The notes under the pieces are model-generated. The model did not search any database. It was not told the origin of the DNA and saw only the letters and a program-made list of their open reading frames with translations. Below are positions 1 to 5,765 of a DNA stretch of 5,765 nucleotides, piece after piece. The stretch comes from an uncultured Lachnospiraceae bacterium. Lineage in GTDB: Bacteria; Bacillota_A; Clostridia; Lachnospirales; Lachnospiraceae. The stretch is from contig USDU01000164.1 in the NCBI GenBank assembly GCA_900553635.1, forward strand, positions 1 through 5,765. Direction: 5' to 3'. Every line of letters starts with the position of its first letter. The stretch's first letter is position 1. The translations under genes and the position numbers were made by a program.

Positions 1-64
1 GAGCCGGTGTTGCCTTTCCAGCAGGAATCTGTAATTTAATATAACCTGTTACTTTCTTTGCCAT
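1..64 (-). CDS. rplK: 50S ribosomal protein L11 (partial, N-terminus only)
   Basis: This is the first 21 codons of ribosomal protein L11; the gene continues past the left edge. The visible start MAKKVTGYIKLQIPAGKA is the typical bacterial L11 N-terminus, whose proline-rich domain later contacts elongation factors and the GTPase-associated region of 23S rRNA. An excellent ribosome site (AAGGAGGT, complement of 71-79) precedes the ATG. It follows nusG on the same strand after a 92-nt gap that holds a candidate L1-binding leader, so it is probably read through from the upstream operon and regulated together with rplA (expected next, outside the window). Confidence 0.95.
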   Translation of the reverse strand, partial: MAKKVTGYIKLQIPAGKATPA

Positions 65-78
65 TTTAGGCACCTCCT

Positions 79-116
79 TGTGGTAATTGCGGGCATTTGG
101 GTTTCTCCCTCCCACA
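79..116 (-). promoter_or_regulatory. Candidate L1 autoregulatory hairpin in the rplK leader
   Basis: In the RNA read from the minus strand, UGUGG (116-112) can pair with CCACA (83-79), enclosing a purine-rich GGGAGGGAG segment and two CCC runs that can close inner stems. The 3' arm abuts the rplK ribosome site. Ribosomal protein L1 is known to repress L11-L1 operons by binding a leader that mimics its 23S rRNA site, and GGGAGG-type asymmetric helices are typical of such sites. The pairing is seen in the sequence; the L1 assignment is an inference from position and sequence resemblance. Confidence 0.5.
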
Positions 117-156
117 TGCTTCTACATTTGATAGTTTCGTGTTCTGATGTAATACC

Positions 157-672
157 TTACATCTTTTTGATTTCTGAAAAGCTGATCTCGACCGGCGTTT
201 CTCTGCCGAACAGATCCACGTTGATGGTTACGCACTGCTTACCCTGGTTGATATCCTGGATAACTCCTACCGTGTCGGCCCATACGCCGCCTGTAACCGT
301 AACGGTATCGCCTTCCTTGAAATCTACTACGACATTTTCAGACTGGATTCCGAGCGGCCGCATTTCCTCTTCTGTCAGAGGTACCGGTTTTGATCCCGGT
401 CCGACAAAGCCGGTCACACCACGGGTATTGCGCACAACGTACCAGGTGTCGTCATTCATCACCATGTTAATCAGAACATAGCCCGGAAACATCTTCTTCT
501 GAACCTGTTTTCTGGCACCGTTCTTCATCTCAACTACGTCCTGCAGCGGAACTCTCACTTCGAGAATCTGCTCCTCCAGGTGTCTGTTTTCAATTGTTTT
601 CTCAATGTTGGCCTTAACCTTGTTCTCGTATCCGGAATAGGTATGAACTACATACCAGTTTGCCTCTGCCAT
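157..672 (-). CDS. nusG: Transcription elongation and pausing factor NusG
   Basis: This 171-residue protein has the usual length of bacterial NusG. The N-terminal NGN domain (about 4-115) opens with WYVVHTYSGYENKVKANIEK and includes KKMFPGYVLINM (60-71) and WYVVRNTRGVTGFVG (77-91); it sits on the RNA polymerase clamp. Asn82 and Thr83 match the Asn-Thr pair that in Bacillus subtilis NusG reads TTNTTT in the non-template strand and promotes pausing. The C-terminal KOW domain (about 118-171) ends with LFGRETPVEISF and joins to S10 or Rho. The usual GPF of the KOW loop is GVW here (129-131). The start is set by TAGGAGTG about 8 nt upstream, which overlaps the TAG stop of secE, so the two genes are probably translationally coupled. 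Confidence 0.97.
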   Translation of the reverse strand: MAEANWYVVHTYSGYENKVKANIEKTIENRHLEEQILEVRVPLQDVVEMKNGARKQVQKKMFPGYVLINMVMNDDTWYVVRNTRGVTGFVGPGSKPVPLTEEEMRPLGIQSENVVVDFKEGDTVTVTGGVWADTVGVIQDINQGKQCVTINVDLFGRETPVEISFSEIKKM

Positions 673-682
673 TTTCTCACTC

Positions 683-904
683 CTATAAACTAATCAGCAT
701 ATCGATTCCATAAGACAGGATAATATCCAGAAGCTTAATTACAACTCCCAGGACAATCGATGTAAGCACTACGGCTACGGTCTGTCTTATCACGGTCTTT
801 CTGTCCGGCCATACAATCTTGTTGTACTCGGCTTTCAGACCCTTGAACCAGCTTTTCTTCGGTTTATTGGTGCTCTTAGTGGCCTTTTCTGCTGCTTCGC
901 TCAT
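683..904 (-). CDS. secE: Preprotein translocase subunit SecE
   Basis: A 73-residue, single-spanning SecE of the short Gram-positive type. SecE clamps SecY in the membrane translocon that exports unfolded proteins. The polar, Lys-rich N-terminus (1-24) is followed by the amphipathic helix and hinge AEYNKIVWPDRKTV (25-38), with the conserved Trp-Pro pair at 32-33, and by one membrane helix at about 41-65. The ATG lies about 10 nt after an AAAGGA ribosome site. It sits between rpmG (24 nt upstream) and nusG (10 nt downstream), the standard bacterial order. The tRNA-Trp gene found between rpmG and secE in some Firmicutes is absent here. Confidence 0.96.
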   Translation of the reverse strand: MSEAAEKATKSTNKPKKSWFKGLKAEYNKIVWPDRKTVIRQTVAVVLTSIVLGVVIKLLDIILSYGIDMLISL

Positions 905-928
905 CGTCCCACTATCCTTTCCTGCATC

Positions 929-1078
929 TTATTTTGTTTCTTTGTGCAGTGTGTGCTTTCTGCAGAATCTGCAGTACTTGTTGGTCTCCATCCGATCCGG
1001 ATGATTCTTTTTCTCTTTTGTCATGTTGTAGTTACGCTGTTTGCACTCCGTACATGCCAATGTGATCTTTACGCGCAC
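929..1078 (-). CDS. rpmG: 50S ribosomal protein L33 (zinc-ribbon form)
   Basis: A 49-residue protein beginning with a GTG codon: [19 protein letters not shown] and ending KHTLHKETK. It is a complete bacterial L33, a small 50S protein near the E site. Two cysteine pairs, Cys9/Cys12 and Cys36/Cys39, form the zinc ribbon of the zinc-containing (C+) L33 type. The GTG start is fixed by a strong ribosome site, GGAGGTGG (complement of 1084-1091), 5-6 nt upstream, and by family alignment. It is the first gene after the strong promoter at 1193-1222 and leads the rpmG-secE-nusG-rplK cluster. A cysteine-free paralogue, common in Firmicutes for zinc limitation, is not in this window. Confidence 0.95.
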
Positions 1079-1119
1079 GACTTCCACCTCCGCTTATTTT
1101 TTGCTTGCTGAACAGCCTC

Positions 1120-1139
1120 GATACGCATGCCGGCATATC
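1120..1139 (-). other. Hairpin in the rpmG leader
   Basis: In the predicted roughly 108-nt leader RNA of the rpmG operon, GAUAUGC (1139-1133) pairs with GCGUAUC (1126-1120), giving 7 bp with one G-U and a 6-nt loop. The centre is also a perfect 10-bp DNA palindrome, ATGCCGGCAT (1127-1136). No U-run follows, so it is not a terminator. Its function is unknown. Confidence 0.3.
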
Positions 1140-1192
1140 TAAACCGTCGTTTTTTAGGCATAAAAAAAAAGCCTACTTCCATTCGCCCTGAT

Positions 1193-1222
1193 ATCATATC
1201 ATGCCAACCCTAAGCATGTCAA
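1193..1222 (-). promoter_or_regulatory. Sigma-A promoter of the rpmG-secE-nusG-rplK operon
   Basis: Reading the minus strand, a perfect -35 TTGACA (1222-1217) is followed after 18 bp by TATGAT (1198-1193). A TG dinucleotide one base before the -10 (1201-1200) makes it an extended -10. Transcription should begin near 1186, leaving a leader of about 108 nt before the rpmG GTG. No other convincing promoter lies between rpmG and rplK. Confidence 0.85.
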
Positions 1223-1236
1223 GCATTTTCTTTGAA

Positions 1237-1256
1237 AATACGCCGGAATACGCCGG
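1237..1256. repeat. Tandem perfect 10-bp direct repeat between divergent promoters
   Basis: AATACGCCGG occurs twice with no gap (1237-1246 and 1247-1256). The repeat lies just upstream of the -35 of the rpmG promoter, on its UP/activator side, in the 320-nt divergent region shared with the regulator at 1397. The 10-bp period is close to one helical turn, so two protein copies could bind the same DNA face. Two copies could also arise by chance slippage; no function is known. Confidence 0.6.
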
Positions 1257-1300
1257 GAAACCACCTGATAAATCCTATCTTTTACATTCCGATTAAATGC

Positions 1301-1340
1301 TTGCCTTTCTTTCGGCAAAATGTTAAACTTTAAATATTAT
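1301..1340 (+). promoter_or_regulatory. Putative promoter and operator of the metal regulator
   Basis: An inverted repeat TTGCC-8 nt-GGCAA spans 1301-1318. It is followed by an AT-rich stretch with a -10-like TATTAT (1335-1340) or, 3 bp later, TATAAA. No good -35 hexamer lies at the right distance, so the promoter may be weak or need help. The repeat would overlap the -35 area, where a DtxR/MntR repressor often sits for self-control. The operator role is inferred. Confidence 0.35.
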
Positions 1341-1396
1341 AAATACGTGAATTTCAGGAAATAAATCCTGAGTATGGAGAAGGAGATTACTACTAT

Positions 1397-1783
1397 ATGA
1401 ATTATCAGCGGCATAAATCCGAGGAATCGGTAGAGGATTATCTGGAGACAATCCTTATCTTAAGCAAGCAGAAAGCCCAGGTGCGTTCCATCGACGTGGC
1501 CAATGAGCTCGGCTATTCCAAGCCCAGCGTCAGCGTAGCCATGAAGAATCTGCGCCAGAAGAACTATGTAAATGTTTCCGAGGAGGGCTATCTTTCCCTG
1601 ACCGGGGAAGGCCTGAAGCTGGCAACTACTGTGTATGAGCGCCATTCTGTCATTTCCAACTGGCTCATCAGCCTGGGCGTATCCCGGGATGTGGCTGTAG
1701 AAGACGCCTGCCGGATGGAACACGATATCAGCGAGGAGAGCTTCGCGGCGATCAAGAAGTATCTGCAGGATGCGGAGAAATAA
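1397..1783 (+). CDS. Metal-dependent transcriptional regulator, MntR/DtxR family (short form)
   Basis: A 128-residue DNA-binding repressor of the DtxR/MntR family, which senses Mn(II) or Fe(II) and shuts off metal uptake genes. Residues about 8-65 form the winged helix (recognition helix near SKPSVSVAMKNLRQ, 41-54); 70-128 form the dimer and metal domain. The C-terminal SH3-like domain of true DtxR/IdeR is absent, as in MntR. Against B. subtilis MntR (from memory, gap-free with offset 6) the metal ligands are Asp14, Glu17, His83, Glu108 and His109, but the residue matching MntR Glu99 is Cys105. ACRxEH is the motif of iron-sensing DtxR. The ATG follows AAGGAG (1380-1385) with 11-nt spacing. 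It is divergent from the rpmG operon and has no metal transporter beside it in this window. Whether it senses Mn or Fe cannot be told. Confidence 0.9.
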   Translation: MNYQRHKSEESVEDYLETILILSKQKAQVRSIDVANELGYSKPSVSVAMKNLRQKNYVNVSEEGYLSLTGEGLKLATTVYERHSVISNWLISLGVSRDVAVEDACRMEHDISEESFAAIKKYLQDAEK

Positions 1784-1812
1784 TCTTATATAGAAAGAAT
1801 TTTCAGGAAAAC

Positions 1813-1852
1813 AAAACCGCTTCACAGGTCTGATTACCCGGGGAGCGGTTTT
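1813..1852. terminator. Bidirectional intrinsic terminator between regulator and DUF2130 gene
   Basis: AAAACCGCT (1813-1821) pairs with AGCGGTTTT (1844-1852), 9 bp around a 22-nt loop. A T-run follows on the plus strand, and TTTTGTTTT follows on the minus strand. It therefore serves the convergent genes ending at 1783 and 1857. Confidence 0.8.
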
Positions 1853-1856
1853 TGTG

Positions 1857-3107
1857 TTATGTCAACCGGTCAAATGATTCTGTTTCTTCTTTTTTTAATT
1901 CATCGAACATAGCCTTCACCGTAGGCGCATTTTTCGTCAGTCGCTTGATACTCAGATCCTCGGCCTTATTATTGGCCAGGCGCAGGTTATTTTCAGAGGA
2001 AAGCAGGGCTTCCTTCGTCTTCTGCAGATGGGTAATCGTCTTGTCAATCTCGTCGATAGCCGTCTTGAACTTATCGCTGGCAATGCGATAATTGCGGGCG
2101 AAGCCCTCCTTGAAGGTGTTCATATTCTCCTCAAAGCGCAGGATGTCTACCTGCTGATGACGGGCCAGCTCCAGTTCCCGGCGGTACTGGAGGGAGTTCA
2201 GCGCCGCGTTTCGAAGCAGCGTAATCATGGGGATAAAAAACTGAGGGCGGATTACATACATTTTCTCATAGCGGTAGGATACGTCCACGATACCGTTGTT
2301 ATAGAGTTCGTTGTCAATCTCCAGCAGGGAAACCAGCACGGCGTACTCGCACTTTTTCTCCCGGCGATCCTTGTCAAGCTCCTTTAAGAAATCCTCATTC
2401 CTGTGCTTGGTGGCCGTCTCATCCATCTCATTTTTCATCTCGAACATGATGGAAATGAATTCCACACCGTCCGCGGCTTCCCGGAAGATAAAGTCGCCCT
2501 TGCTGCCGGTGCGGGCGTCGTTGTCCTTTTCAAAATAAGCATTCGGGAACGCGGTCATACGCAGGGCGTTAAACTGATTCAGACAGTGCTGCTCCAGGCT
2601 TTCGCCGATCATTTTCGTGGACTGGCGAGCCTTGAAATCCTTGTAGTATTCAATCTGCTCGTCCTTCATTTTCAGCTTTTCCTCGTACTGCTTCTGAAGG
2701 GCCTGCTCCTTCAGCTCATTTTCCGTGGCTTTGTTGGCAAGCTGGCTTTTCAGAGCGGTGATCTCGGTGGTTTTCTCCGAAAGCTCCCTGTCTTTTTCGC
2801 TTACGACCTCAGCTACAGCCAGCTTTTTCTCGGTCTCCGTACCGGAGATCTGAGCCCGCAGCTCGGCGATGAGACGGTCCAGCTTCTGAATCTCTGTCTC
2901 TTTCTTCACTAAAGCAGCGTCGTATTCCTGCTTCTGTTCCAGCTTCAGGAGGCGCAGCTCGCTCTCCTGCTTTCCGGCCAGTTCCTCCTCCCGACGGCGC
3001 AGTTCTTTATCGAATTCTTTGTCCCGGACCTGCTGCACGATCTGAGCATAGCCGGATTCGTCCACCACGAAGACCTCGCCGCAGTTGGGACATTTAATTT
3101 CCTGCAT
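1857..3107 (-). CDS. DUF2130 family protein with CxxC motif, coiled coil and nuclease-like core
   Basis: A 416-residue protein that I place in the DUF2130 family. It starts with a CPNC motif (Cys6, Cys9), half of a zinc ribbon. A long Glu/Lys/Gln-rich coiled coil follows (about 25-160). Next comes a globular part (about 163-300) with GESLEQ (168-173), KGDF (203-206, Asp205) and FEMK (222-225, Glu223 and Lys225). The order Glu, Asp, then Glu-x-Lys on a hydrophobic strand is the signature of PD-(D/E)XK nucleases, so DNA binding or cleavage is plausible but unproven. A second coiled-coil tail runs from about 310 to 385. There is no signal peptide or membrane helix, so it should be cytosolic. The start follows AAAGGAG by 10 nt. 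It stands alone between two terminators. The cellular role is unknown; the fold assignment is inference. Confidence 0.85.
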   Translation of the reverse strand: MQEIKCPNCGEVFVVDESGYAQIVQQVRDKEFDKELRRREEELAGKQESELRLLKLEQKQEYDAALVKKETEIQKLDRLIAELRAQISGTETEKKLAVAEVVSEKDRELSEKTTEITALKSQLANKATENELKEQALQKQYEEKLKMKDEQIEYYKDFKARQSTKMIGESLEQHCLNQFNALRMTAFPNAYFEKDNDARTGSKGDFIFREAADGVEFISIMFEMKNEMDETATKHRNEDFLKELDKDRREKKCEYAVLVSLLEIDNELYNNGIVDVSYRYEKMYVIRPQFFIPMITLLRNAALNSLQYRRELELARHQQVDILRFEENMNTFKEGFARNYRIASDKFKTAIDEIDKTITHLQKTKEALLSSENNLRLANNKAEDLSIKRLTKNAPTVKAMFDELKKEETESFDRLT

Positions 3108-3164
3108 GTTCCTGTTTCTCCTTTATTTAAAATCTTATCTCTATTTTCTCTTTTGCATGTTCCC

Positions 3165-3173
3165 ATTTTAGCA
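3165..3173 (-). promoter_or_regulatory. Possible extended -10 promoter of the DUF2130 gene
   Basis: TGCTAAAAT (3173-3165, minus strand) fits an extended -10 element about 60 nt before the DUF2130 start and just past the upstream terminator. The -35 region (TGGAAG-like) is poor. Since the gene before it ends in a terminator, some promoter is needed here, and this is the best candidate. Confidence 0.4.
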
Positions 3174-3216
3174 CAGATACTTCCGGCCTTCCAGCTTTAA
3201 AAACAGCAAAATTTAA

Positions 3217-3241
3217 GGGCATGGCTCACGCTGCCATGCCC
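3217..3241 (-). terminator. Intrinsic terminator after larE-like gene
   Basis: A perfect 9-bp GC-rich stem, GGGCATGGC/GCCATGCCC, with a 7-nt loop lies 15 nt past the stop of the LarE-like gene. On the minus strand the tail is TTAAATTTTGCTGTTTTT, an interrupted T-run, so termination may be less than complete. Confidence 0.75.
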
Positions 3242-3255
3242 CATCTTATGTAAAC

Positions 3256-4071
3256 TCACTTTTTCAGCGCGTCATTCATACTTCCCATCCGGTATCCTGC
3301 CAGATCCATGGTCACGTACAGGAATCCGTACTCCTTCAGCTTCGCCACCACATCGGCGCGGGCCTTCTCTTCCATCAGCTTGTCGAACTGCTCCGGCAGC
3401 ACCTCGATGCGGGCCAGATTGTCGTGAATACGGACGCGCACCTGACGGAAACCGTAATCCAGAAGCAGCTGCTCGGCCTTCTCTACCATGGCAAGCTTTT
3501 CTTTGGTAATGCTTTCGCCGTACACAAAACGGGACGCCAGACAGGCGAAGGACGGCTTATCCCAGGTGGGTAAATCCATATCTTTGGAAAGCTCGCGAAT
3601 CTCTGCCTTCGTAAGCTCCGCTTTTCGCAGCGGGCTCTTGATATCCAGCTCGGCGATGGCCTGGAGTCCCGGGCGGTAGTCGCCATTGTCGTCCATATTA
3701 GAACCCTCTGCCACGTATGCAATACCGTTGTCTGCCGCCAGCTGCTTCATTTTCTCAAACAGCTCATGCTTGCACAGATAGCAGCGATTGGGCGGATTCT
3801 TGGAAAATCCGTCTATCTCAAGCTCCTCGGATTCGCAGATAATGTGGCGGATACCCTCTTTTTCACAAAATGTCTTGGCCTCTGTCAGCTCTCTTTTCGG
3901 AAAGGAGCAGGATTGCGCCGTCACGGCAATGGCCTTGTCGCCCAGCACCTCATGGGCTGCCTTCAATAAGAAGGTGGAATCTACGCCGCCGGAAAAGGCC
4001 ACGACCACACTTCCCAGCTCCCGCAGATAAGCCTTCAAATTTTCCAGTTTCTGTTCTGCAGTATTCTGCAT
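3256..4071 (-). CDS. larE: LarE-type ATP-dependent sulfur transferase (three-cysteine form)
   Basis: A PP-loop ATP pyrophosphatase of the LarE family, 271 residues from the preferred start. LarE adenylates pyridinium-3,5-biscarboxylate mononucleotide and inserts sulfur, making the nickel-pincer cofactor of lactate racemase and relatives. Visible are the ATP loop SGGVDS (27-32), DYRPGL (131-136), FACLASRF (175-182) and YRMGSMND near the end. Cys177 matches the sacrificial Cys176 of Lactobacillus plantarum LarE. Cys97 and Cys100 (NRCYLCK) add two more, the pattern of LarE proteins that hold a [4Fe-4S] cluster. The chosen ATG (4071) has a GGGGGT ribosome site and puts the ATP loop within one residue of the L. 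plantarum position. In-frame ATGs at 4095 (behind GGAGGT) and 4104 (too close to it) are alternatives. No larA, larB or larC is in view, so the pathway is inferred from family alone. Confidence 0.88.
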   Translation of the reverse strand: MQNTAEQKLENLKAYLRELGSVVVAFSGGVDSTFLLKAAHEVLGDKAIAVTAQSCSFPKRELTEAKTFCEKEGIRHIICESEELEIDGFSKNPPNRCYLCKHELFEKMKQLAADNGIAYVAEGSNMDDNGDYRPGLQAIAELDIKSPLRKAELTKAEIRELSKDMDLPTWDKPSFACLASRFVYGESITKEKLAMVEKAEQLLLDYGFRQVRVRIHDNLARIEVLPEQFDKLMEEKARADVVAKLKEYGFLYVTMDLAGYRMGSMNDALKK

Positions 4072-4142
4072 GCTTTTACCCCCTGCATTTATCATCAATT
4101 TCATACCTCCACAGCCGTTTTCCGGACTGCAGTATTTTTATA

Positions 4143-4171
4143 AGCATACTATAGAATCCTCTTTTTTTCAA
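4143..4171 (-). promoter_or_regulatory. Probable promoter of the larE-like gene
   Basis: On the minus strand, TTGAAA (4171-4166) is followed after 17 bp by TATGCT (4148-4143). Transcription would begin near 4136, giving a leader of about 65 nt to the preferred ATG. It faces away from the csp promoter, whose -35 begins 57 bp away. Confidence 0.5.
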
Positions 4172-4227
4172 TACTTAGTTTTTTAGTAGGAAATGCATGT
4201 TGCTTATGTGATTATACCAAATAATTC

Positions 4228-4256
4228 TTGACTTTCCGCCATTTTCAGGATATAAT
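4228..4256 (+). promoter_or_regulatory. Strong sigma-A promoter of the cold-shock gene
   Basis: TTGACT (4228-4233), a 17-bp spacer and a perfect TATAAT (4251-4256) make a near-consensus promoter, with AT-rich sequence upstream. Transcription should start near 4262-4263, giving a leader of about 150 nt before the csp ATG. Long leaders are typical of cold-shock genes. Confidence 0.9.
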
Positions 4257-4291
4257 ATCTACGTTCAAATGTATTTTCGAAGAGGATTGAT

Positions 4292-4355
4292 TCACATGTT
4301 TTTGTAAGTCATCGTTCACTTTGATGCTTTACAAAAACATGTGATTTTTTGTTTT
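4292..4355 (+). terminator. Intrinsic terminator inside the csp leader (candidate attenuator)
   Basis: TCACATGTTTTTGTAA (4292-4307) and TTACAAAAACATGTGA (4329-4344) are perfect 16-nt complements. Inside, CATC (4310-4313) pairs with GATG (4323-4326) around a 9-nt loop. The stem runs directly into TTTTTTGTTTT (4345-4355). This is a full intrinsic terminator in the plus direction only, because the minus direction lacks a T-run. It lies about 30 nt after the predicted start site and 57 nt before the csp ATG, with no upstream gene to terminate, since larE is divergent. It should act as an attenuator or end a leader-derived small RNA of about 93 nt. Confidence 0.75.
4296..4307 (+). other. Three-codon ORF (Met-Phe-Leu-stop) in the attenuator's 5' arm
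   Basis: ATG TTT TTG TAA lies wholly within the 5' arm of the leader terminator, and its stop codon coincides with the end of the arm. GAGG (4282-4285) stands 10 nt upstream as a possible ribosome site. A ribosome here would cover the arm and block the terminator. Such a short ORF can arise by chance, so translation is unproven. Confidence 0.3.
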
Positions 4356-4411
4356 CGGACAGCATGGGAACATACATTATATTTTCTATATTTATTAGGA
4401 GGCTTCATTTT

Positions 4412-4618
4412 ATGAACAAGGGTACTGTTAAGTGGTTCAACGGAACAAAGGGATACGGCTTCATCACCAACTCTGAGACAGGCGAGGATGTATTCGTACA
4501 TTTCACCGGCATCGTTGCTGATGGCTTCAAGACTCTGGAGGAAGGCCAGTCCGTTACTTTCGATGTAACCGAGGGTAATCGTGGACCGCAGGCTACCAAC
4601 GTTGTCGTTGTAGCTTAA
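4412..4618 (+). CDS. Cold-shock protein (CspA family)
   Basis: A 68-residue single cold-shock domain, the full family length, which binds single-stranded RNA and DNA and opens RNA structure at low temperature or during growth. Both RNA-binding motifs are intact: KGYGFI (13-18, RNP1) and VFVHF (27-31, RNP2). The start [17 protein letters not shown] is typical. The ATG at 4412 is chosen over an in-frame ATG at 4349 because AGGAGG (4397-4402) sits 9 nt before it and the extra 21 residues would match nothing in the family. The gene is single, between its own promoter and a terminator. Control probably lies in its 150-nt leader, which holds a terminator-like hairpin. Which csp paralogue it is cannot be told. 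Confidence 0.96.
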
Positions 4619-4662
4619 GCTGTTTCGATACAAAAGAAAAGACATCTTTCGGATCTAAAAAC

Positions 4663-4691
4663 GGGCATTCCATCAGGGATGCCCATTTTTT
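4663..4691. terminator. Bidirectional intrinsic terminator between csp and the sigma-like gene
   Basis: GGGCATTCC and GGGATGCCC pair over 9 positions (one T-G) with an ATCA tetraloop. ATTTTTT follows on the plus strand, and GTTTTT follows on the minus strand. It lies between the convergent genes ending at 4618 and 4711 and can serve both. Confidence 0.85.
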
Positions 4692-4710
4692 GTCGCATAA
4701 TATTTGATGA

Positions 4711-5478
4711 TTATTTCTGCTCTTCTGTGCTTTCACCGTCGCCGGTTCCCTCTCCTGCCAGCTTCAACAGATCCTCGATCTCTTCCACAGGCATGTCCAT
4801 AAACGCGGACAGTTCTTCCACAGAGACCTGACGCTCCAGCTCGCCGGACAGCTCTTTGATACCGTCGCTGAGCTCATTTAAACGATCCGCAATCAGCTCG
4901 CCTGCGGATTTCTCCGTCTGCTGATCCTCCAGCGCTTCGCTGACTGCTTTTTCGATCTCTTCTTTCAGATAATCCAGAGCGGATACGCCCTCTTCCCGGA
5001 GTCCGAGAGTCTCCAGTGCCAGCATCAGACCGATATTGCCTTCCTGAATCAGGTCGCCGATGGGAAGTCCCCGGCCCGCGTAATGCTTTGCAGTCTCCAC
5101 TACCCTCGGAAGCAGCTGTTCAGTGAGACGCGCCTTTGCGTCATTGTCTCCGCTCCCCTCCACTTCCCGGCAGAACTCCAGTAATGCCTCTTCTTCCACT
5201 GTCTTCAAATAACTCAAATCCTCCTCGTACTGAGCCAAAAAGATCTGTTCCTCCTCAGAAAGCTCCGGCGTGCCCTCCTTTTGGTCCGCCGCAGGCACAT
5301 AGCCCTCCACGGTAATCATTTTGGACGCCAAATAAGCAAATACCAGGTCATACTGCTCCTCGGTCAGATCCATATCCTTCAAAAACGTCTTTACTGCGTC
5401 GGTACTGAGACGGTTGTTATTGATTTTTGCCAGCTCGCCCAGATCCTCCAGACGCTTCTGAAATGCTTCTTTTTCCAT
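4711..5478 (-). CDS. Degenerate sigma-70-like protein without functional promoter-recognition regions
   Basis: A 255-residue, very acidic protein related to primary sigma factors. Residues 14-57 resemble region 1.1. Residues 74-158 match regions 1.2 to 2.2, including YAGRGLPIGDLIQEGNIGLM (133-152), the surface that binds the RNA polymerase clamp helices. Residues 164-186 align with regions 2.3-2.4 with no deletion, but the E. coli sigma-70 residues Trp433/Trp434 become Glu173/Glu174, Phe427 becomes Ala167, Arg436 becomes Glu176 and Gln437 becomes Lys177. Residues 193-241 resemble region 3. Region 4 is absent and the tail is acidic (242-255). It probably binds core polymerase but cannot melt or read promoters; this is inferred. 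The ATG directly follows the TAA of the DUF3783 gene, with AAGGAG 9 nt upstream inside that gene. The alignment was made from memory. Confidence 0.8.
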   Translation of the reverse strand: MEKEAFQKRLEDLGELAKINNNRLSTDAVKTFLKDMDLTEEQYDLVFAYLASKMITVEGYVPAADQKEGTPELSEEEQIFLAQYEEDLSYLKTVEEEALLEFCREVEGSGDNDAKARLTEQLLPRVVETAKHYAGRGLPIGDLIQEGNIGLMLALETLGLREEGVSALDYLKEEIEKAVSEALEDQQTEKSAGELIADRLNELSDGIKELSGELERQVSVEELSAFMDMPVEEIEDLLKLAGEGTGDGESTEEQK

Positions 5479-5765
5479 TTATTTACTCTCCTTTTGTTCG
5501 GTCATCATTTCATGCTCTTTCCGGATTTCCTGATAAAGCTCATACAGGGGCCAGTCCGCATTGTGTTCTGTCACCATAGCCTTCATGGGAATCGGCGGCA
5601 CCTTGGCCTTTCTAAGACCTCCAAGCAGCTCCTGCAGCCGACGCTGTCCAAAGCCATGCAGCACCAGAAGCTTTTCCGGAATCACCGGCGCATCCGTGGC
5701 CTTCTCCTGCTCCTCATATCCGGGCAGCCCGGCCAGCGCCCCCACCTTTTCGGCTGTCTGTTCCG
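5479..5765 (-). CDS. DUF3783 family protein (partial, C-terminal part)
   Basis: The reading frame is open to the right edge, so the true start lies outside; the GTG at 5745 is internal and has no ribosome site. The visible 95 residues contain ALAGLPGYEE, then a domain that I recognise as DUF3783: EKLLVLHGFGQRRLQELL followed by MVTEHNADWPLYELYQEIRKEHE near the end. No catalytic motif is evident and the function is unknown. It is the gene before the sigma-like protein, with stop and start abutting (TAAATG), which implies coupled translation and perhaps a shared task. Confidence 0.8.
   Translation of the reverse strand, partial: EQTAEKVGALAGLPGYEEQEKATDAPVIPEKLLVLHGFGQRRLQELLGGLRKAKVPPIPMKAMVTEHNADWPLYELYQEIRKEHEMMTEQKESK

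Follow-up and report, generated by a model that had tools for sequence, protein, structure and literature searches.

In S. aureus, the cspA mRNA starts with a 113-nt leader containing a long hairpin that is cut by RNase III at -88 and -53, a processing step that activates CspA and leaves a transcript with higher stability and better translation (PMC3386247). The same authors raise the possibility of a similar hairpin in Listeria cspB (PMC3386247); a review describes csp regulation in Listeria as an area in which not much is known (PMC8155936). The leader of Listeria cspA is a thermosensor that refolds with temperature and acts on translation (PMC8079631). In B. subtilis, one of the suppressor point mutations in the cspC leader, G-65A, took a lacZ fusion from 4360 to 9450 units (PMC8307031), Term-seq recorded weak 3′ ends in the cspB 5′UTR that are stronger in pnpA mutants (PMC9040804), and a screen based on structural entropy placed the cspB upstream region among its candidates (PMC4448311). 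The available excerpts of the open-licence literature hold no description of a terminator family in Firmicutes csp leaders.

Here we analyse a csp locus in a stretch of 5,765 nucleotides from an uncultured Lachnospiraceae bacterium (contig USDU01000164.1), hereafter the window. The features of the locus are as follows:

3256-4104, minus strand: larE, the divergent upstream neighbour of csp
4228-4256, plus strand: csp promoter of the sigma-A type, TTGACT-17-TATAAT, 11/12 (promoter scan)
about 4263, plus strand: predicted transcription start of csp, placed from the promoter position
4263-4290, plus strand: 5′ strand of a predicted basal helix (leader fold and own-versus-swapped pairing energies)
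4292-4344, plus strand: putative terminator hairpin of 22 pairs (sequence, fold, models R1 and R2, covariation)
4345-4355, plus strand: U-run TTTTTTGTTTT, directly 3′ of the stem (sequence; kept in 37/39 stem-only matches)
4346-4371, plus strand: 3′ strand of the predicted basal helix, overlapping the U-run and the bases beyond (fold and pairing test)
4397-4402, plus strand: Shine-Dalgarno sequence AGGAGG of csp (sequence)
4412-4618, plus strand: csp, encoding a cold-shock protein of 68 aa (Pfam PF00313, CSD, 100.9 bits, E 3.4e-29)
4663-4691, plus strand: ordinary 3′ terminator of csp (terminator scan)

The csp leader would thus be about 149 nt long. Its outer stem (4292-4307 with 4329-4344) is formed by 16 perfect pairs, and inward of these are one G-U pair, one mismatch and five more pairs. 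A preliminary description of this DNA had placed a 16-bp perfect, AU-rich stem and a U-run between a near-consensus promoter and the csp ribosome site, downstream of a divergent neighbour. The coordinates, the 11/12 promoter, the orientation of larE and the composition of the outer stem (four G-C among 16 pairs) all agree with that account; the stem as a whole is larger than described, with its 22 pairs interrupted, and a covariation of the leader 5′ end with sequence past the U-run had been missed (see below). Since larE is divergent from csp, no larE transcript needs a terminator in the csp leader. Elsewhere in the window, a convergent gene (4711-5478, minus strand), adjoining that of a DUF3783 protein, encodes an RpoD-like protein of 255 aa in which sigma regions 2 and 3 were matched and region 4 was not listed; we read it from its sequence as a truncated or specialised sigma-like protein. 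The gene for NusG, a termination factor, is in the segment 157-1087 (minus strand), about 3.5 kb from the csp leader hairpin, along with genes that by sequence look secE- and rpmG-like.

In folding predictions the hairpin at 4292-4344 reaches -26 kcal/mol (z -7.0, with 0/200 shuffles as good) and the entire leader, 4262-4411, has a z of -7.6. A generic terminator scan of the window did not list the csp-leader hairpin, presumably because it takes loops of 3-8 only; it returned 11 terminator-like sites against 6.6 expected and so is by itself no evidence. A stable stem directly followed by a U-run, which marks an intrinsic terminator, is present in the window as in nearly all stem-only matches. 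The preliminary description had further supposed that temperature might act through melting of the stem, an idea we abandoned: between 5 and 65 °C the stem is predicted never to open, and its predicted stability rises as the temperature drops, so that melting cannot account for cold induction.

To examine related leaders, contigs of GTDB genomes were searched once with the Csp protein; of 584 confirmed matches the best 80 were taken as loci, and 45 of the 80 leaders, picked as probable Clostridia, were folded. In many of these 45, a long AU-rich hairpin occupies the same position and ends in a T-run, and a scan for a hairpin plus T-run over the 80 loci and the window added two loci from Bacilli (L037 and L069). 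In a first alignment of 24 leaders, 19 of the 22 pairs vary on both sides (shuffles give 10.2). Pairing is seen in 94.8% of cells, where sliding the partner leaves no more than 48.4%; this percentage is partly by construction because the seeds were picked for folding, and the later searches add evidence to it. Among 47 diverse stems from Clostridia and Bacilli, 20/22 pairs vary on both sides, both-side changes occupy 228 cells (70.5 when shuffled) and 93.8% of cells are paired (at most 51.7% when slid), the pairing percentages being inflated because the models that brought in later members had been fitted to this structure. The only invariant pairs in these 47 stems are two, the C-G pairs 2 and 4, at the stem base beside the U-run. 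Loops are variable across leaders, and the sequence of the outer stem is kept beyond the needs of pairing. G-U pairs, present in 118/127 folded cores, suggest that selection acts on the RNA. The preliminary description had pointed to an alignment of csp leaders from relatives as a check, and the relatives do keep a stem with compensatory changes, the U-run and a near-constant distance from promoter to stem.

A promoter-like site of at least 9/12 is found upstream of the stem in 105 of 127 distinct leaders, against 22.2 expected, and the distance from the -10 element to the stem has a median of 31 nt (10th to 90th percentile, 28-38). The linker between stem and ribosome site, in contrast, holds 12 promoter-like sites in the same 127 leaders against 9.5 expected. 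The window has one such linker site (4356-4383, 9/12), below the hairpin, which we considered as an alternative promoter and rejected, as it is unconserved across the 127 leaders; it is probably due to chance. In position the hairpin and its U-run fit a leader attenuator, being placed after the csp promoter and before the start codon, and with a promoter upstream at near-constant distance and none conserved downstream, csp is most simply expressed by read-through. The compensatory changes, the kept U-run and the near-constant promoter distance all favour the view, already taken in the preliminary description, of a leader terminator on the csp transcript itself. Termination as such we infer from the terminator signature; that the hairpin is an intrinsic terminator attenuating csp's own transcript seems to us likely on the sequence evidence.

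The promoter-hairpin-csp arrangement occurs before csp in Lachnospiraceae, Lysinibacillus, Jeotgalibacillus and Paenibacillus. Covariance model R1 was built from 25 leaders, the window included, and gives the window 79.5 bits; a stem-only model, R2, gives it 61.2 bits, and both models include the window. R1 has matches in 23 of the 29 genomes behind the loci (E ≤0.05; the genome of L037 was left out), in 47/200 genomes of the family of G008 (E ≤0.001, with strict filters), in 128/398 Bacilli genomes (the class of G026, Lysinibacillus; E ≤0.0001) and in 20/391 Clostridia genomes (the class of G008; E ≤0.0001), the filters of the two class searches being stricter, with loss of weak matches. A Csp homologue is present in 375 of the same 398 Bacilli genomes.

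The matches are closely tied to csp. In the first rounds csp adjoins the match at 60 of 66 loci, some of which repeat earlier ones, and the six without csp (L111, L113, L115-L118) matched at 41.2 bits or less. Among 70 further matches, drawn from the matches listed, in 69 the csp gene follows the stem on the same strand at a distance of 33-103 nt, and L215 (43.4 bits) is the one exception; the 70 comprise 50 loci of the two class searches and 20 regions from the Bacilli match list, most weaker Bacilli matches being left out. Outside the 70 are L217, identical to L105 and already counted, and L221-L226, opposite-strand matches to known sites; L185 repeats L108. In several genomes two or more csp paralogues are preceded by the element: four genomes picked for matching have it at 4/5 csp genes (G079), 3/5 (G017), 2/4 (G026) and 4/4 (G207), counts that omit CSD hits below 41 bits (three in G079, two in G207). 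At three loci (L263, L267 and L268) several near-identical csp genes stand in tandem, each having a repeated leader of its own, and just downstream of the csp locus L192, at 1981-2092, there is a SAM riboswitch. One scan of viral contigs for phage carriage, with one strict pattern, gave no match. These comparisons establish the anatomy of the element, its conservation and its linkage to csp; as far as the sequences sampled go, it is a conserved feature that is nearly csp-specific across two classes.

R2 was made to keep the U-run out of the search. It was run over 99 sources (the window, the 80 Csp-search loci and a further 18 from the four genomes picked for matching) and found 39 csp-leader stems, one site being counted twice (L029 and L154) and the stem at 3203-3260 of L015, at a contig end, being omitted. 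At least 6 of the next 8 bases are T in 37/39 of these stems and at least 5 in 39/39, against 251/4295 background windows with at least 6 T of 8; since R2 was built from U-run-bearing stems, many of them among the 39, some selection remains in this comparison. On the other side, none of the 39 has 6 or more A in the 8 bases before the stem. A score of our own, for a hairpin plus T-run near the start codon, was applied to the csp leaders and to other upstream regions of the same loci (the Csp-search loci and the window): 36 or more is reached by 19/80 csp leaders and 0/229 other regions, 24 or more by 23/80 and 15/229. For the whole sample the figures are 31/134 against 0/285 controls and 36/134 against 20/285, the 134 csp leaders including 18 from the four genomes picked for matching and 36 CspC-like leaders. 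The element is patchy, which counts against the attenuator reading: it was matched in 47/200 genomes of the family of G008, and 98/134 sampled csp leaders are without a terminator-like hairpin at a score of 24. Two csp leaders, those of L155 and L074, carry in the corresponding position a terminator-like hairpin whose sequence differs, one of the two being GC-rich and in Anoxybacillus. Their scores are 30 (L155), reached by 4/285 controls, and 25 (L074), inside the control range, and as terminators they are suggestive only.

The leader 5′ end appears to have a pairing partner beyond the U-run. Its pairing with the 30 bases past the U-run is better in energy within a leader than between leaders (own -8.19, swapped -6.14 kcal/mol; 127 leaders), and 0/10000 permutations were as good, in a test in which the kinship of the sequences is kept in. 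For a control stretch further down there is no own-pair advantage (p 0.31), and the 5′ end against the U-run alone gives no pairing signal in 62 leaders (p 0.78). In these first 62 leaders the own partner beats the row median in 43, and at least 6 basal pairs are present in 60/62 minimum-energy folds, a count without a control. Because own pairs are better than swapped ones, the read-through mRNA would begin as one long hairpin, which points to a role of the basal helix after read-through.

We then asked whether another helix in the leader could act as an antiterminator. The same swap test, which recovers the hairpin (5′ arm with 3′ arm, own -22.46, swapped -11.89), gave nothing for the 5′ end with the 5′ arm (-4.61 own, -4.89 swapped kcal/mol, p 0.97). 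Two other pairings gave borderline values and are weak in energy: the 3′ arm against the 5′ end (p 0.058) and the linker against the 5′ arm (p 0.061). A base-pairing cis antiterminator was rejected, there being no co-varying alternative helix by this control, and control of read-through is therefore probably exerted in trans. In the mechanism that we propose, RNA polymerase would start at about 4263, make some 90 nt and stop at the U-run (4345-4355); how often it stops would depend on the folding speed of the 22-pair hairpin. Csp would be expressed from read-through transcripts only, in which the first leader bases would pair with those beyond the U-run; the resulting long 5′ hairpin may protect the mRNA or be processed. 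Read-through would most likely be set in trans, by the free Csp pool bound to the nascent leader or by a termination factor, NusA or NusG for example.

Csp itself is a plausible candidate for the regulator, though we hold it to be less likely than not. Overproduced CspD of E. coli increases terminator read-through (PMC9765468), whereas in B. subtilis lacking both CspB and CspD several terminators are read through more often and that at pyr less often (PMC8307031), so that these reports disagree on the sign of a Csp effect. Csps are moreover abundant in B. subtilis (PMC8307031), for which reason the terminator would need a substantial leak, a point against an attenuator. It is conceivable, if somewhat doubtful, that the csp leader terminators form a widespread Firmicutes RNA family through which the free Csp pool sets csp read-through. 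If true, the leader would be a transcription-level sensor of Csp-binding RNA in the cell, made of one hairpin and no antiterminator helix.

A stem of 22 pairs is more than termination needs, and is about the size of an RNase III substrate. The hairpin could serve mainly for RNase III cleavage and as a 5′-end stabiliser, the cut shortening the csp mRNA and improving both its stability and its translation, as described for S. aureus cspA (PMC3386247), with the U-run as a by-product or a landing site for Csp. The long stem, and a basal helix that starts near the transcript 5′ end, would suit such a role. An RNase III site, however, requires no U-run at the stem base, whereas 37/39 stems keep one, on the 3′ side only, and the invariant C-G pairs are at the stem base beside it; CspC-type leaders, in turn, have a long stem without a U-run (as judged by eye) and 0/30 match R2, so that the U-run looks separable from a long leader stem. 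On balance we regard this explanation as unlikely. We are similarly doubtful about constitutive damping, in which the terminator would cut the output of a strong promoter by a fixed factor and read-through would be unregulated. The lack of a co-varying antiterminator and a stem whose predicted fold persists over the whole range of 5-65 °C are what such a device would show; yet a weaker promoter could give a fixed reduction equally well, and a 22-pair stem compensated across two classes, almost only before csp, would rather suggest regulation.

The two remaining explanations seem to us more remote. The terminated leader of about 90 nt might itself function in trans as a stable small RNA, perhaps by soaking up Csp like a sponge, and the product would indeed be a compact hairpin with a U-tail, from an outer stem conserved more than pairing requires. 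Its confinement almost entirely to csp leaders (69/70, the exceptions being L215 and the six weaker matches) makes action in cis simpler, and we hold a role in trans to be quite improbable. Hardly credible, finally, is a palindrome working at the DNA level, as a regulator operator or a mobile repeat: a long inverted repeat does adjoin the promoter, but the G-U pairs in 118/127 cores, the variable loops and the one-sided U-run are against it, as are the position after the promoter and the presence of copies almost only before csp genes. The element is most simply an attenuator, and Gram-positive bacteria that have it probably set their Csp level by letting only some transcripts past the terminator.

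The means by which Gram-positive bacteria adjust the amount of cold-shock proteins, which are RNA chaperones, are understood only in part. A csp-leader terminator common to two classes offers a concrete test bed and raises the question of whether a protein with effects on intrinsic termination governs its own production through such a terminator, and in which direction. The RNA element now has a working model and could enter annotation.

As to described csp leaders, the element resembles that of S. aureus cspA in the presence of a long hairpin at the 5′ end of a csp mRNA; compared by description, it differs in that the S. aureus hairpin is presented as an RNase III substrate, with no terminator reported in the text available (PMC3386247). 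The cold-shock-box leaders of B. subtilis cspB and cspC are also csp leaders, with two conserved stretches (PMC8307031). In CspC-like leaders of Bacilli (L247-L262), inspection by eye gave AATTATTTTTGTTC and GGGCAAGGATAGTAAT, two widely separated stretches that pair with each other and are taken to be the published cold-shock boxes; their sequences are unlike those of the present element and no U-run follows. None of 30 CspC-type loci matches R2 at E ≤1, which led us to reject homology with the element, and none of 36 CspC-like leaders reaches a score of 24. The CspC-type leaders, with conserved sequence of their own, apparently make up a distinct family of csp leaders.

No family was found for the hairpin in Rfam 15. 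The cspA thermoregulator, RF01766, is likewise a structure in the leader of a csp mRNA that controls expression, and it matches 12/12 element-bearing loci searched at E ≤0.1. The window scores 31.8 bits, against a gathering cut-off of 78, and three loci exceed 78 bits (L170, 94.8; L174, 86.1; L171, 79.3; leader plus coding region). Without the coding part, however, the L170 and L171 leaders give no RF01766 match at E ≤1, so that the score comes through the coding region, which RF01766 includes, unlike the hairpin element; on the strength of these two coding-free leaders, RF01766 was rejected as the family of the hairpin. Leader-only searches of Rfam listed microRNA precursors among other families, at scores well short of the cut-offs, as is usual for long hairpins.

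The Listeria cspA thermosensor is again a csp leader structure that controls expression, and differs by acting on translation (PMC8079631). In our predictions the unpaired probability of the Shine-Dalgarno sequence averages 0.57 at 37 °C over 121 leaders (those with a recognisable ribosome site among the 127), and is below 0.3 in 10/121; at 15 °C the mean falls to 0.48, opposite in direction to a site that is freed by cold. The window is among the lower ones (0.24 at 37 °C, 0.05 at 15 °C); within 4382-4402 its ribosome site is predicted to be paired with a U-rich stretch just upstream, unlike in most leaders. Sequestration of the ribosome site does not look, in these models, to be general among the leaders.

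Intrinsic-terminator attenuators are leader terminators controlled by a protein, a riboswitch or a tRNA. The csp element differs from them in that no conserved antiterminator helix was found, and has in common with them the placement of the putative terminator, between the promoter and the ribosome site of the controlled gene.
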